NCBI RefSeq assembly: GCF_040250305.1
Contig: NZ_CP158190.1
Coordinates: 5,302,001 to 5,366,000 of the forward strand
DNA length: 64,000 nt
Direction: 5' to 3'
Source of the DNA: Peribacillus frigoritolerans
GTDB lineage: Bacteria > Bacillota > Bacilli > Bacillales > DSM-1321
Program-made: the position numbers and the translations under genes
Shown: positions 1 to 64,000 of the stretch, one piece after another
How positions within the stretch are numbered: the first letter of the stretch is position 1
How the letters are laid out: each line of letters starts with the position of its first letter
Notes under the pieces: model-generated
Database searches by the model: none
Told to the model about the DNA's origin: nothing
Seen by the model: only the letters and a program-made list of their open reading frames with translations

Positions 1-45
1 TTTTTATCTACATAATCTACTTATTTTTCACCAAATATACTAAAA

Positions 46-82
46 GTAGAATTTTTTCGTTATTATATTGAATTAATTCTAC
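46..82. promoter_or_regulatory. Inverted repeat upstream of the element repressor (candidate operator)
   Basis: GTAGAATT at 46-53 and its exact reverse complement AATTCTAC at 75-82 flank a 21-bp spacer. A further CTACTT (17-22) / AAGTAG (44-49) pair overlaps the left arm. The repeats sit 50-115 bp upstream of the repressor start, where an autoregulated operator would be expected. This is inference from position and symmetry only. Confidence 0.35.
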
Positions 83-131
83 CTTTGGGGTAATATAAAC
101 TTTATAAAGAGACCGAACGGAGGGAAATAAA

Positions 132-791
132 TTGAGTATTGGTAAAAACATTAAAAAGCTGAGAGAAATACATAATCTTTCCCAAAAAGATCTAGCTGAA
201 ATTGCTGGAGTATCGGATAAAGCTGTATCAACTTGGGAGAATGGAATAAAAGACCCTCGAATGGGTGCAATTCAAAAAATAGCTGATCACTTTGGTATAT
301 TGAAAAGCGATATTATCGAAGACAAGGAAACAAAAGTTAATCCCATTAATCCTTTAAAACAGCCTAAAGTTGAAGGATTTTCAAAACCAATGCCATTACT
401 AGGTTCCATTGCAGCAGGTCTCCCTCTTGAAATGATTCAAGTTCAAGAATGGATTAATGTTCCCTCAGAAATTGCTGATAAATATCCTCACGCTTTCTTA
501 GTAAAAGTAAATGGAGATAGTATGAATAAAATTGTACCTTCAGATGCTTTAGCTTTGATTGACCCTACTTTAGAAGTAAATAACGGGGATGTTGCTGCCG
601 TTGCAGTAAATGGTTATGATGCAACTTTAAAAAGGTTCTTTAAGTTCCAAAATGGAATCACGCTGGAACCAGAGAGCTTTAATGAAAAACACATAACACA
701 ATATTACGATCATAAGGAACAAGAATTTAATCCTATTCACATAAAAGGAAAGTTAGTTTGGTACATGGCTCCATTAGATATTAAATTCTAA
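132..791 (+). CDS. LexA/CI-like phage repressor: XRE HTH plus S24 peptidase domain
   Basis: A 219-residue regulator that probably maintains lysogeny and is cleaved on DNA damage. Residues about 5-60 form an XRE-type helix-turn-helix. Residues about 90-215 form the S24/LexA-like autopeptidase: an Ala95-Gly96 cleavage pair lies in GSIAAGLP, the nucleophile is Ser130 in NGDSM, and the general-base lysine is Lys167 in ATLKRF. All three parts of the self-cleavage system are present, so the protein should be RecA-inducible (family knowledge). It starts with TTG, preceded by GGAGGG seven bases upstream. It lies 17 bp before the integrase on the same strand, so the two may be co-transcribed. Confidence 0.88.
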   Translation: MSIGKNIKKLREIHNLSQKDLAEIAGVSDKAVSTWENGIKDPRMGAIQKIADHFGILKSDIIEDKETKVNPINPLKQPKVEGFSKPMPLLGSIAAGLPLEMIQVQEWINVPSEIADKYPHAFLVKVNGDSMNKIVPSDALALIDPTLEVNNGDVAAVAVNGYDATLKRFFKFQNGITLEPESFNEKHITQYYDHKEQEFNPIHIKGKLVWYMAPLDIKF

Positions 792-808
792 TTTGAAAGG
801 TGATTATT

Positions 809-2161
809 ATGACTAAGGCGGCCCTATATATTCGCGTTAGTACACGGGAGCAGGTCGAAAATTACAGTATTGAAGTACAAAAGGAACGTTTGGAAGCATT
901 CTGTAAAGCTAAAGGCTGGGATATTTATAATATTTATGTTGATGGTGGATTCTCAGGTTCAACATTAAACCGACCAGACTTGCAAAGAATGATTAAGGAT
1001 TTAAAAAATATTGATGTAGTCCTGGTTTATAAATTAGACAGATTATCTAGATCACAAAAAAACACACTAGAATTAATCGAAGAACATTTTTTAAAGAACA
1101 ATGTGGATTTTGTTTCCATCACAGAAACTCTTGATACCTCTACTCCTTTTGGAAAAGCCATGATTGGAATACTATCTGTTTTTGCACAATTAGAACGTGA
1201 AACGATTGCTGAACGCATGAGGATGGGACACATTAAGCGCGCTGAAAATGGTTTAGGTTCAATGGGTGGAGATTATGACCCAGCAGGATATTTGAGAGAA
1301 GATGGGCTCCTAAAAATTAAGGATGCAGAGGCAAAACATATTCAAAGAGCGTTTGATCTCTATGAACAGTATCATTCAATCACAAAGATTCAACAAAGCC
1401 TGAAAGAAGAAGGACACCCCGTATGGAGATTCAGAAGATACAGAGACATCCTAGCTAATCCTTTATACATAGGCATGGTTAGCTTTGCTGGTAAGCTTTA
1501 TAAAGGACATCACCAACCTATTATTACCTCTGAACAATTTGAACGCGTACAGGTACTATTACAACGCCATAAAGGGAACAACGCTCATAAGGCTAAAATG
1601 AGCCTATTATCGGGGCTATTACGTTGTCAATGTTGTAATGAACCTTTTGTATCGTATTCATCGAGCATATCTAAGAAAAATCCCAAAAGTTATTATTACT
1701 ACATTTGCCGAGCAAGAAGATTTCCATCTGAGTACGATGAGAAATGTAACAACAAGATTTGGAATAGATCAAAATTAGAATCTATAGTGATTAGTGAATT
1801 AAAAAATATCTCAATTAAAAAGTCAAAGGCTCAAAAGAAAGAGCAAACGATCAACTACGAAAAACTAATTAAAGATACGGATAAAAAAATGGAAAGAGTC
1901 ATCGAATTATACACAAATGAATTAATCAATAATGACTTACTGGAAAAACAAATGAGCAAGTTGAATGCTGAAAAAGAAAAATTAATAAAGAATCAAAGGT
2001 CTACTTTCGAGGATACACAAATAATCACTGATGAAATATTAGAGAATATCCAAAGTGACTTTAAGGATTTAGAGTTTAAAGATAAACAAGCAATTGTACA
2101 AACATATATAAAAGAAATTCACTTAGAGGGTGACAACGTCATAATTGATTGGCGTTTTTAA
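809..2161 (+). CDS. Large serine recombinase (site-specific integrase)
   Basis: A 450-residue integrase expected to catalyse attP x attB recombination through a phosphoserine linkage. The N-terminal resolvase domain (about 1-150) begins YIRVSTREQ with catalytic Ser11 and contains the YKLDRLSRS segment. A Recombinase domain follows (about 160-265), then a zinc ribbon (CQCCNEPF ... C ... C, about 270-330), and a Lys/Glu-rich coiled coil (about 345-430) as in phiC31- and A118-type integrases. ATG at 809 is chosen over the in-frame GTG at 800 because GAAAGG lies eight bases upstream of it. The gene ends 35 bp from the comFA junction, which supports comFA as its attB target. Confidence 0.93.
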   Translation: MTKAALYIRVSTREQVENYSIEVQKERLEAFCKAKGWDIYNIYVDGGFSGSTLNRPDLQRMIKDLKNIDVVLVYKLDRLSRSQKNTLELIEEHFLKNNVDFVSITETLDTSTPFGKAMIGILSVFAQLERETIAERMRMGHIKRAENGLGSMGGDYDPAGYLREDGLLKIKDAEAKHIQRAFDLYEQYHSITKIQQSLKEEGHPVWRFRRYRDILANPLYIGMVSFAGKLYKGHHQPIITSEQFERVQVLLQRHKGNNAHKAKMSLLSGLLRCQCCNEPFVSYSSSISKKNPKSYYYYICRARRFPSEYDEKCNNKIWNRSKLESIVISELKNISIKKSKAQKKEQTINYEKLIKDTDKKMERVIELYTNELINNDLLEKQMSKLNAEKEKLIKNQRSTFEDTQIITDEILENIQSDFKDLEFKDKQAIVQTYIKEIHLEGDNVIIDWRF

Positions 2162-2200
2162 TTAGTCATTTTTTTATGTATTCATTCCCGGCTATTCATA
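2162..2200. other. Attachment-site junction (attL/attR) between element and comFA
   Basis: Read on the minus strand, comFA coding matches the family up to ...LVWAV, then a TGA appears where the next codons should give Cys-Gly-Ala-Gly-Lys-Thr. The crossover must therefore lie at or very close to 2196-2205, around GGGCTGTATG on the minus strand. The exact core dinucleotide cannot be defined without the other junction. Confidence 0.6.
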
Positions 2201-2645
2201 CAGCCCATACCAGAAATTCACCTTTTCCTTTTACCGCTTCAACGACACAGTCGGAGGCATTTTGTTGACCTGCGGATAAAGTGCCTGTCCAACTCATCAC
2301 ATTGTCAGGAATCGTAAACTGAATGCCTGGACCTGTCCACCTATAAAGCTTTGCACATTCACTGACCCGTCCCATCATGATGCACGAGCGGCAGTAAGAG
2401 CAATCTTGATCGCAAATCTTGCAAGGGAAAGTATAAAACAGGGTTTGATCTTTGTTACCGCAGCGCATACAGTGATAACTGCCGTTCCCGGATTGCACGC
2501 CGCAAGTTCCCGAGACATACCCATTCTTGAGGTGCTCTGCGAGGAGTTCTTGGGAGAAGGGGATTTCGAAGGCCAAAAGATGTTTTCCAGTGAGATGGTT
2601 CTGAAGTTCCGGGGAATAAGGCGGGGAAATTCTCATTTTTTCCAA
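2196..2645 (-). pseudogene. comFA: comFA, 5' fragment disrupted by element integration
   Basis: This encodes only the first 149 residues of ComFA, the late-competence DEAD-box-like ATPase that helps pull transforming DNA into the cytosol; the B. subtilis protein is about 460 residues. Visible parts are the four-cysteine zinc finger (CMRCGN ... C..C...CSYCRSC, about 59-89), the GRVSECAKLYRW segment, and LSAGQQNAS just before the helicase core. The frame ends immediately before the Walker A motif, so no ATPase remains. TTG at 2645 is the likely start, seven bases after GGAGG. It is followed in the normal order by degV upstream. If the element excises precisely, the gene would be restored, as reported for comK with Listeria phage A118 (analogy only). 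Confidence 0.9.
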
Positions 2646-2726
2646 ACTGCAACCTCCATTTCTTGATAAAATACACTCCCCCTTATCATTCGCTTTTAAC
2701 TCCCGGATTCCTTTTTGTTCATAAAA

Positions 2727-2754
2727 AAACGCCTTTCACTTAGTAAAGGCGTCA
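2727..2754 (-). terminator. Terminator of degV
   Basis: Stem ACGCCTTT (2729-2736) pairs with AAAGGCGT (2745-2752) across an 8-nt loop and is followed by a run of seven T on the minus strand, just after the degV stop. Confidence 0.85.
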
Positions 2755-2758
2755 CAGC

Positions 2759-3601
2759 TTAAATTTTATACCAGCCCATCCCCATCGAGCCTTCGCCCAG
2801 ATGCGTTCCGATTACTGGACCGAAGTAGCTGATGTCGAACTCGACATTCGGGAACCGGGCTTCAAGTTCTGCTTTCCAGTCTTTTGCTTCACTTTCCCGT
2901 TTTGCATGAATGATGACGGCTTTATATTTCTCGCCGCTCGCCGCGTCTTCTCCAAGCAAATCGGCAATCCGTTTCATCGCTTTTTTTCTTGTACGGATTT
3001 TTTCGAATGGGACGATGACCTTATCAACAAAATGGAGAACCGGCTTCACTTGAAGCAAACTGCCAATCAATGCTTGAGCACTGCTTAAGCGTCCCCCGCG
3101 CTGCAAATGGGAAAGGTCATCTGCCATGAAGTACGCCCTGACCGATGGCTTCATCTCTTCAAGCCTGGCCATGATTTCTTCTGCACTTTTATTATCGAGT
3201 GCCATCTTTGCCGCCTCGATCACATAAAACCCCTGTACCATGCAGCTGATTTCCGAATCAAAGGCATGAACCTTAATTCCCTCGACCATTTCACCCGCCG
3301 ATACCGCTCCTTGAAACGTTCCGCTGATGCCGCTCGATAAATGTATGGAAATAACATCATCATATTCTTTTTGCAGTGCCTCGAACTTCTCGACAAATTT
3401 CCCGATTGGAGGCTGTGAAGTGGTCGGTAATTTCTCCTGCCTCTTTACTTCCTCATAAAACTCATCCGCAGTAATATCAACTTCCTCCCGGTAAGCTTCA
3501 TTGGAAAAAATGACATTAAGCGGCATCATATGTATATGTAAACGTTCACGCAATTCCTCAGGTATATATGCAGTGCTATCAGTTACGACTGCGGTTTTCA
3601 T
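2759..3601 (-). CDS. degV: DegV family fatty-acid-binding protein
   Basis: A 280-residue cytoplasmic DegV/FakB-like protein. The N-terminus has the hallmark VTDSTAYIPEE motif and continues with LPTTSQPP, ISIHLSSGISGTFQG and the RGGRLS segment near the middle, all typical of the family that binds a single fatty acid for FakA-type phosphorylation (family knowledge). Length is normal and ATG at 3601 starts directly at MKTAVVTDST. It sits between comFA and degU exactly as yviA/degV does in B. subtilis. Its physiological partner is not visible here. Confidence 0.88.
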   Translation of the reverse strand: MKTAVVTDSTAYIPEELRERLHIHMMPLNVIFSNEAYREEVDITADEFYEEVKRQEKLPTTSQPPIGKFVEKFEALQKEYDDVISIHLSSGISGTFQGAVSAGEMVEGIKVHAFDSEISCMVQGFYVIEAAKMALDNKSAEEIMARLEEMKPSVRAYFMADDLSHLQRGGRLSSAQALIGSLLQVKPVLHFVDKVIVPFEKIRTRKKAMKRIADLLGEDAASGEKYKAVIIHAKRESEAKDWKAELEARFPNVEFDISYFGPVIGTHLGEGSMGMGWYKI

Positions 3602-3730
3602 AATAGTACCATCCTTATAAAAATTTACTTCATATCATACTCACCATTCTATCTGAAAATGCCTTTATTTGCATTAAATTACTTTCTGCATTACCAAAAA
3701 TATGAATCCAGTTAATCATCCTTCCAACAA

Positions 3731-3781
3731 AAAAGTCCAGCCCTTCAGCACGCATTGCGGATTCTGAAGAGCCGGACTTAT
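3731..3781 (-). terminator. Terminator of degU
   Basis: Long imperfect stem: AAGTCC-a-GC-c-CTTCAG (3733-3748) pairs with CTGAAG-a-GC-c-GGACTT (3764-3779), followed on the minus strand by a T run just beyond the degU stop. Confidence 0.85.
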
Positions 3782-3792
3782 CGATCGTTTTA

Positions 3793-4476
3793 TTACTTCA
3801 CTTCTACCCAGCCGTTTTTAATAGCTAGGACAACCGCTTGTGTACGGTCATTCACATTCATCTTCTGAAGAATGTTACTCACATGGTTCTTGACTGTTTT
3901 TTCACTGATATATAGAGTTTCGCCGATGGCACGGTTGCTTTTCCCATCCGCTAAAAGTTGAAGCACTTCACATTCGCGTCGAGTCAATAGGTGAAGCGGC
4001 CTCCTGATTTCAATTGTATGTACGGATTCACGATCCGAACCCTCTTCAGCTGCCAAACGGCGATATTCTTTAACTAAATTATGGGTCACCTTCGGATGAA
4101 GGTATGAGCCGCCTTCAGCGACTACACGCACAGCATCAATCAACGCATCTGCGTCCATTTCTTTCAACAGATAGCCTTGTGCTCCTGTTTTCAATGCGTG
4201 CTGTACGTAGTTTTCATCATCATGAATGGAAAGGATGATGACTTTTGTTTCAGGGTAACGGTTCACGAGCATTTTTGTCGCTTCGACCCCATTCATGTTC
4301 GGCATGTTGATATCCATGATAACAACATCAGGTTTATGTGTTTCAACGAGATCCATAGCTTCACTTCCGTCATCACCCTCGGCAACAACATCAAAGGATG
4401 ATTCAAAATCTAATATGCGCTTTACGCCTTCACGGAAAAGCTGATGGTCATCGATAATGATGATACTAGTCTTCAA
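3793..4476 (-). CDS. degU: DegU two-component response regulator (NarL/LuxR type)
   Basis: A 227-residue response regulator that in Bacillus controls degradative enzymes, competence, motility and biofilm genes. The receiver domain (about 1-120) has the acidic pair Asp9/Asp10, the phospho-acceptor Asp55 in [10 protein letters not shown], and the conserved Lys in [13 protein letters not shown]. The C-terminal LuxR-type HTH (about 160-225) is read from [21 protein letters not shown] and [12 protein letters not shown]. It lies 47 bp downstream of degS, so they are an operon. DegU activates comK expression in B. subtilis, which is notable beside a broken comFA. Confidence 0.96.
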
Positions 4477-4523
4477 CGGCTTCTTCCTCCTAGTTTCTAT
4501 TTAAAATGTCTATTCTCTATAGT

Positions 4524-5666
4524 TTATATATGGTAGGGAATTTGTATAAATACTAAAGTGCCTGCCCCTGGTTGTGAATCTATCGTCATTTCACCTTCCA
4601 GCAGCTCGACTCTTTCTCTCATTCCCACCAAGCCAAATGAACCTTCTTTTTGAATCGAAGCGTCAAACCCCTTTCCATCATCCTTGACGACGACGGTCAC
4701 CATCTCCTTGGAAATGGACAGTTTAACTTGAATCTGTTTTGGGTCCGCATGCTTCAATGAATTTTGTACTGCCTCTTGAACCAGCCTGAATAAAGCGACC
4801 TCCATATCGGAAGGAAGCCTTTTGACCTGCCCAAGGTTGACGAAATTCAGATTCACGCCATTATTATAGTCTTCGGTCGTTTGCAGGTACTTTCTGAGGG
4901 TAGGAACTAGTCCTAAATCATCAAGCGCCATAGGACGAAGGTCATAGATGATTCTGCGCACCTCATATAAAGCATTCCTTACCATGACCTTTAAACTGCG
5001 GATTTCCACTAACGCTTCATCAGGACCTCTCTCCCGTTGCACTCGTTCTATCAGATCTGAGCGCATCATGACGTTTGCCAGCATTTGCGCCGGACCATCA
5101 TGAATTTCACGTGAGAGCTTTTTACGTTCCTGCTCCTGGGCTTCGATTATTTTCAGGCCGAAGTCCTGTTTGCGTTTCGCTTCTTGAAGTGCTTCCCCGA
5201 CAAATTTAAGATCCTGTGTCAAATAATTCTGTACTACCGATATTTGCGAGACGAGATGCACCGCTTTATCGATCGTCTGCTGTAAACCCCTTAACCTTAA
5301 CTCTAGCTCATCCCGGCGATTACGGAGCTCTTTCTCCAATTGCCGGTTAATTTGTAAATCTACTTGCAGCTTATGTGCCCTTTCATAAGCATCGCGCACC
5401 TGTTCTTCAGAAAAATGGTTGAAGTGCATACTGACTTCTGAAAGCCTTTTTCGAGCAAACCTGGCTTTTGAATCCAGTGCATCGCTGTCGGTTATCACAA
5501 TGGCAACCCTGATTTTCACATCATCAAGCTCTTTTGATAATGACTCGAAATCCTTTCGGCATTGTTCGCCGATATCAAAGACTTCATCTTTACTTTCACT
5601 AACAGTGCTCACCATTGTTTCTAAGATCTTGTCCAATGCTTTAGCATCAACCTTTTTTATGGACAT
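4524..5666 (-). CDS. degS: DegS cytoplasmic sensor histidine kinase
   Basis: A 380-residue soluble kinase with no transmembrane segment, partner of DegU. The N-terminal half (about 1-180) is a long coiled coil. The HisKA_3 motif SREIHDGPAQMLANVMMRS carries the phosphorylated His near residue 190. The HATPase_c domain ends the protein (VQEAVQNSLKHA, DDGKGFD, GLVGMRERVELLEG, GAGTLV). ATG at 5666 is preferred over the upstream in-frame start at 5687, because GGAGGG lies seven bases before it and the resulting N-terminus aligns with B. subtilis DegS. Confidence 0.95.
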   Translation of the reverse strand: MSIKKVDAKALDKILETMVSTVSESKDEVFDIGEQCRKDFESLSKELDDVKIRVAIVITDSDALDSKARFARKRLSEVSMHFNHFSEEQVRDAYERAHKLQVDLQINRQLEKELRNRRDELELRLRGLQQTIDKAVHLVSQISVVQNYLTQDLKFVGEALQEAKRKQDFGLKIIEAQEQERKKLSREIHDGPAQMLANVMMRSDLIERVQRERGPDEALVEIRSLKVMVRNALYEVRRIIYDLRPMALDDLGLVPTLRKYLQTTEDYNNGVNLNFVNLGQVKRLPSDMEVALFRLVQEAVQNSLKHADPKQIQVKLSISKEMVTVVVKDDGKGFDASIQKEGSFGLVGMRERVELLEGEMTIDSQPGAGTLVFIQIPYHI

Positions 5667-5898
5667 TAAGATCCCTCCACTTACCAAAAGACTTAAACAA
5701 TTTATTGTCTTAAAGACTATGTATATGGAAAAAAGTTCTTTTCCTTTTTCATGAATGGTTAAATTTCAGGAAACTTTTGTATGAAGTAACCTTCATGAAC
5801 ATATTGTACCAAAAAAAGATTAAAAATACGTTAATTTCCTTTTGTGATTTCCATAAAATGTACATATTTACTATACATCTCATATTCCGGCCATTAAG

Positions 5899-5917
5899 TC
5901 TGCCTTTTAAAGGCAGA
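5899..5917. promoter_or_regulatory. Perfect palindrome in the degS-yvyE intergenic region
   Basis: TCTGCCTTT (5899-5907), one T, then AAAGGCAGA (5909-5917): a nine-bp perfect dyad in an AT-rich 610-bp gap (5667-6279). It has no T tract on either side, so a protein-binding site is more likely than a terminator. The rest of this gap holds the degS upstream region and the yvyE promoter. I see no gene in it. Confidence 0.35.
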
Positions 5918-6214
5918 AAGCCATTTCAATTATCCTAATACATATATCCTTTTCAAACAAATGGGACATTCCGCTCCATTGATTATCATATGAAACAGAT
6001 GCATTTATTAAATGGCAAAATCCTTTAAAAGAGAGGACACGTTAAGGTAAAGCCAGGATAATGGCACAGAACTCATGTTTTTACTACAATGTTATTCTTT
6101 TAAGCATATATGACCAGCTAATAACAATAACAGGCAATGAAATTAATTATAACACGTACAGCTTTATCTTATATTAAAGTTTCTTTACACATGCGGCTTG
6201 TAAATGAATCGTCA

Positions 6215-6243
6215 TTGCCACTTTTTCCGCAAAGCCTTATAAT
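6215..6243 (+). promoter_or_regulatory. Sigma-A promoter of yvyE
   Basis: TTGCCA (6215-6220), a 17-bp spacer and a perfect TATAAT (6238-6243) lie about 37 bp upstream of the yvyE start codon. Confidence 0.75.
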
Positions 6244-6279
6244 AAATCAACTAATAGGAAGTACGAAGGTGGAATAGCA

Positions 6280-6915
6280 ATGCTCACTAAATATTTAACG
6301 GTGGCAGGTCGCGGCGAACACGAAATCGTCATTGAAAAATCCCGTTTTATTTCCCACATCGCGCGGGTCGAAACCGAGGATGCCGCACAGGCCTTTATCC
6401 AGGAAATCAAGAAAAAGCACAAAGATGCCACACATAATTGTTCAGCCTATATGATCGGGGAACAAAATCAAATCCAAAAAGCCCTCGACGATGGGGAACC
6501 GAGCGGAACGGCAGGCGTCCCTATCCTAGAAGTGCTTAAGAAAAAGGATCTGAAAGACACCGCTGTTGTGGTCACAAGGTATTTTGGCGGCATCAAACTT
6601 GGTGCTGGCGGTCTAATTCGCGCATACAGCAAAGCGACTTCAGAAGGTATAAATACCACGGGTGTGGTCATTAGAAAACTAATGCGGGTCATTTCGACAA
6701 CCGTCGACTATACCTGGCTTGGAAAATTGGAAAACGAATTGCGATCTTCCATTTATCAAATAAAGGAAATACAGTACCTTGATCAGGTCAATATCCTTGT
6801 ATATGTTGAGGAAACACAAAAAGAGACATATACTGCCTGGATTACAGAGCTGACAAATGGTCAAGGCCACATCACCGAGGAAGAAATGCTTTATTTGGAA
6901 GAGGAATTCGCCTGA
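6280..6915 (+). CDS. yvyE: YigZ/IMPACT family protein YvyE
   Basis: A 211-residue protein of the YigZ/IMPACT family, cytoplasmic. The N-terminal UPF0029 domain (about 15-125) contains KSRFISHIARV, HNCSAYMIG, DDGEPSGTAG and TRYFGGIKLGAGGLIRAYS. A ferredoxin-like C-terminal DUF1949 domain follows (about 140-205). The biochemical role of the bacterial family is unsettled; a link to translation regulation is inferred from eukaryotic IMPACT. ATG at 6280 follows AAGGTGGA with a six-base gap. It is divergent from degS and followed by tagV, as in B. subtilis. Confidence 0.93.
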   Translation: MLTKYLTVAGRGEHEIVIEKSRFISHIARVETEDAAQAFIQEIKKKHKDATHNCSAYMIGEQNQIQKALDDGEPSGTAGVPILEVLKKKDLKDTAVVVTRYFGGIKLGAGGLIRAYSKATSEGINTTGVVIRKLMRVISTTVDYTWLGKLENELRSSIYQIKEIQYLDQVNILVYVEETQKETYTAWITELTNGQGHITEEEMLYLEEEFA

Positions 6916-7093
6916 TATATTTCTGCATATTTTTCCTTTTTTATGCTGTAATATAATTGAAAAGAAATATTTATTTTACGAAATTATTAAATCATTGTAA
7001 AATTAGGTGTAATATATGACGAAATATAAACTGCAGGATTCGAAAAATAGCGATATATGTCTGATGTTCGTTATTTAAAAGGAGAAGAAAAAG

Positions 7094-8116
7094 ATGTCTA
7101 CTACTAGGCGTGTTTATAAAATTAAAAAAACAAAGAAGAAAAGGCGAAAGAGGCTTTGGTTATTGCTTGTTCCCCTGCTTGTACTCGGTCTGGGCGCTTC
7201 TACGTATGCTGCAACCCTGTATATGAAAGCCCAGAATGTATTCAATGGTTCGTATGACCCGGTTGAGGCTTCAGCCAAGCGGAGTGAAACGGTCGACCCG
7301 CTCGAAGATAATTTCTCGATCCTTTTCATAGGGATCGATGATAGTAAGGACCGTGACTTAAAAGGAAATTCCCGCTCGGATGCTTTAATTCTGGCCACAT
7401 TCAATAAAGATCAGAAATCGATTAAACTTTTAAGCATTCCTCGTGATTCATATGTGTACGTTCCAGCTAAAGGAGTAACCACGAAAATCAACGCGGCCCA
7501 TGCAGCCGGTGGACCGAAAGCGACGATGGACACCGTAGAGGAATTATTCGATGTCCCAGTCGATTATTATGTCCGCATGAACTTTAATGCTTTCATCGAT
7601 GTCGTAGATTCATTGGATGGTATCGAAGTCGACGTCCCTTATGAAATGTATGAAATCGATTCACATGACAAAAAGAATGCCATCCATCTCGAAAAAGGAT
7701 TACAGACTGTTAATGGTGAAGAAGCATTAGCGTTTGCACGGACACGTAAAAAGGACAGTGATATCCAACGTGGTGAGCGTCAGCAGGAAGTCCTAAAAGC
7801 CATCATTGCCAAAGCAACCTCTGCTGGATCACTAACGAAATATACAGACGTAATGGAAGCAGTCGGTGACAATATGACAACGAACCTTCAATTCTCACAA
7901 ATGAGAGGTTTCATAAAATATGTAACTACCGATAAAGGCCTCAATCTTGAAACCATCAAACTTGAAGGTCAGGATTCTACCATTAGCGGAACCTATTATT
8001 ATCAGCTGAACGAAACATCAGTAGCGAACACTAAGCTGTTGCTTCAATCCCACTTGAACCTGGGACCAGCTGAAGGCACTGAAACTGAAGCTGTTCAATC
8101 ACAAATACAAGAATAA
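7094..8116 (+). CDS. tagV: LytR-CpsA-Psr (LCP) family wall polymer ligase, TagV type
   Basis: A 340-residue membrane-anchored enzyme that attaches undecaprenyl-linked teichoic acid or other glycopolymers to peptidoglycan (family knowledge). A highly basic N-terminus (KIKKTKKKRRKR) precedes a single signal-anchor helix (about 22-42). The extracellular LCP domain (about 85-240) contains LLSIPRDSYVYVP with the conserved Arg and Asp that bind polyprenyl pyrophosphate, KINAAHAAGG, and LAFARTRKKDSDIQRGERQQ. Position between yvyE and tagO matches B. subtilis yvhJ/tagV. A second LCP gene is at 24332-25258, so roles may be shared. Confidence 0.92.
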   Translation: MSTTRRVYKIKKTKKKRRKRLWLLLVPLLVLGLGASTYAATLYMKAQNVFNGSYDPVEASAKRSETVDPLEDNFSILFIGIDDSKDRDLKGNSRSDALILATFNKDQKSIKLLSIPRDSYVYVPAKGVTTKINAAHAAGGPKATMDTVEELFDVPVDYYVRMNFNAFIDVVDSLDGIEVDVPYEMYEIDSHDKKNAIHLEKGLQTVNGEEALAFARTRKKDSDIQRGERQQEVLKAIIAKATSAGSLTKYTDVMEAVGDNMTTNLQFSQMRGFIKYVTTDKGLNLETIKLEGQDSTISGTYYYQLNETSVANTKLLLQSHLNLGPAEGTETEAVQSQIQE

Positions 8117-8120
8117 AGTT

Positions 8121-8156
8121 AAACCCCCACTCGTCATGAGTGGGGGTTTCCTTTTT
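8121..8156 (+). terminator. Terminator of tagV
   Basis: Perfect 12-bp stem AAACCCCCACTC (8121-8132) / GAGTGGGGGTTT (8138-8149), five-base loop, then a T-rich tail. Confidence 0.93.
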
Positions 8157-8185
8157 TGTTATCTTTGCGCCCCCTCCAGTTAGGA

Positions 8186-8228
8186 GCAAAAAAGCCACCA
8201 GCCGTTACTTTACGGCTGATGGCTTTTC
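8186..8228 (-). terminator. Terminator of tagO
   Basis: AAAAGCCACCAGCCGT pairs across TACTTT with ACGGCTGATGGCTTTT with one mismatch, followed on the minus strand by a T run. It lies 45 bp beyond the tagO stop. Confidence 0.9.
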
Positions 8229-8271
8229 ATATACCAAAATTGGCTAATCTAGCAATCTATCTCCAAAATGA

Positions 8272-9330
8272 TCATGGCTTGTTTTTAAAGTTGAGCATCT
8301 TGAGCAACGGCTGGTAGTTTGAATTGACCAAACCAATTTTCTCCACAAAAATCTCTATGATCAGCAGAAGTCCCGTTACAAGGATCAATGCTCCCCACAT
8401 CGTTGCAAATGAGAAGATTATGGCTGCTAAACCAAAGCAAGCAGCTAAAGCGTAAATGAGCAAGACAGTCTGTTTATGAGTGAATCCCAAATTTATCAAA
8501 CAGTGATGTAAATGGGATTTATCAGCAGCCGAAATCGGCTGTTTATTGACGAGCCTGCGGATGATCGCGAAAAATGTATCCGAAATGGGAACACCCAAAA
8601 TGATGATCGGTACAATCAATGAAATCATGGTAACGTTTTTAAACCCTAGCAGGGACAGGACGGCAATGATGTAACCTAAGAATAATGCGCCTGTATCTCC
8701 CATGAAAATCTTTGCCGGATGGAAGTTATATTTCAAAAAGCCAAGAGTGCTTCCAATCACGATCAATGCGACCATGGCAACAAATAGGTCCCCTTTAATG
8801 AGGGCCATAGTTGCAATTGTCACTAATGCGATCGTTGAGACACCGCCTGCAAGACCATCCAGTCCATCTATCAGGTTAATTGCATTAATGATGCTGACTA
8901 TCCACAAAATGGTGATCGGTATACTTAAAACACCAAATTCAAGTGTATCGGTAAAGAACGGTAAATTGATGAATTCCACTTCAAGACCGCCCCATAATAC
9001 GATGATGAGGGCAGCCAAAACCTGGCCCAGGAATTTGGGTGCAGCTCTTAATTCAAAAATATCATCAGCCATCCCGATCAAAATGATGACAAGGGCTCCT
9101 ACCAGAAGGGGCAGCTGCTCCCCAAAATCATCCATGAAAAGCAAGTAGGTAATGAAAAAACTCAAAAATATAGCTAAACCGCCCATACGCGGCATAATTT
9201 TACTATGCACTTTTCGCTCATTCGGTTTATCGGTAGCTCCTAACTTAAAGGCCAGCTTTCCGACAAAAGGAGTCAAAAAAATGGATAATAAAAAGGCTAC
9301 CAACAAGGCCCCTATTAACATCAAGAACAT
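8272..9330 (-). CDS. tagO: Undecaprenyl-phosphate N-acetylglucosaminyl-1-phosphate transferase TagO
   Basis: This enzyme commits UDP-GlcNAc to wall teichoic acid and other undecaprenyl-linked polymers. It is a polytopic membrane protein of the MraY/WecA family with about 10-11 helices. Signature pieces are DKPNERKVHSKIMPRMGG near the N-terminus, DDIFELRAAPK, NAINLIDGLDGLAGG, FHPAKIFMGDTGAL, and SAADKSHLHHCLINLGF near the C-terminus. ATG at 9330 is preferred over an upstream in-frame TTG at 9345 because GAGGTGG lies six bases before the ATG. Downstream polysaccharide and tag genes would all depend on its product. Confidence 0.94.
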   Translation of the reverse strand: MFLMLIGALLVAFLLSIFLTPFVGKLAFKLGATDKPNERKVHSKIMPRMGGLAIFLSFFITYLLFMDDFGEQLPLLVGALVIILIGMADDIFELRAAPKFLGQVLAALIIVLWGGLEVEFINLPFFTDTLEFGVLSIPITILWIVSIINAINLIDGLDGLAGGVSTIALVTIATMALIKGDLFVAMVALIVIGSTLGFLKYNFHPAKIFMGDTGALFLGYIIAVLSLLGFKNVTMISLIVPIIILGVPISDTFFAIIRRLVNKQPISAADKSHLHHCLINLGFTHKQTVLLIYALAACFGLAAIIFSFATMWGALILVTGLLLIIEIFVEKIGLVNSNYQPLLKMLNFKNKP

Positions 9331-9407
9331 CAAGAACCACCTCAATTCAACTAAAAATCTAATACCCGTAACCGATCTATAAGAAAACCTATATATAAAT
9401 GCTTATT

Positions 9408-10511
9408 TTAATTTTTCATCCTCAAATAAACATTATATACGTTATTGGCTAAAATCTCTATAGAAAAGTTGTTTTTTGCAAATTTTTGTAAATCCATCCC
9501 TATCTTTGTCAGGTCCCCGGATTTTTTTAATTTTAACGCATTGCAGATGGCCAATTTCAGCTGTTCGACATTGCCGATATCCGTTATCCAGCCCTTGCTT
9601 CGATCGGGAATCAATTCCTTTACACCGCCGACATCACTTGTGATTGCCGGAAGACCCGATCTTGCTCCTTCAAGTAAAACCAGTGGAAAACTTTCACTTA
9701 AGGAAGTCAATAGTGTGATGTCCCCCAATGGGTAGATTCGATCTAAATCTTCACGATACCCTAAAAAGTGCACGTGATCGGATAATCCCTTTTCCGTGAC
9801 CATCTCTTCCAAAGCCGATCTCCTGCTCCCATCCCCTGCAAGCAGCAGCTTTACATGGGGGAATTCCGATACCACTTCACTTAATGCCGCAAAAGCAAAT
9901 TCATGACCTTTCACACGTTCAAGCCTTGCTGGCATGATGATGATGAAATCCTCTTGCCCAAACCCGAAATCTTCTCTTTGAAACGGGAAAGGCAGTTCCT
10001 TTTCAAAGTCAATTCCGTTTAGGATCTTTGTTATTTTGGACGGATGGATTCCTTGGTCAATCAAGTCCTGCTTAAAGCGGTCTGAAACCGCCAGTATATG
10101 ATCGGCATATTGAAATGACCTTACATGAAGGCCCGTATACAATTTTCCTTTTACACCCTGCCCTAAAAAGTCATGTTGAGGTGAACTGTGAACAGTAAGA
10201 AGCCAAGGGCATTTAATGAAGCGCTTAATAAAGGCCCCATATATATTCGCCCGCGGACCATGTGTATGGATGATGTCTATATTATTTAGACGGATAAAGT
10301 CCCTTAAAGGTTTCAAAATTGAAAGGTCATATTTGGAATGTTGCTTGAAAAGTTCGGTTTGTATCCCGGAGGACATGGCCCGCCGGTATAGTTCACCATT
10401 TTCAAATACACCAAGCAAACACTCCTCTTTATTCAATTGGTTCAGTAAGGACATAATATGAAACATACCGCCGCCAGTTTCATTACCGGCGTTTAAATGC
10501 AAGATCCTCAT
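9408..10511 (-). CDS. Glycosyltransferase family 4 (GT-B fold)
   Basis: About 367 residues, cytoplasmic, GT4-like. The N-terminal domain opens with ILHLNAGNETGGGMFHI and contains IDIIHTHGPRANIYGAFIKR. The C-terminal donor-binding domain has IIMPARLERVKGHEFAFAAL, LAGDGSRRSALEE, HFLGYREDLDRIYPLGD and the ExFPLVLLEGARSGLPAITSDVGG signature. It probably adds a sugar to an undecaprenyl-linked intermediate; donor and acceptor are unknown. ATG at 10511 follows AAGGAG by eight bases. It is 18 bp after the TagA-like gene, so the two are an operon. Confidence 0.88.
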   Translation of the reverse strand: MRILHLNAGNETGGGMFHIMSLLNQLNKEECLLGVFENGELYRRAMSSGIQTELFKQHSKYDLSILKPLRDFIRLNNIDIIHTHGPRANIYGAFIKRFIKCPWLLTVHSSPQHDFLGQGVKGKLYTGLHVRSFQYADHILAVSDRFKQDLIDQGIHPSKITKILNGIDFEKELPFPFQREDFGFGQEDFIIIMPARLERVKGHEFAFAALSEVVSEFPHVKLLLAGDGSRRSALEEMVTEKGLSDHVHFLGYREDLDRIYPLGDITLLTSLSESFPLVLLEGARSGLPAITSDVGGVKELIPDRSKGWITDIGNVEQLKLAICNALKLKKSGDLTKIGMDLQKFAKNNFSIEILANNVYNVYLRMKN

Positions 10512-10529
10512 CCAGTCCACTCCTTATGT

Positions 10530-11273
10530 TCAGGAACGCTGCACCGATTTCCTCAACCGCCTAACCTTTAATACGAATCTTGGCAGCGCAAGCATCCGTT
10601 TCCACCGTGAAGGTTGCTGGATAAGTCGGTACAACCATTCAAGACGCATCTTTTGCCAGAAAACCGGGGCGCGGTTCACCTTACCCGCAAGGACATCAAA
10701 GCTTCCCCCAACCCCCATGAATAACCCCTTATTGAAAAATGCATAGTGCCTGGAAACCCATTTTTCCTGCCTAGGGAACCCCAATGCAGTCAAAATGATG
10801 TCAGGTTCAAGTTCCGCTATCGACTTAGGCAGGGTATCATCCTTGATATCAATGTAACCATGGTTGTATCCCACCAACTCGAGACCCGGGTATAGTTCTT
10901 TTACTTTCAGGGCCGCCGCTTCAATCACGTTTTCCTCCGCCCCAAGCAGGTATACCTTCAGCGCTTTTTCATCAGCGACCCGAAATAATTCATTCATCAA
11001 GTCGAATCCTGTAATCCGCTCTTGTAAAGGTTGATTTAGCCATTTAGAGGCCATAATAATACCAACGCCATCAGGAGTGATGTAATCAGCCGATAAAATG
11101 ATGTCTTTATAACCCTGATGTTCATTTGCATACTCGACTATTTCCGGATTTGCCGTAACGACAAACGTTTTTTCCTGATTCATCAATCTTGGATATATCA
11201 TTCCATTCATGAATTCATCCATATTGCTATCAATGAATGGTATGGATAGTATCTCAACAAACTTTTCTGTCAT
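10530..11273 (-). CDS. tagA: WecG/TagA/CpsF family glycosyltransferase (TagA-like)
   Basis: A 247-residue GT26 enzyme. TagA transfers ManNAc onto GlcNAc-PP-undecaprenol, the second step of the teichoic acid linkage unit (family knowledge). Recognisable stretches are FVVTANPEIVEYAN, ADYITPDGVGIIMASKWL, ERITGFDLMNELF with the proposed catalytic Asp, VYLLGAEENVIEAA, ILTALGFPRQEKW, and GVGGSFDVLAGKVNRAPVFWQKMRLEWLYRLIQQPSRWKR-type C-terminus. Because it sits with a GT4 and opposite polymerase/flippase genes rather than next to tagB, it could instead serve a TagA-primed secondary polymer. Family assignment is firm; the exact pathway is inferred. Confidence 0.88.
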   Translation of the reverse strand: MTEKFVEILSIPFIDSNMDEFMNGMIYPRLMNQEKTFVVTANPEIVEYANEHQGYKDIILSADYITPDGVGIIMASKWLNQPLQERITGFDLMNELFRVADEKALKVYLLGAEENVIEAAALKVKELYPGLELVGYNHGYIDIKDDTLPKSIAELEPDIILTALGFPRQEKWVSRHYAFFNKGLFMGVGGSFDVLAGKVNRAPVFWQKMRLEWLYRLIQQPSRWKRMLALPRFVLKVRRLRKSVQRS

Positions 11274-11384
11274 TTCACTTCAGCCTTTCATATGTACTAT
11301 ACATCTAAAGGGTGGGGTATTATTCAAGAAATTTTTTCATACACATCATAGAACGTGATTTTGGATTCAAAGGTGGTTAATCAA

Positions 11385-12815
11385 TTGAAGTTTATAGAAA
11401 AACAATCGTTACCCATTCTATTACTGTGCCTGCTCGTCCCATCGGCAGTGCCTCACCCTATCGCCGGTTACATGACAACGGCGTTGATGCTCGTTTTTAT
11501 CGGTATAAATAAAAAAAACCTGTTATTAATTCTATTCATTTATTTCCCTGCCCGTCCCTTATTGATGGAACTGAATAGCGGCTTAACCTATACAGGTGAC
11601 CTGATCATCCTCACCTTATTCGTTTCTTTGCTTATTGAAAGATTTAAAAAGAACGAATGGCAATTTTCGAAATATCATTTTACTGCGCCATTTTGGTTGT
11701 TTTGTTTAATTGGCGCTGCAGCTGCACTCATGAACGGAGTGGGAATCCTCCCCATCCTTTTTGAACTTCGTGCATTGCTTATTACATTCTTGCTTCTTTA
11801 CATTATCGGTGAATTAAATCTAGAAAGAAAGGATATCTTTCGCTTTTTGAAGGTTATCCTAATATTTACAATCTTACTTTGCCTCCATGGCATAGTGGAG
11901 AAAATCTTTTTACGCACGATCCTGCTTCCACACACATGGGAAATGTGGAATCTTTCTCCAACAAACCGGATGAGGATTTATGGAGCACCTGCCAATCCCA
12001 ATGTATTCGCCTTATTCTTAAGCATCCAGTTATTCCTTAGTTTCTTTCTATTTCAGTCGCTGAAAAAATATAAATGGATCGTCTTTCTCGCTGCCATCCT
12101 GCTTTCCGGAACGTTACTGCTTACCTATTCGCGGGGCACGATGATTGCATTCGGGTTCGCGGCGCTTGTCTTTATAATATGGACCAGAAATAAACCATTT
12201 CTCAAATATGCTGTAGGAGCATTTTGTCTCGGCCTGCTTCTTATTTATTACCCAGTTTTATTTGCATCAAGTAAAGTGGAGGTATCCGCATCGATTCCCA
12301 TGGAAAATGTGATAATCGGCAGCACCCCCTCTACTGAAAACGAACATGCCCTCTCCAATCGTTTTTCAGATATGTTCTCTGATAAGACTCTGCACCAAAG
12401 TACAGAGTGGGGCCGTTTATATGTCCTAATCAAGGGAATTGAAATTTTCAAAGATCACCCGATAATCGGTACAGGGTTAGCAACCTTCGGAGATTCTGCC
12501 ACACTATCCTTTTCCTCACCAATTTATCAGGAATACCAAATTGGTGAAAGGATGTATACCGATAATCAATATATCCAGATTCTGGTCCAAACTGGTGTGC
12601 TGGGCTTTCTTGCGGTTCTTGCATTCATCTTTTTAACCTGCCGTACAATCCTGAAATCAGGAAAAGGCACTTTGGCAGCGTTCACCATCTGCCTGATGTT
12701 GGCCGCATTATTAGCAGGACTTTTCTACAATATTCTCGAAGATAAAACGTTTACGCTGATATTTTATAGTTGTTTAGGATTCTGTTTACAGAAGGACATC
12801 ATTTTAAAGGATTGA
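11385..12815 (+). CDS. O-antigen ligase/polymerase-like membrane protein
   Basis: About 476 residues with some 11-12 predicted transmembrane helices and a large extracellular loop (about 300-370) before the last helices, the pattern of Wzy polymerases and WaaL ligases. The PANPNVFALFL and TYSRGTMIAFG segments and GTGLATFGD motif fit the O-antigen_lig (Wzy_C) domain. It probably polymerises or ligates repeat units on the outer face of the membrane, as TuaE does for teichuronic acid. TTG at 11385 is chosen because AGGTGG lies eight bases upstream; the in-frame GTG at 11355 has no such site. It is followed after 4 bp by the flippase gene. Confidence 0.82.
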   Translation: MKFIEKQSLPILLLCLLVPSAVPHPIAGYMTTALMLVFIGINKKNLLLILFIYFPARPLLMELNSGLTYTGDLIILTLFVSLLIERFKKNEWQFSKYHFTAPFWLFCLIGAAAALMNGVGILPILFELRALLITFLLLYIIGELNLERKDIFRFLKVILIFTILLCLHGIVEKIFLRTILLPHTWEMWNLSPTNRMRIYGAPANPNVFALFLSIQLFLSFFLFQSLKKYKWIVFLAAILLSGTLLLTYSRGTMIAFGFAALVFIIWTRNKPFLKYAVGAFCLGLLLIYYPVLFASSKVEVSASIPMENVIIGSTPSTENEHALSNRFSDMFSDKTLHQSTEWGRLYVLIKGIEIFKDHPIIGTGLATFGDSATLSFSSPIYQEYQIGERMYTDNQYIQILVQTGVLGFLAVLAFIFLTCRTILKSGKGTLAAFTICLMLAALLAGLFYNILEDKTFTLIFYSCLGFCLQKDIILKD

Positions 12816-12819
12816 AAAT

Positions 12820-14346
12820 ATGCCTACTCTTTCACATGTCATTAAATCGGTCGGGCTCGTCACCATTATTGCAGCCATTGGAAAAGTCCTCGGATTCGGG
12901 CGGGAATCGATCATAGCCGCCTATTTCGGGGCATCATCGATGGCAGATGTTTTTTTCGTGGCAAGCCTCATACCAACCATTCTTTTTACGGCTCTCGGCA
13001 GCGGTCTTCAGGCCGGCGTTATTCCCATTTACTTGGAAAAGAAGGCGGATAACCCTTTGAAAGCTGATGAATTCATCAGTGTTTTAGGTTCTTTCTTTAT
13101 GCTGGTAGCCGCAGTCATGACCATTGCCTGCATGCTTTTCATAAAGCCGCTCGTCTTGTTGACGGCCCCGGGTTTCTCTGATTCGGAGCTGGCCCTGACG
13201 GAGTCACTTACCCGGATCATGCTGCCAAGTTTACTATTTTTCACGCTTTCTTACATGGCGACGGGGGTTCTCAATGCGAATAAGCGCTTTATTCTGCCGG
13301 CCCTCACTTCCACTGCACAAAACACGGTCATTATCGGAGCCACCATTCTGTTCGCTGCTCCGTTTGGGATTGAAGGCTTGGCTTGGGGATTTGTGTTCGG
13401 TGCAGCAAGCCAGTTCCTTATTCAATACCCATCATTGAAGCAGTACGGAATCCGGCCCATCGTCTCTTTCCTGCCTCATAAACGGCAGATCGCACAAACA
13501 CTGTGCACCTTTTATCCAATCATTATCGCCGCTTTGGCGATCCAGTTGAATAGTGTCGTCGATCGGATTATTGCGACCTCGCTCGAAACCGGAAGCGTAT
13601 CGGCCCTGAACTATGCGAATCGCCTGCTGTGGCTGCCATTAAGCATTGTCCTCACGCCGCTGATTACCGTATTGTACCCTTCAATCGTCGAGCGCGCGCT
13701 TATAGGCTATCAATCTTTCCTTAATTTGACCTTAAAGGGGTTGAAATCGCTGTTATTTTTAGCGATTCCGTTCATGGTCGTCATGTTAATCAGCGGAAAC
13801 AGCTTAATCACTCTGGCTTTCCAACGCGGGGCTTTCGATGCTTCAGCAACCGAAATGACTTATAGGGCATTCATCTTTTATTCAGCTTGCCTCCCGTTCT
13901 TTGCACTGAGGGATTATTTGATGAACGCCTTCTACGCCTTGAAGAAAACGAAAGTGGCGATGTATTCCTGCCTGATTGCCGTATTGCTTAACGTCCTGCT
14001 CAGCTGGGTCCTATCACGTTATCTCGGCGTCGGTGGAATCGCTTTAGCATCGGGTATTTCCATGCTCCTGCAATCTCTCTACCTTTTCGTCTATCTATGG
14101 CTGAAGACAGCAAGAGCGGACAAGGCCGCTTTCAGGGATGTTTTTCAGGAAAGCAGCAAGCTTACCATCATCGGAGCCATCATTTACGGAATGGCTCTCT
14201 GGATCCACCCGCTTACCCTAAAGTTGCCCATCATCATGGAATTAGTGATCATCTCGCTGCTGGTATTCGGATTATATCTCGCATTATCCACTCTTTTTAA
14301 AGTAAGCAGCTTGCAAGCGCTGAAAAGGATCAGATCATCAAATTAA
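12820..14346 (+). CDS. MurJ/MviN-type polyprenyl-linked oligosaccharide flippase
   Basis: A 508-residue polytopic protein of the MOP superfamily with about 14 helices. The N-terminus KVLGFGRESIIAAYFGAS is the MurJ/MviN signature, and LNSVVDRIIATSLETGSVSALNYANRL and FQRGAFDASATEMT are typical internal pieces. The family flips undecaprenyl-linked sugars across the membrane. In a cluster with a polymerase and glycosyltransferases, the likely substrate is a surface polysaccharide unit rather than lipid II; this is inference from context. It lies four bases after the polymerase-like gene and 24 before the next glycosyltransferase, so the three form an operon. Confidence 0.87.
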   Translation: MPTLSHVIKSVGLVTIIAAIGKVLGFGRESIIAAYFGASSMADVFFVASLIPTILFTALGSGLQAGVIPIYLEKKADNPLKADEFISVLGSFFMLVAAVMTIACMLFIKPLVLLTAPGFSDSELALTESLTRIMLPSLLFFTLSYMATGVLNANKRFILPALTSTAQNTVIIGATILFAAPFGIEGLAWGFVFGAASQFLIQYPSLKQYGIRPIVSFLPHKRQIAQTLCTFYPIIIAALAIQLNSVVDRIIATSLETGSVSALNYANRLLWLPLSIVLTPLITVLYPSIVERALIGYQSFLNLTLKGLKSLLFLAIPFMVVMLISGNSLITLAFQRGAFDASATEMTYRAFIFYSACLPFFALRDYLMNAFYALKKTKVAMYSCLIAVLLNVLLSWVLSRYLGVGGIALASGISMLLQSLYLFVYLWLKTARADKAAFRDVFQESSKLTIIGAIIYGMALWIHPLTLKLPIIMELVIISLLVFGLYLALSTLFKVSSLQALKRIRSSN

Positions 14347-14370
14347 TGCAATAGAAGAAGGAGTGCTACT

Positions 14371-15537
14371 ATGGACATTTTAATCACAACGATTTTCAAC
14401 TACCCTCATGAAGGAGGGCTATCGAGTCATATCACTACGTTAAAAAAGGGGTTAATGTCACGGGGACATCATGTGGACATATTATCTTTCTCTCAATTAC
14501 CCCCTTTCAAGAGGAAGATGCTCGCCCAGGCCCCAGGATTTTTATTAAATAAAGTAAAACAGGGGAGCGGCCAGCTTTTCAATGACCGGCAACGCCAAAA
14601 ATTATTGGCTTCATCTATTAAAGCCTTGAAAAAGAACTATGATGTCATTAATGCTCAAGACATTTTCGCAACGCTTGCCTCCATCGAATCCGGGATACCG
14701 ACGGTACAAACCGTCCATGGGTATTATTCATTCGAGGCAGTCAGCAGGGGCGCCCTTCTTCCGGACAGTGAAGAAGATTTGACCATTCGCGAACTAGAAA
14801 GAAAAGCATATCAGTCCGCTGCAAAAGTAGTGACGGTCGATCAAAGGATCAAAGACTATATCAATCACTTGGCACATATAGAGGCGGATACGATCAAGAA
14901 CTTCATTGACGTGTCTGCTTTCAAACCGGAAAGAGCAAAGCGGGAGCAAACTCGCCGGGACTTTCAAATACCTCTACATAAAAAGATGCTTTTCGTTCCG
15001 AGAAGAATGACGGAAAAGAACGGCGTCATCTACCCGCTTCTTGCTCTGCCGGAGGTGCTGGAAAACCATCCTGAAACAGTATTGGTCTATGCAGGTACGG
15101 GTGAACAGCGAAGCCGGCTTGAGGAAACTGCAGCCAGGATCAAAATATCAGATTCCGTACTTTTTCTCGGTTCAGTGCCGTTCGAGAAAATGCATAACCT
15201 CTATGAAGCATCGGACATCGTACTCATCCCAAGCGTTCATTCCCATGGGGTGGAAGAAGCGACTTCCATTTCTGCTTTAGAAGCGATGAGTTGCCGCTCA
15301 CCCGTCATCGCAAGTGCAATCGGAGGTTTAAAGGAGATTCTCATTGATGGTGAAGATGGTCTGTTAGTAGCTGAAAAAAATGAAGAAGCACTTGCGCAAG
15401 CCATCTCCAACCTGCTTAATGATCCTGAATATGCAGCAAAGTTAGCTACGAAAGCAAGATATAAAATGGAAAGCGAATACTCCCACCTTTCAGCTGCCGA
15501 GCGGTTTGAGAAAGCTTATGATGAAGTGCTTAACTAA
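14371..15537 (+). CDS. Glycosyltransferase family 4
   Basis: A 388-residue GT4 enzyme. The N-terminus ITTIFNYPHEGGLSSHITTLKKGL is the nucleotide-sugar enzyme opening glycine loop. The C-terminal half contains FVPRRMTEKNGVIYPLLAL, YAGTGEQRSRLEE, LFLGSVPFEKMHNLYEASDIVLIPS, and EATSISALEAMSCRSPVIAS, the conserved acidic ExxxxxALEAM donor-binding motif. No membrane segment. It ends the three-gene plus-strand operon and faces tagH across a shared terminator. GAAGGAG lies seven bases before ATG. Substrate unknown. Confidence 0.88.
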   Translation: MDILITTIFNYPHEGGLSSHITTLKKGLMSRGHHVDILSFSQLPPFKRKMLAQAPGFLLNKVKQGSGQLFNDRQRQKLLASSIKALKKNYDVINAQDIFATLASIESGIPTVQTVHGYYSFEAVSRGALLPDSEEDLTIRELERKAYQSAAKVVTVDQRIKDYINHLAHIEADTIKNFIDVSAFKPERAKREQTRRDFQIPLHKKMLFVPRRMTEKNGVIYPLLALPEVLENHPETVLVYAGTGEQRSRLEETAARIKISDSVLFLGSVPFEKMHNLYEASDIVLIPSVHSHGVEEATSISALEAMSCRSPVIASAIGGLKEILIDGEDGLLVAEKNEEALAQAISNLLNDPEYAAKLATKARYKMESEYSHLSAAERFEKAYDEVLN

Positions 15538-15538
15538 A

Positions 15539-15569
15539 AAAAGCAGACCCGAAGCCCGGGTCTGCTTTT
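15539..15569. terminator. Bidirectional terminator between GT4 gene and tagH
   Basis: AAAAGCAGACCC (15539-15550) and GGGTCTGCTTTT (15558-15569) form a perfect 12-bp stem flanked by A and T runs, serving both convergent operons. Confidence 0.92.
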
Positions 15570-15574
15570 CACTT

Positions 15575-16372
15575 TCATACCAGTGCGGAACTGCGCCTTT
15601 TCATTTGTTCTTCACGGTATTTTTTCTGCTCTTTTTTAGACATGGCGTTATATTCTTTCAAGAATGCTTCATATTGTGGCATTACTTCGTTCATGGCACC
15701 GTATGCCTTTAACTCTCCATATTCAAGCCATAAAGCCTTTTGGCAAAATTTCTTCATCTGACCGATTGAATGGCTGACAAAGAACATCGTTTTGCCCTTT
15801 GCCTTAAATTCGTTCATTTTCTCTAAACACTTCTCAGCAAAGTTTTTATCCCCGACTGATAGGGCTTCATCAATAATCAGGATATCTGGATCGATATGCA
15901 CGGAAATCGAGAAACCAAGTCTGGACTTCATCCCGCTTGAGTAGGATTTCACTGGTTGATCAATGAACTTACCAAGCTCTGAAAACTCGATGATCTCAGG
16001 CTCCAGTTCTTTGATCTGATTCTTGTCGAATCCAAGCATCAGCATTTTCAGTTCGATGTTTTCCCTGCCCGTCAATTGATTATTAAGGCCCGATGCAACG
16101 GCAATCAATGCCGGTTTCCCGTTGGTTTGGACATTTCCATCCGTTGGGGGGATAATGCCGGCAATAATATTGGACAAGGTTGATTTCCCGGAACCGTTGA
16201 CACCGACAAATCCGATCACATCACCCTTTTCCGCTTCAAAACTAACATTCCTCAGAGCAAAATACTCTTCTCCATAGCTTTTCGGTAAAAGGAGATCCAA
16301 TAATTTTTCCGAGCTTTTATTATATAATTTATATTTTTTCGTAACGTCTTTGACTATAACCGATTTTTCCAA
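15575..16372 (-). CDS. tagH: Teichoic acid export ABC transporter ATPase TagH
   Basis: A 265-residue ATPase that, with TagG, exports undecaprenyl-linked wall teichoic acid. Walker A is GVNGSGKSTLSNIIAG, the ABC signature is VKSYSSGMKSRLGFS, Walker B is ILIIDEALSVGD, and the H-loop is MFFVSHSIGQMKKF. The protein stops soon after the ABC domain, unlike the roughly 527-residue B. subtilis 168 TagH with its long C-terminal extension; it is the size of Staphylococcus TarH. It follows tagG by 16 bp. Confidence 0.93.
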   Translation of the reverse strand: MEKSVIVKDVTKKYKLYNKSSEKLLDLLLPKSYGEEYFALRNVSFEAEKGDVIGFVGVNGSGKSTLSNIIAGIIPPTDGNVQTNGKPALIAVASGLNNQLTGRENIELKMLMLGFDKNQIKELEPEIIEFSELGKFIDQPVKSYSSGMKSRLGFSISVHIDPDILIIDEALSVGDKNFAEKCLEKMNEFKAKGKTMFFVSHSIGQMKKFCQKALWLEYGELKAYGAMNEVMPQYEAFLKEYNAMSKKEQKKYREEQMKRRSSALV

Positions 16373-16388
16373 ATTTTCTCACTTCCGT

Positions 16389-17186
16389 TTACTTAAAGTC
16401 AACAAAGCGATCTCTAAACCTGACATGCAGCGTGGAACCTATCAAAAACAAGATGATTACGACTGCCCAGAAATAAAGCGTATATTCCCAATGCACTATC
16501 AGGTACCATGATTCCCCCAATAATGAAGCACGATACCCATCCACAATATAATATAGTGGATTCAACTTCATGATATCAGCGATGAGTGGATGATCTTTAG
16601 GATCTATTACCCAAAGGATTGGCGTTAAATAAAACAGTACTTTCATTAAGGACACGATTATATTGTGAACATCACGAATGATGGTCGATAAGGTTGAAGA
16701 AATTAATCCGAATGAAAATAGCAAGGCAACCGTAGCTACGATAAAATACGGCAGTTGTATGATATAAAATGTGGGGAGGTAACCAGTGAAACCTAAAAGT
16801 ATGATAATCACTCCAAGCAGCATAAGATGCTGGTACAGCTTCGCAAAAATGACATAAGTAGGAATGACACTCAGCGGAAAGCTCATCTTGGATACCATAT
16901 TCAGTCGGGAATAGACAGATTTGGATACCTGGGTTGTACTCGCATTAACAAAAAACCAGACAACGATCCCTGCCATCAACCATGGTAGGAATTCCTCTCC
17001 GCGATTAAAGATCCCAAACCCGAATACGAACCAATAGATCGAAATCTGTATCATCGGACTGATGATCTCCCATAGGATTCCTAGATAGTTACTGCTGTTG
17101 GCACTTTTCACCTCATAAACAGACAAACGCCTTGCCAAATAAAAATTATTGATTTGTTCTTTTAAAACGGTCAAAGCTGAACTCAT
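16389..17186 (-). CDS. tagG: Teichoic acid export ABC transporter permease TagG
   Basis: A 265-residue ABC-2 type permease with six predicted helices and the SNYLGILWEIISPMIQISIYW entry segment typical of TagG/RfbA-like polysaccharide exporters. It pairs with TagH to move the completed teichoic acid lipid intermediate across the membrane. It begins three bases after the stop codon of the upstream glycerophosphotransferase, so glycerophosphotransferase-tagG-tagH is one transcription unit. Confidence 0.92.
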   Translation of the reverse strand: MSSALTVLKEQINNFYLARRLSVYEVKSANSSNYLGILWEIISPMIQISIYWFVFGFGIFNRGEEFLPWLMAGIVVWFFVNASTTQVSKSVYSRLNMVSKMSFPLSVIPTYVIFAKLYQHLMLLGVIIILLGFTGYLPTFYIIQLPYFIVATVALLFSFGLISSTLSTIIRDVHNIIVSLMKVLFYLTPILWVIDPKDHPLIADIMKLNPLYYIVDGYRASLLGESWYLIVHWEYTLYFWAVVIILFLIGSTLHVRFRDRFVDFK

Positions 17187-17189
17187 ATA

Positions 17190-18380
17190 TTACACAGACC
17201 TTCCTAAAAACACTTTTTCTATAACACGTCGTGTAGCCTGGCCATCCTCGAGTGCACAAAACCGTTCGTGAAAACGATTCATTTCAACTGTATTTTCTGA
17301 TTCAATGGCCTTGATACTATCAATTATTTCATCAGACGTTTTAACTAACGAACCTGGTGCATTCGTTTCAAAATCAAAGTAAAACCCGCGAAGCTTGTCC
17401 CTGTAGTTCTCAATATCATATACATAGAAAAGCATCGGACGCTTTAAATTAGCGTAATCAAAAAATACTGAGGAATAATCCGTTATTAGTAAATCTGAAA
17501 TTAGATACAAATGACTGATATCTTCATAACTGGATAAATTGTAAGCGAATCCTTGATAAGCCGATAAATCCAAGTTGTCGGAAATTAAATAATGAAGACG
17601 GAGTAATATTACATACTCATCCCCTAATTCCTGTTTCAATCGATTCAAATCCAGTTTAATTTCAAACTTATATTTCCCCTTGCCATAAAACTCATCATCT
17701 CTCCACGTAGGGGCATATAAAATGACCTTTTTCTCTGATGGTATACCCAACTTCCGTTTCAATGAATCGATTGTATCACGATTATTTCCATTGTAAAGTA
17801 AATCATTACGCGGATAACCTGTTTCCAAAATTTTAGAAGTATCAACATTGAAGGCCCGGGCAAAAATCTCACTAGAATAAGCGTTAGGGGATATTAAATA
17901 ATCCCATTTACTTGATTCGGCATGGAAGTTTTCTTTATAACTTTCCGTGGTTGTCCCAGGCATATGCACTTCCTTCATATCTGCAGCAAGTTTCTTTAAA
18001 GGAGTCCCATGCCATGTTTGCAAATAGACCGTGTGCTTCGGCTTAGGAATCCACAGCGGCAGCCTGCTGTTCGTAACCCAATAGCGGGCTCGAGTCATTT
18101 TGAGCAGCCAACTAAGTGAAAAACGTTTGAGATATGGAATACCTGCCCCTTCGAATTGAGATGTATGCCTTTTATCTACACTCCAATACATTTTATATTC
18201 TGGATGGTGACTCTGCAAGTATTCATATATTGCCCGGGGATTGCAGCTATACTGCTTGCCTAAAAAGCTTTCGAAAACAACAAGCTTTTGATCTGCAGGC
18301 AACACTTTACCTGCAACGGCGAAAGCCATTTTATAGGCGCTCGTTAGCATAGCTTTCCCTTTCGTCACTATTGATGCCAT
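17190..18380 (-). CDS. CDP-glycerol glycerophosphotransferase (short TagF/TarF-like)
   Basis: A 396-residue peripheral membrane enzyme of the Glyphos_transf family that adds glycerol phosphate from CDP-glycerol to the growing teichoic acid. It contains VVFESFLGKQYSCNPRAIYEY, LQTWHGTPLKKLA (catalytic His), LISPNAYSSEIFARAF, LETGYPRNDLLYN, ILYAPTWRDDEFY, and LLITDYSSVFFDYANLKRPMLFY. It aligns along its whole length with the C-terminal half of the neighbouring 713-residue protein, so it is a paralogue lacking the N-terminal extension, perhaps with TarF-like primer activity. Specificity cannot be told from sequence alone. Confidence 0.88.
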   Translation of the reverse strand: MASIVTKGKAMLTSAYKMAFAVAGKVLPADQKLVVFESFLGKQYSCNPRAIYEYLQSHHPEYKMYWSVDKRHTSQFEGAGIPYLKRFSLSWLLKMTRARYWVTNSRLPLWIPKPKHTVYLQTWHGTPLKKLAADMKEVHMPGTTTESYKENFHAESSKWDYLISPNAYSSEIFARAFNVDTSKILETGYPRNDLLYNGNNRDTIDSLKRKLGIPSEKKVILYAPTWRDDEFYGKGKYKFEIKLDLNRLKQELGDEYVILLRLHYLISDNLDLSAYQGFAYNLSSYEDISHLYLISDLLITDYSSVFFDYANLKRPMLFYVYDIENYRDKLRGFYFDFETNAPGSLVKTSDEIIDSIKAIESENTVEMNRFHERFCALEDGQATRRVIEKVFLGRSV

Positions 18381-18401
18381 ATGCTTCCCCTTTCAAAAAA
18401 A

Positions 18402-18426
18402 GAACCGACTGTTAAACAGCCGGTAT
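18402..18426 (-). terminator. Terminator between the two glycerophosphotransferase genes
   Basis: ACCG-a-CTGT (18404-18412) pairs with ACAG-c-CGGT (18416-18424), with seven T following on the minus strand. It separates the 713-residue gene from the downstream tagG operon. Confidence 0.75.
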
Positions 18427-18451
18427 ATTCATGATCACATTGAAAGCCATT

Positions 18452-20593
18452 CTAAACAGTAGTATTGCTCTTCACAAACACTTGCTCTACAACGCGTTTA
18501 GAGGATTCCCCGCATTCTAAATAGCAAAACTTTTGATAAAACTCTTCAAATCGTCCACTCAATTTGAAATTGCTTCTTTCGATATTCCTGACCTCTTCAA
18601 TAAGTTCTTCTGTGGTCTTTGTCAAAAGACCAGGTGCTTTCTCTTCAAAGTCAAAATAGAAGCCCCTTAAGTTATCACGGTAATCTTCTATATCATACGT
18701 AAAGAAAATCATAGGTCTTCTTAAGTTCGCATAATCGAAGAAGACGGAGGAATAGTCCGTCACTAGTAAATCAGATATCAAATATAGTTCGCGAATGTCC
18801 TCTAAATGAGAGAAATCATAGGCGAAGCCTTCAAATTCGGAAAGATCCATGTTCTGGGCCACTAAATAATGCATACGCATAATGACAATATAGGAATCGC
18901 CAAGCTCTTCCTGCATCCGCGTTAAATCCAGCTCCAAATTAAACTTATATTTCCCTTTCCTGAAAAATTGATTATCTCTCCAGGTTGGGGCATACAAAAT
19001 AAGTTTCTTATCAAGAGGAAGATTGAATTTTCTTTTAAGCTCATTAATCGTTTCTTCATTATTGGAGTTATGCAAGAAATCGTTACGTGGGTAACCTGAT
19101 TCAATCATCTTCCGGTCGAACTGGAATGCCCTTTGGAAAATCTCTGTGGAATACGCGTTTGGTGAAACTAAGTAATCCCAGTTACTCGCTTCCCTCAGGA
19201 AGTTCGCTTTATATTTATCCGTATTGGTCCCAGGCATATGAACTTCTTCCATATCCATCGCAAGACGCTTAAGGGGAGTTCCATGCCAAGTTTGAATATA
19301 TATCGTGTGTTTAGGCTTTGGAATCCACAACGGGAACCGAACATTGTTAACCCAGTACTTTGCCCTCGTCATGATCAATAACCATCGGATGGAAAAACGT
19401 CTGACATACTCTACATCCTTTTGAGCAAAATACTTCATTGAAGCACGGTCGACGCTCCACACCAGTTTATAGTCTGGGTTATTCACTTTCATGTATTCAT
19501 ATATGGCCCTAGGACTGTCGCTATATTGCTTTCCATGATAGCTTTCGAATACTACCAATTTTTTATTGGCTGGAATAAGCAGGCTCATTACAGCAAAAGC
19601 TGACTTATACCATTTCCTCAGACGCTTACTTCTTCTGGTTTTCACCCAGGTACTTTTCGCTTTTTTGAGAACCTGCGTTTTAAAATTATATTTAGAAGCA
19701 GATAAAGAAAAGTACTTCGATATTTTTGTTGCTTTTATTTTAATTTGTATTTTTTTATTCTGTACTTTAATTATTCTTTTTGCAGGCAGATCCTTTATAG
19801 TACTGCATTTCATCCGAACACTTCTTACTTCTTCCATTTCGCCATTTCTTTCATAATGCAGAACTGTATAGAACATGAAATACTTTGGCTGCTCTCCATC
19901 GATTTCAGACCTCAGATCGACCTCGCCTTGAAAACCGATATTTTCATGAAGCTTGATTCCAGGAAACCTTTCCAGTAGGTCTTTACGTTCAAAACCAGTC
20001 AAAGGTATGATAACTTCTTCTTCATTTAAATTATTCCTGACCAGTAATTCAACTTTTTTGAATTCAAGCTCATCCAATTGGAATAATGGAGGAAAATTAA
20101 AATGACCATTAAGATGAACTGTGCCATCCTTTCGTAGCTCAATATCTTCAAAAAAGGAAAACATCTTATAATCATTCGCATAAAAGGAAAGGTTACCTTT
20201 TTTTGTCGCAAATGGATAAAACATTTTTTTGCGATCTTCATTCAGAATGGAAAAGAAATTCAACTGGCGTTTTTTACTTCTAATCCGTTTTGTAACAGGT
20301 GCACCTTCGATTTCCCGAAGGATATGCAAATCCCACATTTCACCCTCAACAAGGCGATCTTTTAGTGGTTGATACGGCAGCTTCACTTCAAATAAAAAAT
20401 AATCATCCGTTTGATCTTTCACATGAAAATCCAAATGGATTATATCATCTATATTGTATCTATTCGTTAAAATAAAAGAGTGACTCTCTATTCCGTCAAG
20501 AAAACTCTGTTTTATGGCTATTTCTATATAATAAACTTCATCAACAAGCCGGACATTCATCGTTTTTCTATTCTTAAAAATATAATTCTCCAT
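18452..20593 (-). CDS. tagF: Poly(glycerol-phosphate) polymerase TagF-like
   Basis: A 713-residue CDP-glycerol:poly(glycerophosphate) glycerophosphotransferase, close to the B. subtilis TagF length of about 746. The N-terminal 310 residues are beta-rich without membrane helices. The C-terminal catalytic half has VVFESYHGKQYSDSPRAIYEY, IQTWHGTPLKRLAMDMEEVHMPG with the catalytic His, VSPNAYSTEIFQRAF, ESGYPRNDFLHN, ILYAPTWRDNQFF, and LLVTDYSSVFFDYANLRRPMIFF. It would elongate the main chain. Start ATG at 20593. It is divergent from tagD, which makes its CDP-glycerol substrate. Confidence 0.9.
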   Translation of the reverse strand: MENYIFKNRKTMNVRLVDEVYYIEIAIKQSFLDGIESHSFILTNRYNIDDIIHLDFHVKDQTDDYFLFEVKLPYQPLKDRLVEGEMWDLHILREIEGAPVTKRIRSKKRQLNFFSILNEDRKKMFYPFATKKGNLSFYANDYKMFSFFEDIELRKDGTVHLNGHFNFPPLFQLDELEFKKVELLVRNNLNEEEVIIPLTGFERKDLLERFPGIKLHENIGFQGEVDLRSEIDGEQPKYFMFYTVLHYERNGEMEEVRSVRMKCSTIKDLPAKRIIKVQNKKIQIKIKATKISKYFSLSASKYNFKTQVLKKAKSTWVKTRRSKRLRKWYKSAFAVMSLLIPANKKLVVFESYHGKQYSDSPRAIYEYMKVNNPDYKLVWSVDRASMKYFAQKDVEYVRRFSIRWLLIMTRAKYWVNNVRFPLWIPKPKHTIYIQTWHGTPLKRLAMDMEEVHMPGTNTDKYKANFLREASNWDYLVSPNAYSTEIFQRAFQFDRKMIESGYPRNDFLHNSNNEETINELKRKFNLPLDKKLILYAPTWRDNQFFRKGKYKFNLELDLTRMQEELGDSYIVIMRMHYLVAQNMDLSEFEGFAYDFSHLEDIRELYLISDLLVTDYSSVFFDYANLRRPMIFFTYDIEDYRDNLRGFYFDFEEKAPGLLTKTTEELIEEVRNIERSNFKLSGRFEEFYQKFCYLECGESSKRVVEQVFVKSNTTV

Positions 20594-21160
20594 TTTGAAG
20601 AAATTCCCCTCTCGGCAGCAAGCATATCATATGCTCCAAATAAGAATATTATAGGATTACAAACATCTAATTTCAAACTTACTTTTATCTAATATCATTA
20701 ATTTTATAACAATGACCCATTTTCTGCCTTGAATTTCCAATAATCGATTGAAGAGTTCAAACAATGGTCATTTTTGATTTCGGAAACCTAAACAAGTCTA
20801 GCAAAAAAATTACATCCGGTCTATTACCTCGCGATTTTTAACATAAATGAAATATACCTTCCTTTTACTGAATTAGTTATGTGTTATACTAAAACTCTGA
20901 TTATCATAATTTCAATATAACTATAGTTATTCATTCTTGATAAACAACCAATTAAATTATAGAATTGAATCCAAAATTACAATTTACATTATCTTTATAA
21001 TCTAACAGGATTGTAAAATTTTTGTGGTTCAATTGTAAATTTTATTTGTTATAATTAGATAGACAAGACATCTAAGCATCATTTATAAGTAACGAAGCGT
21101 CTTTTTTTTTGCGACCATCAAGATTAAATATATAAATACATTTATACAGGAGGAATAAAG
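20594..21160. promoter_or_regulatory. Divergent tagF / tagD control region
   Basis: This 567-bp AT-rich gap separates the divergent tagF and tagD genes and has no convincing gene. Toward tagD there is a perfect TATAAT at 21050-21055 with TTCAAT at 21028-21033 (16-bp spacing). Around it lie two near-repeats beginning ATTGTAAA (21010-21040) and, further left, ATTACAATTTACATT. In B. subtilis the equivalent divergent promoters are repressed by PhoP; the repeats here are TTACA-like but not at the canonical 11-bp period, so I do not call PhoP sites. Confidence 0.5.
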
Positions 21161-21559
21161 ATGAAGAAAGTAATCACTTACGGAACCTTTGATTTGCTTC
21201 ATTGGGGTCATATCAATCTATTAAAACGCGCTAAAGACTTAGGGGATTATCTGATTGTTGCCATTTCCACGGATGAATTCAATGCTTTAAAAGATAAAAA
21301 AGCTTATCATAGCTTTGAAAACAGAAAAATGATCCTTGAATCAATCCGCTATGTGGATGAAGTTATACCTGAAGACAATTGGGAACAAAAGAGGGAAGAC
21401 ATCGTTCGTGAAGGTGTAGATATCTTTGTAATGGGTGATGACTGGAAAGGCCAATTCGATGAATTATCCGAAGTTTGTGAAGTGGTCTACCTTCCAAGAA
21501 CAATCGGCATATCGACTTCCCAAATTAAAGAGGACCTTTTACAAGTTACTAATGGCTAA
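21161..21559 (+). CDS. tagD: Glycerol-3-phosphate cytidylyltransferase TagD
   Basis: A 132-residue enzyme making CDP-glycerol from glycerol-3-phosphate and CTP for poly(glycerol phosphate) teichoic acid. It has the full nucleotidyltransferase signature TYGTFDLLHWGHINLLKRA (HxGH), the RYVDEVIPE segment and the RTIGISTSQIK motif near the C-terminus; length equals the B. subtilis enzyme (129). ACAGGAGGAATAAAG precedes ATG. The next gene starts inside its last codons. Confidence 0.97.
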   Translation: MKKVITYGTFDLLHWGHINLLKRAKDLGDYLIVAISTDEFNALKDKKAYHSFENRKMILESIRYVDEVIPEDNWEQKREDIVREGVDIFVMGDDWKGQFDELSEVCEVVYLPRTIGISTSQIKEDLLQVTNG

Positions 21560-22715
21560 AGAATTCGCGATAGGGATTTATCTTTTTTGTTTCAAAGTTT
21601 TATTCTCTATCTTTAAACTTTTCCCTTTATATGACAAAACGACCTTTGTCACATCATTCGGGGACAATTGCCAATATATCGCAAATGAAATGGACAAGCA
21701 GGACATTTCCATTCAAAAAGTATTTTTAATGAAATCGAGCAGTTCCATACAAGTTAAGGACGATGGGGAAACCATCGTCCTTCCGTTTGAATCAAAAAAT
21801 ATCATGGCCATGATCCGATCGGTTTATCATCTGGCTACATCAAAGTGGATTATCATCGATAATTATTTTGGCTTTCTTTCAGCTATTGCATTCAAAAAGC
21901 AAGTGACATGTGTCCAAGTATGGCATGCAGCCGGTGCCGTTAAGCAATTCGGGGCAAAAGACCCTTCCATTCAAAACCGTTCAGCCGGTGCAAGGAAAAG
22001 ATTTTTAGAGGTATATAACAAATTCGATTATGTTACGGCAGGTTCAGAGAGAATGGCCGAAATTTTTCAAGAAAGTTTTCAACTGCCGGCATCCCATATC
22101 CTAAGGACCGGGATACCTCGGACCGATTTCTTTTTCAATGATGAATCAAAAAGAAATGCCCGTAATGCTTTGCTGGACAAGTATCCAGAACTTGAGCATA
22201 AGAAAATCATCCTGTATGCCCCTACATTCCGTAATGATGGCTTGAACAGCGGAGAGATTGCACTTGATTTGGAATTGCTCTACAAGGAACTTCAGGGCGA
22301 AAATTATGCGTTATTGCTAAAACTGCATCCAGCAGTAAATGCAGAGCATGATTTACAAGATAAATTCCCGGGATTCATTTACCCTATCAATAGTGAATTT
22401 CACGTTAATCAGCTGCTTATCAGTACGGATCTTTTAATAACCGATTACTCATCGATACCATTTGAATTCTCTTTCTTGGAAAGACCCATGATATTCTTTG
22501 CATATGACTTAGAAAAGTATGTGCAGGAACGGGGATTCTGGGAGGATTACTCCTCTTCCATGCCCGGACCCGTGGTATCTACCACAGAAGAACTCTTAAA
22601 GAAAATCCGAGCCGCCGATCATTCATTACTGAAGATCGCATCCTTTAACCATAAATGGAATGAATACTCCACAGGAAATTCAAGCAGGAATTTAGTCGAT
22701 TTCCTTTTTAAATGA
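21552..22715 (+). CDS. tagB: TagB-like CDP-glycerol glycerophosphotransferase (primase)
   Basis: A 387-residue Glyphos_transf enzyme; TagB adds the first glycerol phosphate to the GlcNAc-ManNAc linkage unit. Landmarks are ITDNYF-like IIDNYFGFLSAIAF, CVQVWHAAGAVKQFGAKD (catalytic His), YVTAGSERMAEIFQESF, RTGIPRTDFFF, ILYAPTFRNDGL, KLHPAVNAEHD, and LLITDYSSIPFEFSFLERPMIFFAYDLEKY. The RGFWEDY and SMPGPVV pieces match TagB better than TagF. ATG at 21552 overlaps the tagD stop by eight bases, implying translational coupling; an upstream in-frame ATG at 21435 would overlap tagD by 125 bases and has no SD. Confidence 0.9.
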   Translation: MAKEFAIGIYLFCFKVLFSIFKLFPLYDKTTFVTSFGDNCQYIANEMDKQDISIQKVFLMKSSSSIQVKDDGETIVLPFESKNIMAMIRSVYHLATSKWIIIDNYFGFLSAIAFKKQVTCVQVWHAAGAVKQFGAKDPSIQNRSAGARKRFLEVYNKFDYVTAGSERMAEIFQESFQLPASHILRTGIPRTDFFFNDESKRNARNALLDKYPELEHKKIILYAPTFRNDGLNSGEIALDLELLYKELQGENYALLLKLHPAVNAEHDLQDKFPGFIYPINSEFHVNQLLISTDLLITDYSSIPFEFSFLERPMIFFAYDLEKYVQERGFWEDYSSSMPGPVVSTTEELLKKIRAADHSLLKIASFNHKWNEYSTGNSSRNLVDFLFK

Positions 22716-22751
22716 AAACCCACTTCGTAAAACGAAGTGGGTTTTCATTTT
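22712..22751 (+). terminator. Terminator of the tagD-tagB operon
   Basis: A 17-bp perfect stem from ATGAAAACC.. (22712-22728) to ..GGTTTTCAT (22732-22748) with a three-base loop and T tail; it overlaps the tagB stop codon. Confidence 0.95.
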
Positions 22752-22918
22752 TCCCTATGGAAATGCACATCCTAAAAAGGGGACATTTTTACAGAGAATG
22801 ACAAATAAAAACGCAAAACTCCTCAATGTGAAAAAAGACTCACAATATAGAAAATATTGTAGATTACATTACTCAAAACCCTCCAATATAAACCAGTAAA
22901 ATACTACTATTTTCCCCA

Positions 22919-22964
22919 TGTAACAAAAATGTAATATGTTTAAACCTGTTTATTTTGTTAGAAT
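22919..22964 (+). promoter_or_regulatory. WalR (YycF) box and promoter of the LysM-P60 gene
   Basis: TGTAAC-AAAAA-TGTAAT at 22919-22935 is an exact match to the WalR consensus TGTWAH-N5-TGTWAH. It stands just upstream of a promoter with -10 TAGAAT (22959-22964) and no good -35, as expected for an activated promoter. WalRK activates lytE- and cwlO-type endopeptidase genes in Bacillus (established knowledge). Confidence 0.75.
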
Positions 22965-22996
22965 AGGGAAAAAGACATATTTAGAGGTGGAAAATC

Positions 22997-24043
22997 GTGA
23001 AAAAAAGTGTTGTCGCATTTTCGACATTAGCCATTTTATCTTCGACTTTTGTTTCTCCTGCCCTTGCCGGTACATATACAGTCAAAAGCGGTGATAACTT
23101 AAGTAAAATCGCCCAGAAGCATAATACGACGGTAAAAGACTTAAAACAGCTTAATAACTTAAAATCAGACTTTTTGAGAATCAATCAAAAATTAATTACA
23201 CCCAACTCCAAAACAACATCAACATCAAATGCTTCTTCAGTTTCCGTGAAAAAAACAAAGAAAACCACATATACCATTGTTTCAGGTGACACCTTAACCA
23301 GGATAGCAAACAAGCATAACCTTACACTTGCTGAATTGATGAAACTGAATAACTTAAAATCCGATAGAATTTATGCAGGTAACAAACTTATCGTATCTAA
23401 ATCAACCACTACCACTACCATTGATTTACCCGGCAGCTCCAAACCATCCAATGTTACACAGACCCCAGTCAATTCGTCTACATACATTGTGGTAAAAGGT
23501 GACACTCTTTCCAAGATTTCAAGAAAAACCAACTTGTCTGTAGCTCAGCTTAAATCAATCAACTCTTTAAAGTCCGATTTAATCAGAGTGGGGCAAAAGC
23601 TAAAACTAAGTAAATCCGCAAGTACTGCCCCAGCTGATAAAAACGATGAAGGAAAAGTGGAAGCCCCAAGTTCGGGGAACAAAGTGGCCAAGCTCGTTTC
23701 CGAAGCAAAAAAATTAATTGGTACACCATATTCGTGGGCGGGTTCCTCCCCATCAGGTTTCGATTGCAGCGGATTCATTTACTATACATTCAAGAAGGCT
23801 GGGTATGACGTGCCGAGGCTTTCATCTTCCACATATTATGATATGGGTAAAAAGGTTACTTCACCGAAAAGCGGCGATCTTATCTTCTTTGCAACGGGTT
23901 CCAATAAATCAGTGGTAAGTCATATGGGAATCTACTTGGGCGGCGGGGAATTCATTCATGCCTCATCAAGCAAGGGAGTAACAATCAGTACTACTTCAAA
24001 CTCTTATTTCAAGAGTAAAATCATCGGTTATAGAAGTCTATAA
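22997..24043 (+). CDS. lytE: Secreted D,L-endopeptidase with three LysM domains and NlpC/P60 (LytE-like)
   Basis: A 348-residue cell-wall hydrolase that cuts D-Glu-gamma-mDAP bonds in peptidoglycan stem peptides. It has a signal peptide ending ALA-G (about 1-24), three LysM wall-binding modules (starting near 27, 92 and 167, each beginning TYTVKSGDNLSK-like), Ser/Thr-rich linkers, then an NlpC/P60 domain (about 235-348). The catalytic residues are visible: Cys257 in SGFDCSGF, His309 in VSHMGIY and His321 in FIHASS. Three LysM modules match LytE rather than LytF (five) or CwlS (four). GTG at 22997 follows AGAGGTGG. Confidence 0.93.
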   Translation: MKKSVVAFSTLAILSSTFVSPALAGTYTVKSGDNLSKIAQKHNTTVKDLKQLNNLKSDFLRINQKLITPNSKTTSTSNASSVSVKKTKKTTYTIVSGDTLTRIANKHNLTLAELMKLNNLKSDRIYAGNKLIVSKSTTTTTIDLPGSSKPSNVTQTPVNSSTYIVVKGDTLSKISRKTNLSVAQLKSINSLKSDLIRVGQKLKLSKSASTAPADKNDEGKVEAPSSGNKVAKLVSEAKKLIGTPYSWAGSSPSGFDCSGFIYYTFKKAGYDVPRLSSSTYYDMGKKVTSPKSGDLIFFATGSNKSVVSHMGIYLGGGEFIHASSSKGVTISTTSNSYFKSKIIGYRSL

Positions 24044-24050
24044 GATTTAC

Positions 24051-24079
24051 TTGCCAGACTTTCTCTTAAAGTCTGGCAA
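24051..24079 (+). terminator. Terminator of the LysM-P60 gene
   Basis: Perfect 12-bp stem TTGCCAGACTTT (24051-24062) / AAAGTCTGGCAA (24068-24079), followed by TTTC. Confidence 0.85.
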
Positions 24080-24149
24080 TTTCATGTAAAAGAATCATAG
24101 CTTCTTTTTCAGAAGTTATACTATTAACGAAACATTCTACTGATGTACT

Positions 24150-24190
24150 AACGAAGGAATTCGGTTTCTCTGGAATCCTTCGTTTTTTTT
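24150..24190 (+). terminator. Second strong hairpin upstream of the LCP gene
   Basis: AACGAAGGA (24150-24158) pairs with TCCTTCGTT (24176-24184) and is extended inward by TTC/GAA; eight T follow. It lies about 140 bp before the LCP start, after a TATACT at about 24117-24122, so it may end a short transcript or attenuate the LCP message. Confidence 0.75.
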
Positions 24191-24331
24191 GGATGAAAAA
24201 AGGTAAATATGCACTCTAAGTACAAAAAGAAACTATTCTATTTTTGACAAAAAAAAGGTATAGTTAAAAATACCGACTAGGTACTTTTTCACACCTTCCA
24301 TTTTGTGGGATGGTTAAGGGAGGAATATTAA

Positions 24332-25258
24332 ATGAGATCCGAACATAAAAAAAAGAAAAAGAAACGCAAAACGTTTAAAATAATCGGCTTTACCCTTCTT
24401 ATCCTTTTCATTGGCGCAGGTGTTTATGGCGCTTCAGTTTATCAATCATTAGCTGGTGCGATTAGCACTATGCAGGGTACAGCCCATAAAACGGATAAAC
24501 GGGTAGAGGACATCAAGTTCAAAAGCAAAGATCCATTTTCATTGCTGATTCTTGGTGTGGATGAAAGGGAAAATGACTCAGGTCGATCAGATACGATGAT
24601 TGTCATGACGGTTAATCCTAAAAAAGAATCGATCGAGTTATTGAGTTTACCGAGGGATACGCGTACAGAGATCATCGGTAAAGGTATAAATGATAAAATG
24701 AACCATGCCTATGCATATGGCGGAGTTGCCATGTCGATAAATACAGTGGAAGCCTATTTGGATATTCCGATTGATTATTACGTTAAAATGAATATGGAAG
24801 GCTTTCAGGATATTGTGAATGCTGTTGGTGGCGTTACAGTCGATAATGATATGGACCTTGCCTATAAAGGATATACTTTCAATAAAGGCACAATAGACTT
24901 AAATGGTAAAGAGGCCTTGATTTATTCCCGAATCCGTAAGGAAGATCCCCGTGGGGATTATGGTCGGCAAATGCGGCAACGCCAGGTTATCCAAGCTGTC
25001 ATGAAAAAAGGGTCAAGCCTATCGACACTTACCAATTATGACGATATATTCGAAGCTCTAGGTAAAAACGTGGAAACCAATTTAAGTTTCAATGAAATGT
25101 TGAGCATCCAAAATAACTACAAATCATCCCTCAAAAATATTGAACAATATACACTTGAAGGTGACAATCAACGGGTAGATGGCGTTTGGTACAACATCGT
25201 TCCTGAAGATACAAAGCTTGAAGCCCAAAATCGGGTGAAAACGCATTTAGGATTATAA
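24332..25258 (+). CDS. tagU: LytR-CpsA-Psr (LCP) family protein, TagU/LytR-like
   Basis: A 308-residue membrane-anchored wall-polymer ligase, paralogue of the protein at 7094-8116. The start is extremely basic (KKKKKRKTFK), followed by one transmembrane helix (about 14-36). The LCP domain (about 70-220) contains LLILGVDERENDSGRSDTMIV, LLSLPRDTRTEI, DKMNHAYAYGG, and ALIYSRIRKEDPRGDYGRQMRQRQV, carrying the conserved Arg/Asp residues. GGGAGGAATATTAA precedes ATG. TagT, TagU and TagV are partly redundant in B. subtilis, so the letter assignment is tentative. Confidence 0.88.
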   Translation: MRSEHKKKKKKRKTFKIIGFTLLILFIGAGVYGASVYQSLAGAISTMQGTAHKTDKRVEDIKFKSKDPFSLLILGVDERENDSGRSDTMIVMTVNPKKESIELLSLPRDTRTEIIGKGINDKMNHAYAYGGVAMSINTVEAYLDIPIDYYVKMNMEGFQDIVNAVGGVTVDNDMDLAYKGYTFNKGTIDLNGKEALIYSRIRKEDPRGDYGRQMRQRQVIQAVMKKGSSLSTLTNYDDIFEALGKNVETNLSFNEMLSIQNNYKSSLKNIEQYTLEGDNQRVDGVWYNIVPEDTKLEAQNRVKTHLGL

Positions 25259-25298
25259 GAAAAAAGAGGATGGCTTTTATCAGTCATCCTCTTTTTTC
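25259..25298. terminator. Bidirectional terminator, LCP gene / LtaS-like gene
   Basis: GAAAAAAGAGGATG (25259-25272) and CATCCTCTTTTTTC (25285-25298) form a 14-bp perfect stem between the convergent genes; it overlaps the last codons of the sulfatase gene. Confidence 0.93.
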
Positions 25299-27064
25299 TC
25301 TTCCTTCATTTGTTTAAAGTAATCAGAGCGCAACACTTGATCACTCAGATCAATCTCCTTTTGGTCTTCTGGTGAAAATTCTCCGACCTTTCCTTCCCCA
25401 TTTATTTTCATTTGAGAACCATAATCCCCTTTTAATATCAAAGCATCGCCATCTTCGCCATCCAGCATGCTCTCTCCAAAGTATGAAGAACTCTTAATAT
25501 TGAACAGATCATATAGAGTTGGTAAAATATCGATTTGGCCCGCTACCTTATCAATCGTTCTCCCTTCCATATCCTCCTGATAAATGATCACGGGAATGGG
25601 CATATATTTTTCAATCCACTCTTCATCGCTAATTTTACTACCGTAATACGCTTCAACCTCGTGTTTATCTTTTAAAAATAGCCCATCATGATCTCCGTAT
25701 ATGACAATCACGCTGTCTTTCAATTTCCCGTCATCCTTCAACCTCTTTACGAAATCCCCGATGGCTGAATCTGTATAATGAATGGCTTCAAAATATTTAG
25801 TCAGGTAACTGTTCTCTTTTCCAGCTTCAGGCTTCAATGTTATCTGTTCCTTTGGCAGCGAAAAAGGTACATGGCTGGTCAATGTAACGAAAAAAGCGTA
25901 ATAGGGATTTTGTTTATCTTTTAAGAAATCATAGCTTTGCTTGAAGAAACTGCGGTCTCCCAATCCCATCGAAATCATCTCATCTTGCGACATATCCTCT
26001 ATGGAAAGATAGTCATCAAACCCTAGCGAGGGATATGCATGCTGCCTATTCCAAAAGTCTTCTTCATCTCCGTGGAAAGCAAAACTTTGATAATCCGACT
26101 TTTTTAATTCCTTAGCAAGACCCGGAAAATCATTATATGGGAATCGAAAAAAGGTCGCACCCTGCTTTAAAGGAAATAATCCGGTATTCACGATAAGCTC
26201 TCCGTCAGATGAATTCCCAAATACCGTCTGTGGATAAACATGGGGAAAGTACAGCCCCCCTTTCGCCAGTTCATTCATGAATGGCGTGACCTCCTGCCCG
26301 GCACTGCTTTGAAATAGCGGAAACGCCTGTAAAGATTCCACCTGAATGATGATAAGATTCTTCCCCTCCAAGGAGCCTGAATGCCCATTTTCCGTTCTTT
26401 TCTTTTTATTGAAGTAATCAGAAACGGCCTTCTTTTCTTGCAAAGACATTCCATGCCTTCCCGAGTCAGTAAAGTAGGCATACGTATCCAATGCGTGATG
26501 ACCGATCGGGCCCCAGTTTCGCAAGAAGGTATTCGCCTCATAGCGCCTGGTTATATCTACTTTGTCGATAAAAATGTTCTTGACCGGCTTCAATCCTGCT
26601 ATCATCAGGAATATTATGGCCGGTACAAGCGCCATATGCTTGAGGGGGTATTTTTTCTTCACAAATGACTCAGCAATTGGAATGCCTACCAGAAGAAAGA
26701 TTGCATCCTTCATTTCCATCATACTGAATATACTTTCACCAAGCCCATTCAGGTTGCTTTTTTGCATCCACATATAGGATGTTATAGGTGTCGAATAATA
26801 ACGGTAAAACCAGATGTCCCCAAGGAAAAAGACCATGATCGAAAGAAGGAAAACTGAAAAAATGATGCCTTTTACGATTCGATTCGATATCCATTCCTTC
26901 AGATAAACAATAAAACCGGCAACACCGATGATTATCGTAATTATCCCAATAGAAAGACCGTTACCCATCCTATCATTCGTATAAATGAAAAGTATGGCCA
27001 CGATTGAGAATGACAATAACTCAAATAGCCTCTCCTTCAAGCGTTGTTTACGGTTATTCTTCAT
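25280..27064 (-). CDS. LtaS-family polyglycerolphosphate lipoteichoic acid synthase/sulfatase-fold protein
   Basis: A 594-residue membrane enzyme with about five N-terminal helices (1-185) and a large extracellular sulfatase-fold domain. The family moves glycerol phosphate from phosphatidylglycerol onto lipoteichoic acid. Metal- and substrate-binding features are present: VESLQ (metal Glu), FWNR, and YGDHDG (metal Asp-His). The nucleophile position is unusual: the LtaS GKTSD motif reads GNSSD here, so the catalytic threonine is serine (Ser285). It could be a YvgJ-type primase, a divergent LtaS or a different phosphoglycerol transferase. ATG at 27064 has AGGAG only one base away, so the true start may be internal. 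Confidence 0.82.
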   Translation of the reverse strand: MKNNRKQRLKERLFELLSFSIVAILFIYTNDRMGNGLSIGIITIIIGVAGFIVYLKEWISNRIVKGIIFSVFLLSIMVFFLGDIWFYRYYSTPITSYMWMQKSNLNGLGESIFSMMEMKDAIFLLVGIPIAESFVKKKYPLKHMALVPAIIFLMIAGLKPVKNIFIDKVDITRRYEANTFLRNWGPIGHHALDTYAYFTDSGRHGMSLQEKKAVSDYFNKKKRTENGHSGSLEGKNLIIIQVESLQAFPLFQSSAGQEVTPFMNELAKGGLYFPHVYPQTVFGNSSDGELIVNTGLFPLKQGATFFRFPYNDFPGLAKELKKSDYQSFAFHGDEEDFWNRQHAYPSLGFDDYLSIEDMSQDEMISMGLGDRSFFKQSYDFLKDKQNPYYAFFVTLTSHVPFSLPKEQITLKPEAGKENSYLTKYFEAIHYTDSAIGDFVKRLKDDGKLKDSVIVIYGDHDGLFLKDKHEVEAYYGSKISDEEWIEKYMPIPVIIYQEDMEGRTIDKVAGQIDILPTLYDLFNIKSSSYFGESMLDGEDGDALILKGDYGSQMKINGEGKVGEFSPEDQKEIDLSDQVLRSDYFKQMKEEKKEDD

Positions 27065-27215
27065 GCTCCTGCCACTTTCCTCTTCATTATTTCCAAGCCT
27101 TGGTTAAGCCTGATTGCGGAAGATTACTTATAAATATTACTTAGCGTTGCCATTTATGAGAAGTTGCACACAGAAAACGCATAAATATTTGGCACTAATG
27201 ACTTCCTTTATAAAC

Positions 27216-27250
27216 AAAAAGCCTTCATCACTAAAAGGATGAGGGCTTTG
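27216..27250 (-). terminator. Terminator of the secA2-slaP operon
   Basis: AAAGCC-TTCATC (27218-27229) pairs with GATGAG-GGCTTT (27238-27249); a T run follows on the minus strand. Confidence 0.85.
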
Positions 27251-27307
27251 CTTTGGATCTCCGGTAAAATAGCTGCCGGTTGCCGCTAGACTCATGCGGG
27301 TATTTCC

Positions 27308-27757
27308 CTACTTTCTCTTCCATTCAAAAGCAATCTTCCAACCTTTATCAGTAATCGATTCCGCCAACATATCCCCTTCCTCGAATAAGAAACGCCATGG
27401 CATGCTTGAAAGTGCTGGAAGTTCACCAAGCTCTGAAAGATCGAATGCCTTCTTTGCGAGGAATTTTCCATCTCCATCAACTAACAGTAAATCCACGATA
27501 TCAAAACTGACAGCTTTCTCTATTGAATTTCGTAGAAAAGCCTCTATGATTACATCATCTTCCACCCTAGTCAGCTTGATGCCGGATAATGAAATTTGGT
27601 TCGGTTTTAATGCAGGAAGCCTTTGATGGTGGAATTTATATACATATTCTTCTTGCTTGGAAATTTCCCACCCCTTGTGAAACATCAGGGCAGTATGAAC
27701 GGTGTCATCCTGATCTGATAACTTTTGTGTATTATCCTTTTTTCCCAATAAACTCAT
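27308..27757 (-). CDS. slaP: Accessory Sec system S-layer assembly protein SlaP
   Basis: A 149-residue soluble protein with no signal peptide, matching the SlaP type that works with SecA2 to secrete S-layer proteins in Bacillus anthracis (established knowledge). Recognisable pieces are HKGWEISKQEEYVYKFHHQRLPALKPNQISLSG and FDLSELGELPALSSMPWRFLFE, and a repeat-like layout of two beta-rich halves. Its ATG overlaps the secA2 stop by four bases (ATGA), showing tight coupling. No S-layer structural gene is in the window. Identity is by recollection of family features, not alignment. Confidence 0.82.
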   Translation of the reverse strand: MSLLGKKDNTQKLSDQDDTVHTALMFHKGWEISKQEEYVYKFHHQRLPALKPNQISLSGIKLTRVEDDVIIEAFLRNSIEKAVSFDIVDLLLVDGDGKFLAKKAFDLSELGELPALSSMPWRFLFEEGDMLAESITDKGWKIAFEWKRK

Positions 27758-30132
27758 CGTTCCTCACCCTCCAAAGCAGCTTCATCTTCCTGATTGCTTT
27801 TCATATACTCCATAAAACGGATGCTTATCTCCGACTCAATTTTACTTAATAGAAGGTTAAATTGACTGAGAGCTGCTTTTTCAAACAACGTATATGGGTC
27901 CTGCTGACCATATCCGCTTAAACCAACGCCTTCCTTCACACTGTTCATTTGATCCAGGTGGTTCATCCAATTTGTATCGATATGCTGAAGCATGAAAGCG
28001 CGCAACTGGTTTCCCCATTCTGCATCGTTCTGAAAGATCACCAGTCTCGATTCAAATTCACCTAAAGCATCCAACGCCATTCCTTCTATTTTGCCTACTA
28101 AATCCTGCAAATCACTTGCCTGCCATCCCAACGACTGGAAAACAGGGGAAAGCTCTTCAATAAAGGCAGAGGAACCAGGTTCCATCTTATCTTCAGGGGA
28201 ATATTTCACTGTAAGCCGAGTAATGTATTTTTCGATATATTCAAGTAAAATGGCCGACACCCGTCCAGGCTCCATATCAAGAATCCGATCTCTCATTGCA
28301 TAGATGATTTTACTCTGCTCATTTAATGCATGCTCTAACTTCAATAAATGGTAACGGCTTGATTGATGCATTTGCTCTACCGTTTCCTGAACCATTTTAA
28401 CGAATTTATCGGGTGCAGGGCTCAGCACCAATCCATTTTCATCTATTTTGATTTTCTTGATATAACGTCCGATTTCTTCTTCATCATAGTAATCAAACAA
28501 GTCATCTTCCAAAGAAATGATGAATTGTGTTGAACCAGGATCACCCTGCCGGCCGGAACGTCCTCTTAGCTGCATATCGATCCGACGGCTCTCGTGTCGC
28601 TCCGTACCGATAATATGAAGGCCGCCCAATTCCTTGACATCATCTCCAAGTATTATATCCGTTCCTCGCCCAGCCATGTTCGTAGCCAGCATCACTTGAT
28701 TTTTTTGCCCGGCATTCGCGATGATTTCCGCTTCATCCTCTTCCGTCTTCGCATTTAGGATTTGATGTTTAATTTTCCCCTTCTCTAGTTGAACCGAAAT
28801 TTTTTCAGATTGCTCAATGGAGGTCGTTCCGATCAGTATGGGTCTGCCTCCACCATGAATCCGTTTTACTTCCGAGACGATTTTATTGATTTTGCTTGTT
28901 TCATCTTTATAAATCAAATCTACCTCATCAACTCGAATAATAGGCTCATTAGTTGGAATTTCAATGACGGGGAGCTGATATATTTCCCGGAATTCAGACT
29001 TTGATGGCATGGCACTGCCTGTCATCCCAGACATTGAATGATATAATCGAAAATAATTTTGGACGGTAATCATAGCCTGTGTTTCATTCTCTTCGGAAAT
29101 CTCCAAGCCCTCTTTTGCCTCAATCGCTTGATGAAGCCCCTCACTGAAGCTTCGCCCTTCCATCACCCTGCCTGTGAATTTATCGATGATTGCAATCTTT
29201 TCATCGATGACAATGTAGTCGACATCCAATTTCATGATTGCATGGGCTTTTAGCGCCTGTGTAACATTATGTAATAGCTCTTGATGCTCGATTCCATATA
29301 GATTGTCGATACCAAAGGCCGCTTCAATCTTGGAAGCCCCTTGATCCGTGAAAAAGGCGGACTTTGAATCGATGTAAATCTCGTAATCCTCATTTTCTAC
29401 AAATGACTTCATGATTTGTGCCGTGATCTGGTGAAGCTCGGTTCCGTCACTTGCCCTGCCCGCAATGATTAATGGTGTCCTCGCTTCATCAATCAGGATG
29501 CTGTCAATCTCATCGACAATGGCAAATCGGTGTCCTCTTTGAACCTTGTCTTCTCTTCGGTAGACCATATTATCACGCAAATAATCAAAACCGAACTCTG
29601 TTGCCGTCCCATACGTGATATCCGCCGCATACGCATCACGTTTCGCGGAAGGCCCCATTTGGGAAATGTTCAAATCAACCGTCAAACCTAGATATTCTAG
29701 AATTTGTCCCATCAATTCTTTATCACGTCTGGCCAAATATTCATTGGCCGTAATAATATGCACACCATTACCGTACAGTGCATGTAAATAGCTAGGCAAA
29801 GTGGAGACAAGCGTCTTCCCCTCGCCCGTATTCATTTGTGCAATGCCCCCTTCACTCAGGACAAAACCGCCTGCAAGCTGAACATCATGGTGCCTAAGAT
29901 TCAATACTCGCTTGGAAGCCTCCCTCACGACCGCAAAAGCTTCGGATTGTATATCCAATATATTAACACCAGCATCCAATACGCTTTTAAATCTATCCTT
30001 CATTCCGCTTAATTCCAGATCTGAATATCTTTCATATTTACCCTCTAGCCGATTCACTTCTTCTACCAACTTATAAATTCTCTTCAAGTCTTTAGAACCT
30101 TCTTTGAAGAACTTTTTCATACTGGATAGCAT
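27754..30132 (-). CDS. secA2: Accessory preprotein translocase ATPase SecA2
   Basis: A 792-residue SecA-family motor, shorter than housekeeping SecA (about 840) and lacking its zinc-binding C-terminal tail: it ends SNQEDEAALEGEER. NBD1 contains Walker A MNTGEGKTLVSTLP (about 95-110) and DEIDSILIDEARTPLIIAG. NBD2 has ATNMAGRGTDIILGDDV and QLRGRSGRQGDPGSTQF. A conserved helical scaffold follows. It probably drives export of a few proteins such as S-layer or wall proteins together with SlaP. AGGAGAG precedes ATG at 30132. Divergent from the alkaline phosphatase. Confidence 0.92.
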   Translation of the reverse strand: MLSSMKKFFKEGSKDLKRIYKLVEEVNRLEGKYERYSDLELSGMKDRFKSVLDAGVNILDIQSEAFAVVREASKRVLNLRHHDVQLAGGFVLSEGGIAQMNTGEGKTLVSTLPSYLHALYGNGVHIITANEYLARRDKELMGQILEYLGLTVDLNISQMGPSAKRDAYAADITYGTATEFGFDYLRDNMVYRREDKVQRGHRFAIVDEIDSILIDEARTPLIIAGRASDGTELHQITAQIMKSFVENEDYEIYIDSKSAFFTDQGASKIEAAFGIDNLYGIEHQELLHNVTQALKAHAIMKLDVDYIVIDEKIAIIDKFTGRVMEGRSFSEGLHQAIEAKEGLEISEENETQAMITVQNYFRLYHSMSGMTGSAMPSKSEFREIYQLPVIEIPTNEPIIRVDEVDLIYKDETSKINKIVSEVKRIHGGGRPILIGTTSIEQSEKISVQLEKGKIKHQILNAKTEEDEAEIIANAGQKNQVMLATNMAGRGTDIILGDDVKELGGLHIIGTERHESRRIDMQLRGRSGRQGDPGSTQFIISLEDDLFDYYDEEEIGRYIKKIKIDENGLVLSPAPDKFVKMVQETVEQMHQSSRYHLLKLEHALNEQSKIIYAMRDRILDMEPGRVSAILLEYIEKYITRLTVKYSPEDKMEPGSSAFIEELSPVFQSLGWQASDLQDLVGKIEGMALDALGEFESRLVIFQNDAEWGNQLRAFMLQHIDTNWMNHLDQMNSVKEGVGLSGYGQQDPYTLFEKAALSQFNLLLSKIESEISIRFMEYMKSNQEDEAALEGEER

Positions 30133-30249
30133 AGGGTTTTCTCTCCTATTATTTCAATTGAACTTTAGTGAAATTATATCAGTTAAGTATTTACTGTTTA
30201 TTAATTATCAACTCCATATTGTAATTATATAGAAATTCTTTCTTTTTTT

Positions 30250-30338
30250 GAAAGATAAATTACGCAAAAACCGACTGGATGCCGCTAACCGTGCTAAAAA
30301 GCTTAGCTCCATCCTGAATATCAGGGAGGGGTTTTTTT
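30250..30338 (+). promoter_or_regulatory. Structured leader with terminator ahead of the alkaline phosphatase (candidate attenuator/riboswitch)
   Basis: GGATG (30277-30281) pairs with CATCC (30310-30314), GCTAA (30284-30288) with TTAGC (30303-30307), and GCT with AGC inside, forming one long irregular arm. The same CTCCATCC strand (30307-30314) instead pairs with GGAGGGG-type sequence: CTCCATCCTGA (30307-30317), ATA, TCAGGGAGGGG (30321-30331), then seven T. The two folds are mutually exclusive and the terminator lies 51 bp before the start codon, the layout of transcription-attenuating riboswitches. The single-stranded ACGCAAA at 30262-30268 recalls a piece of c-di-GMP-I aptamers, but I cannot place the class. 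Confidence 0.5.
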
Positions 30339-30388
30339 ATCGATTTAGACAAATAATAGGAAGACTTTCACCCAATGGAGGATTACAG

Positions 30389-31804
30389 ATGAATAAGACA
30401 TCCAGACATAAACCGCATCGCTTTGGATTATTCGTTCTTATAATTTGTTTTATTTACATGAGCTCCCCTATTCAAGCAGAAACAAAAAACACCCCAAAGA
30501 ATGTCATATTGCTGATTGGCGACGGCATGGGGTTAGGGGCGATAGAAATTGCCCGGCAATTTGAATATGGAAAGACAGGTGTACTGCATTTGGAAAAACT
30601 GGAGCATGTTGCCCTGATGCGCACGTATTCCGCCAGTAATTACGTCACTGACTCGGCAGCAGGAGGATCTGCGATTGCCACTGGTGTAAAAACGAACAAT
30701 GAATCAATCGGTGTCGATGCCAATGGTTCCGAGGTCGATAGTGTATTGGATGCCTTTCAGAACAATGGAAAAAAAGTCGGGATCATCTCAACCAATATGG
30801 TAGTCGATGCCACGCCCGCTGCCTTTGGTGCAAGTGTTCCTAACCGCTGGACAGGTGGCGCAAATATCGCAAGGCAGCTCTTTGATAACCGGATCGACGT
30901 CATCCTCGGCGGAGGTGCCAGCTATTTTGAGGCGGATAAGCAGAATGGCGAGGATTTAATCGGTAAATTTAAACAAGCTGGCTATGGGATTACGACGACT
31001 AAAGAAGAACTTAGTTCCATAAATAAACCGGAAAAACTTTTAGGATTATTTCACCCTACCTATATGAATTTTAAACTGGATAAAGAAGTATTACATTCTC
31101 AAGAGCCATCTCTAACCGAAATGACATCCAAAGCGTTGGATATTTTATCACGGGGTGATAAGGGATTTTTCTTGATGGCCGAAGGTGCGCGTATTGACCA
31201 TATGGAGCATGCAGCCGATATCACTGGAATATGGAAAGAAACGATTGAATTTGACCAAACCGTGAAAAAGGTTGTCAATTGGGCAAAAAATCGTAATGAT
31301 ACCTTGATTGTTGTCCTTGCAGACCACGAAACAATGGGGACATCCGCTTCTGAAACAATGGATATCACTGCATTGAAAAAAATCAGGGTTTCATCTGAAT
31401 ATATGTCAAAACAACTCACATTCAATAAAAATAATGAAATCAATCCAGAAAGTGTCGTTTCCACATTCAAGAAGTATGCAAATATATCCCTTACTGAACA
31501 GGAAGTCGATCAATTCATCGATAACGTAAGAAAAAATAAAACGCTTGTCTATCCACAGCATCAAATAGATTGGGAAATCGGAAGCACCATCGCCAGGCAT
31601 TATAAGGCGGGTGTAGCTGATCGAAGCATACGTGCGGCCAGTTCCACAGGAGGACACACAGCCAATATGATTCCCGTTTTCGCTTCGGGTCCAGGCAGTG
31701 AAGCCTTTGATGGAGTCATTGAAAATACGGATATTTCGAAAATCATCACAAAAGCCGCCGGTGTTCCGTTCACACCCGGGCAGCATAAAACAACAGAGGA
31801 ATGA
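30389..31804 (+). CDS. Exported alkaline phosphatase
   Basis: A 471-residue alkaline phosphatase (PhoA superfamily) that releases phosphate from extracellular monoesters. A signal peptide (about 1-37, basic start, FGLFVLIICFIYMSSPIQAE) directs export. The active site is visible: LLIGDGMG (metal Asp), TDSAAGGSAIATGVKT (nucleophile Ser), MAEGARIDHMEHAAD and VVLADHETMG (metal ligands), and STGGHTANMIPVFASGPGS near the end. ATG at 30389 is chosen because GGAGG lies seven bases upstream and the signal peptide starts there; an upstream in-frame start at 30248 would read through the leader terminator. Related to B. subtilis PhoA/PhoB. Confidence 0.92.
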   Translation: MNKTSRHKPHRFGLFVLIICFIYMSSPIQAETKNTPKNVILLIGDGMGLGAIEIARQFEYGKTGVLHLEKLEHVALMRTYSASNYVTDSAAGGSAIATGVKTNNESIGVDANGSEVDSVLDAFQNNGKKVGIISTNMVVDATPAAFGASVPNRWTGGANIARQLFDNRIDVILGGGASYFEADKQNGEDLIGKFKQAGYGITTTKEELSSINKPEKLLGLFHPTYMNFKLDKEVLHSQEPSLTEMTSKALDILSRGDKGFFLMAEGARIDHMEHAADITGIWKETIEFDQTVKKVVNWAKNRNDTLIVVLADHETMGTSASETMDITALKKIRVSSEYMSKQLTFNKNNEINPESVVSTFKKYANISLTEQEVDQFIDNVRKNKTLVYPQHQIDWEIGSTIARHYKAGVADRSIRAASSTGGHTANMIPVFASGPGSEAFDGVIENTDISKIITKAAGVPFTPGQHKTTEE

Positions 31805-31924
31805 AATCATTACTTCCTTTTTTAAGTTTCTTTCTCATTAACCGTCTGGATTTTTTCGGTATTCTTTTCTTTTAAGTTGCGTTTACTCAAGATTTGGGGC
31901 ATTTCTTTGAAGTTTTGGAGCATT

Positions 31925-32272
31925 AACTCATGAGGTTGGTGGATCTGCTCGTTGATTTGCGATTTACTCGTGAGTTTAGCGCATTTACTCGTGAGGTTGG
32001 TGCTTTTACTCATGAGTTCGTGCTTTACTCGTGAGTTTAGCGCATTCACTCGCCAATTTGAGGCTTTTACTCGTGAATTTTGTGCTTTCACTCGTGAGTT
32101 TGCGCCTTTTACTCGTGAATTTTGTGCTTTTACTCGTGAGTTTGCGCCTTTTACTCGTGAGTTTGGTGCTATTACTCGTGAATTCGTCTTTACTCTTGAG
32201 TTTGGTGCTTTTACTCGCCAATTTGAGGCTTTTACTCTGAGTTTGCGCCTTTACTCGTGGATTTTGTGCTGT
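31925..32272. repeat. Tandem array of about 17 units of a 21-bp repeat
   Basis: Units run TTTACTCGTGAG-TTT followed by a variable GCGCCT/GGTGCT/TGTGCT tail. Starts I can place are near 31925, 31946, 31963, 31984, 32005, 32024, 32045, 32066, 32087, 32108, 32129, 32150, 32171, 32189, 32210, 32231 and 32250. Most are exactly 21 bp, a few 18-19. Each unit holds a small dyad ACTC-GT-GAGT. The array lies in the gap between two convergent genes. It translates into repetitive heptads on both strands because 21 is a multiple of three, but no start has a good SD, so I treat it as non-coding. Confidence 0.9.
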
Positions 32273-32301
32273 TTTCTTGTATTTACTATTTATAAGGACA
32301 A

Positions 32302-32328
32302 AAAAAGACGCCATACGTGACGTCCTAC
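32302..32328 (-). terminator. Probable terminator of the SpoIID/LytB-domain gene
   Basis: On the minus strand GACGTC...GCGTC can pair across a short loop, with one bulged T, followed by seven T, just past the gene end. Confidence 0.6.
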
Positions 32329-32332
32329 TCTT

Positions 32333-34402
32333 TCACTTTTTTATGTATTTTTTTAATACATACCCAATTTGGCTTCCCTTTTTCACTTTATACCATTCAT
32401 CTTGTTGAGCCAGTATCGTTACAGCTTGGTCCCTGTATAGATTGCCAATCGTTTCAGAAGATGCATTTCTACTTTCTTTAATAGATAATTTGCTTGCTGT
32501 CACTATTCCCGTCGTCTTCCTAATCGAGATTTTCGTTGAAATGGTTTTCTGATTGTCACTCTCATCCTTAGCGGAGATTTTTACCGTAAATATCCCGTTG
32601 GAGATATTTTTGAAATCCCAGGATGCCGATTGACTGCCTTTATTGAACTGCCTTTCATTAAGGATGCCGACAACCTTACCTTTACTGTTCTTGATTTCCA
32701 CCGTTACATTAGCGTTTTCATTAATTGTATACGTTATGTTCGCTTTCTCGGTACTGTAATCACCCGATGTATTGATATCGGTGATTTTAGGTGCCGACGT
32801 ATCTCTACTGATTTTTATCGCCATTGTTTCCAAACCTTCATTCCCGCCTCGGTCCATTGCTGATAATTCTGCTTCATATGTCCCGTTACTCACCGCTTTT
32901 GTGTTCCAGATTGCTGAATGGGTACCCTTTTTCATTGTTTGATCACGGACTGGGGTAGCTATAGATTTACCTTTACTATCTTTAATCGTGAGAGTTATCA
33001 CAGCATCTTCTTTTAGGGTGTATCTGATTCCAACATCATCATTTAAATGATCCGCCTTCGCTTTCATGTTTACTGAATTCGGCTCCTCCTTTACAACAAT
33101 ATCCTTTTTAGATCCGGCACTTGGTCCATATTCCTTTTCTATAATTGTGTCAGGATAATAAAAACCCAAAATATCTTGATATGAGTGTCCTGCTTCCGCT
33201 CTGTTTTTCGCTCCAAACTGACTTAGTCCGACCCCATGCCCATATCCTGATCCTTCGATTGCAATTTTGGAAGGATCGGAAGATGAATGGTCAACCAAAT
33301 AGCTTTTCATCACCTCTTGCCCCACCATGCCCCTGATTTTGGAAGCCGCTACATTAGTAAGCTTAACCGTTTGCTGCAAAAGGTTTCCCCTGTCATCTAC
33401 GAGATCCCTTACATAGAAATTCAGTTGGATGGAGCCTTTCGTAACACGGCCACCCGTTTTATCATCTGTAAAAGTTAACAAGGGAATCTCCGTTATTTTA
33501 ATATCTTTCTTCGCATATCCATTATTCTTCAGCCAAGCCTTCAGCTTCGGCACAACCTTTTTATCTTTTTCCTCTACACTTGTCCACCATTCTTCAGGTT
33601 TAGATAAATCCATTTTTGACAGGTCGATTTGCTGCTTGTCCAGCGTTATCGCCCAATTGGTTTTCGAATCATATAAATCTTTTTTTATAGATAGATATGC
33701 AAGAGGGTTGCCTCTTGACCAAACATTTGAATTCAATTCGGTCATTCCTCCATTGCTTGATGAAAAGAACGCTTCGATTATTTCGCCATCATGTTTGATT
33801 ACCATGCCCTTTGTCTGTTCAATGGCTGAATCAGTTCGATAGTGACCGGCAGCCCCGCCATATACTTGGTAAGAAACCGTATCATCAATGATTGTCGATT
33901 GATGGCGAAGTGCATACGTCCGAGCGGCAATCGCCTGTGCTTTTAAGGCTTCGGCATGCCAAAGTGCGGGCATCTCCAGCGGGACAACGCCCTTTAGATA
34001 ATCTTCAATGTAAACAGCATTGATTGGCCGGATGTAACCGTCCTCCGCTGTAAATGAAAATGAGCCTTGATACGGACGGCCGTTTATGGACAATGAAGCA
34101 TCAGGTTTTACTGGCATTACCTTAAAGGAAGCATAAGAACCCGTTTTCTTAGAGCCTTTGTAAACGGCAAGTTTAGCCGACTCCGCTTTCAAAGTCAGAC
34201 TTTCACCCGCCTTGATGAATATCTCTCCCATTGAATTACGGTAGTCCCCGGTTGCCGTTATTTTAACACTGGTTCTATTCCCCAAATAATTCTTCAGTTT
34301 CACTTCCATCGTTGTATTCTCTTCCGCTGCCGTTGCTTCATGAGAAGGAAATGCAAAAAAAATGATAAAGAAAGCGATAAACAAATACTTTAAACTTCTC
34401 AT
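32333..34402 (-). CDS. Secreted SpoIID/LytB-domain protein with Ig-like repeats and C-terminal SH3
   Basis: A 689-residue exported protein: signal peptide (about 1-26, ends ATAAEE), then a SpoIID/LytB domain (about 95-420) with INAVYIEDYLKGVVPLEMP, LKAQAIAARTYAL, FFSSSNGGMTE and GSGYGHGVGLSQFGAKNRAEAG. Two FlgD/Big-like Ig repeats (about 450-530 and 540-620) each carry an ...GTHSAIWNTKAVSNGTY or ...GSQSASWDFKNISNGIF core. An SH3b domain ends it (about 630-689). LytB enhances an amidase and SpoIID is a lytic transglycosylase; which applies here is unknown. No lytC amidase lies beside it, and position next to no sporulation gene argues against SpoIID proper. Confidence 0.85.
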   Translation of the reverse strand: MRSLKYLFIAFFIIFFAFPSHEATAAEENTTMEVKLKNYLGNRTSVKITATGDYRNSMGEIFIKAGESLTLKAESAKLAVYKGSKKTGSYASFKVMPVKPDASLSINGRPYQGSFSFTAEDGYIRPINAVYIEDYLKGVVPLEMPALWHAEALKAQAIAARTYALRHQSTIIDDTVSYQVYGGAAGHYRTDSAIEQTKGMVIKHDGEIIEAFFSSSNGGMTELNSNVWSRGNPLAYLSIKKDLYDSKTNWAITLDKQQIDLSKMDLSKPEEWWTSVEEKDKKVVPKLKAWLKNNGYAKKDIKITEIPLLTFTDDKTGGRVTKGSIQLNFYVRDLVDDRGNLLQQTVKLTNVAASKIRGMVGQEVMKSYLVDHSSSDPSKIAIEGSGYGHGVGLSQFGAKNRAEAGHSYQDILGFYYPDTIIEKEYGPSAGSKKDIVVKEEPNSVNMKAKADHLNDDVGIRYTLKEDAVITLTIKDSKGKSIATPVRDQTMKKGTHSAIWNTKAVSNGTYEAELSAMDRGGNEGLETMAIKISRDTSAPKITDINTSGDYSTEKANITYTINENANVTVEIKNSKGKVVGILNERQFNKGSQSASWDFKNISNGIFTVKISAKDESDNQKTISTKISIRKTTGIVTASKLSIKESRNASSETIGNLYRDQAVTILAQQDEWYKVKKGSQIGYVLKKYIKK

Positions 34403-34586
34403 TCCCCTTCATCCTCATTCCTTTTCTATTTATCTTTCAAATATTTTTGAATTAATCCTGTTCAATCCATTGGCATGAGAAAACTGTTTACTTGTGGTTA
34501 CTGAACTCTCTTTTACATTCTGTATGTACGACTCGTTATCCTTCAAATCCAGCTTTATTGTCGTAACAAATTGGAATCCACAACCT

Positions 34587-34630
34587 AATAAAAGCAGGAC
34601 ACGGAAGAAACCATGTCCTGCTTTTATTTT
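34587..34630 (-). terminator. Terminator of the PBP gene
   Basis: Perfect 15-bp stem AATAAAAGCAGGACA (34587-34601) / TGTCCTGCTTTTATT (34614-34628) across a 12-base loop, 34 bp beyond the PBP stop. Confidence 0.9.
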
Positions 34631-34661
34631 GGTAAATGGTGCTGATGGGTGACTTTTTTCT

Positions 34662-36668
34662 TTACTTCAAATACTTCTTCAACACCGGTTTCATTTGATC
34701 GACAACGACATGGCTGCCGCCTCGGCCTTTTACATCTTCAATCATCCATGCCATAAGAAGTTCCGGGTCTTCTGTGTCCATGGCAACGAACCAGCCATTT
34801 TCTGTTCCGTCCGCATTTTTGGATGCCTTGATTTCAGCAGTTCCCGTTTTGGCAGCGATTTTGATGCCAAGATCATCTATTCCATGTCCACTTCCCTTAG
34901 GATGTTCCACTACTTGTGTCAGCATCTTGGTGACCTGATTTGCTTGGTCTGCTGATATCGCATTTTCTTTCCATATTTTCTTTTCTATTTTATCTCCTGT
35001 TATTAACGAAGGTGCCAGGATGTTTCCTTCATTCAAGAAGGCTGAATAGGTCATGGCGAGATGAAGCGTACTCATTTGGACTTGCGCTTGACCATATCCG
35101 GCGTCCGCCAAACGTCCCTCACTGTCGACCTTACCGATGCTCGATGCTTTGATCGGATAATCGTAATTCAAAGACTCATCAAATCCGAATGCCTTGAGTC
35201 CATTTGTGAATTTTTCCTTACCAAGACCCAGAGCTTTTTGGGCAAAGTAAATATTGTCTGAATAAATTAATGCCTTTTCCATATCGATTGGAACACCTGG
35301 GTCCGAAACCCTTGTAATGGAATGATCTTTCCATGTCGATTTGGCCCATGTTTTCCCTTGAATATTTATCGACTCTTTCGGATCCACACCATTTTTCAAA
35401 GCGATTGCCGCAGTGATGGCCTTAATGGTTGAACCAGGTGCAAACGTCGAACTGAAGCGGTTCAGAAGTGGTTTTTTCGGGTCTTCTTCAAGCGCTTTTT
35501 GTTCCGCTTTCGTTATTCCAAAAATATATTTATTAGGATCAAATGACGGACTTGAAACAAGTGCAAGCGTTTCGCCTGTCATCGGATCAATTGCCGATGA
35601 CGATCCGGCTTCATTCTTATATTGCTCGAAGATATCCTTTTGAAGCTCGGCGTCGATGGTCAATGTAATTGTTTCTCCCTCTTCAGCAGGCTTTTCAGCA
35701 ATCACTTTTTCTTCGCCATCTTCGGTTTTAATAAAGATTTTACCGCCAGGTTTGCCTTTAAGCCGCTCTTCCAACACTTCCTCAAGACCGCGCTTGCCAA
35801 TAACATCACTTGCGGTATATCCTTTTCCTTTCAATTTCTCCAAATCCTCGGCCGATGCCTCACCGACATATCCAATTAGATGGGCAGTAGCCTCTTTATA
35901 TGGATATATGCGTTCTTCTGTATTATTGACAGATACACCAGCAATGCTTAATAGCTTTTCCAAGGTTGCAGTATTATCATTTGACATTTTCTTGATGGGC
36001 ACGAAATAGCTTGGCTTTACCCATGATTGTTTTAATTTCTGATTCACTTCGTCGGTGGACATATTGAGGATTCCAGCGACCTTTTTAACCGTTTCGGATT
36101 CATTGGCCATTTTCTCTGGCACGATTCCCACTTCTGCAACCGTTCCATTCATGGCAAGGCCGCGTTCATTTCTATCGACAATTTCCCCGCGAATGGCTGG
36201 ATACGATTCAACCGATACCTTCTCGCCAGCTTTCAATTCAGGGAATATGTAGCTTTCATTCCACTTGATGTACCAATTTTCTTCCTCGCCTTCCCCTTCC
36301 TTGACAAGTGTCGCTTTATGATCAGAGCTGACAGCACCCGCCATAGTGGACATATCAACGGTATATGAAAGGCTTACCTTTTCTCCGTCTTTATGGTCTT
36401 TCTCTTCTTTTGGCTGTTTATAGTCCACCTTTAATTGGTCGGCTTCTATGCCCGTATAGATTTTTTCATAACGCTTCGCAAATTCATCCGCACTGATTTT
36501 CTTCTTTGTCTCAGGCGACAGATACTCGTACATCTTTGCAAAATCCTGTTTATTCCAAAGCTTCGTGTATGCCTCAAAGCGATCTTCCGGACTTGGCTCA
36601 TCCGAGCATCCGGCCAGAAACAATACGCTCAACAACAATAAGCTGGAAACTAAAGCTAGTTTCTTCAT
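34662..36668 (-). CDS. pbpC: Penicillin-binding protein 3-type transpeptidase (PbpC, MecA N-terminal domain)
   Basis: A 668-residue class B PBP lipoprotein that cross-links peptidoglycan. The signal peptide ends in lipobox LAGC (Cys at about 21). A MecA-type NTF2-like domain (about 28-140) and PBP dimerisation domain (about 150-320) follow. The transpeptidase domain has SxxK STIK with nucleophile Ser413, SxN as SDN, and KTG as KTGTAEI. The same layout in B. subtilis PbpC and staphylococcal PBP2a gives low beta-lactam affinity in the latter; resistance here is not implied. Monocistronic, strong terminator. Confidence 0.93.
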   Translation of the reverse strand: MKKLALVSSLLLLSVLFLAGCSDEPSPEDRFEAYTKLWNKQDFAKMYEYLSPETKKKISADEFAKRYEKIYTGIEADQLKVDYKQPKEEKDHKDGEKVSLSYTVDMSTMAGAVSSDHKATLVKEGEGEEENWYIKWNESYIFPELKAGEKVSVESYPAIRGEIVDRNERGLAMNGTVAEVGIVPEKMANESETVKKVAGILNMSTDEVNQKLKQSWVKPSYFVPIKKMSNDNTATLEKLLSIAGVSVNNTEERIYPYKEATAHLIGYVGEASAEDLEKLKGKGYTASDVIGKRGLEEVLEERLKGKPGGKIFIKTEDGEEKVIAEKPAEEGETITLTIDAELQKDIFEQYKNEAGSSSAIDPMTGETLALVSSPSFDPNKYIFGITKAEQKALEEDPKKPLLNRFSSTFAPGSTIKAITAAIALKNGVDPKESINIQGKTWAKSTWKDHSITRVSDPGVPIDMEKALIYSDNIYFAQKALGLGKEKFTNGLKAFGFDESLNYDYPIKASSIGKVDSEGRLADAGYGQAQVQMSTLHLAMTYSAFLNEGNILAPSLITGDKIEKKIWKENAISADQANQVTKMLTQVVEHPKGSGHGIDDLGIKIAAKTGTAEIKASKNADGTENGWFVAMDTEDPELLMAWMIEDVKGRGGSHVVVDQMKPVLKKYLK

Positions 36669-36776
36669 GATTTCCTCCTAATGAATAGTTAGAATGATAT
36701 ACCTATAGTTTAGCAAAATATTAGGTGAATGGGGGATTTTGTATGCCGAATTTCTTCATTTTTCTAATTAACCATG

Positions 36777-36833
36777 TTTTTTCTAAAACAAAAGTCCTGT
36801 ACATAATGTACAGGACTTTTGTTTTAGAAAAAA
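36777..36833. repeat. 57-bp perfect palindrome (28-bp arms)
   Basis: The left arm 36777-36804 (TTTTTTCTAAAAC...GTACAT) is the exact reverse complement of 36806-36833 with a single central base. It has T/A runs at both ends, so it can act as a bidirectional terminator: for the CorA-like gene on the minus strand. Its core CCTGTACATAATGTACAGG reappears, nearly intact, in the hairpin at 37037-37063. Confidence 0.9.
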
Positions 36834-36884
36834 TAGAAGAGGGGCCAGTTCGCAAAAATGATCCAGTTAATTTCAGGAATCCGC

Positions 36885-37032
36885 TCCCTTTCCGCCGACT
36901 GTCTGCTAACAATCTAAAGAGGGTTTCATCCAAGGAGACCCGCAGGCGGAAAGCGAGTGCATAGGCAACGTTCAAATTGTGCAAACCCTTAAAAAACGTA
37001 GGCAAACTCGATTTTCATCAAGTTTGCCTACA
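36885..37032 (-). repeat. Intergenic repeat family, copy A
   Basis: Read on the minus strand this has AAACTTGATG, then GCACTCGCTTTCCGC (36959 leftward), then GCCTGCGGGTCTCC. The same three pieces occur in the same order at 40930-41042 on the plus strand (copy B). A hairpin GTAGGCAAACT (36998-37008) / AGTTTGCCTAC (37021-37031) borders it. Similar GC-rich intergenic repeats are common in Bacillaceae; I cannot name the family. Confidence 0.7.
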
Positions 37033-37036
37033 GTCT

Positions 37037-37063
37037 GATTCCTGTACATAATGTTCAGGAATC
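37037..37063. terminator. Hairpin at the end of the CorA-like gene
   Basis: GATTCCTGTACAT (37037-37049) pairs with ATGTTCAGGAATC (37051-37063) with one mismatch, touching the stop codon. There is no T run, so termination is uncertain. It shares its core with the long palindrome at 36777-36833. Confidence 0.5.
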
Positions 37064-38499
37064 TAAAGCATTCTTTTTTTTCGGCTTTTTTTCTCTTGGA
37101 GCCATTTTTTCAAGAAGAAAAAGCCCAGGATGCTAGAAATGACTAGGCCGCTTGTAGTCACAATGACAGCTACCCATTCGTATAAGCTGTAATTCATATA
37201 AGCTTTCCACGGTAATTTCCCTTTCCAATCTTCAATATATAGATTCATTCCGAATATCCCGGAGACAACCGTATAAATCGTTAGTATTTGCAAAAGATAA
37301 TTACTGCTTTTCCCAGACAGTTTATCCTGATTTTGATAAAGGTAGGAAAGTGTTTCCTTCACTTCTTTGTATAGAGGGGCAATCCTGAAGGTTTCATCCG
37401 TTTTTTTGAAGAGCTCTTTACCGATTGCCGTACTATTGACTTCAGTGAATAAATACTTTGCAGAAAACTCAGTGATCATGAAAATCAGCTGTTCTGTATC
37501 CGATTGATCTTTTTCCACATCTATCTGGGAATGTTCATGTGCCAATTTGAGCAGTACGATTTTATAATAGAAGAAAATCAACACTGTATAAAAATGCTGA
37601 CCATACATTTCACTAGCCAGTTCCCGTTCAAGTTTACCTGTCGCTTTCGTGACACACGCGAAATGATACATGCTAGTTACATAATAGGTTTCCTTGCCCC
37701 ACCTGTCATATACTCTTTCTTGATAATACTTTTCGATATAATCAGGATTTAATGCGCCTATATATGGCTCACCATCATTGTCATACCCGTTCAGTTCACT
37801 GATCCGGAATAAGTCATTTTTAGAAATATCACGATCCTTAGGGAATGCCGTATAACTGATCACGTACATTCTTTCATCGATGAAGAAGGGCAAACTGCCA
37901 AAATAGGTCGGGTCCGCTTGTTCTTCATCTATATATTCCTCAATTGGCGGCAATAGTTCATTGAAGATGAAATCCTTCACTTGTTCATACTGATTTTCCC
38001 GACAGCCGACTTTCGTTTTTTCCTCATCATCAGCAATCGGTTCAAGGATTCGGAATGTATCGCCAAAATAGAGTACATCATCATTTGAAAGCCCTTCAGG
38101 TAAAGTAATACGAAGATTCATCATGCCAATATGAAATGGGCATATGAAGATATCGATAGAGTCAATAATAAATGGGGTATTTAGATAGGGTGATTCGAAG
38201 GTACAATCAATATCCAGTTTTTTCGTGAAACGCCGCAAGCCTTCCTTCTGTTTGGCATTACTCGGAAATAAAATCGGCTCGATGTAAGGCATGAAATACT
38301 TTTCAAGTTTACGGTGCGAAACTTTGTGGCCACCGTAAAATTGATTTTGTTGTTCCATATCTTTCAAGTTCAAAAAAACGAAATTGTCCTCAAACAACTT
38401 TTCCACAAACTTTTCAATCTTATTTCCTTCAAGCGTAAATGGAAAAATGTACTGCTGGAAAGTTCGCTTCGTGGGATCATTCTTTACTTTCACATCCAT
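37063..38499 (-). CDS. CorA-like membrane protein with large unknown N-terminal domain
   Basis: A 478-residue protein ending in two transmembrane helices (about 395-415 and 435-460). Just after the first comes FGMNLYIED, which reproduces the GMN signature of CorA Mg2+/Co2+ channels, preceded by TIYTVVSGI as in CorA. The soluble region (1-385) does not read like a standard CorA cytoplasmic domain and is longer; I do not recognise it. It is probably a divergent CorA-superfamily ion channel; substrate unknown. GGAGG lies 11 bases before ATG. A structured RNA with its own terminator lies directly upstream (38633-38740). Confidence 0.65.
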   Translation of the reverse strand: MDVKVKNDPTKRTFQQYIFPFTLEGNKIEKFVEKLFEDNFVFLNLKDMEQQNQFYGGHKVSHRKLEKYFMPYIEPILFPSNAKQKEGLRRFTKKLDIDCTFESPYLNTPFIIDSIDIFICPFHIGMMNLRITLPEGLSNDDVLYFGDTFRILEPIADDEEKTKVGCRENQYEQVKDFIFNELLPPIEEYIDEEQADPTYFGSLPFFIDERMYVISYTAFPKDRDISKNDLFRISELNGYDNDGEPYIGALNPDYIEKYYQERVYDRWGKETYYVTSMYHFACVTKATGKLERELASEMYGQHFYTVLIFFYYKIVLLKLAHEHSQIDVEKDQSDTEQLIFMITEFSAKYLFTEVNSTAIGKELFKKTDETFRIAPLYKEVKETLSYLYQNQDKLSGKSSNYLLQILTIYTVVSGIFGMNLYIEDWKGKLPWKAYMNYSLYEWVAVIVTTSGLVISSILGFFFLKKWLQEKKSRKKRML

Positions 38500-38632
38500 A
38501 TAATATATTCCTCCGATTAAACTGCGATGAACACAGGTTTAATTCATCATGTTTCTTATATTTACCCATGTATATACAAACAAAACGAAACATATTATAG
38601 AAAAAAAGTGGACAAATTACCCAAATAAAAAA

Positions 38633-38740
38633 AATCCCCCAAGCATGTGCACGGGGGCCATCGAAAAGAGTTCTTCAACCCTCTTCACTTTAGGGTACTA
38701 GAAACTGATGTTTCTAATGAAAAATCCGATATTCGGACCA
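38633..38740 (-). ncRNA. Candidate small RNA or leader upstream of the CorA-like gene
   Basis: Read 5'-3' on the minus strand there are four stems in a row: TCCGA/TCGGA (38725-38737), TAGAAAC/GTTTCTA (38699-38716), ACCCT/AGGGT (38678-38696), and a terminal CCCCC/GGGGG stem (about 38636-38657) followed by eight T, a textbook intrinsic terminator. No coding frame with an SD fits. The CorA-like gene begins 130 bp further on, with its own possible TATAAT at 38594-38599, so this may be an independent sRNA or a terminated leader. Confidence 0.45.
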
Positions 38741-38956
38741 TTTTAACATTTATTTTAAGTATGATAAAATACGGAATTTCTCCATATTTGGGCTTTTCCT
38801 CTTACTATCATCTAATAAATCCTTATATGCAGGGATTCACAGAAGAAAATATAACTAAAGGAATAATTGCAAGATCTTTTGTTCATCCCTTTATCATTAA
38901 ATTACGTTTTAACTAAGAAAAAGTGGGTAAATAAAAAAAAGCAAAGGAGAGACATC

Positions 38957-39100
38957 ATGAAATCCGATAGCATTAAACAACACTTTAAATTTTTTGAAAG
39001 AACAAATAACGCTAAACCAAGTGAGCGGAAACAAATGAGCGATTTCATCAAAAAGAAAATGAATGCTCAAAACAGTCATTTAAATGGCAAAAACTCATGA
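38957..39100 (+). CDS. Small basic protein of unknown function (47 aa)
   Basis: A 47-codon gene with AAAGGAGAG six bases before ATG. The product is hydrophilic and highly charged (many Lys, Asn, Gln; no Cys, no membrane segment). I do not recognise it. Its stop codon lies inside the left arm of a strong terminator, so it is a monocistronic unit with almost no 3' untranslated region. The upstream in-frame start at 38867 lacks an SD. Confidence 0.65.
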   Translation: MKSDSIKQHFKFFERTNNAKPSERKQMSDFIKKKMNAQNSHLNGKNS

Positions 39101-39126
39101 CATATGGGATGTCATGAGTTTTTATC
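39091..39126. terminator. Bidirectional terminator overlapping the 47-aa gene stop
   Basis: AAACTCATGACAT (39091-39103) and ATGTCATGAGTTT (39109-39121) form a perfect 13-bp stem with a five-base loop and T tail. It also lies just beyond the stop of the convergent gene at 39129. Confidence 0.92.
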
Positions 39127-39128
39127 AT

Positions 39129-39446
39129 TTAAAATGCGATTTCATTACCTTGAAGGTTGTGCTTCACACATTTCTTGATACCGATTACATTCAAAAAATG
39201 TTGAATCTTCTTCATCGAGGTCGCCTGATATTCATCCACAATGGTAAACTCTTTAAGATAAGCGATTTTTTCTTGTACATCTGTATCTATATGATCTTGG
39301 CTGGATTCTTTATCATCTGATTTTTTGCATGTGTACACCACAGCTTCACCAATTTTCCTGGTTGCCTTATCAAAATAAAAAGAAAACACAATGGCACATT
39401 CATCATCGTAAAAAGAGGGTTGAACTTTCATATTAATATCAATCAT
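39129..39446 (-). CDS. Hypothetical protein (105 aa)
   Basis: A 105-residue protein with no signal peptide or membrane helix, rich in acidic and lysine residues, with two or three cysteines (TCKKS, KKCVKHN). I do not recognise it. GAGAGGTG lies upstream of ATG at 39446, supporting a real gene. A clear inverted repeat (TTTTGTTATA/TATAACAAAA) at about 39469-39490 lies just upstream and could be its operator or promoter region. Confidence 0.6.
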   Translation of the reverse strand: MIDINMKVQPSFYDDECAIVFSFYFDKATRKIGEAVVYTCKKSDDKESSQDHIDTDVQEKIAYLKEFTIVDEYQATSMKKIQHFLNVIGIKKCVKHNLQGNEIAF

Positions 39447-39625
39447 TAACCTTACACCTCTCTCCGTTTTGTTATATACACTATAACAAAATCATTAAAA
39501 GGAAATAGGCGTTACAAACTACGCTCACGTTTCTTCAACACCTACCAAATGGACCTTACACTCCCCATTCATAGATAATTATAACTACAGGAATATGCGC
39601 AAAAGAATAATCATTTAATAATAAT

Positions 39626-39655
39626 AAAAAAAAAACATCTTCAATTGAAGATGCT
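39626..39655 (-). terminator. Terminator of the signal-peptide gene
   Basis: CATCTTCAA-TTGAAGATG (39636-39653) is a perfect palindrome followed by about ten T on the minus strand, 30 bp past the 37-codon gene. Confidence 0.92.
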
Positions 39656-39683
39656 TGAATGATTGATAGGAAGCTTCATTTAC

Positions 39684-39797
39684 TTATTTATATAAACCTG
39701 GAAGTTCTGCGTAAAGGCCTGGTAATTCGCTTGGGACAATAACAAAAGCAGCGATGATAAGAAAAGATACGACTAATGCTTTAGTACTTTTTTTCAT
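39684..39797 (-). CDS. Small exported pro-peptide with duplicated heptapeptide (PapR-like quorum-sensing signal)
   Basis: This 37-codon gene encodes a basic start (MKKSTK), a hydrophobic helix (ALVVSFLIIAAFVIVP) and then SELPGLY-AELPGLY-K. The tail is two almost identical heptapeptides. The layout is that of PapR/NprX/Phr precursors: exported, trimmed outside, re-imported by an oligopeptide permease, and bound by a cytoplasmic RNPP receptor. SELPGLY resembles the PapR heptapeptide form (S/A)DLPFEF at the acidic-Leu-Pro positions (recalled). AAGGAGGAATGACCT precedes ATG and a terminator follows, so it is an independent gene. It is divergent from the PlcR-like regulator, 196 bp away. Confidence 0.82.
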   Translation of the reverse strand: MKKSTKALVVSFLIIAAFVIVPSELPGLYAELPGLYK

Positions 39798-39829
39798 AGG
39801 TCATTCCTCCTTTTCTTTTAAAAAAATAT

Positions 39830-39869
39830 TGGTTAAAATAGAAAATAATTCTATAGTTATATTTAACCA
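39830..39869. promoter_or_regulatory. Inverted repeat between pro-peptide gene and PlcR-like regulator (candidate operator)
   Basis: TGGTTAAA (39830-39837) and TTTAACCA (39862-39869) are exact inverted repeats with a 24-bp spacer that contains a second dyad ATAA...TTAT (39845-39860). It sits 33 bp upstream of the peptide start and would cover its promoter. I see no match to the B. cereus PlcR box (TATGNAAN4TNCATA), so a different site specificity is implied. Confidence 0.45.
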
Positions 39870-39993
39870 CAATTCTTAAAATCATATATTTCGACTAAAG
39901 AATCTTTTTAAACCGTTCAGGACCTGTACATACCGCTTTCACCGATTTTTCATAACAAAATATAACTCTAGGCATATTTTAAGGAGAATCAAA

Positions 39994-40887
39994 ATGGATT
40001 TTTTTGCAGTTGGACAAAAGATCAAAGAGCTACGTAAACAAATCGGGCTTTCCCAGGAAGAGTTGGCAACCGGTATTTGTACACAAGCACAGATCAGTAA
40101 GATTGAAAAGGGCGATGTCTATCCATATGCATCCACTCTCTACTTAATTTCCCAACGTTTAGGCGTTGATGTAAACTATTTTTTTGATATTGGAATGACC
40201 CCTAGGCTGGATTACGTGGAAGAAGTGATTTATCAATTAAAAATAGCCAGAAGAACCCGAAATTATGAGGAAATGCAGCAAATTGTAAAGGCTGAGGAAA
40301 ACAGTCCCCTCTTTCTTCAAAATAAAAAGAATCATCAATTGATTCTTTGGCACAAGGGAATATACGAATATGAAAAAAATAAAGATTTAGATAAAGCCAT
40401 AGAATTCATCAATAAGGCCATCTCCATTACTCATACGACTGATAAAATTTATTCGGAACGGGAGCTTGAAATCTTAAGCAGTCTTGGTGTAATGTATGTT
40501 GCCGAAGAACAATACGAAAATGCATTTGCCTTGTTAAGGAAAGCTTTAGATCACTTGAAAGCCCTGCCTTTCTTGACGGATAAAACGCTAAAGACGCGCC
40601 TATCCTATAATTTTGGCAGAGTGCTAACACGCCTTGGCCGATACGAAGAGTCCATTGCCTGCTGCCAAGATGCCATAAAGTGGTGCCTCGAACATGATCA
40701 ATTATATGCTTTAGCGGATTTACATTACCATTTAGGATACAATTTTGAACTCGTAGGTAACTTTGAAGAGGCAAAAGAGTACTTGGAAAAATCTGCGTTT
40801 CTATTCAAATTACAAAAAAACCATACCTTTGTTACATTCATCAACAAAAAGCTGGACAGTTGGAAGAACGAAATGAAAATAAACTAA
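39994..40887 (+). CDS. PlcR/NprR-type RNPP transcription regulator (XRE HTH plus TPR repeats)
   Basis: A 297-residue cytoplasmic regulator. Residues about 7-62 are an XRE helix-turn-helix (IKELRKQIGLSQEELA ... CTQAQISKIEKGDVYP). Residues about 75-290 are tandem TPR helices, for example YEKNKDLDKAIEFINKAISI, LGVMYVAEEQYENAFALLRKALDHL, LGRYEESIACCQDAIKWCL, and LGYNFELVGNFEEAKEYLEKSAFLF. This is the domain order and length of PlcR (about 285 residues); TPRs in that family bind a small imported peptide that switches DNA binding. The divergent neighbour encodes a matching pro-peptide. AAGGAGAATCAAA precedes ATG. Targets are unknown. Confidence 0.88.
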   Translation: MDFFAVGQKIKELRKQIGLSQEELATGICTQAQISKIEKGDVYPYASTLYLISQRLGVDVNYFFDIGMTPRLDYVEEVIYQLKIARRTRNYEEMQQIVKAEENSPLFLQNKKNHQLILWHKGIYEYEKNKDLDKAIEFINKAISITHTTDKIYSERELEILSSLGVMYVAEEQYENAFALLRKALDHLKALPFLTDKTLKTRLSYNFGRVLTRLGRYEESIACCQDAIKWCLEHDQLYALADLHYHLGYNFELVGNFEEAKEYLEKSAFLFKLQKNHTFVTFINKKLDSWKNEMKIN

Positions 40888-40889
40888 TT

Positions 40890-40933
40890 CTATAATTTGG
40901 AGCCATTTCCCCGGGAATGGCTCCAAATTATAG
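40890..40933. terminator. Long hairpin after the PlcR-like gene
   Basis: CTATAATTTGGAGCCATT (40890-40907) and AATGGCTCCAAATTATAG (40916-40933) are perfect 18-bp arms around an eight-base loop, three bases past the stop codon. No T run follows, so it may be a processing or stability element as well as a terminator. Copy B of the repeat begins directly after it. Confidence 0.75.
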
Positions 40934-41042
40934 ACAAACTCGATGCCTCCAGGCACTCGCTTTCCGCGGGCGGTCCGTTCTCGGATCCTATGCGCCTGCG
41001 GGTCTCCACTTGACGCTCTTTCCCCGCAGGAGTCTCGCACAT
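40930..41042 (+). repeat. Intergenic repeat family, copy B
   Basis: It carries TAGACAAACTCGATG, then GCACTCGCTTTCCGC, GGGCGGTCCGTTCTCGG, CGCCTGCGGGTCTCC, and CGCTCTTTCCCCGCAGGAGTCTCGCAC-like ends. Three of these occur in the same order in copy A (36885-37032) on the opposite strand. It is much more GC-rich than its surroundings. No gene is present. Confidence 0.75.
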
Positions 41043-41232
41043 TGTTCCAATCTACTTTGCATTAATTTATATATAGAACCCCTTTTGTCTACAAACTGAG
41101 CAATTCACCAGGAGTATATAATTTCTCATACTCATCATTTCCAAAACCTCTAATCTACATTTTAAATTCCAAGCCAAAATGAAGTATAATAAAGAGATGC
41201 TTCAAAAAAGCAATTTCAAAAAAGATTCCTGC

Positions 41233-41265
41233 CCTCATCACTTGGTATTGTGAAGCGTGATGAGG
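41233..41265. other. Hairpin in the gap upstream of ywqB
   Basis: CCTCATCAC (41233-41241) / GTGATGAGG (41257-41265), perfect nine-bp stem, 15-base loop, no T run. The gap 41043-41586 otherwise holds only the ywqB promoter and a structured 5' leader. Confidence 0.4.
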
Positions 41266-41352
41266 ATGAAGGATTTGAGGCATGTTAAAGTGATTGCCAG
41301 TTATTCCTGTTTATATCCGAACCGCTTATATTCAAGGGGATTTTTGACGATA

Positions 41353-41380
41353 TTGACTTTTACAGGGTTTTTATTAATAT
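41353..41380 (+). promoter_or_regulatory. Promoter and structured leader of ywqB-ywqA
   Basis: TTGACT (41353-41358) and TAATAT (41375-41380) are spaced 16 bp and give a 5' leader of about 200 nt. In that leader CCGGC (41446-41450) pairs with GCCGG (41490-41494) and CTGGG (41458-41462) with CCCAG (41479-41483) as a nested stem. No terminator is present. Confidence 0.5.
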
Positions 41381-41586
41381 ACGGCTAGAAGCAGTGATGG
41401 TTTGTTCAATTAAATGGATTAGAACGTAAAGAGAACGGCCATAGTCCGGCATTCGATCTGGGATGTAATATATGCACCCCCAGAAATAGGCCGGGGCGGG
41501 ATTACGATAAGTTAAAGAACTGATGGTTCATGATCATACAAAAATATAATTTTGGTATACAGGGCTTGTCCCTGAAGGAGGAGAGT

Positions 41587-43212
41587 ATGGAGCGGGAGTT
41601 GTTGTTAGTTGGGGAGCGGCTGGCGGAATTTTTGGAGGCCGGGGATCCGGAAGATTCGGATGTGGTGAATCAAGGGCTCCAGTTATACCGTCAGGGGCTC
41701 ATTGATATTAAAGAAGAAGCGGCGGATACGATTGCGGCTGAGGTACAGGATGTGACACGCTTTAAGGCCAGGCTGAATCTGCTCTTCCCGCAGGATGGAA
41801 GCTGTACATGTGATTCAAGGTTCATTTGCCGGCATCAAATGGCCGTTTTCTTTTCTGCATATTCCGAACACGCTAGTGTTTCCGAATGGCTGAGCGATTG
41901 GAAAGCACCAAAAAACACCTCAACGGCCCAAGCACTGCAGCAAGTGAAACCGGCAAGTGAATTACTTAAACAGTCGGCAGGGAAATCCATCATCTTAGAT
42001 AAAAGCTATCCATCATGGAAGCAATTCGTGAATGTTGCATTTGCTGAACATGTCGAGCCTCATATAGGTGAGGCTACTTATATGATTGAAAATCATATAC
42101 AGACTTACTTTAAACGCCTTAGCTCAAAAGCTCCAATGGAAAGGGAATGGAAATTGCTTTATCATTTCGTTACCCAATTTTGCACGATGCAGCAGACACT
42201 GAGAATGATTCAGCTGCATAAAAGTGAGACGCAAACGATCCGGGTCTTTTATGCCCTTGCCGTCGACCTGGCAGAGGAGCTTCATGAAACGGTACAGCCG
42301 CTTAGCAGGCAAGCGAGGCCCTTTGCCTTTGATCCCTTCGTTTTCAGCATCAAGGAAGATGTAGCTAAACTGCTGGATGGAGGAGAAGGCCTGGAATACG
42401 AAAAGATCGACCTCTACCGGGAGATATGGAGCTACTTATTCTCCAACTCCTCATGGCGTAAAGAGGAACTGGAACGAATCAATAAAGAACTTCCCGAGAA
42501 GTATATGGGCACCACTGAGAGGACGTCCTATTCCCTCGCAGCGATTCACCTATCCCTTTTGGAGAACCATGATAAACAAGCGATTGGGCTTCTTCATGAA
42601 TTGAAGAAGGAAGCCTGTCCATACATTTTTTATTGGCTGAATCTCCTGGCTGAATCCGACAACCGGGCACGGGCTATCCCTTTCATTGAATTCATCAATA
42701 ATAATGTCCAGGAGTTCCTTGCCGGTTTATCCGATTATTATAAACGGGTGGATTTCGTCCGGACCTTTACGACTTTAATTAACAGTTGCTGTTATAAATT
42801 AAAACGGACCGATTTGCTTGAGAAATTTTACAGGGCCACCCTTCCGCACAGCTATTGGAACTATGCAAACTTCCTTTTTGAACAAGGACAATATAAAAAA
42901 TGGGTGGAGATGCATATTTACTCAGAAATCAGCATTGACTTAATCAGCAGTGAATCTATCAAAGAAGTGGTCTCAAAAGAACCGGAACTAATCCTGCCGC
43001 TATATTATCATGCGGTCCAGGAAAAAGTTTCTTTGAAAAATCGGCCTGCTTATAAGCAAGCTGTCCGATATTTGAAAAGGATGCGCACCATCTATAAAAA
43101 GAGCAAAAAGGAAGATGTATTCGAACGTTATATACTTTATGTAGCAGATTCGACTAAACGGCTTCGCGCTTTCCAAGAAGAACTAAAAAGGGGTAAGCTT
43201 ATCGATGTTTAA
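41587..43212 (+). CDS. ywqB: SWIM zinc-finger protein YwqB
   Basis: A 541-residue protein with a SWIM-type zinc finger near residues 68-95: CTCDSRFICRHQ gives the CxC...CxH pattern. The remainder is helical and resembles no enzyme I know. SWIM proteins paired with SNF2 helicases occur widely in Firmicutes and B. subtilis has the same ywqB-ywqA pair; a DNA-repair or chromosome role is inferred, not shown. ATG at 41587 follows AAGGAGGAGAG; the upstream in-frame start at 41530 has no SD. The end overlaps ywqA by eight bases. Confidence 0.9.
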   Translation: MERELLLVGERLAEFLEAGDPEDSDVVNQGLQLYRQGLIDIKEEAADTIAAEVQDVTRFKARLNLLFPQDGSCTCDSRFICRHQMAVFFSAYSEHASVSEWLSDWKAPKNTSTAQALQQVKPASELLKQSAGKSIILDKSYPSWKQFVNVAFAEHVEPHIGEATYMIENHIQTYFKRLSSKAPMEREWKLLYHFVTQFCTMQQTLRMIQLHKSETQTIRVFYALAVDLAEELHETVQPLSRQARPFAFDPFVFSIKEDVAKLLDGGEGLEYEKIDLYREIWSYLFSNSSWRKEELERINKELPEKYMGTTERTSYSLAAIHLSLLENHDKQAIGLLHELKKEACPYIFYWLNLLAESDNRARAIPFIEFINNNVQEFLAGLSDYYKRVDFVRTFTTLINSCCYKLKRTDLLEKFYRATLPHSYWNYANFLFEQGQYKKWVEMHIYSEISIDLISSESIKEVVSKEPELILPLYYHAVQEKVSLKNRPAYKQAVRYLKRMRTIYKKSKKEDVFERYILYVADSTKRLRAFQEELKRGKLIDV

Positions 43213-46177
43213 TCCAGGGAAATTAAAAATCAAAATAGCGGCTCTCGAAAATGGAACTTACGCCCTTGGTGTCGTCAATGAAGAGAATACCTTCCTCACC
43301 ACGAATTATATACGCAGGCTGTTATTCAACTGGGATGACGCAAGCTTTTATGGCACTAAAATGACTACTGATATAGTGGATGGAAATCAAGTATTCATAC
43401 TTGACGCTTGGGGACTTCTCAATTTTTTTGCGAGGGAAAGCTTCAACTCCTTCATAGAATGGGAATGGTCCGAGATATCCTCCCTTTGCCTGTCCGCAGC
43501 TCCCGTTCTTCATGAATCCATTGAAGCTGGAATCCCCGTACCGGATTTCACCAATCTTCAATTGGACTCCATCGGCTGGAAGCTGCCGGAAGAAGTGGAA
43601 GAGGAATTCGTCCCTTCCTTTTGGGAAGAAGAAATATCTTTGGATCTTCCTTCACCTGAACTGGAAACCAACCGTACTTTTATTGAAAAGTGGTATAACG
43701 GTGCCGCTAATATGTATTTAAAAAACTATTCACCCATGCAGCATAAATGGAGTGAAGCCGTAGGGGCATTAAAGGATACACGACTTTCTCCCGAAGAATT
43801 GCAGGCCTTTTTTGACAAAGACAGCTGGCAGGAATGGCTCGGTACCCTGCCCGATCCCAAACCATTCACTATAGGTCTCCGTTTAACTGAACCTCCTGAT
43901 GGCAACGGGCCTTGGATACTCGATGTTACCCTTCGTTCCAAAAGGGATGAGAATATCATTGAAACATATACAGGAAAAAAACTTCCGCGCGGCTGGAATA
44001 AGTATGCAAGTGATGTGGTGCGTGCTACGAAACGCTGGCAACTCGTCGTGCCATGGCTTGGGGAGAATGGCCGTCTGAAAAGGGAGATTTCAGAAACGGA
44101 TGCATGGGAGTTCTTGACCGATGCAAGCGAAAAGCTCCTTTTTCTTGGCGTCGAAATTCTCCTTCCATCGTGGTGGCTTGCCTTGAAGGAGTCCTCATTG
44201 AAGGTCAAGGCGAAAGTGAAGAGCCAATCGAACCGCGGCCCTTCTTATGTCGGGTTAAAAGCTTTAATGGACTTTGATTGGCGGTTCTCATTAAATGGCA
44301 AGGAGCTCACTGAGGCGGAGTTCGAGGAGCTCGTCAATGAAAAAAGGCGGCTTGTCTTCATCCGCGGCCAATGGGTCAAGCTTGACCCTGCTTTCATTAA
44401 GCAAATTCAAGAGCTGATGGAAACAGCCAATGAAAAAGGCATCCAACTGACTGACTTGCTGCAGCAGGAACTGTTGAATGGCGTAAATGAAGATGGCGAT
44501 GGCGATTCTGAAAACGACGAAATGCTCCGGATTCAATTTGAATTGAACCAGGAGCTCCGTAAAATGGTGGGAAGGCTCCGGGAAACCAAAAACATATCCA
44601 TCCTGCCCGTCCCTAATGCACTTCAAGGTGATTTACGCCCCTATCAAAAACTGGGCATGAGCTGGCTCCTTTTTTTAAGGGAGCATGGTTTTGGTGCATG
44701 TCTAGCCGACGATATGGGACTTGGAAAAACCGTCCAGATGATTGCCTACCTACTTCATGTTAAAGGCAAAGAAAGGGCCGGTAAAGAGCTGCACACTGCG
44801 CCCAGGGATGAACAAAAGAGTGAACCGATCATCGTCGAAGAGGATATCAGCGCGGAGAGCAGTGATGAGGGTGAGGTCATTACCACTGCCCCCGAATCCG
44901 TCTCTGTACAATCGGCGCTCATCGTCTGCCCGACATCGGTACTTGGCAACTGGCAAAAAGAATTGGAAAAATTCGCTCCATCACTTAAAGTTCACCTACA
45001 CTACGGATCGAATCGTGCTAAAGGTGAGGCATTTACTAAACTGGCAGCCGACCATGATATTGTCTTAACATCATATGGACTGACCCACCAAGATGTGGCT
45101 GAACTGACCTCCATACATTGGAGCAGTGTTATCCTTGATGAAGCACAAAATATCAAGAATGCCCAAACGAAGCAATCCAAAGCGGTCCGCAAGCTAAATG
45201 GCAGACATCATATCGCCCTATCGGGTACGCCGATGGAAAACCGTTTAAGTGAGCTATGGGCGATTTTCGACTTCATCAACAAAGGTTATCTCGGAACGCT
45301 AGGTCAGTTTCAGGAAAAATATGTGGCAACCATCGAGCGTGATGATCAGAAGGATAAAATCAAGGAATTGCAGCGTTTGATACAGCCATTTTTGCTTCGC
45401 CGTACAAAGCGTGATAAAGAAGTCGCTCTTAATCTTCCGGATAAGCAAGAACAAAAGGAATTCGTACCGCTTACCACCGAGCAAGCATCGTTGTATGAGC
45501 AACTAATTAAAGATACATTCACTGATATCGAACAACTGTCTGCCTTTGAAAGAAAAGGCATCATCCTCCAGATGCTGAATAAGCTAAAGCAGCTTTGCAA
45601 TCATCCAGCTCTTTACTTGAAAGAAATGGAAAAGGAAAACATCATGAAGGCACCTAACCGATCTGGCAAACTCGAGAAGCTGACCGAGCTTATCGATGCT
45701 GTTCGCGAACAGGATGAAAGCTGTCTCATTTTCACACAATATATCGGGATGGGCAATATGATTAAAGAATTGCTGGAAAAACGATATGGCTTTGAAGTGC
45801 CATTCCTGAACGGGAGTGCGAACAAGAAGCAGCGTGATGAAATGATCACCCGATTCCAAGATGGGGATTTCCCTATTTTCATACTCTCGTTGAAAGCAGG
45901 CGGCACTGGACTTAATCTTACTGAAGCAAACCACGTGATTCACTATGACCGCTGGTGGAACCCAGCTGTTGAAAATCAAGCAACCGACCGTGCTTACCGA
46001 ATTGGGCAACAGCGTTTCGTTCACGTTCATAAGCTAATCTGCACAGGGACCCTGGAAGAAAAAATCGACCAGATGCTTGATAAAAAGCAAGCCCTGAACG
46101 ACGAGATCATCAGCAGTGACAACTGGATCACCGAACTTTCCACAGAGGAAATCAAGGACCTGGTTGCTCTTCAATAA
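43205..46177 (+). CDS. ywqA: SNF2/RapA-type DNA helicase-like ATPase YwqA
   Basis: A 990-residue SF2 ATPase that likely moves on double-stranded DNA. The N-terminal 460 residues include the SNF2_assoc (DUF3670) domain. The ATPase core has Q-motif GDLRPYQKLGMSWL, Walker A DDMGLGKTVQ (about 500-510), DEAQ box VILDEAQNIKN, SGTPMENRLSELWAI, HCDR-like IHYDRWWNPAVENQATDRAYRIGQQR (motifs V-VI). Between motifs I and Ia is an extra acidic stretch of some 50 residues (DEQKSEPIIVEEDISAESSDE...), not usual in the family. Its ATG overlaps the ywqB stop, so the two are coupled. Confidence 0.94.
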   Translation: MFNPGKLKIKIAALENGTYALGVVNEENTFLTTNYIRRLLFNWDDASFYGTKMTTDIVDGNQVFILDAWGLLNFFARESFNSFIEWEWSEISSLCLSAAPVLHESIEAGIPVPDFTNLQLDSIGWKLPEEVEEEFVPSFWEEEISLDLPSPELETNRTFIEKWYNGAANMYLKNYSPMQHKWSEAVGALKDTRLSPEELQAFFDKDSWQEWLGTLPDPKPFTIGLRLTEPPDGNGPWILDVTLRSKRDENIIETYTGKKLPRGWNKYASDVVRATKRWQLVVPWLGENGRLKREISETDAWEFLTDASEKLLFLGVEILLPSWWLALKESSLKVKAKVKSQSNRGPSYVGLKALMDFDWRFSLNGKELTEAEFEELVNEKRRLVFIRGQWVKLDPAFIKQIQELMETANEKGIQLTDLLQQELLNGVNEDGDGDSENDEMLRIQFELNQELRKMVGRLRETKNISILPVPNALQGDLRPYQKLGMSWLLFLREHGFGACLADDMGLGKTVQMIAYLLHVKGKERAGKELHTAPRDEQKSEPIIVEEDISAESSDEGEVITTAPESVSVQSALIVCPTSVLGNWQKELEKFAPSLKVHLHYGSNRAKGEAFTKLAADHDIVLTSYGLTHQDVAELTSIHWSSVILDEAQNIKNAQTKQSKAVRKLNGRHHIALSGTPMENRLSELWAIFDFINKGYLGTLGQFQEKYVATIERDDQKDKIKELQRLIQPFLLRRTKRDKEVALNLPDKQEQKEFVPLTTEQASLYEQLIKDTFTDIEQLSAFERKGIILQMLNKLKQLCNHPALYLKEMEKENIMKAPNRSGKLEKLTELIDAVREQDESCLIFTQYIGMGNMIKELLEKRYGFEVPFLNGSANKKQRDEMITRFQDGDFPIFILSLKAGGTGLNLTEANHVIHYDRWWNPAVENQATDRAYRIGQQRFVHVHKLICTGTLEEKIDQMLDKKQALNDEIISSDNWITELSTEEIKDLVALQ

Positions 46178-46208
46178 CCTGATTTCACGTTATGATGATG
46201 ATTGAAGG

Positions 46209-46256
46209 CAAAAAAAAGGGAGAATGCATATATGATATGCATTCCCCTTTTTTTAT
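46209..46256 (+). terminator. Terminator of ywqB-ywqA
   Basis: AAAAAAAGGG-a-GAATGCATA pairs with TATGCATTC-c-CCTTTTTTT across a five-base loop, about 30 bp past the ywqA stop and facing the convergent LysE gene. Confidence 0.9.
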
Positions 46257-46310
46257 ACATAAGCGTCCAGTTATACATGGCATCGTTTGGTTCGAAAACG
46301 TTTATCTTAT

Positions 46311-46919
46311 TCAATAAAGCGACTTCACCATATAGAGAGCTGTGATCCAAATGATGATTGCCGAAATTTTATTTAATATTCCAAGGAATTTACCAGATGT
46401 ATCAACCTTTTTCAGCAAACGTCCCGCAAGACATAATCCATGGAACCAGCACCATGACACAAAGATGCACGTTGCGGTGAAAATCATTTTATCTTTTCCT
46501 GAATAAACAAGTGAGCTCGAACCGATTACACCTATCGTATCCAAAATTGCGTGCGGATTCAGTAATGATACGGATAGAGCAAATACAATTTGTTTTTTGG
46601 TCGACATCTGCATGGATTGGGCACCTGACTGTGAGTTCGATTTGGCAAACCAAATCTGAAAACCCATATACAATAAAAAAATAACTCCGATTATGATTAA
46701 TGTAAGGCGCAACCAATCATATTGCATGACAACCAACGAAACACCTAAAATAGCTAACAAAATGAGCAGTGTATCACAAATTGCAGCTGTTACCGTTGCT
46801 GGCAATGCTTTTTTTATTGTAGGTTGGATTGCTCCTTGATTAAAAATGAATACATTTTGCACGCCCAACGGAAGTATCAGCCCTAATGCCAATAAAAATC
46901 CATGAAAAAATGGCCCCAT
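46311..46919 (-). CDS. LysE/ArgO family amino-acid exporter
   Basis: A 202-residue inner-membrane protein with six predicted helices. The N-terminal GLILPLGVQNVFIFNQGA is the LysE/ArgO signature, and SVSLLNPHAILDTIGVIG the second conserved segment. It probably exports a basic or other amino acid; substrate unknown. ATG at 46919 follows AAGGGAGGGGG by seven bases; the upstream in-frame start at 47000 would cross the palindrome. It is divergent from a MocR-type regulator, so the pair is likely a sensor-exporter unit. Confidence 0.92.
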   Translation of the reverse strand: MGPFFHGFLLALGLILPLGVQNVFIFNQGAIQPTIKKALPATVTAAICDTLLILLAILGVSLVVMQYDWLRLTLIIIGVIFLLYMGFQIWFAKSNSQSGAQSMQMSTKKQIVFALSVSLLNPHAILDTIGVIGSSSLVYSGKDKMIFTATCIFVSWCWFHGLCLAGRLLKKVDTSGKFLGILNKISAIIIWITALYMVKSLY

Positions 46920-46978
46920 ACGAATACCCCCTCCCTTCAAATTCAGTATAATGAAAAAAACAAAGAAATTGACCATCC

Positions 46979-47006
46979 AATTGGTTGGTTTACAAACCAA
47001 CCAATT
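46979..47006. promoter_or_regulatory. Perfect palindromic operator between LysE exporter and MocR regulator
   Basis: AATTGGTTGGTTT (46979-46991), AC, AAACCAACCAATT (46994-47006): 13-bp perfect arms centred 60 bp from the exporter start and 50 from the regulator start. A further CCATCCAATTGG half-repeat lies at 46973. GntR-type HTHs bind such sites; this is the natural MocR operator. Confidence 0.75.
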
Positions 47007-47043
47007 TATAATGAATATAGAACATGAAAGGAGTGGTTTTCGT

Positions 47044-48489
47044 ATGTTTATCGAATGGAGACCAAACCGGACTTCCGACCAATCACTTCACCTGCAAATA
47101 GTAGATTGGATCAAACAGCAAATTACACGAGGGGAATGGCCAGTTAGCACCAAGCTTCCATCACAACGCTCATTGGCCGACTCATTTGGCGTAAACCGAA
47201 GTACCATCATCACAGCCATAGATGAGTTGATTGCAGACGGATTATTGGAAACTAAGGTTGGGTCCGGCACATTCGTTTCCAATAATACATGGAATGTGCT
47301 CGTCTCCGGCAAACAGCCCGACTGGAAAAACTATGTCCGGAATGGCCTTCATGAACCTAATTTAAAAACGATTCAGGACATTAATCAGTATGAAACGGAC
47401 ACTGCCATCATCAGATTAGGCACAGGCGAACTATCTCCAGCTCTATTGCCTGCAAAACAAATCGAAAAGACATTGCGATCCACTTCTTTTGATGCCCACT
47501 CATTAGGCTATTCCGAACCCAAGGGTGATAAGAGACTTCGTCAATGTATAAGTGCATATTTAGAAACAAAAGGGATCAACGCGAGTCCCAGCTCCCTCAT
47601 GGTCGTTTCTGGCGGGCTTCAGGCACTCCAGTTGATATCAGTTGGTTTACTTCAAAAGGGATCGATGATTTTACATGAATCCCCTTCCTACTTAAATTCC
47701 GTTCACCCTTTTCAATCTGCGGGCATGCACTTATTAGGTTTATCAAGACAAGGCCGGGAAAGTATCCCGACACAAATAAAGCACATTAACGGAAGGAAGA
47801 AAGCGTCACTGTTTTATACTGTTCCAACGTTTAACAATCCAACGAATACTACATGGTCAAAAGAAGAAAGACTTAACCTCCTATCACTATGCAAAAAGGA
47901 ACAGATCCCGATTATTGAAGATGACGTATATAGTGATTTGTGGTTTGATAATGAACCACCGCCTCCATTAAAATCCCTTGATGCAGATGGCCTTGTATTG
48001 CATATTGGCAGCATGTCCAAAACATTAAGCCCAGGATTGCGTATCGGATGGATTGCTGGCCCAATAACTGTGATTGAACGTTTAGCGGACATTAAAATGC
48101 AAATGGATTACGGTTCAAGTGCACTTTCCCAACACCTTGTGGCAGAATGGTTAGCAAATGGGCAATATTCAAAGCATTTAGAGTGGCTAAGGCATGAGTT
48201 GATAGGACGCAGAGATTTTACATTAACTCTGCTCAATCAATATTTTAAGGGACTGGCTGAATGGCAAATACCTCAAGGCGGATTTTATATATGGTTAAAA
48301 TTATGTAAACCCATCGTGAATCCAAACCTTTTCAGGCAAGCGATAAAGGAGAACATACTTCTTAATCCGGGATACATATACGAACCAAATAACCATACAC
48401 ATATACGGCTTTCATATTCATACGCCTCGGAGGAACAATTAGCTTATGGCATCCAAACCCTTTCAAAGATCATTCGGCGGTTGGTTTGA
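47044..48489 (+). CDS. MocR family regulator (GntR HTH plus aminotransferase-like domain)
   Basis: A 481-residue PLP-dependent regulator. Residues about 15-80 are a GntR winged helix (LPSQRSLADSFGVNRSTIITAIDELIADGLLETKVGSGTFV). Residues about 110-480 are a class I aminotransferase fold with SLGYSEPKGDKRLRQ, YTVPTFNNPTN, EDDVYSDLWF, and SMSKTLSPGLRIGWIAG, whose Lys should bind PLP. Members often control amino-acid transport or vitamin B6 genes in response to PLP or amino acids; the divergent LysE exporter is the likely target. ATG at 47044 follows AAAGGAGTGG. Confidence 0.92.
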   Translation: MFIEWRPNRTSDQSLHLQIVDWIKQQITRGEWPVSTKLPSQRSLADSFGVNRSTIITAIDELIADGLLETKVGSGTFVSNNTWNVLVSGKQPDWKNYVRNGLHEPNLKTIQDINQYETDTAIIRLGTGELSPALLPAKQIEKTLRSTSFDAHSLGYSEPKGDKRLRQCISAYLETKGINASPSSLMVVSGGLQALQLISVGLLQKGSMILHESPSYLNSVHPFQSAGMHLLGLSRQGRESIPTQIKHINGRKKASLFYTVPTFNNPTNTTWSKEERLNLLSLCKKEQIPIIEDDVYSDLWFDNEPPPPLKSLDADGLVLHIGSMSKTLSPGLRIGWIAGPITVIERLADIKMQMDYGSSALSQHLVAEWLANGQYSKHLEWLRHELIGRRDFTLTLLNQYFKGLAEWQIPQGGFYIWLKLCKPIVNPNLFRQAIKENILLNPGYIYEPNNHTHIRLSYSYASEEQLAYGIQTLSKIIRRLV

Positions 48490-48516
48490 CATCTTGAAGG
48501 ATTGGAGACGCATTAA

Positions 48517-48541
48517 TGGAGCTGCCGTGGCAGCTCCATCC
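48517..48541 (+). terminator. Hairpin after the MocR gene
   Basis: TGGAGCTGCC (48517-48526) / GGCAGCTCCA (48529-48538), perfect 10-bp stem with a two-base loop; the T tail is weak. Confidence 0.65.
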
Positions 48542-48622
48542 TTATTGAGTAGAGTAAGTTTTCGTATGAATTATTCGGAAATCTCATGCCTTACAACGTC
48601 CTGCCTAAAAATGTAAGGGATT

Positions 48623-49039
48623 TCATGGCGTAGCGGCTTTCATTTTTACGTTCCGCTCTTTTTGCTGGATGATGAAAAAAGAATGGTGATAGCCATGATT
48701 GATCATGATATGATCGAGGATTGCAGTGAGCGCCTCACCCTTATTCGGCTGATATGACTCTGAACTTTCCTCAATGATGATTTTTTCTTGGTGGGGGTCA
48801 TAATTAATAGATGTTTTAGCACCTTCTTCAAAAAAAGAAAGGGTTACCTCCTGACATAGAGGAAAATCCTGATAAGGTGAATCTGAGCGGGGATCCTTTT
48901 CAAAGGGAGAATGGACGTGCTGAAGTGCATCAAAGAAACTCGGTTTTGTAAGATATGACCTGTCGCTTCCTCTCCTTTCGAATTTCACTGTAATTGCAAT
49001 ACTAGTTACTTTATTGCTAGATTTCTTCTTATAATTCAT
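48623..49039 (-). CDS. Hypothetical protein (138 aa)
   Basis: A soluble 138-residue protein without signal peptide or membrane helix. It begins with Lys/Ser-rich residues and has beta-type segments (TSIAITVKF, EVTLSFFEEGAK) and a NHGYHHSFFIIQQ histidine-rich tail. I do not recognise it. AGGAGGG lies five bases before ATG, so it should be translated. It lies alone between MocR and the subtilase gene. Confidence 0.6.
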   Translation of the reverse strand: MNYKKKSSNKVTSIAITVKFERRGSDRSYLTKPSFFDALQHVHSPFEKDPRSDSPYQDFPLCQEVTLSFFEEGAKTSINYDPHQEKIIIEESSESYQPNKGEALTAILDHIMINHGYHHSFFIIQQKERNVKMKAATP

Positions 49040-49212
49040 AGATACCCTCCTTTCAATAGGAACTTTATACCTAATTCTTTTATCCTATTCGATATACCTG
49101 CCGGATAATGAAAAAACTTCCTCACTAATAGATTTCCATATTAGCACGGTGAAAACGAAGCAAACTACTCCATAATCATCACGGGAATTCATACTTCAAA
49201 TCCATAATCCGG

Positions 49213-49242
49213 AAAAAACAGCCCTCTTGGATAAGAGGGCTG
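49213..49242 (-). terminator. Terminator of the subtilase gene
   Basis: CAGCCCTCTT (49219-49228) / AAGAGGGCTG (49233-49242) with a four-base loop and six T on the minus strand, just beyond the stop codon. Confidence 0.92.
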
Positions 49243-49249
49243 CCTTTCG

Positions 49250-52200
49250 TTATTTTTTTGCTTTATTGATGTTAAAGGATTTCTTCGATTCATTTCCTGC
49301 AAGATCGGTCACCTTAAACTCAATCTTATTGTTGCCTGTTTTAAGCGGCAGCTCCAAATCCTCTATCTTTTTCTTATAGGCACGCATTTTGTATGGTTCC
49401 TTGAATTCATGATAGAATACTTCGCTTCCGTTCAGGTAAAGGCGGATTTCATCGAAATTATCTTCCACCGTCACGTCCACTTTTGGATTTTTGCCTTTGA
49501 CTCCCACAGTTTTCGGTACACCTTTCACTTTTAAACCTGGCTTTGTTGCATCGACCATAATCGTCCGTTTAAAGGAAACCGTGTTATCCCATTTATCTGT
49601 TGCTTTAACCGTGAAGCTTTGAACACCCTCTTCAAAATTCTTTTCATATGAGAATTCATATTTGTTATTCGCCTTGTTATACGTTGCAGGTACCGTTTTA
49701 TTGTCGATTTTAAATTCCTTTATTTCCGACGCTTCTTCAATTTCTCCTGTTATTTTGATTTTATTTTTATTGTTCACACTCAAGGCTTCAGGACTCTTGA
49801 TCTTTACAGCTGGTGCATGATTATCGATTGGAGCTGAATCACTGGCTAATTCAGTTTCCGCCGTTTTTTCATTACCTGCATAGTCAATTGCCACAACCTG
49901 AACCTTTTCCCCTTTTACATCAGGTAAAGTGAATTGTTTCGCATTCGCCGGGAGCGGCTCTTCCATGATGGATGCTCCATCGACTTGTACATCATAATAA
50001 GCAAGCCCTGAACCATTCAAATTATCCTTACCTTGGATGGTTAATACATTGCCTTTTTTCGAAATTTTGACGGTCGGCTTTACCGTATCGATTTTGATTG
50101 GCATTTTAACCGTCTGCCATTTTGCACCCTCGTAATCTATCATCGCTTTGATTTCAAAATAATAGACCCCATCCTTAGCAAGTGCATTATTGATTTTACC
50201 GTCCCATTTACGGGCTGGATCCAGCGTGTACGCGGTTCCTAGTCCGCCATCATAATAGTCCTTACGTACATTATTCTCTGTGCGAAGTTTCCGGACTGAT
50301 TTGTTTTCACCATTCAATATATTGTATTCTACCTTTTTCGCATTCCTTAAGAATGATAGGACAGGCACGAAGTCATCCTGTGCACCATCACCATTTGGGG
50401 AAATCGCGATATTTTTGCCATTGAATGTTTTCCCCGCAGGGTCATAGCCAAGATAAGTGAAATCTTCACCTGCTGTCGATACTCCACCTGCCATGCCATA
50501 GAAAGACTCTTTATCATATTTAGTGCCATCCAGGATCGGGGCTTTGTCCCACTCCCCTTTAAATCCTACATACGGTACATTCAGTTCCGGATTCGTATCG
50601 GCTGGATCCTTCAATGAAATGAACCCTTCAACGAAATATCCGTTTGGAAAGACCTCGTCAATGTCTACAAGAGTCTGAAGGTCATCACCGAGTACCTTTG
50701 CATCGGATATGTCGACTTTCACTTCGAATGTAACCGATTTTTTTGCAGGAACGGTAATCTTATTTGTGCTTTTATTATTGATTTTAATCGAAGCGTTCTT
50801 AATTTCCTGTGCTTCCAGCTCGTTAGCGGTATAACCGAGTTGTCCCTGGATTGCATAGTCTGTTTGGATATTTCCTTTTACATCATACTTGACCGCTTTG
50901 TTGCTGAAGTTTTCTACCTTTAAAGTAAAGGCGAACTTATTGCCGATCTCCTTCATTGCAACCTTCGCTTCTTTCGTGAATGACTCTGTCACGACAGCAG
51001 GTGTGGACAATGCGGATTGCAGCTGCATGACCCCGGCTCCCTGCCTGCGAGGCGAGTAAGGGTTTTCCCAGTCAAGGGCTTTATTGACGACACCTTGATC
51101 CGCTAATGGTTTTGATGTATTCATCATCAGTTTCTTCGCTAAATTTGCCCGGGCAGATCCGTTTAATTTAAATTCTTTATCCACTCTTTCAAGAACCAGT
51201 GCCGAGCCGCCGGAAACATGTGGTGCCGCCATCGAAGTACCGCTCATCATTCCATATTCATCGTTGTTCAGCGTCGAATAAATTTGGCCTCCCGGAGCAG
51301 TGATTTCCGGTTTGAAATCCAGGTTTGGTGCGACTCCCCATGAACTGAATGAGCTCATTTTCCCTGCTTCTGGATTTACAGCTTTTGTTTTATCACCATT
51401 AAAGGTAATCTTCACCTTTTCGCCATCCGTTAAGGCCGCTTTCAGCTTTGCACCATCCGATTTCAACATGAACAGCTGGGGAATGGTGATGCTTGGATCT
51501 GTGGCCATGGAAATATATCCGTCAGCATTATTGTAAATAATGACTCCTGTCGCTCCTGCTGCCTGGGCATTTTGCGCCTTTTCTATAAAAGAAAGCGTGC
51601 CGCGCTCGATGAGGGCGAACTTGCCTTTAACATCCACTTTGGAAAGCTCCTCTGGCGTCCCAAGACCTGCAGCCACCAAGTCATGTGTTTTTTCCTTTAA
51701 AGCATTGGGATGTACACTTGAAGCCGACATGAACGGAGCTTTTCCTGCTTGTCCGCTTATATCATAAGTTGCTGCATCCAAATCCATATAGTTATTCTCT
51801 ACCGATGCCACTTGTACAGAATCGTATGCAAGTCCAGGTGAGCCTGAAACGCCAATATCCGGGTTAGCGGCTGATGGGTTGGCAAATCCATTTCCAAAGT
51901 GTGCCGAGTTTCCTGCTGAAATCGACATGAGGATACCATTATCAACAGCCCTGGATACCGCCTGCTGCTCCGGATCTTCTGCAGATACAAAACCTGCAGT
52001 GGACCCAAGGCTCATATTCAACACATCCGCCCCAAGGATGATGGCATCGTCAATCGCCTTGATATATATATCGCCCCATGTTGTCTGCATGTCGGGATCA
52101 TTCCCGAAGACCTTTAAAGCTAGCAGCTGGGCTTCAGGAGCAACCCCTTTAATGCCGCCATTCTCTTCATCTCCATTGGCACCGGCCGTACCCGCTACAT

Positions 52201-52987
52201 GCATTCCATGCATGGACGCCCCTTCACCAAGATCAAGGATTTCTTCATTTTCATCCATGTAATTGTATCCATAAGGTACCTTCGCCGTATAATAATTGCC
52301 TAATAGATGGCTAGATTCCTTCATCCCGTTAATTTCCTTTTCAGTCAGTTCTGCCTTGTTCTCATTATTCAGGAACATATCACGGTGAGATGGGTCGATT
52401 CCAGTATCGATAATCCCGACGACCATCCCTTCCCCTTTATATCCATATTCCCGCCAAGCTTCCTGGGCTTGGACTAGTTCTTTACTATAAAGCATTTCGG
52501 GTTTTTCTACAGGACGTTCATATTCATTCGCAATATGTACTTCAGCAACTTCAGGCATGGCTTCCACCTTTTTGATTTCACCATACTGAAGTTCACCGCT
52601 GAATCCATTGACGACTGTAGTAAAACTTTCAAGCTCCTTGAAAGCTATTTTTTTCTCTTTCACCTTTTTTTTCAATTTCTTCTGATTAGCTAGCTTTTCG
52701 GACTTTAATTGTTGTTTCTTATTTTTTGATAGCTGTTTAAAAAGTTTCCCTTCTTTCGAAGCTGTTTCTATTGCAGGGGCTTCCTTCATCTCTACGATGA
52801 CCCTGACCTTCTCGTCGCTTTTGTATTTCTTATCCAAATCATTTTTCTTCAGCTTTATAATACTTTCCTGATTCTTCTTACCTGCACCGCCCGAACCTGC
52901 CGGGGGGTCTGGGAGTTTCGCTGCGGAAACGCTTGCAGTAAATACTAATAGAAAGATTGCTAGAATGGACAAGCTACGTTTAATCAA
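49250..52987 (-). CDS. vpr: Secreted subtilisin-like serine protease with PA domain and C-terminal Ig-like repeats (Vpr-like)
   Basis: About 1245 residues, an extracellular protease of the S8 family. Signal peptide (about 1-22), I9 propeptide (about 60-150), then the catalytic triad: Asp194 in VGIIDTGID, His263 in HGMHVAGTAG and Ser585 in MSGTSMAAPHVSGG. A PA domain lies between His and Ser, as in Vpr. Beyond residue 700 come Fn3/Ig-like modules (around DNLNGSGLAYYDV, EASEIKEFKIDN and DNFDEIRLYLNGSE) that make it much longer than B. subtilis Vpr (about 806). TTG at 52987 is chosen because GAGGAGG lies eight bases upstream and the signal peptide begins there. Confidence 0.9.
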   Translation of the reverse strand: MIKRSLSILAIFLLVFTASVSAAKLPDPPAGSGGAGKKNQESIIKLKKNDLDKKYKSDEKVRVIVEMKEAPAIETASKEGKLFKQLSKNKKQQLKSEKLANQKKLKKKVKEKKIAFKELESFTTVVNGFSGELQYGEIKKVEAMPEVAEVHIANEYERPVEKPEMLYSKELVQAQEAWREYGYKGEGMVVGIIDTGIDPSHRDMFLNNENKAELTEKEINGMKESSHLLGNYYTAKVPYGYNYMDENEEILDLGEGASMHGMHVAGTAGANGDEENGGIKGVAPEAQLLALKVFGNDPDMQTTWGDIYIKAIDDAIILGADVLNMSLGSTAGFVSAEDPEQQAVSRAVDNGILMSISAGNSAHFGNGFANPSAANPDIGVSGSPGLAYDSVQVASVENNYMDLDAATYDISGQAGKAPFMSASSVHPNALKEKTHDLVAAGLGTPEELSKVDVKGKFALIERGTLSFIEKAQNAQAAGATGVIIYNNADGYISMATDPSITIPQLFMLKSDGAKLKAALTDGEKVKITFNGDKTKAVNPEAGKMSSFSSWGVAPNLDFKPEITAPGGQIYSTLNNDEYGMMSGTSMAAPHVSGGSALVLERVDKEFKLNGSARANLAKKLMMNTSKPLADQGVVNKALDWENPYSPRRQGAGVMQLQSALSTPAVVTESFTKEAKVAMKEIGNKFAFTLKVENFSNKAVKYDVKGNIQTDYAIQGQLGYTANELEAQEIKNASIKINNKSTNKITVPAKKSVTFEVKVDISDAKVLGDDLQTLVDIDEVFPNGYFVEGFISLKDPADTNPELNVPYVGFKGEWDKAPILDGTKYDKESFYGMAGGVSTAGEDFTYLGYDPAGKTFNGKNIAISPNGDGAQDDFVPVLSFLRNAKKVEYNILNGENKSVRKLRTENNVRKDYYDGGLGTAYTLDPARKWDGKINNALAKDGVYYFEIKAMIDYEGAKWQTVKMPIKIDTVKPTVKISKKGNVLTIQGKDNLNGSGLAYYDVQVDGASIMEEPLPANAKQFTLPDVKGEKVQVVAIDYAGNEKTAETELASDSAPIDNHAPAVKIKSPEALSVNNKNKIKITGEIEEASEIKEFKIDNKTVPATYNKANNKYEFSYEKNFEEGVQSFTVKATDKWDNTVSFKRTIMVDATKPGLKVKGVPKTVGVKGKNPKVDVTVEDNFDEIRLYLNGSEVFYHEFKEPYKMRAYKKKIEDLELPLKTGNNKIEFKVTDLAGNESKKSFNINKAKK

Positions 52988-53162
52988 TGAACTTTCCTCC
53001 TCTAAAATAAGCAATTTTTGGAATATTCTTACTGAGTATAAAAGTATCACAACTTTTGGGGTGATTTTAAGAGATAATAGTCACTATTTTCCTATTCCGA
53101 ACTAGGATTTTGTTATTATTTTTCATATTTTAATAGATTTACAAGATAAACGACAAAAAGAT

Positions 53163-53185
53163 GGTGATGTTAAACTAACATCACC
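53163..53185 (-). terminator. Terminator of the app operon
   Basis: GGTGATGTTA (53163-53172) / TAACATCACC (53176-53185) with a three-base loop; T-rich sequence follows on the minus strand. Confidence 0.88.
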
Positions 53186-53194
53186 CCTTTACTT

Positions 53195-54097
53195 CTAGTT
53201 TTTCATTCTTGGGTCCAAGGCATCGCGCAGCCCATCCCCCATTAGGTTAAAGCCGAGTACCGTAAGCATGATCGCAAGCCCAGGGAAAAGAACCGTCCAT
53301 GGTGCTTGAATGATGAACGCCCTGGAATCGGCGAGCATTTTTCCCCACTCTGGCGCTGGCGGCTGTGCACCGAGACCGAGAAAGCCGAGTGCTGCACACT
53401 CAATGATGGCAGTTGCAATCGCTAAGGTACCTTGAACGATAATCGGTGCAAGGCTATTCGGAAGGACGTGGTGAAGGAGAATGCGGCCATCCCCCATTCC
53501 AATTGCCTTTGCAGCCGTTACATATTCCTCTTCTTTCACCGTTAAGACCCTTGAACGTAAAAGCCGGCCGAATATCGGGACATTGACGATGGCTATTGCA
53601 ATAAGTGCGTTGCGAAGGGAGGGCCCCAAAACGGCAACGACAGCAATGGCAAGCAAGATACTTGGAAAGGCCAGAATAATATCAAAGATCCTCGATATGA
53701 TCGTATCTATCCACCTGCCGTAATAACCGGCAATGATTCCCAAAAAAGAACCGACCACAACAGATCCGGCAACAGATAAGAAGCCGACCCCTATTGATAT
53801 GCGCGAGCCATAAATGACCCTGCTCAAAATATCCCGGCCAAATTCATCCGTACCAAACCAATGCTCCGCAGAAGGGGCCAAATGTTTATCACTTAACTTT
53901 TGCCCCTCAAATGAATAAGGTGCTATAACGGGCGCGAAGATGGCGATTAGGATGAAAAATGAAACAATCCCCAGACCTACAAGGGCTACCTTATTTTTCC
54001 TAAAACTTTTCCAGCCTTCCTTCCAGGGAGAGATGACTTTTTCCTCTGCCTCTTTTGGAGGAAGGAGTGGCGAAGTATTCGTTGCTATTTCAGGCAT
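53195..54097 (-). CDS. appC: Oligopeptide ABC transporter permease AppC
   Basis: A 300-residue inner-membrane permease with six helices. The N-terminus carries the OppC_N segment and the C-terminal half the BPD_transp_1 domain, with the EAA loop EEEYVTAAKAIGMGDGRILLHHVLPN that contacts the ATPases. With AppB it forms the channel of a di/oligopeptide importer. GGGAGGGAAACTC precedes ATG. Twelve bases separate it from appB. Confidence 0.92.
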   Translation of the reverse strand: MPEIATNTSPLLPPKEAEEKVISPWKEGWKSFRKNKVALVGLGIVSFFILIAIFAPVIAPYSFEGQKLSDKHLAPSAEHWFGTDEFGRDILSRVIYGSRISIGVGFLSVAGSVVVGSFLGIIAGYYGRWIDTIISRIFDIILAFPSILLAIAVVAVLGPSLRNALIAIAIVNVPIFGRLLRSRVLTVKEEEYVTAAKAIGMGDGRILLHHVLPNSLAPIIVQGTLAIATAIIECAALGFLGLGAQPPAPEWGKMLADSRAFIIQAPWTVLFPGLAIMLTVLGFNLMGDGLRDALDPRMKN

Positions 54098-54109
54098 GAG
54101 TTTCCCTCC

Positions 54110-55114
54110 CTATTTATACTTAATCCTAGGATCGATCGCTGCATACAACAAGTCCACAACTAGATTGATCATGACAAACAAAAAGGCGATGACGAGAATT
54201 CCGGACTGTATCACCGGATAATCCCTAGATAGGATTGCATCATAAATATATGTACCGATACCTGGCCACCCAAAAATGTTTTCCGTCAATATGGCGCCGC
54301 CTAAAAGTAATCCTGTCTGCAGTCCGATAACCGTCACCACTGGAATCAGGGCATTCTTAAAGGAATGCTTGTAAACAACCCAAAACATTCTCATTCCTTT
54401 AGCACGAGCCGTACGAATGAAATCCGATCTCATAACTTCCAGCATGGACGAACGTGTCATCCTTGCAATAATGGCCATCGGAATGGTCGCCAGCGCAATT
54501 CCCGGCAAAATGAGATGTTTGATCACTTCGAAAAACTGATCCACCCTGCCAGCCATGAGTGTATCTATCAAATACAGTCCGGTTATGGCCTCAACAGGAT
54601 CCCTGATATTGTCCCGCCCTGTCGTCGGAAGTAAATCCCATTGAATTGAAATGATATATTGCTCCATTAATCCCAGCCAGAAAATAGGCATGGACAAACC
54701 AATCAACGCAATCACCATGGCGACATAATCAAACCATGAGTTTTGGAACCAAGCTGATATTATCCCTGCATTAACGCCTATGACCACGGCGATGATCATC
54801 GCGATCAAGGCCAGTTCTATCGTAGCCATGAGGTATGGCCCAATTTCTTCAGAAACCGGACTATTCGTTTTTAAGGAAACACCCAGGTCTCCCTTTAACA
54901 AGCCTGATAAGTAATCCCAAAATTGAATGAACCAAGGTTTATCCAGACCAAGTTCCTTTGTCATTGCAGCGACTGCCTCTTCCGTTGCTTGCTGCCCTAA
55001 AATCACCTGTGCTGGATTTCCAGGAATCGCCCGAATCATCATGAATACAATAAACGCCATTCCTAGTAACACTGGTATGAGAGATCCTAAACGTCGTACG
55101 GTATAGGAAAACAA
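54110..55114 (-). CDS. appB: Oligopeptide ABC transporter permease AppB
   Basis: About 334 residues with six helices and the DppB/OppB-like N-terminus FSYTVRRLGSLIPVLLGMAFIVF; the EAA loop is RSDFIRTARAKGMRMFWVVYKHSFKNA. TTG at 55114 is preferred over GTG at 55123 because AAGGCGG lies nine bases before it. This start also gives the usual M-x-x-Y-x-x-RR beginning of the family. Follows the substrate-binding protein gene after a hairpin. Confidence 0.9.
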   Translation of the reverse strand: MFSYTVRRLGSLIPVLLGMAFIVFMMIRAIPGNPAQVILGQQATEEAVAAMTKELGLDKPWFIQFWDYLSGLLKGDLGVSLKTNSPVSEEIGPYLMATIELALIAMIIAVVIGVNAGIISAWFQNSWFDYVAMVIALIGLSMPIFWLGLMEQYIISIQWDLLPTTGRDNIRDPVEAITGLYLIDTLMAGRVDQFFEVIKHLILPGIALATIPMAIIARMTRSSMLEVMRSDFIRTARAKGMRMFWVVYKHSFKNALIPVVTVIGLQTGLLLGGAILTENIFGWPGIGTYIYDAILSRDYPVIQSGILVIAFLFVMINLVVDLLYAAIDPRIKYK

Positions 55115-55186
55115 AACAATCACCCGCCTTTTAAATAAGGGGCCTTAAAAGCGCCCTCGATCATTTTGAAACGCATTCCATAACAA

Positions 55187-55222
55187 AACCGGGAAGCATG
55201 CAAGACTCCATACTACCCGGTT
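55187..55222 (-). terminator. Intercistronic hairpin between appA and appB
   Basis: AACCGGG (55187-55193) and CCCGGTT (55216-55222) enclose a 22-base loop, with TTTTG following on the minus strand. Such partial terminators after binding-protein genes raise binding protein over permease. Confidence 0.5.
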
Positions 55223-55229
55223 CGTACGG

Positions 55230-56846
55230 TTAATTTTCTAGAGAAACATTAACAAGGGATTGTGAACCAGTCGGATGTGGAACAAACCCTTTGACCGTCT
55301 TAGATCCGGCTAACTGCGGTAAAGAGTGTACAAGCGGAACCCATGGAGCTTCTTCATGGATGATTTCCTGTGCTTTTCCATACAACTCATTACGCTTGGC
55401 TTCATCTGCCGTGGACTGAGCTTCAATCAGCAGTTTATGGACTTCATCGTTTGCGTAACGGGCATAGTTGTTGGAGCCGATATTATCTTTATCCAATAAT
55501 GTATAAAGGAAGTTATCCGCATCTCCATTATCGCCTGTCCAGCCCATCATGAAGGATTGGGCTTCACCAGCCTGCACTTTCTCTAAATATGCAGCCCATT
55601 CGTATGAAACGATATTCGCTTCGATGCCGACTTGTTTTAGGCTTGCTTGAATGGCTTCAGCCACTTTTTGACCATCCGGCATATATGGGCGCGGTACCGG
55701 CATTGCCCATAGATCCATTTTAAATCCGTCTTCAAGTCCAGCTTTTTTCAGCAGCTCTTTCGCTTTTTCTACATCATAATCATAGTCTTCGACTTTGTCA
55801 TTGTAGCCAGAAACGGATGGAGGCATAGGATTCTTGGCAGGCTCTGCTGTACCTTCATAAAAATTATCAATGATTTCCTTTTTGTTGATCAAATGCGAGA
55901 TGGCTTGACGCACTTCTTTCTTGTCGAATGGTGCTTTCTCAACATTGAAAGCAAAGTACCCGACGTTCATGGACGCACGTTCGAAAATTTGCAGTTTTTC
56001 ATCTCCTGTAACCTTACTGATATCACTTGGGTTCAACCCGTCCATCAGGTCGATTTCACCCTTGATTGCAGCATTTAAACGTGCAGAGTTATCTTTAATG
56101 ACCTTAAACGTGATTCCATCAAGTTTCGGCAGTCCATCTTGCCAATAGTCATCGTTTTTCACCACTTCAATCGTATCGCCAGGTTTCCATGATTTGAATT
56201 TGAAAGGACCTGTACCAGATGGATTTTTAGTGAAGTCGTCACCCTCTTTTTCAATTCCAGCCGGACTGGCTATTGCAAATGTAGGCATGGCAAGGTTTTT
56301 CAGGAACGGCGCCTGCGGACGGTTCAAAGTGAATTCCACCGTGCTGGCATCGATCGCTTTTACTTCTTTGATAACATGGCCTTCATCACCTTCAAATCCT
56401 CCGAACATGGAGGCATAGTACGCAAATTTACCCTCATCCTTACTTTGTGCCCAACGTTGAAAGTTTTTTACGACCGCATCTGCATTGAAATCCGAACCAT
56501 CATGGAACTTGACTCCGGTTTTCAATTTGAATGTGTATGTTTTTGCGTCATCGGACACTTCCCATGATTCTGCAAGACCCGGATTGATTTCCGTATCATC
56601 TTCCCCATATTTCACTAACGTTTCAAAAATCTGCTGTGTGACGATGAATGATTCCCCATCGGTTACGATGGCTGGGTCAAGACCGACAGCGTCTCCGCCT
56701 TTACCGTATATCAATACGCCGCCTTTCGCTTCACTCGATCCCCCTTTACCATCATCTTTCTCTTTTGATGTAGACGAGGAGCATCCCGCAAGCGCTAGCG
56801 AAAGAGCCAGGATACCAGTCAGCAATAATGCCAATGTTTTCTTCAT
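55230..56846 (-). CDS. appA: Oligopeptide-binding lipoprotein AppA
   Basis: A 538-residue SBP_bac_5 lipoprotein that captures peptides outside the membrane. The signal peptide ends in LALAGCSSS with the lipidated Cys at about 22. Family motifs are PAIVTDGESFIVTQQIFETLVKYG, WEVSDDAKTYTFKLKTGVKFHDG and the SGTGPFKFKSW and INKKEIIDNFYEGTAEPAKNPMPP segments. Length matches B. subtilis AppA (543). Located inside the operon, after appF, which is the appDFABC order. Confidence 0.92.
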   Translation of the reverse strand: MKKTLALLLTGILALSLALAGCSSSTSKEKDDGKGGSSEAKGGVLIYGKGGDAVGLDPAIVTDGESFIVTQQIFETLVKYGEDDTEINPGLAESWEVSDDAKTYTFKLKTGVKFHDGSDFNADAVVKNFQRWAQSKDEGKFAYYASMFGGFEGDEGHVIKEVKAIDASTVEFTLNRPQAPFLKNLAMPTFAIASPAGIEKEGDDFTKNPSGTGPFKFKSWKPGDTIEVVKNDDYWQDGLPKLDGITFKVIKDNSARLNAAIKGEIDLMDGLNPSDISKVTGDEKLQIFERASMNVGYFAFNVEKAPFDKKEVRQAISHLINKKEIIDNFYEGTAEPAKNPMPPSVSGYNDKVEDYDYDVEKAKELLKKAGLEDGFKMDLWAMPVPRPYMPDGQKVAEAIQASLKQVGIEANIVSYEWAAYLEKVQAGEAQSFMMGWTGDNGDADNFLYTLLDKDNIGSNNYARYANDEVHKLLIEAQSTADEAKRNELYGKAQEIIHEEAPWVPLVHSLPQLAGSKTVKGFVPHPTGSQSLVNVSLEN

Positions 56847-56888
56847 ATTCTTCCCCCTTATTATTTGCGAATTTATGTATACGTCGTG

Positions 56889-57857
56889 TCAATTGTATAA
56901 ATGACAAGCAACGTAGTGACCAGGTTTATGTTCACTCAGGATTGGCTTTTCCGTATTGCATTCTGCCATCGCCTTCGGACATCTCGTATGGAATGGACAG
57001 CCGCCGGGCGGGTTTGATGGGCTTGGAACATCTCCCTGCAGGATTACCCTATCCCCCTTGTATTCCACATCCGGGATGGGCACGGCTGATAATAAAGCCT
57101 GCGTATATGGGTGAAGCGGATCTTCATAAAGTCCTTCACTTTCCGTCAATTCAACTATATGTCCAAGATACATGACACCGACACGGTCGGAGATATGCCT
57201 TACCACCCCAAGATCATGAGCAATGAACAAGTAGGTCAAATCAAAATCTTCCTGCAAATCCTGCAACAGATTCAAGACCTGGGCCTGAATCGACACATCC
57301 AGTGCAGATACCGGCTCATCAGCAATGATCAGTTTGGGGTTGACTGCAAGTGCCCTCGCGATGCCAATACGCTGCCGCTGCCCCCCACTGAATTGATGCG
57401 GATACCTTTTAGCATGGTAACTGCTTAAGCCAACAACCTTAAGAAGTTCCTGTACACGGGCTTTTCGTGCCTTTTTATCTTTAACCCCATGAACGATGAG
57501 CGGTTCTTCCAATATTTTTTCAATTGTATGCCTGGGATTGAGGGAAGCGAATGGGTCCTGGAAGACCATCTGCATTTCACGGCGCATCTTTCTCATTTCA
57601 CCGGCAGATAAAGCCGTCAGGTCCTTTCCTTCAAAATAAACATTACCCTCACTCGGCTCAAGCAATCGAAGCAATAATCTTCCCGTCGTCGACTTTCCGC
57701 AACCGCTTTCACCGACAAGTCCCAAGGTTTCCCCTTTATAAATGGAAAAGGACAAACCATCAACTGCCTTGACCTCTCCAATGGTCTTTCCCAGAACCCC
57801 TCCTTTAATCGGAAAATGCTTCTTTAGGTTTTCTACCTTAACCAATGTTTGACTCAT
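56889..57857 (-). CDS. appF: Oligopeptide ABC transporter ATPase AppF
   Basis: A 322-residue ATPase with Walker [19 protein letters not shown], signature [17 protein letters not shown], Walker [16 protein letters not shown]-loop FIAHDLGVV, and the Opp/Dpp-type C-terminal cysteine segment [19 protein letters not shown] at 57857 is chosen because AAAGGAG lies nine bases upstream. It overlaps the appD end by 20 bases, so the two ATPases are coupled. Confidence 0.93.
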
Positions 57858-58842
57858 GCAAGGCAGCTCCTTTCCCATCTTCATACAGCCAGCAGCGAAC
57901 ATGCTGACCCTCATCGAATTTCAATAGAGACGGGGTCTCATTTATACATTGCTCCATGGCATGGGAGCATCGAGGGGCAAACTGGCACCCGAGGTTGCTT
58001 GTCCCAGGTTTTGGCACATTACCAGGTATTGAGTAAAGGCGCTCTTTCTTTATTCGCATATCCGGAATCGATTGAAGTAAACCGACCGTATAAGGATGCT
58101 TAGGATTTTGGAAAATCGTTTGCACATTTCCTTCCTCTATTACCTTGCCGGCATACATGACAATGACACGTTCACACATTTGCGCAACTACCCCAAGATC
58201 ATGGGTAATCATCATGATTGCCGTGTCTGTTTCTTTATTTAAATTCTTCATTAATTCTAGGATTTGTGCCTGGATCGTCACATCCAAAGCCGTTGTAGGT
58301 TCATCGGCTATAAGGAGTTTCGGCTCACAGATCATGGCCATGGCTATCATGACCCTTTGTCTCATTCCGCCTGAAAGCTGATGCGGATATTCATCGAGCA
58401 ATTCCTCGGCACGTCCAAGCCCAACCAGCTTCAACATTTCCACCGCTCTTTGGCGGGCCTGTTTTTTGTTCCATTTTTTATGTATCCGAAGCGTCTCGAC
58501 CAACTGCTCGCCAATAGTGAACACGGGATTCAAGCTTGTCATCGGTTCCTGAAATATCATCGCTATATCATTCCCGCGAATTTTTCTCATTTTCGCTTCA
58601 GACGCATTTGCGATGTTCTCTCCTTTAAAAAGGATTTCTCCCTCCACCTTACCAGCCGGTGAAGAAACCAGACCCATGATGGACAGAGAAGTAACGCTTT
58701 TTCCGCACCCCGATTCTCCCACTATCCCTAAAACCTCACCAGGATTGACATGAAAATCTATTGAATTCACGACAGGGATCACCCCATCGTCCGTACGAAA
58801 ACTGGTTTGCAGCCCATTCACCTTAATAATTGGTTCGTCCAT
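57838..58842 (-). CDS. appD: Oligopeptide ABC transporter ATPase AppD
   Basis: A 334-residue ATPase with Walker [18 protein letters not shown], signature [16 protein letters not shown], Walker [16 protein letters not shown]-loop MITHDLGVV and the C-terminal [15 protein letters not shown] cluster typical of OppD. First gene of the appDFABC-type operon; ATG at 58842 has AGGAAGTG five bases upstream. The App system of B. subtilis imports peptides and can replace Opp, so it might also re-import quorum peptides (inference). Confidence 0.93.
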
Positions 58843-58922
58843 CAAATCACTTCCTATATATAACTTTTTTTCCAATTATATTATTGGGTTTATTATTGCA
58901 TCAAAATTAAAATATTACAATA

Positions 58923-58937
58923 TATTTTCTAAAAATT
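58923..58937 (-). promoter_or_regulatory. CodY-like box upstream of the app operon
   Basis: TATTTTCTAAAAATT matches 13 of 15 positions of the CodY consensus AATTTTCWGAAAATT. It lies about 80 bp upstream of appD, where repression of a peptide transporter in rich medium would be expected. Confidence 0.55.
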
Positions 58938-58990
58938 CTAATTTAACAGAATTATTTTTTATTTTTTTCTATTTACGCACTTTTTGGCAC

Positions 58991-59018
58991 AAAAAAAAGA
59001 CTGCAAATTTGCAGTCAT
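58991..59018 (-). terminator. Terminator downstream of ssbB
   Basis: GACTGCAAATTTGCAGTC (58999-59016) is a perfect palindrome followed by eight T on the minus strand. It lies 320 bp past ssbB; the gap 59019-59340 holds no gene I can support. Confidence 0.75.
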
Positions 59019-59340
59019 TACAAGAGGGGAAACAGATAAATCGATTTTATTGAGGGTAAATCGGGGTTTCCAGCCGAGGAAGAAGCTATATTAGCTTTGG
59101 GGAATGAATGGATGAAAATGAATTTTATATACTACTGTAAATTTTTACTAAATTGTGCTGAAATTCTGTCCATTTATTATTCATTATGGTCATATAAATA
59201 CTTTTTTTATTTCCTATGTTTTAAGCATAAAATTGATCCATCCTATTATTGACGGAATAAATCACTAATGTTTTTTCCACTACTGCATTTTATTGAAAAC
59301 AATCTTGCTTCTGTCCTGAGTCGGGCCGTCATGCCCAAAA

Positions 59341-59703
59341 CTATAAACCAATATGTTCAAACTCCTTGGGCTTAACATCATTTTGTTTAGACCCAATGAA
59401 TTGAACCCTCTCGGCGACCACTTCAGTTACATATACATATTTACCCTCCTGATTTTCATATCTCCTTGTTTGTATTCTGCCAGTTATGCCGATTATGGCA
59501 CCTTTTTTACAATATTGAGCAGTATTTTCAGCAGACTTTTTCCATATGATACACTGTACAAAGTCGGCCTCATAGTTACCGACAGTATTACGAAAGTTCC
59601 GGTTGACTGCTAAAGTGATATTGGAAACAGCCTTGCCATCGGGTGTGTATCTTAATTCGGGATCCTTTGTAAGCCTGCCGACGAGGGTAACTTGGTTAAT
59701 CAT
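59341..59703 (-). CDS. ssbB: Single-stranded DNA-binding protein SsbB (competence-type)
   Basis: A 120-residue OB-fold SSB that coats incoming single strands during transformation in B. subtilis, where the gene (ywpH) is ComK-controlled. It starts [20 protein letters not shown] and includes [21 protein letters not shown] and [24 protein letters not shown]. It ends without the long Gly-rich linker and acidic DDDLPF tail of SsbA, which marks the short paralogue. A ComK-like box lies 98-132 bp upstream. Confidence 0.9.
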
Positions 59704-59800
59704 TTTTTCACCCCTTCCTCTTTAATATGCTTTAATCATACTCCTTCTTCCATTGATTAAAAAATGGAGGAAATGGTCTTGTTACACCATTTTTCTTCAT

Positions 59801-59835
59801 AAAAAACCGTTTGAATTGATGCAAAATCATTTTTT
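59801..59835 (-). promoter_or_regulatory. Candidate ComK box upstream of ssbB
   Basis: Two AT-boxes of the AAAA-N5-TTTT type: AAAA-AACCG-TTTG (59801-59813, one mismatch) and AAAA-TCATT-TTTT (59823-59835, perfect), nine bases apart. K-boxes normally have two such AT-boxes separated by 8, 18 or 31 bp. The region is AT-rich, so chance matches are possible. Confidence 0.5.
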
Positions 59836-59960
59836 ATTGATTAAAATCAGGTGAAAAACGAATAGTTAACAAAATTAAATATTTTGCAAATTTTTATTCT
59901 ATCCTTCATAATTTAGACAAATGTTGGGTATTCATTTCATTAAGGGACTTTTTTTTAGTA

Positions 59961-59969
59961 TGATATAAT
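59961..59969 (+). promoter_or_regulatory. Extended -10 promoter of ywpF
   Basis: TGATATAAT at 59961-59969 is an extended -10 (TGN-TATAAT) about 95 bp before the ywpF start. No good -35 is seen. Confidence 0.55.
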
Positions 59970-60063
59970 TACCTTTAAAAGGATTAATCGAAATGTACCA
60001 TTTCAAAATTTACGTTTAAGAGAGGTAATTACCGCTCTTTCTTGCAAGAAACGGAGGAATTAG

Positions 60064-60498
60064 ATGAAATCATTTAAATTGATCTCGTTGCAAATTGTAA
60101 CTGAAAATTTTAACTTGATTGATATTGCATTAACAGATGGATTGATTATAAATAAAGAAAACGACGCTAGATCGTGGTTACTGGAAGCCTTTGTAGAAGA
60201 AAATCATTTCAAAGAGCTTGAACCTTCACTTCCCGATATAAACGGAGAAGTGTATATCCAGGCCGTCATTACCAACAAGGATAATGAACCGGCTTTGTTT
60301 CACACTGTACTACGCACAATAAGAAAAGTCGGCAGCCATTACAGCCTTCTATTCGTTGGTCACATCCAAAAAACACGGAGCAAATATGCAGAACTCCTTC
60401 TTGAAGATTTAGTCCAAAAAGGTCTCGTCGGCGATGAATTAATAAATGAGTTCAAGCAAAAAATCCGCTCGAAGCCTAAATTAGCAACCAATAAATAA
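60064..60498 (+). CDS. ywpF: YwpF-like protein
   Basis: A 144-residue soluble protein whose start MKSFKLISLQIVTE and length fit the YwpF family. It lies between ssbB (ywpH) and fabZ (ywpB) as in B. subtilis, which supports the assignment. No catalytic motif is apparent and the function is unknown. GGAGGAATTAG precedes ATG. Confidence 0.75.
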   Translation: MKSFKLISLQIVTENFNLIDIALTDGLIINKENDARSWLLEAFVEENHFKELEPSLPDINGEVYIQAVITNKDNEPALFHTVLRTIRKVGSHYSLLFVGHIQKTRSKYAELLLEDLVQKGLVGDELINEFKQKIRSKPKLATNK

Positions 60499-60542
60499 AA
60501 ACCCTTCCCTTAATTCCCATCCCCTAATCGAATACACATAAA

Positions 60543-60600
60543 AAAGACTGACTTAGATGAAGAAGGATATTGATCCTCTTCTTGCCTAAGCCAGTCTTTG
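60543..60600. terminator. Bidirectional terminator between ywpF and the lipoprotein gene
   Basis: AAAGACTG-a-CTTAG pairs with CTAAG-c-CAGTCTTT, with a second inner stem GAAGA.GGAT/ATCC.CTTC. A T run follows on the minus strand; the plus-strand tail is weaker. Confidence 0.85.
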
Positions 60601-60614
60601 TCATTCTGTGCTAA

Positions 60615-60896
60615 TTACTTATTTTTGTCGCCATTTTTATCAGCGTCTTCAATCAATTCATCGGCATCATTATCGATGTTATTATCGTCGTTTTCTAGCA
60701 ATCCGTCATCATTACCGTTCATGCCATTATCATCCGTGCCGTTGTTATCATTTCCACCATTGTTTTCATCTTCAATGATGTTGTTATCTTCTTCTGGTGC
60801 GGGATTGTTGTTGTCATTATTATCCGTTCCACATCCAGCAAGGAACATAATAGATAATAAAGATCCCCCAATTAGTGCAAAAATTTTCTTCATCAT
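60615..60896 (-). CDS. Small Asn/Asp-rich lipoprotein
   Basis: A 93-residue predicted lipoprotein: a short signal peptide (MMKKIFALIGGSLLSIMFLAGC) with lipobox LAGC, then a low-complexity tail of Asn, Asp, Gly and Glu (NDNNNP..., NNGGND..., NDDGLLENDDN). No known domain. It would be membrane-anchored with an acidic tail on the outer side, possibly cation-binding; this is inference. ATG at 60896 follows GGGAGG by nine bases; the longer frame from 60926 lacks an SD. Confidence 0.75.
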   Translation of the reverse strand: MMKKIFALIGGSLLSIMFLAGCGTDNNDNNNPAPEEDNNIIEDENNGGNDNNGTDDNGMNGNDDGLLENDDNNIDNDADELIEDADKNGDKNK

Positions 60897-61016
60897 TTTT
60901 GGCAACCTCCCTTCTTTCTTTATCATTAGCTATTTTGCCCGAATGTGAAAATAACTTGCGTCCTATTTTAAATTTAAAAAGAAAATCCTCTAATTTGAAT
61001 TTAATCATTAAAAAAT

Positions 61017-61042
61017 GCCGGACATAAAAATGTCCGGCTTTC
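61017..61042 (-). terminator. Terminator of fabZ
   Basis: GCCGGACAT (61017-61025) / ATGTCCGGC (61030-61038) with a four-base loop and six T on the minus strand. Confidence 0.88.
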
Positions 61043-61151
61043 AAAGGGAGAATAGATAGTTCTTAAAACCGTGCTTGCTTTAAAAAAGCATGCAGTGCTA
61101 TTTATATACACCGCTTCACGATTCCTTAAACCATTTTTTTGAAATATATAG

Positions 61152-61178
61152 TTAATTTAGTTAATTTAGTTAATTTAG
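61152..61178. repeat. Three tandem copies of a 9-bp repeat
   Basis: TTAATTTAG occurs three times without a gap (61152-61160, 61161-61169, 61170-61178) just downstream of fabZ in a non-coding gap. Copy number may vary between strains. Confidence 0.85.
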
Positions 61179-61212
61179 TCCATTTCCTTTTCATTGAAAA
61201 TGAATGAATTTC

Positions 61213-61641
61213 TTATTTGTCACCAAAAGCAAACATGATATCGGCTTCACATGCTGTTTCTCCATCTACCGTTGCCACTGCTTTCCCTTTACCCATTGAT
61301 CCTCTCATACGCACTATTTCCACTTCCAGACGCAGCTGATCACCTGGTTTCACTTGCTTTTTAAAGCGGCAATTATCAATCCCAGCGAAAAATGCAAGCC
61401 GTCCTTTGTATTCTTCCTGTTTCAAAACGGCTACAGCGCCAACTTGCGCTAATGCCTCTACAATTAAAACTCCAGGCATAACTGGATAATCGGGGAAATG
61501 GCCATTAAAGAATTCTTCATTTGCTGAGACATTCTTCAATCCTACCGCCCTTTTCCCTTCATCTATTTCAATGATCCGGTCGACTAATAAGAATGGGTAA
61601 CGATGCGGAATAATTTCCTTTATTTGTGTGATATCAAGCAT
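61213..61641 (-). CDS. fabZ: (3R)-hydroxymyristoyl/hydroxyacyl-[ACP] dehydratase FabZ
   Basis: A 142-residue hot-dog-fold dehydratase of fatty-acid elongation. [41 protein letters not shown] (the catalytic His and Glu), [19 protein letters not shown] and the end segment are all typical; length is standard. It is preceded by the EpuA-like gene and flhP/flhO, as ywpB is in B. subtilis. Confidence 0.96.
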
Positions 61642-61686
61642 GCTTGTTCCTCCTATGACTTAAATATTTCAAACATAACGTAAACT

Positions 61687-61711
61687 CGCCCCTGTCATGA
61701 TGACAGAGGCG
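61687..61711. other. Hairpin upstream of fabZ
   Basis: CGCC-c-CTGTCAT / ATGACAG-a-GGCG around one base. It lies between the EpuA-like gene and fabZ with no T tract; an RNA-processing or weak terminator site is possible. Confidence 0.45.
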
Positions 61712-61769
61712 TAGTTGCCATGTAATATAAATCCGCTAACGACAGCAACTACTTCAAAAAAACATGGAA

Positions 61770-62024
61770 CTACGCGCCCTTGTTCACTATATCAATAATA
61801 TGGGTCCATGTGGATTTTTGGAAAACATCCATTGCATGTCCTCCACCAATCACACTGTATCCTAATAGTGCCCCGGATAATACAGCAATGAAAATCAATC
61901 CGATAACAATGAGTAAACGAAGCCAAATCGGTAAAAGACGGACCTTGATTCTACGGTTCGGTTTCGCCTCAACTTCCTTTATCTCTTCTTCAATTTGTTG
62001 TCTCATTACACGATTTTGTTCCAT
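61770..62024 (-). CDS. EpuA-like small membrane protein (annotated elsewhere as RNA polymerase subunit beta)
   Basis: An 84-residue protein with a charged N-terminus (EEEIKEVEAKPNRRIKVR), one transmembrane helix (about 32-56, LLPIWLRLLIVIGLIFIAVLSGALLGY) and a short outside tail. This is the EpuA family, often mislabelled DNA-directed RNA polymerase subunit beta in databases. The Shine-Dalgarno AAGGAG is unusually far (14 bases) from the ATG used here, so the start is uncertain. It lies between flhP and fabZ. Confidence 0.75.
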   Translation of the reverse strand: MEQNRVMRQQIEEEIKEVEAKPNRRIKVRLLPIWLRLLIVIGLIFIAVLSGALLGYSVIGGGHAMDVFQKSTWTHIIDIVNKGA

Positions 62025-62191
62025 ATAGAATGTGAAAGCTCCTTTTAAGAAAACTCGCCGACTGATTTTCCTATAAACCAGAAATTCAGCAGCTATGCAA
62101 AATGATCGGCACGAATGATTCCCTTTGTTATGAATTCATTATAACCGATTTGCTCTAATTCCGCAGGGAGACATTTTATTTACCAGATACC

Positions 62192-63034
62192 TTAACGGAT
62201 TCCATTGACTAATCCGCTCATTTGATCGGCCATCGTTACCGCTCGGGATTGAAATTGGTAAGATCGCTGAACATTGATTAGATCCGTCATTTCTGTGGAA
62301 AGATCGACATTTGAGGACTCCAGAGTGCCCTGTTGGACTGCTGCCTGGTTGCGGGAATCCCCTGTGAGTAGGGTCATGATATCGTCTTCAGTAACACCCA
62401 AGGCATTGAAGTTTTCGGGCAGGCCAAGTAAATTTCCGCCTAAGCGGTCAAGAAATTGGGGTTTTTTTACCGAGACGATCCCGAGCCCAAAACTCTGTTC
62501 GCCATATTCTTCCGTATCCACTATCAATAAACCATTTTCCGAAATCTTAATGTCTTTAATGTTTCCCTCAATGAGGATCGGTTCACCATTTTCATCAAGT
62601 ACTTTATGTCCTGCAGAGGTAACGAGCATCATTTGGTCGTTAGCATTAGGAGATAAATAAAAAGCCCCATCCCTTGTAAGCCTTGTATTGACCCCATTAT
62701 CGTCCTGAACGCTTACGGTAAAGAATTGGTCCTCCCGGGTGAATGCAACATCAAGGTTGCGATCCGTCGTCTTTAAGGCTCCCTGTGAAAGCACCAATTG
62801 AGATTGGCTTATCATGGCACCTGTTCCCTGCCGGATGCCAGGTGTGGTCAACCTTCCTTTTTCCTTGGTCTCACTCGGTTGATTATTGAAACTCTGTGTC
62901 AATAAGTCATTGAAGCTCGTTTGGGTCTTTTTGTAGGCAGTCGTGTCCACATTCGCGATATTATTACTTATATGATCGATTTTACTTTGAAGTTGGTTCA
63001 GCGTATTCGTCGCCGTCATCATCGTCCGATTCAT
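62192..63034 (-). CDS. flhP: Flagellar hook-basal body protein FlhP
   Basis: A 280-residue rod-type protein with the flagellar motif at both ends. The N-terminus MMTATNTLNQLQSKIDHISNNIANVDTTAYK is the Flg_bb_rod signature (NNIANVDTTAYK). The C-terminus LSTEMTDLINVQRSYQFQSRAVTMAD is the matching coiled coil. Paralogue of FlhO. The pair forms a distal rod/hook structure in B. subtilis. It lies 53 bp downstream of flhO. Confidence 0.92.
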   Translation of the reverse strand: MNRTMMTATNTLNQLQSKIDHISNNIANVDTTAYKKTQTSFNDLLTQSFNNQPSETKEKGRLTTPGIRQGTGAMISQSQLVLSQGALKTTDRNLDVAFTREDQFFTVSVQDDNGVNTRLTRDGAFYLSPNANDQMMLVTSAGHKVLDENGEPILIEGNIKDIKISENGLLIVDTEEYGEQSFGLGIVSVKKPQFLDRLGGNLLGLPENFNALGVTEDDIMTLLTGDSRNQAAVQQGTLESSNVDLSTEMTDLINVQRSYQFQSRAVTMADQMSGLVNGIR

Positions 63035-63087
63035 GGTTTTCCCCTTACATGTTCAAATTTCCAAAATCATCTTTTCCTACTGTTCAA

Positions 63088-63927
63088 TTAAAGCCTGCCA
63101 ACCTCATTGACTGCTTTATCCAAACTTTTATCATAGGCTTGAAGAACCTTCTGATTCGCTTCAAAAGAGCGGTATGCCGACATCATTTCTGTCATCGTTC
63201 TCGATTGGTCAACATTGGAGCCTTCAAGAAAGCCTTGCTTAGTAGAAAAACCGACATCTGCAGCCGCGTATGCGCTAGGTAAATCCCCATCATTCACAGC
63301 CTTATATAGGCCTTCCCCATCCTTCATGAGCTGTAATGACGGATCATCCGAATAACCGATGCCAATAAGTGCGGTTTGAACATTTCCTTCTAAAATAACA
63401 CCGTTTTCCGCTACTGTGAACTGATCGCTATCAAGCTTGATCTTTTCATTATTTTCGTTCAATACATAATGACCCGATGGCGTGGTCAGATAACCTTGCC
63501 CATCCAGGGTGAAACTGCCGTTACGCGTATAACGGATAGCACCATCACCATCCTGGACAGTAAAAAACACAGATCCTTGCCGACCCGTTTCTTCATTGAT
63601 CGGCAGATTTTCATCAACTAAGGAAATATCCGTATTAAGCTGCGTCTCCTCCAATGTACCATGGGTAAATAAAGGATTCGCCTCCTGTACGTAAACACCC
63701 GTACTGAGCCCTCCAACCTGGGATAAGTTAGTCATGCTCAATTTGTTCTCCGTAGGAACCGTTTTACCACCTATGTTGCTTATGAGCATTTCCGGAAAAG
63801 ACCTTACGCTCATTTGATCCGCTTTATACCCTGTTGTGTTCGCATTGGACATATTGTTTGTGAGCAATTCTGTGCGCCTTTGCTGTGTAAGCATCCCGGA
63901 AGCAGCCGTATAAAAACCTCTTAACAT
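63088..63927 (-). CDS. flhO: Flagellar hook-basal body protein FlhO
   Basis: A 279-residue flagellar rod protein starting MLRGFYTAASGMLTQQRRTELLTNNMSNANTTGYK, with the C-terminal helix NVDQSRTMTEMMSAYRSFEANQKVLQAYD. FlgG/FlhO type. ATG at 63927 follows GAGGAG by eight bases; the GTG at 63936 is an alternative. In B. subtilis flhO and flhP follow mbl, which is expected just right of the window. Confidence 0.92.
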   Translation of the reverse strand: MLRGFYTAASGMLTQQRRTELLTNNMSNANTTGYKADQMSVRSFPEMLISNIGGKTVPTENKLSMTNLSQVGGLSTGVYVQEANPLFTHGTLEETQLNTDISLVDENLPINEETGRQGSVFFTVQDGDGAIRYTRNGSFTLDGQGYLTTPSGHYVLNENNEKIKLDSDQFTVAENGVILEGNVQTALIGIGYSDDPSLQLMKDGEGLYKAVNDGDLPSAYAAADVGFSTKQGFLEGSNVDQSRTMTEMMSAYRSFEANQKVLQAYDKSLDKAVNEVGRL

Positions 63928-64000
63928 CTTCTTCACTCCTCAATCTACATAACTTATCCCGTTCAATTTCTCATATCTATCTTATCGGACATGAACATCA

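Follow-up and report, generated by a model that had tools for sequence, protein, structure and literature searches.

The presence of a 37-codon open reading frame transcribed away from the gene of a PlcR-like regulator in Peribacillus frigoritolerans raises the question of whether the small gene encodes a signal that its neighbor senses, and why the putative signal is written twice in one precursor. Both genes lie in a window of 64,000 nucleotides, which is the whole stretch of DNA that was analysed. The comparisons presented here indicate that the locus is highly likely to represent an autoregulated chromosomal quorum-sensing module of the RRNPP type, PlcR-like in character, with ELPGLY as its signal and box-type sequences as its operators.

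The precursor gene (39684..39797, minus strand) was defined by ORF translation and by alignment of its orthologues. The minus-strand product of ORF 39684-39797, MKKSTKALVVSFLIIAAFVIVPSELPGLYAELPGLYK, is encoded by 37 codons and consists of a basic N-terminus, a hydrophobic stretch and the tail SELPGLY-AELPGLY-K; the first two of these features were recognized by eye and by a hydropathy filter. By the coordinates of the ORF, the two 18-nt ELPGLY copies are located at 39711..39728 (minus strand, residues 24-29) and 39690..39707 (minus strand, residues 31-36), the latter being followed by K and the stop codon. A GGAGG Shine-Dalgarno sequence (39806..39810, minus strand), read directly and kept in an alignment of 24 loci, is spaced 8 nt from the ATG. 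An intrinsic terminator (39633..39656, minus strand) exhibits 10 pairs, a loop of 4 and a T-run, and the 86-nt terminator stretch folds only moderately better than its shuffles (z -1.74). The original prediction of a 37-codon gene with a strong Shine-Dalgarno sequence and its own terminator is hence borne out, the strand, which it had not given, being the minus strand.

The distance between the ORF and the receptor gene is 195-197 nt (196 nt in the window), and the precursor is intact in 17 of 18 receptor orthologues of at least 93% identity; at the 18th locus (L003, from a genome that is 87% complete) the start is frameshifted and the repeats are intact. Over the 18 orthologous ORFs, 13 codons are variable, nine of them only synonymously, three with a change of amino acid and one representing the start of L003. 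The three amino-acid changes (positions 14, 18 and 23) affect the leader or the residue preceding the first copy and thus spare the repeats, and the three codons that vary inside the two ELPGLY copies do so only synonymously. When the two copies of the window are compared with each other, all six amino acids are equal and four of the six codons differ; a DNA repeat finder listed no direct repeat between positions 39600 and 40000. Lack of conservation of the tandem tail in relatives had been named beforehand as an outcome that would speak against the gene, and the tail was found to be conserved. The gene, which had been thought to be unannotated, is indeed absent from the 33 database matches to the propeptide profile. 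A Pfam scan of 22 precursors provided a best match to any family of E 0.086, and no curated PapR model appeared among their matches at E up to 10, a range in which the HMMER filters drop most weak matches. The precursor from Falsibacillus (P0045) bears the UniRef name "PapR protein", the one such name. The gene is considered to be real and conserved, and it very probably encodes two identical copies of a secreted signal peptide, which the neighboring regulator would read.

The receptor gene (39994..40887, plus strand) codes for a regulator of 297 aa with HTH_3 and TPR (RNPP_C) regions, as derived from Pfam and PDB matches. The RNPP_C model scores 52.5 bits against a cut-off of 26.5, and HTH_3 and several TPR models are likewise above their cut-offs. 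A single-sequence search of solved structures yields PlcR as the best match (4.2e-14), and a profile of 37 relatives (alignment A2) matches PlcR (2qfc_A) over its full length, positions 1-293, with an E value of 7e-39. The expectation of a divergent, PlcR-like HTH-TPR regulator of 297 residues was accordingly confirmed, and the homology, together with the conserved repeats, supports the wider proposal of a new RRNPP-type pair that is related to PlcR and PapR and encodes its signal twice. N201 and N159 of PlcR, which we take to be peptide-holding residues, align with N206 of the receptor (N in 34 of the 37 receptors) and with the place of S162, where N occurs in 9 of the 37 and other residues in 28. 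Of the further peptide-holding residues of PlcR described in the accessible part of PMC6568020, K87/K89 correspond to R87/R89 by profile alignment, the single-sequence alignment being shifted by four there, and the place of Q237 is occupied by D242, with E in most relatives. In the receptor tree, the placement of PlcR is unsure, its branch measuring 3.56 changes per column and adjoining that of L067, which is likewise long.

Receptors that are 93-100% identical were found at eleven loci from P. frigoritolerans, P. simplex, P. butanolivorans, Peribacillus sp. and Bacillus sp. The genome under study also codes for a second PlcR-like receptor (L061, C1:2966950-2967804), a possible orphan, in whose surroundings no recognisable precursor gene was found. 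Directly 3' of the receptor stop codon in the window, a near-perfect 19-bp inverted repeat (40889-40934) shows a terminator score on the minus strand only, and a GC-rich stretch on the same side of the gene (40943-41040) resembles, by eye, a repeated element.

Two stretches are outstanding in an alignment of 24 intergenic regions, and both genes are accompanied by a 16-nt near-palindrome, the best form of which is TATAACTNTAGGMATA; it has the size of the PlcR box and a different sequence. The operator-like box of the receptor gene, TATAACTCTAGGCATA (39961..39976, plus strand), is situated 18-33 nt 5' of the ATG, and that of the precursor gene, TATAACTATAGAATTA (39846..39861, minus strand), 49-64 nt 5' of the ATG, the two forming a 23-nt inverted repeat with 83% complementarity. 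A third box, TATAACTACAGGAATA (39580..39595, plus strand), is found between the precursor gene and a gene for a 105-aa protein, upstream of the latter, and a fourth, TATAACTAAAGGAATA (38850..38865, plus strand), has one mismatch in the window and is exact in L002-L018, where the same four box places recur. With up to two mismatches, TATAACTNTAGNNATA has 10 matches in the window (7 places, both strands) against 1.7 expected, and four of these seven places fall within 1.13 kb around the gene pair. In L019-L036, the receptor box is preserved within one mismatch in 18 of 18 loci, and some of the other boxes are kept. The precursor-side box is weaker: 24 of the 36 loci L001-L036 have it, normally placed and oriented, with no more than two mismatches. 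When 185 windows were ranked by conservation across 21 selected loci, the receptor box came second and the precursor-side box 30th, the left half of the latter and the bases preceding it ranking much higher than the whole box.

The exact box occurs in 29 of 31 same-genus genomes that have a receptor orthologue and in none of the four without it; in total, 78 matches in 61 genomes compare with 12 for the reversed control. A set of 26 genomes from five other families, picked for having a receptor, contains 26 exact boxes (control, 2), of which 20 precede the receptor gene, 3 are beside the partner gene, amounting to 23 at the locus, and 3 are elsewhere. Three genomes of other families that have no close receptor (G046, G055 and G060) each contain one exact box, in every case lacking the consensus GGM. 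A regulon was not drawn from one-mismatch boxes, which are not enriched in the genome under study (18 matches versus 43 for the reversed control), nor from off-locus exact boxes, among them one preceding an MFS-like gene (G035) and one preceding a 533-aa gene (G061), which have no target in common. A one-mismatch box of the genome under study (L094), 29 nt before a gene next to what is presumably spo0A, and an intragenic box (L092) were also not counted as targets.

The boxes might alternatively be conserved core promoters and not the operators of this regulator, as would suit the resemblance of their left half, TATAAC(T), to a sigma-A -10 hexamer, the short distance of the receptor box from the start codon and, on the peptide side, the superior conservation of the left half and the bases before it. 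Such an explanation is unlikely, however, in view of the preservation of both halves (TATAAC...GGMATA) on the receptor side, the recurrence of the same 16 nt beside the 105-aa gene and about 143 bp before a permease gene, and the absence of the exact box from the four same-genus genomes that lack a receptor orthologue. The boxes are treated as candidate operators, and having such a candidate named allows the regulon to be read.

The conserved partner gene for the protein of about 105 aa (39129..39446, minus strand) has a homologue in 41 of 109 receptor loci; the scan comprised 128 loci, 55 of them with matches, 14 of which repeat loci already counted. It is the next gene after the precursor in the loci read and lies beyond the receptor in L210, and its range includes the own genus and family, plus the families coded f28, f38 and f47. 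Its named database matches are all hypothetical proteins, such that the system adds a third conserved gene of this description, and a PDB profile search for the family gave E 0.23 at best. Pfam assignments to TPR_IF140_C (4 of 26 members, best 0.00018) and DUF6848 (4 of 26, 0.028) were not adopted. In family f11 (L145, L047), the precursor gene is followed by a gene of 78 aa that does not resemble the 105-aa family. A basic ORF of 47 aa (38957..39100, plus strand), located downstream of the fourth box, is a possible target, and a similar ORF is present in 7 of 10 relatives examined. The same box, at 38850, precedes by some 350 bp a gene on the minus strand (37063-38499) for a 478-aa protein with a hydrophobic C-terminus, for which neither Pfam nor NCBIfam gave a match at E 0.001. 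Further along, 34662-36668 (minus strand) codes for a class B penicillin-binding protein with best NCBIfam matches of the PBP4(5)-/PBP2a-type; since all of these are below their cut-offs, an ordinary penicillin-binding protein is likely.

Elsewhere in the genome, an exact box is located 143 bp before the gene of an OppD/DppD-like ATPase, which is followed by a second ATPase gene and permease genes. In 46 genomes, a box at -143 or -142 was detected in 15 of 22 orthologues (13 exact, 2 with one mismatch), and it is missing from five receptor-bearing species and from two that have no receptor. Conservation is high over the entire region upstream of the permease operon, where 23 of 245 windows equal the box in this respect, and the link between operon and box is thus suggestive only.

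Of 101 genomes searched, 83 contain a receptor-like match, in many cases a distant one, and a search of 397 Bacillales genomes with the receptor profile gave matches at 1e-70 in 161. From both searches, 109 loci with 112 receptor genes were picked by receptor similarity and read, as a subset of all matches. A divergent signal-peptide-like ORF at 140-230 nt was observed for 69 of the 112 genes, a box (at most two mismatches, within the last 60 nt) for 69, and both for 61. Upon dereplication at 90%, 84 receptors divide into 37 with both features, 7 and 7 with one of them and 33 with neither (Fisher p 8e-10, with relatedness uncorrected). The 112- and 84-gene counts leave out four divergent precursors seen by eye, those of L208 and L215 (box) and of L218 and L225 (no box); these four are labeled in the copy-number tree. 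In an 85-row receptor tree, 42 of the 44 box-bearing receptors fall in a single branch of 59 rows (98/97), and the nine rows with a same-strand downstream peptide gene are boxless and outside this branch. Co-variation of receptor and pheromone is weak, with a Mantel rho of 0.20 (p 0.012; partial 0.17, p 0.018) in 22 rows and of 0.20 (p 0.07; partial 0.26, p 0.02) in 14 dereplicated rows. Phage carriage of the system was also considered, and none of 25 pattern matches in viral contigs was confirmed.

The nature of the signal unit emerges from the comparison of the precursors. Only M1, K2 and the last E-L-P are invariant in 22 aligned precursors, and the hydrophobic part drifts. A tally of 67 units from 30 hand-picked precursors, in which the motif itself fixes E-L-P and Y/F/H/L and a 14-copy precursor was cut to 3 copies, shows mostly P, S, T or G at position 4, mostly V, I, L, Q or M at position 5, and Y (27), H (23), F (15) or L (2) at position 6. 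The residue preceding E takes 15 different values over these units, and the hexamers of L019-L022 abut with no spacer, both of which point to a hexapeptide, E-L-P-x-x-(Y/F/H), as the unit that is conserved in most cases. The heptad that was originally proposed fits the window species only, and the S/A alternation at its first position, formerly read as a hint to the cut site, says little for the same two reasons. Some signals deviate from the pattern in their length or in how they begin, namely IPFPPRML (L038), LPFPPWVF (L216), ELPDNPY (L035, L207), ELPTTQH (L213) and DLPGNIY (L214). Because the last copy ends in K in the window and in TKA in two relatives, C-terminal trimming would be needed.

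The number of copies per precursor is one in many loci, two in the window and several relatives, four in L019 and L225, five in L038, L204, L205 and L229, six in L220, nine in L218 and 14 in L215; P0063, a protein taken from the database without its genomic surroundings, has three. The 14 ELPTMY units of L215 are carried by a 230-aa precursor (L215:240-929, minus strand), for which the protein collection yielded no homologue at E 0.001 when 8000 candidates were scored. Two successive precursor genes occur at one receptor in L221 (481-741, minus strand), one with a single ELPSIH and a second, more distant one with a seven-unit ELPPIH/ELPSIH array. For 48 dereplicated receptors that have a divergent precursor, the copy state was labeled by hand and by eye as multiple (19) or single (29), and it changes at least nine times on their tree. 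Within 16 of 18 multi-copy precursors, all copies have the same amino acids, their DNA units being different. This count used exact unit motifs, by which decayed copies could be missed, and omitted close relatives (e.g., L022, L028, L030 and L205) and the database-only P0032, P0041 and P0063.

The original prediction had left two signals and a double dose side by side. The identical copies favor the dose, and the same between-species change appears in both copies alike in the aligned two-copy precursors. Unlike copies do exist (ELPGVY with three ELPGVH in L019, one ELPSIH among ELPPIH in L221, and ELPTEF/ELPSEF in P0032, which is outside the count), and in a phage Rap system unlike copies differ in affinity, as reported in the available part of PMC11343458; two different signals, or a substrate for code diversification as proposed for Phr propeptides, are nonetheless quite improbable here, in the face of the 16 uniform precursors and the parallel changes. 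Since the copies share their amino acids yet differ at synonymous sites, the repeats most likely raise the amount of one signal. It is extremely unlikely that the ORF encodes something else, e.g., a short membrane peptide or toxin with a structural ELP tail beside a regulator that senses another ligand: export and binding are predictions and the precursors match no Pfam family well, but the restriction of invariance to M1, K2 and the last ELP beside a drifting hydrophobic part, the arrays of up to 14 short units with variable spacers, which resemble a multi-copy secreted signal, the box common to both genes and the fixed divergent place beside a PlcR-like receptor all speak against it.

The secreted-signal reading can be extended into a mechanism. 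The genes, their conservation, the repeats, the boxes and the co-occurrence of the boxes are its observed basis, from which we infer that the peptide is exported, cleaved, imported and bound, and in which direction it regulates. The 37-aa precursor would be exported via its N-terminal signal, and extracellular proteases would free ELPGLY, two per precursor. An oligopeptide permease would re-import the peptide, which would then bind the TPR groove of the 297-aa regulator, and the peptide-bound regulator would change its binding to boxes of the TATAACTNTAGGMATA type. Its candidate targets include the regulator gene, the precursor gene, the 105-aa gene, the small basic ORF and, in this species group, the App/Opp-type permease operon. 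The module most likely senses its own peptide, by analogy with PlcR, where the regulator is autoinduced, PapR is under PlcR control and import is by Opp. As a guess from geometry, the pheromone gene may be activated and the receptor gene repressed, since the receptor gene could have its -10 element in the left half of its box and the precursor box is further upstream of its start.

On a broader scale, the box-marked PlcR-like branch in several Bacillales families could, as a tentative proposal to which we give somewhat less than an even chance, represent a self-contained module of receptor, divergent pheromone gene, 16-nt operator and, in part, the protein of about 105 aa. In this module the number of identical copies (1 to 14) would set an evolvable gain for the signal; it would have shifted many times, with the copies inside each precursor remaining uniform. 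The natural series of 1, 2, 4, 5, 6, 9 and 14 copies at the same divergent place within one pheromone system renders the question of dose versus diversification directly testable.

The system is of a known kind, and its layout, operator and range of copy numbers are, as far as the searches reach, new. No mention of ELPGLY was found in the literature searched, most subscription journals and supplements being out of reach, and a phrase search for tandem pheromone copies gave no literature match. Among the matches listed, titles and abstracts revealed no such system for quorum sensing in Peribacillus or P. frigoritolerans and no PlcR-like or PapR-like pair with divergent transcription, and ELPPIY was not found among those listed for the PlcR literature since 2023. 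Two abstracts describe Peribacillus as plant-associated. A structural tree of RRNPP families has been published (PMC12700828, available in part). The RRNPP_detector program, in the accessible description (PMC10075063), employs five criteria that include a small precursor of 10-100 aa, a receptor of 250-500 aa, TPRs, adjacency and export by SignalP. Four of these were checked and are all present in the window: a 37-aa precursor, a 297-aa receptor, TPRs and adjacency (196 nt, divergent). The pair may hence already stand, without description, in the candidate lists of that program, and long arrays may escape it, as the 230-aa precursor of L215 exceeds its limit.

In the PlcR-PapR system, papR is located downstream of plcR on the same strand, whereas the peptide gene is divergent in the window and in 69 of the 112 receptor genes. 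The two systems (PlcR 2QFC/3U3W/4FSC) have in common an HTH and TPR receptor of about 290 aa and a 16-nt box size, and their signals share an L-P core and an aromatic end, in the form D/E-L-P-x-x-aromatic, PapR7 being ADLPFEF according to the part available of PMC6568020. PlcR controls the genes of both regulator and peptide, and the peptide is imported by an oligopeptide permease (accessible parts of PMC2464732 and PMC6568020). In Bacillales systems in general, the peptide gene is described as downstream (PMC9765709, available in part). The PlcR consensus is wTATGnAwwwwTnCATAw, in which a change of G4 to A leaves 1% activity (PMC2464732, available part), and TATAACTNTAGGMATA has A at this place. 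The classical PlcR box, TATGNAN4TNCATA, has no match in the 64-kb window. Each of the 61 genomes contains classical boxes, in most cases more than the reversed control gives (21 versus 7 a strand in the genome under study), and these are uninformative genome-wide, since they are also present in genomes without a receptor orthologue (20 versus 10 in G012, 22 versus 7 in G022). The tandem copies, the third partner gene and the very long tree branch of PlcR further distinguish the two systems.

PlcRa-PapRa of B. cereus also consists of a PlcR paralogue and, as in the window, a peptide gene upstream of that of the receptor. The 93-aa PapRa precursor has one proposed signal, the internal heptapeptide CSIPYEY, and, in contrast to the box-marked genes described here, the promoters of PlcRa-regulated genes are described as having no palindromic sequence (all from the available part of PMC3519770). 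The Phr precursors of Rap3T/Phr3T and Rap105/Phr105 likewise contain several pheromones, identical or unlike, all of which were active in that study; their receptors are phage Rap proteins that act on protein targets (PMC11343458, accessible part). Repeated pheromones are in print for Rap, AimR, NprR and PlcR systems, with maxima of up to 6 (PMC9765709) and up to 8 copies (PMC11343458) in the parts available of these reports, as compared to the 14 copies in the L215 relative of the present system.
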